Notes under the pieces: model-generated
Databases searched by the model: none
What the model was told of the DNA's origin: nothing
What the model saw: the letters and a program-made list of their open reading frames with translations, nothing else
Shown: one piece after another, positions 1 to 7,869 of the stretch
Numbering within the stretch: position 1 is the first letter of the stretch
How the letters are laid out: each line of letters starts with the position of its first letter
Source: Pseudomonadota bacterium
GTDB lineage: Bacteria > Myxococcota > UBA9042 > PHBI01
DNA: 7,869 bases
Direction: 5' to 3'
Assembly (NCBI GenBank): GCA_005788935.1
Contig: SYAK01000558.1
Coordinates: 1 to 7,869, forward strand
Program-made: the position numbers and the translations under genes

Positions 1-2594
1 CGCGTCTGCGCGAGCGGGCCGCGGTGCTCGAGCCGGCGCTCCGCAGCGAGCCGTGTGCGTTGGCGCGTTGGAGCCTGCTGAGCGGCGGCGTGCCAGCTCC
101 CGAAGCGTGGCGCGCGCGACCCGCTGAGGTCCGCGTGCCAGAGCGTTGTGATCGCGGCGGCTGCGACGTCGGGCCCGACCTCGCCGGGCCCGGCCGGTGT
201 ACGCCGGCAGAGCTTCGGGACTGGGCTCACCTTGTCGGGCGGCTCTGTCTGCTCGACGGCGCGATTGACTGCGCGCTGCCGGCCCTGCGACTGGCGCTGG
301 CCATGCAGCGCCCAACGCAGGGGCCGATCGAAGATCACGCGCGCCTCGACCTCGCCCGCGCGCTCGACGAGCTCGGCACGCCGGACGCGCTCGCCGAGGC
401 CGTCGAGGTGCTCCACAACGTCGCCGCGAACCCGATGTCGTCGGTCCGCCCCGAGGCCGCTCGCCTCGAGGGCGAGGTGCTGGCGAGGCTCGGGCGCCAC
501 GCGGAGGCGCGTGCCACCTGGACGGCGCTGCTAGGCCGCTGGCCGTCGTCACCCGTGTCGGAGGTGGTCCGTGTGGCGCTCGATGCGCTGCCGACTGGCG
601 GTCCCCCGGCCTTGTCGACCTCGGGGGCGAGCGGGCGATCACCGCGCGGGGCGGCCCGGGTCGCCAGTCTGGCCTTGGCTGGCGGGCCACCCGTGGTCGA
701 CGCCAGCCCCGCGCCGCGGGTCGACTTCGCGGCCATCGACAGGCTCATCGGCGAGCGGCGGCACGCCGAGGCGCAGGCGCTGCTCGAGGCCTGGCTACCC
801 CTCGCGGAGAGCGCGGACGCGGCTGAGCGGCGGCAGGGGCTCGAGGCCCTCGACCGGGCCGTCGACATCGCGTGGGAAGAGCATCGCTTCGGAGACGCGC
901 TCGTCGCCCACGCGCGCCTCCGCGACCACGGGCGGCGTGACGGCCTCCCGCGCCATCGACAGGCCCGCGCGCTGGCTTACGAGGGGCGCTTTGACGCGGC
1001 GCTCCGCCTCATGCGGCGAGACGAGGCCGTCGAGCTGCTGTTCGAGTTTGGACGCTGTGCCGAGGCGGTCCGGCTGACCCATGATCAGCCTCGCGCCCGC
1101 GGGAGGCGTCCCAAGGCTCGCGGGGCCTCGGACGCGCCTTCGGCACCGGCACCCGCGGAGGCGCCGATCGGTGTCGAGCTCGGGGTTGAGGCCGCGGGGG
1201 GCGACAACGCCGAGGTTGGGTCGCGAGGACGCCGGGGAGGCGCGCGGACACCGAGGGACGAGCGTACGGCGCTCTGCCTGCTGCAGGTGGGCCGTCACCG
1301 CGAGGCGGCCTCGTTCTGGGCGGGCAAGGGACGCGGCCGTGGGCGCGGCGACGCGCTGAAGGATCGCTACTGGTATGCGCGGGCCAAGGCGGCCGCGGGC
1401 CATCGGGATGAGGCCGCCCGCCTCTTCGCCTTCATCGTCGAGGATGATCCGGTCGATTACTACGGTCATCTCGCGTGGTCCCGTCTGCGCGAGCTGCGCG
1501 GCGAGGCGCCAGCCGAGGACGTCGCTCGCCCGACCAGGGTGGCGCATCGGGCGGTCGACCCGGCAGCGTGGAGGCCGAGCATTGCGTGGTCCGAGGCCTC
1601 GCTCGAGGGCGCATTCGATTGCGCGCGTCGCCCGGCTGAGCCCCCGGTCCTCGAGGCCACGCTGGCGGCCTTCGCCGAGCTGCAGGGAGGGCTGGCTCCC
1701 GAGGCGCATCGGGCCCTCGCCCTCGCGCGGCTCGGCGACCACCACGGTGCCCGGGAGGAGCTGCGCGTCATCGACGGCGACCTCCGGGCTGCGAAGCGTG
1801 GGGCGCGTGCGGTCGCCGAGCGGGCGCGGTCGGACCTGCTCGACAACCGCAGCGTCCCGAAGGCGCGCGGCGGGTTGTCCATGCGCGAGCCGGGTCGGCG
1901 GAACCTCTCGGAGGCGAAGGCCTTCACCCGCGCCATGGGCGGCCTGCGGCCCGAGTTGCGCATGGCGCAGGTGGCGCTCGCCGATCCATGGGGTCTGCGG
2001 CGTCACGTGTTCGAGACGGAGAGCACCGGCCGCCTCGAGCGCCTCCCAGCCTCGCTCGCCGAGGACGCCCACCCGATCGGCTACCCCGACGTGGTGGGTC
2101 CCATTGCGCGGCAATTTGGCCTGCCCCCCTATTACGTCTACGCCATCATGCTGACGGAGTCGTCCTTCCACCCCGGCGCGGTCAGCGTCGCCAACGCCTG
2201 GGGCCTGGTTCAGGTCATCCCGCCGACCGGGCGTCACCTCTCGCGCGAGCTCGGCTTTGCGGGCTTCAGCCCCGAGCAGCTGCTCGATCCGGCGCTGTCG
2301 GTGTACTTCGGTGGCTACTATCTCGGGCGCCTGCTGAACCGGTTCCGCGGGCAGGAGCTGCTCGCGGCGGCGGGCTACAACGCCGGACCGCATCGCGTGA
2401 CGCAGTGGTTGCTCGCGCGCGGGCACCTGCCGCATGACATGTTCGTCGAGATGATCCCCTACCAGCAGGCCAATCGATACGCGAAACGCGTCCTGCAGCA
2501 TGTGGGGAGCTATCGCCGCATCTACCACGGCGAGCCGAACACCTACGTGCGCAACACGCTCGCGACCGAGCTCGGCGAGGGTCCGAACTACTGA
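1..2594 (+). CDS. Soluble lytic murein transglycosylase, Slt70-like, 5'-truncated by the window edge
   Basis: This protein cleaves the MurNAc-GlcNAc bond of peptidoglycan in the periplasm, leaving a 1,6-anhydro end (family knowledge). The frame is open to the left edge (first whole codon at 3). The GTG at 24 has no Shine-Dalgarno and sits inside the open frame, so the true start and any signal peptide lie upstream. Residues below are numbered from that GTG. Residues about 60-350 are alpha-helical, Ala/Leu/Arg-rich TPR-like repeats. Residues about 357-413 are a low-complexity Arg/Gly/Pro/Ala insert. The helical part resumes with YWYARAK (449) and DYYGHLAW (478), both typical of Slt superhelical domains. 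The C-terminal SLT domain spans about 687-830: catalytic Glu712 in the ES motif (TESSF), GLVQ at 727-730, and GYNAG at 784-788. It ends with EMIPYQQANRY, where relatives usually have an IPYxET-like motif. The catalytic set is complete, so it should be active. It converges on the next gene and appears functionally unrelated to the cytochrome genes. Confidence 0.92.
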   Translation, partial: RLRERAAVLEPALRSEPCALARWSLLSGGVPAPEAWRARPAEVRVPERCDRGGCDVGPDLAGPGRCTPAELRDWAHLVGRLCLLDGAIDCALPALRLALAMQRPTQGPIEDHARLDLARALDELGTPDALAEAVEVLHNVAANPMSSVRPEAARLEGEVLARLGRHAEARATWTALLGRWPSSPVSEVVRVALDALPTGGPPALSTSGASGRSPRGAARVASLALAGGPPVVDASPAPRVDFAAIDRLIGERRHAEAQALLEAWLPLAESADAAERRQGLEALDRAVDIAWEEHRFGDALVAHARLRDHGRRDGLPRHRQARALAYEGRFDAALRLMRRDEAVELLFEFGRCAEAVRLTHDQPRARGRRPKARGASDAPSAPAPAEAPIGVELGVEAAGGDNAEVGSRGRRGGARTPRDERTALCLLQVGRHREAASFWAGKGRGRGRGDALKDRYWYARAKAAAGHRDEAARLFAFIVEDDPVDYYGHLAWSRLRELRGEAPAEDVARPTRVAHRAVDPAAWRPSIAWSEASLEGAFDCARRPAEPPVLEATLAAFAELQGGLAPEAHRALALARLGDHHGAREELRVIDGDLRAAKRGARAVAERARSDLLDNRSVPKARGGLSMREPGRRNLSEAKAFTRAMGGLRPELRMAQVALADPWGLRRHVFETESTGRLERLPASLAEDAHPIGYPDVVGPIARQFGLPPYYVYAIMLTESSFHPGAVSVANAWGLVQVIPPTGRHLSRELGFAGFSPEQLLDPALSVYFGGYYLGRLLNRFRGQELLAAAGYNAGPHRVTQWLLARGHLPHDMFVEMIPYQQANRYAKRVLQHVGSYRRIYHGEPNTYVRNTLATELGEGPNY

Positions 2595-2683
2595 CCTGCG
2601 AGGCGTGGGCTGGCGCTGCGATCGGCTGACGTCTCAAGGCGGGTCGGCCGGTGCGACCTGTCCTACGCGTGGTCCTGTCGCGT

Positions 2684-2700
2684 GACGTCGGGCCGACGTC
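2684..2700. terminator. Palindrome between convergent genes, possible bidirectional terminator
   Basis: GACGTCG-GGC-CGACGTC is a perfect 7-bp stem with a 3-nt loop in the 126-bp gap between the transglycosylase stop (2594) and the coiled-coil gene stop (2721). It would form on either strand, which suits convergent transcription. There is no T-run on either side, so it is not a canonical intrinsic terminator. A protein-binding site is equally possible. Nothing else stands out in 2595-2720. Confidence 0.35.
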
Positions 2701-2720
2701 CGCGCGCCGCGGGTCGGACC

Positions 2721-3218
2721 TCAGACCTCGTCGTCGCTGGCGTCGTCGGCGGCGTCAGCCTTCTTGCGGCTGCGGGACTTCTTCGGCTTGTCGTCTGGCT
2801 GACTCGCGGAGGCCGGCGGCGCGGAGGCCTGGGCGGCGCTCGATACGGACTGCGCTGTGAGCTCAGCCTGCAGCTTCGCGAGCTGCTCCTCGAGCTCCTT
2901 CGCGCGCGTCTCGAGCTTGCGGGCGTGACGCACCGCGTCCGCGAGCCCATCCTCGGCCCGATCGGCCCGCGTGCGTTCGGCCGCGAGCTGGTGCTCGAGG
3001 TTCGCGACCTGGTTCTGAAGCTCGCGCGCCTGGCGGTTCAGCAACTTGACCTCGGTCCGCGTCGCGAGCCGCAGCTTCTTCGCGAGCTCGCTGAGCGGCC
3101 CGTCGAGCGAGTCGAGCAGGCCCTCGCGCATGGCCGCGGCCCGCTGCAGCACCTCGGAGACCATCGGGTGGCCGAGGACACCCTCGCTTTCGCCACGCAT
3201 CGTCAGGAACTTCCACAT
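2721..3218 (-). CDS. Small coiled-coil protein with Lys-rich/acidic tail; UbiK- or phasin-like (function unknown)
   Basis: A 165-residue soluble protein without a signal peptide or membrane segment. Residues 1-50 are mixed helical. About 52-122 form a long, heptad-rich, highly charged coiled coil (for example ELQNQVANLEHQLAAE). About 123-140 are an Ala/Ser/Pro linker. The tail is Lys/Arg-rich (KPKKSRSRKK) and then acidic (DDASDDEV). The segment around LATRTEVKLLNRQARELQNQV resembles in pattern the coiled-coil end of UbiK/BMFP accessory proteins (LVSREEF...LLxR...L) and of phasin-type granule proteins; the Lys/Ala tail also recalls PhaF-like DNA-binding tails. This is pattern resemblance from memory, not an alignment. 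The start is firm: GGAGGG lies 8 nt before the ATG, and a promoter-like sequence lies further upstream. An internal ATG (3198-3200 on the plus strand) is less likely because it lacks that site. The gene is transcribed divergently from moaA. Confidence 0.8.
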   Translation of the reverse strand: MWKFLTMRGESEGVLGHPMVSEVLQRAAAMREGLLDSLDGPLSELAKKLRLATRTEVKLLNRQARELQNQVANLEHQLAAERTRADRAEDGLADAVRHARKLETRAKELEEQLAKLQAELTAQSVSSAAQASAPPASASQPDDKPKKSRSRKKADAADDASDDEV

Positions 3219-3226
3219 CTCGCTCG

Positions 3227-3232
3227 CCCTCC
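3227..3232 (-). promoter_or_regulatory. Shine-Dalgarno of the coiled-coil gene
   Basis: Read on the minus strand, GGAGGG ends 8 nt before the ATG at 3218. It decides the start in favour of the first methionine (MWKFLTM) rather than the one six codons later. Confidence 0.75.
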
Positions 3233-3256
3233 GCGGCCCGTCATCGTGGGGGCAGC

Positions 3257-3285
3257 GTCATTCCAAAGCATGCACCCCCTGTCAA
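3257..3285 (-). promoter_or_regulatory. Putative sigma-70-type promoter for the coiled-coil gene
   Basis: On the minus strand a perfect -35 box TTGACA (3280-3285) is followed after 17 nt by AATGAC (3257-3262), a weak -10 box with 3 of 6 matches to TATAAT. Transcription would begin near 3250, giving a leader of about 30 nt before the ATG at 3218. This is the least GC-rich part of the 131-bp divergent gap (3219-3349). I found no comparable pair on the plus strand for moaA. Confidence 0.45.
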
Positions 3286-3336
3286 CTTCACGGACGGGCG
3301 CGCGCGCGATCCTTGCGTTGCCCGCGGCCTGTCCCG

Positions 3337-3341
3337 TAAGG
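3337..3341 (+). promoter_or_regulatory. Shine-Dalgarno of moaA
   Basis: TAAGG lies 8 nt before the ATG at 3350. It overlaps a possible GTG at 3341, which argues against that GTG as the start. Confidence 0.55.
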
Positions 3342-3349
3342 TGCCGCCG

Positions 3350-4471
3350 ATGGAGCCACAGGCCACACTCCGCCCGCGCCCGCCCGCCGTCATCCCGGCT
3401 GGCGCGCTGCGCCTCGGGGGTGGGCAGGTGGCTCGCCCGGCCGCCGCGGGGCTCGGGTGGCGCGACGGTCAGGCGCGGGCGGTCCGATATCTTCGACTGT
3501 CGGTCGTGGACCGCTGCAACCTGCGTTGCCGGTATTGCATGCCGGCCGAGGGGGTCCCCTTCGTGCCGAAGGCCGACCTGCTCAGCTTCGAAGAGCTCGC
3601 GCGGCTCACGCGCGTCTTCGTGCGCTTCGGGGTCCGTTCCGTGCGCCTGACGGGCGGCGAGCCCCTCGTGCGTCGCGACCTGCCCGCGCTCGTGGCGCGC
3701 CTCGCCGCGATCCCCGGGCTCGAGGACCTCGCGCTGTCGACCAACGCCACCCACCTCGCGCCCCTCGCACGCCCCCTGCGCGCAGCGGGCCTCCACCGCG
3801 TCAACGTGTCGCTCGACAGCCTCGACGCGGCGACCTTCGCCGACATCACCCGCAGCGACACCTTGCCGCGCGTCCTGGCAGGGCTCGACGCGGCCGCCGA
3901 CGCGGGGCTCGGGCCGATCAAGCTGAACGTCGTTGTCCTCCGCGGCCGCAACGACCACGAGCTGCCCGACCTCGTCCGATTCGCGGCGAGCCGCGGCTTC
4001 GTCCTGCGCTTCATCGAGTCGATGCCGATCGGGGTCGACGATTTCTGGTCGCCCGAGAGCCACGTGCCGATCGACGCGATGCTCGCGACCCTGCGCCGTG
4101 ACTTCGACGTCACCGAACCTGGGGCCGCTCCTTCCGACGTCGGCCTCGCAGGCGGCGGTCCAGCTCGCTATGCCCTGTGTACGCCGCGGGGGGCGCCGCT
4201 CGGCACGCCACCAGTCCGCGTCGGCTTCATCGCCGCGCTGAGCCAGAACTTCTGCAGCACCTGCAACCGCGTCCGCGTAACTGCCACGGGGGTGCTGCAG
4301 GAGTGCCTCGCGTTTCCAGGCCAGCTGTCCTTGCGTGACCTGATGCGCAGCGGGGCCGATGACGACGCCTTGGCCGACGCCATCGGCGCAGCACTCGCGA
4401 CCAAGGGCCCTGGCCACGGCTTCGCCGAGGGTCAGTTCACATACCAGAGCATGAGCGTCACGGGAGGTTGA
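3350..4471 (+). CDS. moaA: GTP 3',8-cyclase MoaA (radical SAM, molybdenum cofactor synthesis)
   Basis: MoaA is a cytoplasmic radical-SAM enzyme that converts GTP to 3',8-cH2GTP, the first step of molybdenum cofactor synthesis; MoaC acts next (family knowledge). The N-terminal [4Fe-4S] motif CNLRCRYC (CxxxCxxC) gives Cys56, Cys60 and Cys63. RLTGGEPLVRRDL is the SAM-binding GGEP segment. The C-terminal cluster motif CSTCNRV...ECL (C-x2-C-x13-C) gives Cys302, Cys305 and Cys319. The protein ends in SMSVTGG, the conserved Gly-Gly tail that reaches into the active site. All diagnostic residues are present. The ATG at 3350 gives 373 residues, with an Arg/Pro/Ala-rich N-terminal extension of about 30 residues over typical members. 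An in-frame GTG at 3428, preceded by a G-rich stretch, would remove most of it. Only 2 nt separate its stop from ccmE, so co-transcription is likely. moaC and moaE are not in the window. Confidence 0.95.
   Translation: MEPQATLRPRPPAVIPAGALRLGGGQVARPAAAGLGWRDGQARAVRYLRLSVVDRCNLRCRYCMPAEGVPFVPKADLLSFEELARLTRVFVRFGVRSVRLTGGEPLVRRDLPALVARLAAIPGLEDLALSTNATHLAPLARPLRAAGLHRVNVSLDSLDAATFADITRSDTLPRVLAGLDAAADAGLGPIKLNVVVLRGRNDHELPDLVRFAASRGFVLRFIESMPIGVDDFWSPESHVPIDAMLATLRRDFDVTEPGAAPSDVGLAGGGPARYALCTPRGAPLGTPPVRVGFIAALSQNFCSTCNRVRVTATGVLQECLAFPGQLSLRDLMRSGADDDALADAIGAALATKGPGHGFAEGQFTYQSMSVTGG
4463..4468 (+). promoter_or_regulatory. Shine-Dalgarno of ccmE, formed by the last two sense codons of moaA
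   Basis: GGAGGT is a perfect Shine-Dalgarno 5 nt before the ATG at 4474. The same six bases are the codons GGA GGT for the C-terminal Gly-Gly of MoaA, directly before its TGA. This selects ATG 4474 over the TTG at 4468, which would overlap the site. Confidence 0.8.
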
Positions 4472-4473
4472 GC

Positions 4474-4983
4474 ATGCGCGAACCCCGCCCCGCCCGCCGC
4501 GGGATACCTGTCGGTGGCATCATCTTCGCGGTCGTCGTCGTCGGTGTGGCCCTCGTCATCCTCGCGACCACGAGTGGCGGGCAATACGCCGTCGCCATTG
4601 ATCAGATCGCCGCGAGCCCTGACAAGTTCACCGGACAGAAGCTGCGCGTGACGGGCAACATCAAGGCCGGGTCATCGCGCTTCCTGACCGCCAACGGACA
4701 GCCCGAGACGCGGTTTGCCATCGTCGATGAACACGGCAACACCCTCGAGGTGCTCTACCAGCAGGCGCCGCCCGACCCGTTCAAGGAAGGGCGCAGTGCG
4801 GTCGTCGAGGGTGTCCTGCAAGAGGACGGGTCAATCCTCTGCCACAAGCTGACCGTCAAGTGCCCGAGCAAGTACCAGGGCGAGGGCGGCGACGCGGCCG
4901 AAGACCCGTGGACTTCGCCCGACTACGACCGCTACCGCAAGGGGGTCGAGTCGAAGCCCTCGGCCGGGCCCGACGGCACCTGA
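4474..4983 (+). CDS. ccmE: Cytochrome c maturation heme chaperone CcmE, cysteine (CxxxY) variant
   Basis: CcmE is a membrane-anchored periplasmic protein that binds heme covalently and hands it to the CcmF/CcmH ligation complex. This copy has 169 residues, near the family norm (about 160). A short Arg-rich cytoplasmic N-terminus is followed by one membrane anchor (about 11-32, GGIIFAVVVVGVALVIL). Then comes the OB-fold beta domain: YAVAIDQIAASPDKFTGQKLRVTGNI, RFAIVDEHGNTLEVLYQQAPPDPFKEG and VVEGVLQEDGSI. The heme-attachment site, LAKHDENY (HxxxY) in the E. coli protein, is here TVKCPSKY, with Cys130 and Tyr134. Cys replaces the His, as described for the CcmE of Desulfovibrio-type System I* machinery. 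A second cysteine, Cys123, lies seven residues earlier, next to His124. A flexible acidic/Pro tail ends the protein. The ATG at 4474 is favoured by the GGAGGT site in the end of moaA; ccmF follows after 43 nt. Confidence 0.93.
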   Translation: MREPRPARRGIPVGGIIFAVVVVGVALVILATTSGGQYAVAIDQIAASPDKFTGQKLRVTGNIKAGSSRFLTANGQPETRFAIVDEHGNTLEVLYQQAPPDPFKEGRSAVVEGVLQEDGSILCHKLTVKCPSKYQGEGGDAAEDPWTSPDYDRYRKGVESKPSAGPDGT

Positions 4984-5026
4984 GGTCCACTCTTTCCAGT
5001 TCCAACCATCACGGACACCTGACGGC

Positions 5027-7869
5027 ATGCAGTCTTTCGGCCAGCTCCTCCTCGTCCTGACGTTTGTCGCAGGCTGCGCGACCCTCGTCGTCGCGGTGCT
5101 CGGGGCCACTTCGCGCCGTCCGGGCTGGATGCAGGGAGCCCGCGCGGGGCTCCTCGCGGTCGCCCTGTTGTCGGTCGCGATGGCAGCGGTTTTGACCCAC
5201 GGGTTCCTGACGCACGCATTCGAGAGCCGTTACATATCGCAGTATTCAGACCGCTCGATGCCGCTCGTCTACCTCCTCGCCTCGTTCTGGGGCGGGGAGC
5301 GCGGGGCGCTGCTCTTCTGGGTCGTGTCGCTCGCGGTCTTCTCGAACATCGCGGTGTGGACCAAACGCGACCGCGAGCAGGTCTACATGACCTGGGTCAC
5401 GGCGATCCTGTCGGGCGCCATCCTGTTCTTCCTGATGTTGATGGTGTTTCAGACGTCGCCTTTCGACACGTGGATGGTGAACGCCATCCCGGAGGACGGC
5501 GAGGGGCTGAATCCGCTGCTGCAGAACCCGGTGATGGCCTTTCACCCGCCATCGCTGCTCACGGGCTACATCCTCTTCACGATCCCGTTCGCGTTCGGCA
5601 TGGCGGCCCTCATCACGGGGCGCCTCGACGACACGTGGATCGCCGACACCCGCCGCTGGACCATCGTGTCGTGGACGTTCCTCAGCGTCGGGCTGCTGCT
5701 CGGTTGCCGCTGGGCCTACATGGAGATCGGCTGGGGCTTCTGGTGGATGTGGGACGCCGTCGAGAACGCCGGCCTCATTCCCTGGTTCACCGCCACCGCG
5801 TATCTCCACAGCGTGATGATCCAGGAGCGGCGCGGCATGCTGAAACGCTGGAACGTCGTGCTGCTGGCGCTGACGTTCCTCCTGACCATCTTCGGTACCT
5901 TCCTGACGCGCAGTCAGCTCATCGTCAGCATCCACGCCTTCGCCGACTCCGAGCTCTCGGACTGGTTCCTCGGCTATCTCGTCGTCATCGCGGCCGTGTC
6001 GGGCGTCGTCATCGCGCGTCGCTGGGGGGCGCTGCGCTCGGAGGCCCGCATCGACGCCTTCATGTCGCGCGAGGCGATGTTCGTGCTGAACAACGTCATC
6101 CTCGTCTTCTGCGCCTTCGTGACGCTCTACGGCACGTTGATGGGCAAGATCACCGAGAGTGAGGCTGTTCGCAGCGCGCTCGAGCTCGCAGAGCCCATCG
6201 TCTGGGACGAGGCGAAGTTCAACGAGGTCTTCGTGCCGCTCGGGCTTGGCCTGCTGCTCATCATGGGGATTGGGCCGCTCATCTCGTGGCGGCGCGCAAC
6301 GGCCCGCAACTTCAGGAAGAACTTCGTTTGGCCGCTCGCGTGGGGGAGCCTCGTGACCTTCGTCGGAGCGAGCATCGGCATCGGGCTGACGCTCGCGGAC
6401 ATGGCGCGCGTCTACCAGATGGACCTCGCGGGCGCCTGGCAGGCCTGGCTGCCGACTCTCGAGGTCGCCGACTGGCTCTCCATGCTCGTCTACTGGATGT
6501 CGGCGTTCGTGATGGCCTCGATGACGCGCGAGCTGCACCTCGCGGCGCGGGCCCAGGCGCTACGAGGCCTCGGCGGTTACTTCGGGCGCGGTCTCGTCAT
6601 CGTCTTCCGCAACCCCCGTCGCTACGGCGGCTACGTCGTGCACGCAGGCATCGTCTTCATGTTCGTGGCCTTTACCGGCAAGGCCTTCAAGACCGAGGAG
6701 AAGGACCGGGTCGTCAGCCCGGGCGAGACCCACGTGCTCGGGGATTATGCGCTGACGCTCGTCGACCGCGACCGCCGTTACAGCGCCGAAGACGGCTGCG
6801 TCATCACCGACGCGACGTTTGTCGCGATGCCCCTGCGCACGACCGTCGCGGAGGCGTCGGTCGAGCGCCTGTCGGCGTGGCTGACGGCGCGGGGCGTCGG
6901 GGCCTTTCACGTCACGACCGACTGGGACAGCCCGCGGATGCTCGTGCGCTTCGGGGACGCGGCCGCGCGGCGCCAGCTCGAGCTCGAGGCGTTCCTTGTG
7001 CGGCGGTTCCTGCCGCGCTTCAAGCGGCAGTCCGAGGACCGCACCAGCGGGACCGAGACCTGGGTCTTCGCGGACGACGCCCTGCTGTCGGCCCTGCCGA
7101 TGGCCGGCATGCAGGCCATTCGCGAGGCGCGCGAGCGGTTGACCGGGGCGGTGACCGGGCTCTCGGCCGAGAGCCGGGGCGGCAGCGCGGCCCTGACGCT
7201 CAGGTTCGGGACCGACGCGGCGAGGACCGCCTTCGAGGCCGCCACGCGCGCCGAGCTGCCGCCGTGGGTGCTGTCGGTGGCGGATGACGCCGAGGCCGGT
7301 GCGCTCGCGGTGGTCGACCGTGGGACAGGCCAGGTGCTCGTGCCCGAGTCGCGCTTCTACGCGCGCAAGGGGCAGATGACGACCGAGGTCGCGCTGTCCC
7401 AGGCCGACTTCCTCGTCGACGTCTACCTCTCGGTTCAGTCGGACATGTCGGGCGCGCCGACGGTCAAGGTGTTCGCGGTCATCTTCCCGCTGGTCAACTT
7501 CCTGTGGATCGGCGGCTTCCTGTTGCTCGTCGGCGCGGCCATCTGCCTCGCGCCGCGCTGGGTCGGCAAGACGCTCGCGTCGTTCTTCGGTGTGCGCGGT
7601 GACGGGGCCGAAGAAGGGGGCGCCCCCGTGGTGGGACCGACGTCCGTGACGTCGGTCGCGATCGTGGTGGTCGCGGTGGGCGCGGCGCTGCTGCTGGCGG
7701 GGGAGGCGCGTGCGCACGAGGCGCCGCCGCGGACGGTCGCGCCGCATGGCTTCCCGCAGCCTGGGCCCGACCCGCTGGCCGAGACGCTCGGATCGCTGAC
7801 GTGCGGCTGCCCCTCGTCCACGGCGACGACCCTCGCCGACGCGGCGTGTGCATGTGACGCGGCCCGCTC
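5027..7869 (+). CDS. ccmF: Heme lyase subunit CcmF with duplicated periplasmic insert and CcmH-like C-terminal extension; 3' end beyond window
   Basis: An integral inner-membrane protein that takes heme from CcmE and attaches it to apocytochrome c. The frame runs without a stop from the ATG at 5027 to the window edge (947 whole codons), far beyond the roughly 650 residues of ordinary CcmF. The core is clear: NPVMAFHPPSLL with His173; the WWD motif GWGFWWMWDAVENAG at 235-249; His261 in AYLHSV; GTFLTRS and His303 in SIHAFAD; and YVVHAG with His539 as the probable second transmembrane heme ligand (His491 in E. coli, from memory). Many hydrophobic helices are visible. The late periplasmic domain holds an insert (about 600-757) before the conserved PESRFYARKGQMTTEV (773-788). 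The usual last helix and basic end (about 815-848, CLAPRWVGK) follow. After these come an extra hydrophobic segment (about 874-891) and a cysteine-rich stretch (926-943). The Shine-Dalgarno before 5027 is weak, and the upstream frame offers no other ATG or GTG start back to the ccmE stop. WWD reads DAVEN, where DPVEN is usual. Confidence 0.95.
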   Translation, partial: MQSFGQLLLVLTFVAGCATLVVAVLGATSRRPGWMQGARAGLLAVALLSVAMAAVLTHGFLTHAFESRYISQYSDRSMPLVYLLASFWGGERGALLFWVVSLAVFSNIAVWTKRDREQVYMTWVTAILSGAILFFLMLMVFQTSPFDTWMVNAIPEDGEGLNPLLQNPVMAFHPPSLLTGYILFTIPFAFGMAALITGRLDDTWIADTRRWTIVSWTFLSVGLLLGCRWAYMEIGWGFWWMWDAVENAGLIPWFTATAYLHSVMIQERRGMLKRWNVVLLALTFLLTIFGTFLTRSQLIVSIHAFADSELSDWFLGYLVVIAAVSGVVIARRWGALRSEARIDAFMSREAMFVLNNVILVFCAFVTLYGTLMGKITESEAVRSALELAEPIVWDEAKFNEVFVPLGLGLLLIMGIGPLISWRRATARNFRKNFVWPLAWGSLVTFVGASIGIGLTLADMARVYQMDLAGAWQAWLPTLEVADWLSMLVYWMSAFVMASMTRELHLAARAQALRGLGGYFGRGLVIVFRNPRRYGGYVVHAGIVFMFVAFTGKAFKTEEKDRVVSPGETHVLGDYALTLVDRDRRYSAEDGCVITDATFVAMPLRTTVAEASVERLSAWLTARGVGAFHVTTDWDSPRMLVRFGDAAARRQLELEAFLVRRFLPRFKRQSEDRTSGTETWVFADDALLSALPMAGMQAIREARERLTGAVTGLSAESRGGSAALTLRFGTDAARTAFEAATRAELPPWVLSVADDAEAGALAVVDRGTGQVLVPESRFYARKGQMTTEVALSQADFLVDVYLSVQSDMSGAPTVKVFAVIFPLVNFLWIGGFLLLVGAAICLAPRWVGKTLASFFGVRGDGAEEGGAPVVGPTSVTSVAIVVVAVGAALLLAGEARAHEAPPRTVAPHGFPQPGPDPLAETLGSLTCGCPSSTATTLADAACACDAAR
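6824..7297 (+). other. Extra duplicated domain inserted in the CcmF periplasmic loop
   Basis: Residues about 600-757 of CcmF lie between the beta segment DYALTLVDRDRRY and the conserved VVDRGTGQVLVPESRFY, a place where ordinary CcmF has only a short connection. Two halves look alike. Unit 1 (614-652) runs RLSAWLTARGV...MLVRFGDAAARRQLE. Unit 2 (704-737) runs RLTGAVTG...ALTLRFGTDAARTAFE. Both have the order helix, short strand, strand ending in RFG, then an AAR helix. I recognise no named domain. The similarity was judged by eye. Confidence 0.55.
7616..7656 (+). repeat. Two adjacent inverted repeats in the CcmF to CcmH-like linker
   Basis: GGGGGCGCCCCC (7616-7627) is a perfect 12-bp palindrome. 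It is followed closely by ACCGACGT-CCGTG-ACGTCGGT (7636-7656), an 8-bp stem with a 5-nt loop; the flanking bases G7635 and C7657 add a further pair. Both lie in coding sequence exactly where the ordinary CcmF part ends and the extra hydrophobic segment begins. No T-run follows. Such repeats are easier to get by chance in GC-rich DNA. Confidence 0.5.
7646..7869 (+). other. Additional membrane segment plus CcmH-like cysteine-rich domain fused to CcmF (partial)
   Basis: Residues about 874-896 read VTSVAIVVVAVGAALLLAGE followed by ARAHEA, a hydrophobic helix ending in an AxA-like site. About 30 residues of Pro-rich linker lead to LAETLGSLTCGCP and then LADAACACDAAR, with Cys926, Cys928, Cys941 and Cys943. 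CcmH/CycL/NrfF proteins have an N-terminal LRCxxCQ thiol motif after a signal peptide or anchor, and several deltaproteobacterial-type relatives carry a denser CxCGC...C.C pattern in the same place (from memory). The preceding CcmF end is basic, and therefore probably cytoplasmic, so one further helix would put these cysteines in the periplasm, where CcmH works. The window stops here, so the rest of the domain is unseen. Confidence 0.55.

Follow-up and report, generated by a model that had tools for sequence, protein, structure and literature searches.

A CcmF reading frame that runs on into a probable CcmH-derived precursor with tandem cysteine modules in Myxococcota

In the window (the whole stretch of 7,869 nucleotides analysed here), an open reading frame coding for CcmF continues into what we conclude, with a probability of roughly 0.8, to be a complete CcmH-derived precursor carrying its own signal peptide, tandem CcmH-like cysteine modules and a C-terminal transmembrane anchor. 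One gene encodes here what is two proteins elsewhere. The frame comprises 947 open codons at 5027-7867 on the plus strand and remains open to the window end, confirming the remark in the initial annotation that it does not stop at the ordinary CcmF end near residue 848. The Gly/Glu linker, the hydrophobic stretch, the A894-R895-A896 site and the cysteines at 926, 928, 941 and 943 were all found where that annotation had placed them. The extension past position 7869 that it called for was provided by the 1132-residue protein P0031, of which the first 947 residues are identical to the window protein and which runs on to its end with no early stop. Its tail after CcmF, about 285 residues long, comprises an internal signal-peptide-like segment ending in A-R-A, then two cysteine modules, and beyond these a transmembrane helix that leads into the cytoplasmic C-terminus. 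The features are as follows:

4468..4983, plus strand: ccmE (PF03100, 74.9 bits against a cut-off of 24.6), with a Cys-type heme site, CPSKY, at 4861-4875
5027..7564, plus strand: CcmF part, residues 1-846, the heme lyase core, assigned from Pfam, the histidine alignment and Foldseek
7565..7645, plus strand: basic and Gly/Glu-rich linker past the last CcmF helix, residues 847-873, predicted to lie in the cytoplasm as n-region of the internal signal segment
7646..7699, plus strand: residues 874-891, forming the hydrophobic h-region of the internal segment that resembles a signal peptide
7706..7714, plus strand: A894-R895-A896, a signal peptidase I site predicted from column conservation, with the cut after A896
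7757..7867, plus strand: CcmH-like module 1 (about 911-983), of which residues 911-947 fall inside the window
7802-7804, 7808-7810, 7847-7849 and 7853-7855, plus strand: codons for C926, C928, C941 and C943 of module 1
Beyond the window, in P0031: the remainder of module 1; module 2 at about 984-1056, with C999 and C1014; a transmembrane helix at about 1071-1094; the cytoplasmic end

Within the linker, the Gly/Glu stretch spans about residues 856-870; a short Pro-rich stretch separates the AxA from module 1, and a pattern L....R..L.DEL recurs in the cytoplasmic C-terminal end of the tails. In a model of the whole protein built from 66 sequences (pLDDT 85.4, pTM 0.82), confidence was about 71-93 in the modules and below 50 for most of residues 861-904. 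A plasmid search with the fused gene gave no match.

The CcmF part scored above the cut-offs of both Pfam domains (PF01578, 117.4 bits against 29.9; PF16327, 99.6 bits against 28.7), while the NCBIfam CcmF/NrfE model TIGR00353 gave 310.6 bits, under its curated cut-off of 569. The periplasmic CcmF stretch (window 6779-7426) has no Pfam domain of its own, only a weak CcmF_C match. CcmF is characterized by four heme-ligand histidines, of which two are periplasmic and two lie in the membrane, and by a W-rich motif (accessible text of PMC10746174 and PMC8975832). Among the fused rows ungapped at each site, the corresponding histidines were present throughout (H173, 64/64; H261, 64/64; H303, 65/65; H539, 66/66), and the W-rich segment W236-D243 reads WGFWWMWD in the window protein. 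The CcmF heme ligands are intact in the fusion. When the full-length model was compared to the PDB with Foldseek, the best match was CcmF (6zmq, E 1.5e-20), the sole protein matched at E <=0.001, with the tail left unmatched among the matches listed.

Relatives were surveyed in a sample of 121 proteins, the best 120 of 7947 matches plus P0003. More than 150 residues follow the CcmF end in 67 of them and 54 lack such an extension. All but one of these tails align as one family; the exception, P0074, carries an OmpA domain instead and was left out of the tail counts. The window-type tail is thus kept in 66 of 121 relatives and, together with P0031, bears out the earlier proposal that CcmF is fused in frame with a domain related to CcmH.

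The likely fate of the chain at the internal signal segment was judged from the AxA. Within the tail alignment, its first and second Ala are kept in 58 and 55 of the 66 rows; the entropy of these two columns is 0.81 and 0.89, compared with 3.65 for the preceding column and 2.89 for the one in between. Of 65 tails (P0115, with too short a segment, was omitted), 57 have an AxA behind the hydrophobic stretch, when 35.2 would be expected from the same residues shuffled; after two control helices it was seen in 13/66 and 9/66, with expectations of 10.6 and 5.5, respectively. The same excess was found in a second class of fusions described below, whose tail is a single CcmH module (93 of the 120 best listed of 201 proteins; 57.3 expected). 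The segments present the features of signal peptidase I substrates, with positions -3 and -1 behind the h-region taken by small residues, and resemble signal peptides in their short h-region and in the Gly or Pro often preceding the AxA. A cleaved N-terminal signal peptide is also mentioned for E. coli CcmH (accessible text of PMC8975832). The conservation of the AxA suggests a product that may be split by signal peptidase. On balance it is more likely than not that signal peptidase I cuts after A-R-A, so that CcmF and a membrane-anchored CcmH would end up as two distinct partners, with a substantial minority of the probability left to other fates, chiefly an uncut tether. Were the segment an extra transmembrane helix, CcmH would be held covalently at the CcmF active site, as in CcsBA. 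This arrangement is somewhat doubtful, though it has points in its favour: CcsBA fusions found in nature work as a single polypeptide (excerpts of PMC10663686), fused forms are spread over much of the CcmF tree, and the roughly 40 low-confidence residues around the segment in the model could provide slack; yet the AxA is kept while its neighbours drift, for which an uncut helix offers no evident reason, and the segments look like signal peptides. Of the covalent fusion claimed in the initial annotation, the single in-frame gene therefore stands, whereas a lasting tether is argued against by the conserved AxA, as the halves may be cut apart. Cleavage at the AxA would yield two ordinary subunits, and the fusion poses a sharp yes-or-no question: is the chain cut there?

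The relationship of the tail to CcmH was not apparent from domain models. Contrary to what the initial annotation anticipated, PF03918 gave no match on the window-type tail; a single match (E 0.0031) was obtained among 27 tail pieces, NCBIfam provided no name for the tail, and a sequence search of the PDB with a tail profile returned nothing meaningful. Together with the missing CXXC and weak matches to PCYCGC (3/27) and metallothionein (1/27) models, the lack of a PF03918 match leaves some room for a Cys-rich domain that is like CcmH in appearance only and serves another function, such as the binding of metal or heme. We consider this unlikely, as profile and structure comparisons point to CcmH. 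Module 2 compared to a four-Cys set, 13 CcmH domains taken from single-module fusions, gave 98.3% (shuffles at most 3.9%), module 2 compared to 20 canonical CcmH domains 94.3% (at most 7.8%), module 1 compared to the four-Cys set 95.4% (at most 6.4%) and module 1 compared to module 2 81.9% (at most 11.2%), with 100 column-shuffled templates serving as controls in each comparison. The four-Cys set consists of the 13 of 20 single-module regions fitting the search pattern, and the canonical set leaves out L094 and L101, where the wrong stretch had been taken. Module 1 of all rows reached 12% against canonical CcmH. With the clade of the window alone, module 2 and module 1 gave 83.8% and 86.6%, respectively, against the four-Cys set, and 1.4% against each other; because of this weaker clade-level support, the duplication of the modules rests on the wider set. 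L081 presents a bridging form, in which module 1 is joined to a module 2 matched by the single-module CcmH profile at 4.8e-13. Moreover, the tail occupies the position of the Pfam-recognized CcmH domain in the single-module fusions. When the L002 tail was modelled from 27 sequences (pLDDT 91.7), the two best realigned chains in VIA-align were two solved CcmH domains, both placed on module 2 with modest Z; as Foldseek found no match for the tail model at E <=0.001, the structural match to CcmH rests on this second look. The tail as modelled displays the three-helix fold of the CcmH periplasmic domain. Taken together, the shuffle-controlled profile comparisons and the structural match of modest Z indicate that the tail is of CcmH ancestry, and imply that Pfam-based surveys can miss CcmH.

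All 85 rows compared (66 fused proteins and 19 stand-alone relatives) have C926, C941, C999 and C1014, with a spacing of 15 between the invariant cysteines of each module in P0031. C928 and C943, in contrast, are Cys in only 52 of 66 rows each. The four cysteines singled out in the initial annotation do lie in a CcmH-like setting, namely module 1; this, however, is an added first module, and the module with the CcmH fold, at about 984-1056, lies beyond the window together with the other two invariant cysteines. The LRCXXC motif of CcmH is missing from the window-type protein, P0031 having C999-P-G-E and C1014. CxC pairs are distributed unevenly: 39 of the 66 fused proteins have CxC/CxC in module 1 and no CxC in module 2, 13 show the reverse, 13 have both and one has neither, such that at least one module carries a CxC-type set in 65 of 66. 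This distribution looks like a division of labour between the modules, although the rows are related to one another. By inference, the tail cysteines would have a thiol-redox role.

A separate CcmH precursor might also be made from an internal in-frame translation start ahead of the signal segment. The window does have a GTG at 7628 (codon 868) preceded by a 5-of-6 match to AGGAGG, from which a plausible signal peptide would begin, but such a start was found in only 2 of 23 scored fused loci, the window being one of them (23 of 26 loci were scored, leaving out L005, L007 and L010), and start codons scoring at least 5 numbered 3/42 there versus 30/1544 elsewhere; an internal start is thus quite improbable. 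That the frame is an assembly artefact joining two genes can be dismissed, even if many records are metagenome assemblies, as the tail is common to the 66 relatives on many separate contigs, a single-module fusion lies on a 10.3 Mb contig of Sandaracinus amylolyticus, and the sequencing indel evoked in the initial annotation is ruled out locally by P0031, identical over 947 residues and extending beyond.

In many genomes of the phylum sample, a CcmH domain shares the open frame of CcmF. Of 20 such regions examined, 19 have CcmF and CcmH in one frame and L131 is split over two. All eight single-module ORFs considered carry the three Pfam domains above cut-off, and a search with one single-module tail returned 201 proteins, with PF16327 and PF03918 in all 120 best listed. 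One of these fusions is the protein P0202 of S. amylolyticus, from a genus that has been cultured, encoded on a contig of 10,327,335 bases. The single-module class is visible in domain databases, and the database names shown for its members are only CcmF, CcsA or heme lyase. A fusion of either class occurs in at least 44 of 282 sampled genomes, eight of window type (G001, G125, G149, G168, G205, G215, G243 and G002, the latter with a frame broken by contig ends) and 36 single-module, of which 19 were read as sequence, 11 were identified by same contig and frame length, and six came from search tables. G133, one of the 11, gave no PF03918 match at 1e-4. The architecture, not known as common to the initial annotation, is thus not rare within the phylum.

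A FastTree tree of 136 CcmF cores stripped of their tails required eight architecture changes in all. A single branch separates the 19 single-module fusions from all other cores, and the fused P0051 is the neighbour of a large group made up of 42 tail-less proteins and the OmpA-bearing one. The tree, for which no root was inferred, fits an old fusion followed by several later splits, bearing in mind the meeting of long branches (L118 and L128) and the crude trimming of the single-module rows. P0003, P0040 and P0114 (without the front part), P0041 (which ends in CcmF) and L131 (two frames) were left out.

The initial annotation proposed to look for an accompanying loss of a separate ccmH. PF03918 scores above cut-off in 205 of 282 genomes and is missing at that level from seven of the eight window-type genomes; the eighth, G215, has it in a separate frame. 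Such absence does not by itself prove loss of ccmH, since all eight genomes with a tail-less CcmF that were compared lack PF03918 above cut-off too. Among the 22 tail-less CcmF genomes at the best loci (L009, L012-L032), which include these eight, the tail occurs as a separate frame on another contig in 18 and was not found in four (G120, G144, G187 and G238), the genomes often being in many contigs and perhaps incomplete.

In the explanation that we favour, a single chain is made from the gene, which sets the two holocytochrome c synthase subunits at a 1:1 ratio. With the last CcmF helix predicted to end in the cytoplasm, the internal signal segment would re-enter the membrane and the cysteine modules would be exported to the periplasmic side, close to the heme site of CcmF. 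There they may act on apocytochrome c, reducing its CXXCH thiols and holding them. On a bolder reading, somewhat less likely than not, one branch of Myxococcota would produce holocytochrome c synthase in the form of a polyprotein processed by signal peptidase, with CcmH duplicated into two Cys modules sharing the thiol work. If true, some System I* bacteria scored as CcmH-less would hide CcmH inside CcmF.

System I* is the Cys-type CcmE variant, and CcmH is found in only about one third of such bacteria (accessible text of PMC3601427). The window CcmE has the Cys in place of His, and its CPSKY motif is shared with System I*; CPSKY or CPSRY was found in 14 of 15 further CcmE loci from fused and unfused genomes, not always beside ccmF, the pattern search finding no motif in L141. 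At L002, ccmE and the fused ccmF-ccmH are followed by a short CcmI-like gene (TIGR03142, 11.6 bits, under the cut-off of 29.3), a gene without a Pfam match, an ABC ATPase and ccmB. While CcmH is often reported missing from System I*, a CcmH-derived part is present here, fused and divergent, and seven of eight window-type genomes are CcmH-less by Pfam yet carry it. A CcmH hidden in this way is relevant to the idea that CcmH is dispensed with in many systems that have a Cys-type CcmE.

No description of a natural CcmF-CcmH fusion was found in the literature searched, which covered few subscription journals, nor in the accessible portions of PMC9012536, PMC3884852, PMC10663686, PMC10746174, PMC8975832, PMC9084895, PMC12285233 and PMC3601427. 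'CcmFH' denotes in these sources, as far as accessible, a complex of two proteins, in which CcmF requires CcmH (System I; PMC10746174). The CcmFH of E. coli and Rhodobacter combines the same two functions, and its four heme-ligand histidines and W-rich segment are kept here; there the chains are separate, whereas here one gene provides both, with a CcmH-derived tail of two Cys modules that lacks the CXXC. E. coli CcmH is itself a CcmH-CcmI fusion within the same heme-ligation complex (accessible text of PMC3601427), but joins CcmH to CcmI rather than CcmF, and L002 has its CcmI-like gene apart. In System II, the natural CcsB-CcsA fusion joins a heme-handling protein to its partner (PMC10663686); that review mentions no experimental structure of the CcmF-CcmH pair in its accessible text. 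The fusion described here likewise links such a protein to its partner, although partner and pathway differ, and as a natural one-gene form with a fixed 1:1 pair it offers a ready construct for structural work, as CcsBA did for System II. The fbcH gene of Bradyrhizobium encodes a cytochrome b/c1 polyprotein, in which a membrane protein and a periplasmic protein are joined via a cleavable internal signal peptide. The CcmF-CcmH product likewise combines a membrane and a periplasmic protein; the proteins differ, and the cut made in fbcH would here be a predicted one.

In and around the fused gene, the window holds:

2721-3218 (-), coiled-coil-like protein, upstream of ccmE
3341-4471, moaA-type gene, immediately 5′ of ccmE
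6779-7426, large periplasmic stretch of CcmF (~200 residues)

A coiled-coil-like protein was also found upstream of ccmE in the related locus L002 (173-748, -); the two proteins resemble each other when compared by eye, and a Phasin match of the L002 gene (E 0.00048) fell below the cut-off. Radical_SAM and Mob_synth_C domains were identified by Pfam in the product of the moaA-type gene, to which a frame of the related locus L001 (6275-7453) is similar by eye. In the structure model, helices and strands alternate through the periplasmic stretch of CcmF, only the end of which matched PF16327, and weakly.

At L131 (genome G198), CcmF and its CcmH tail are carried by two overlapping frames: either the sequence contains an error or the gene was split recently. 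The PCYCGC family (PF13798), possibly a relative of the multi-Cys form of CcmH, was matched by 3 of the 27 tail pieces in alignment A3 (best E 0.00018). P0074, a CcmF relative of 1233 aa, harbors an OmpA-like domain (PF00691) in its tail in place of CcmH. P0074 is a further kind of CcmF fusion, the partner possibly serving in peptidoglycan binding.
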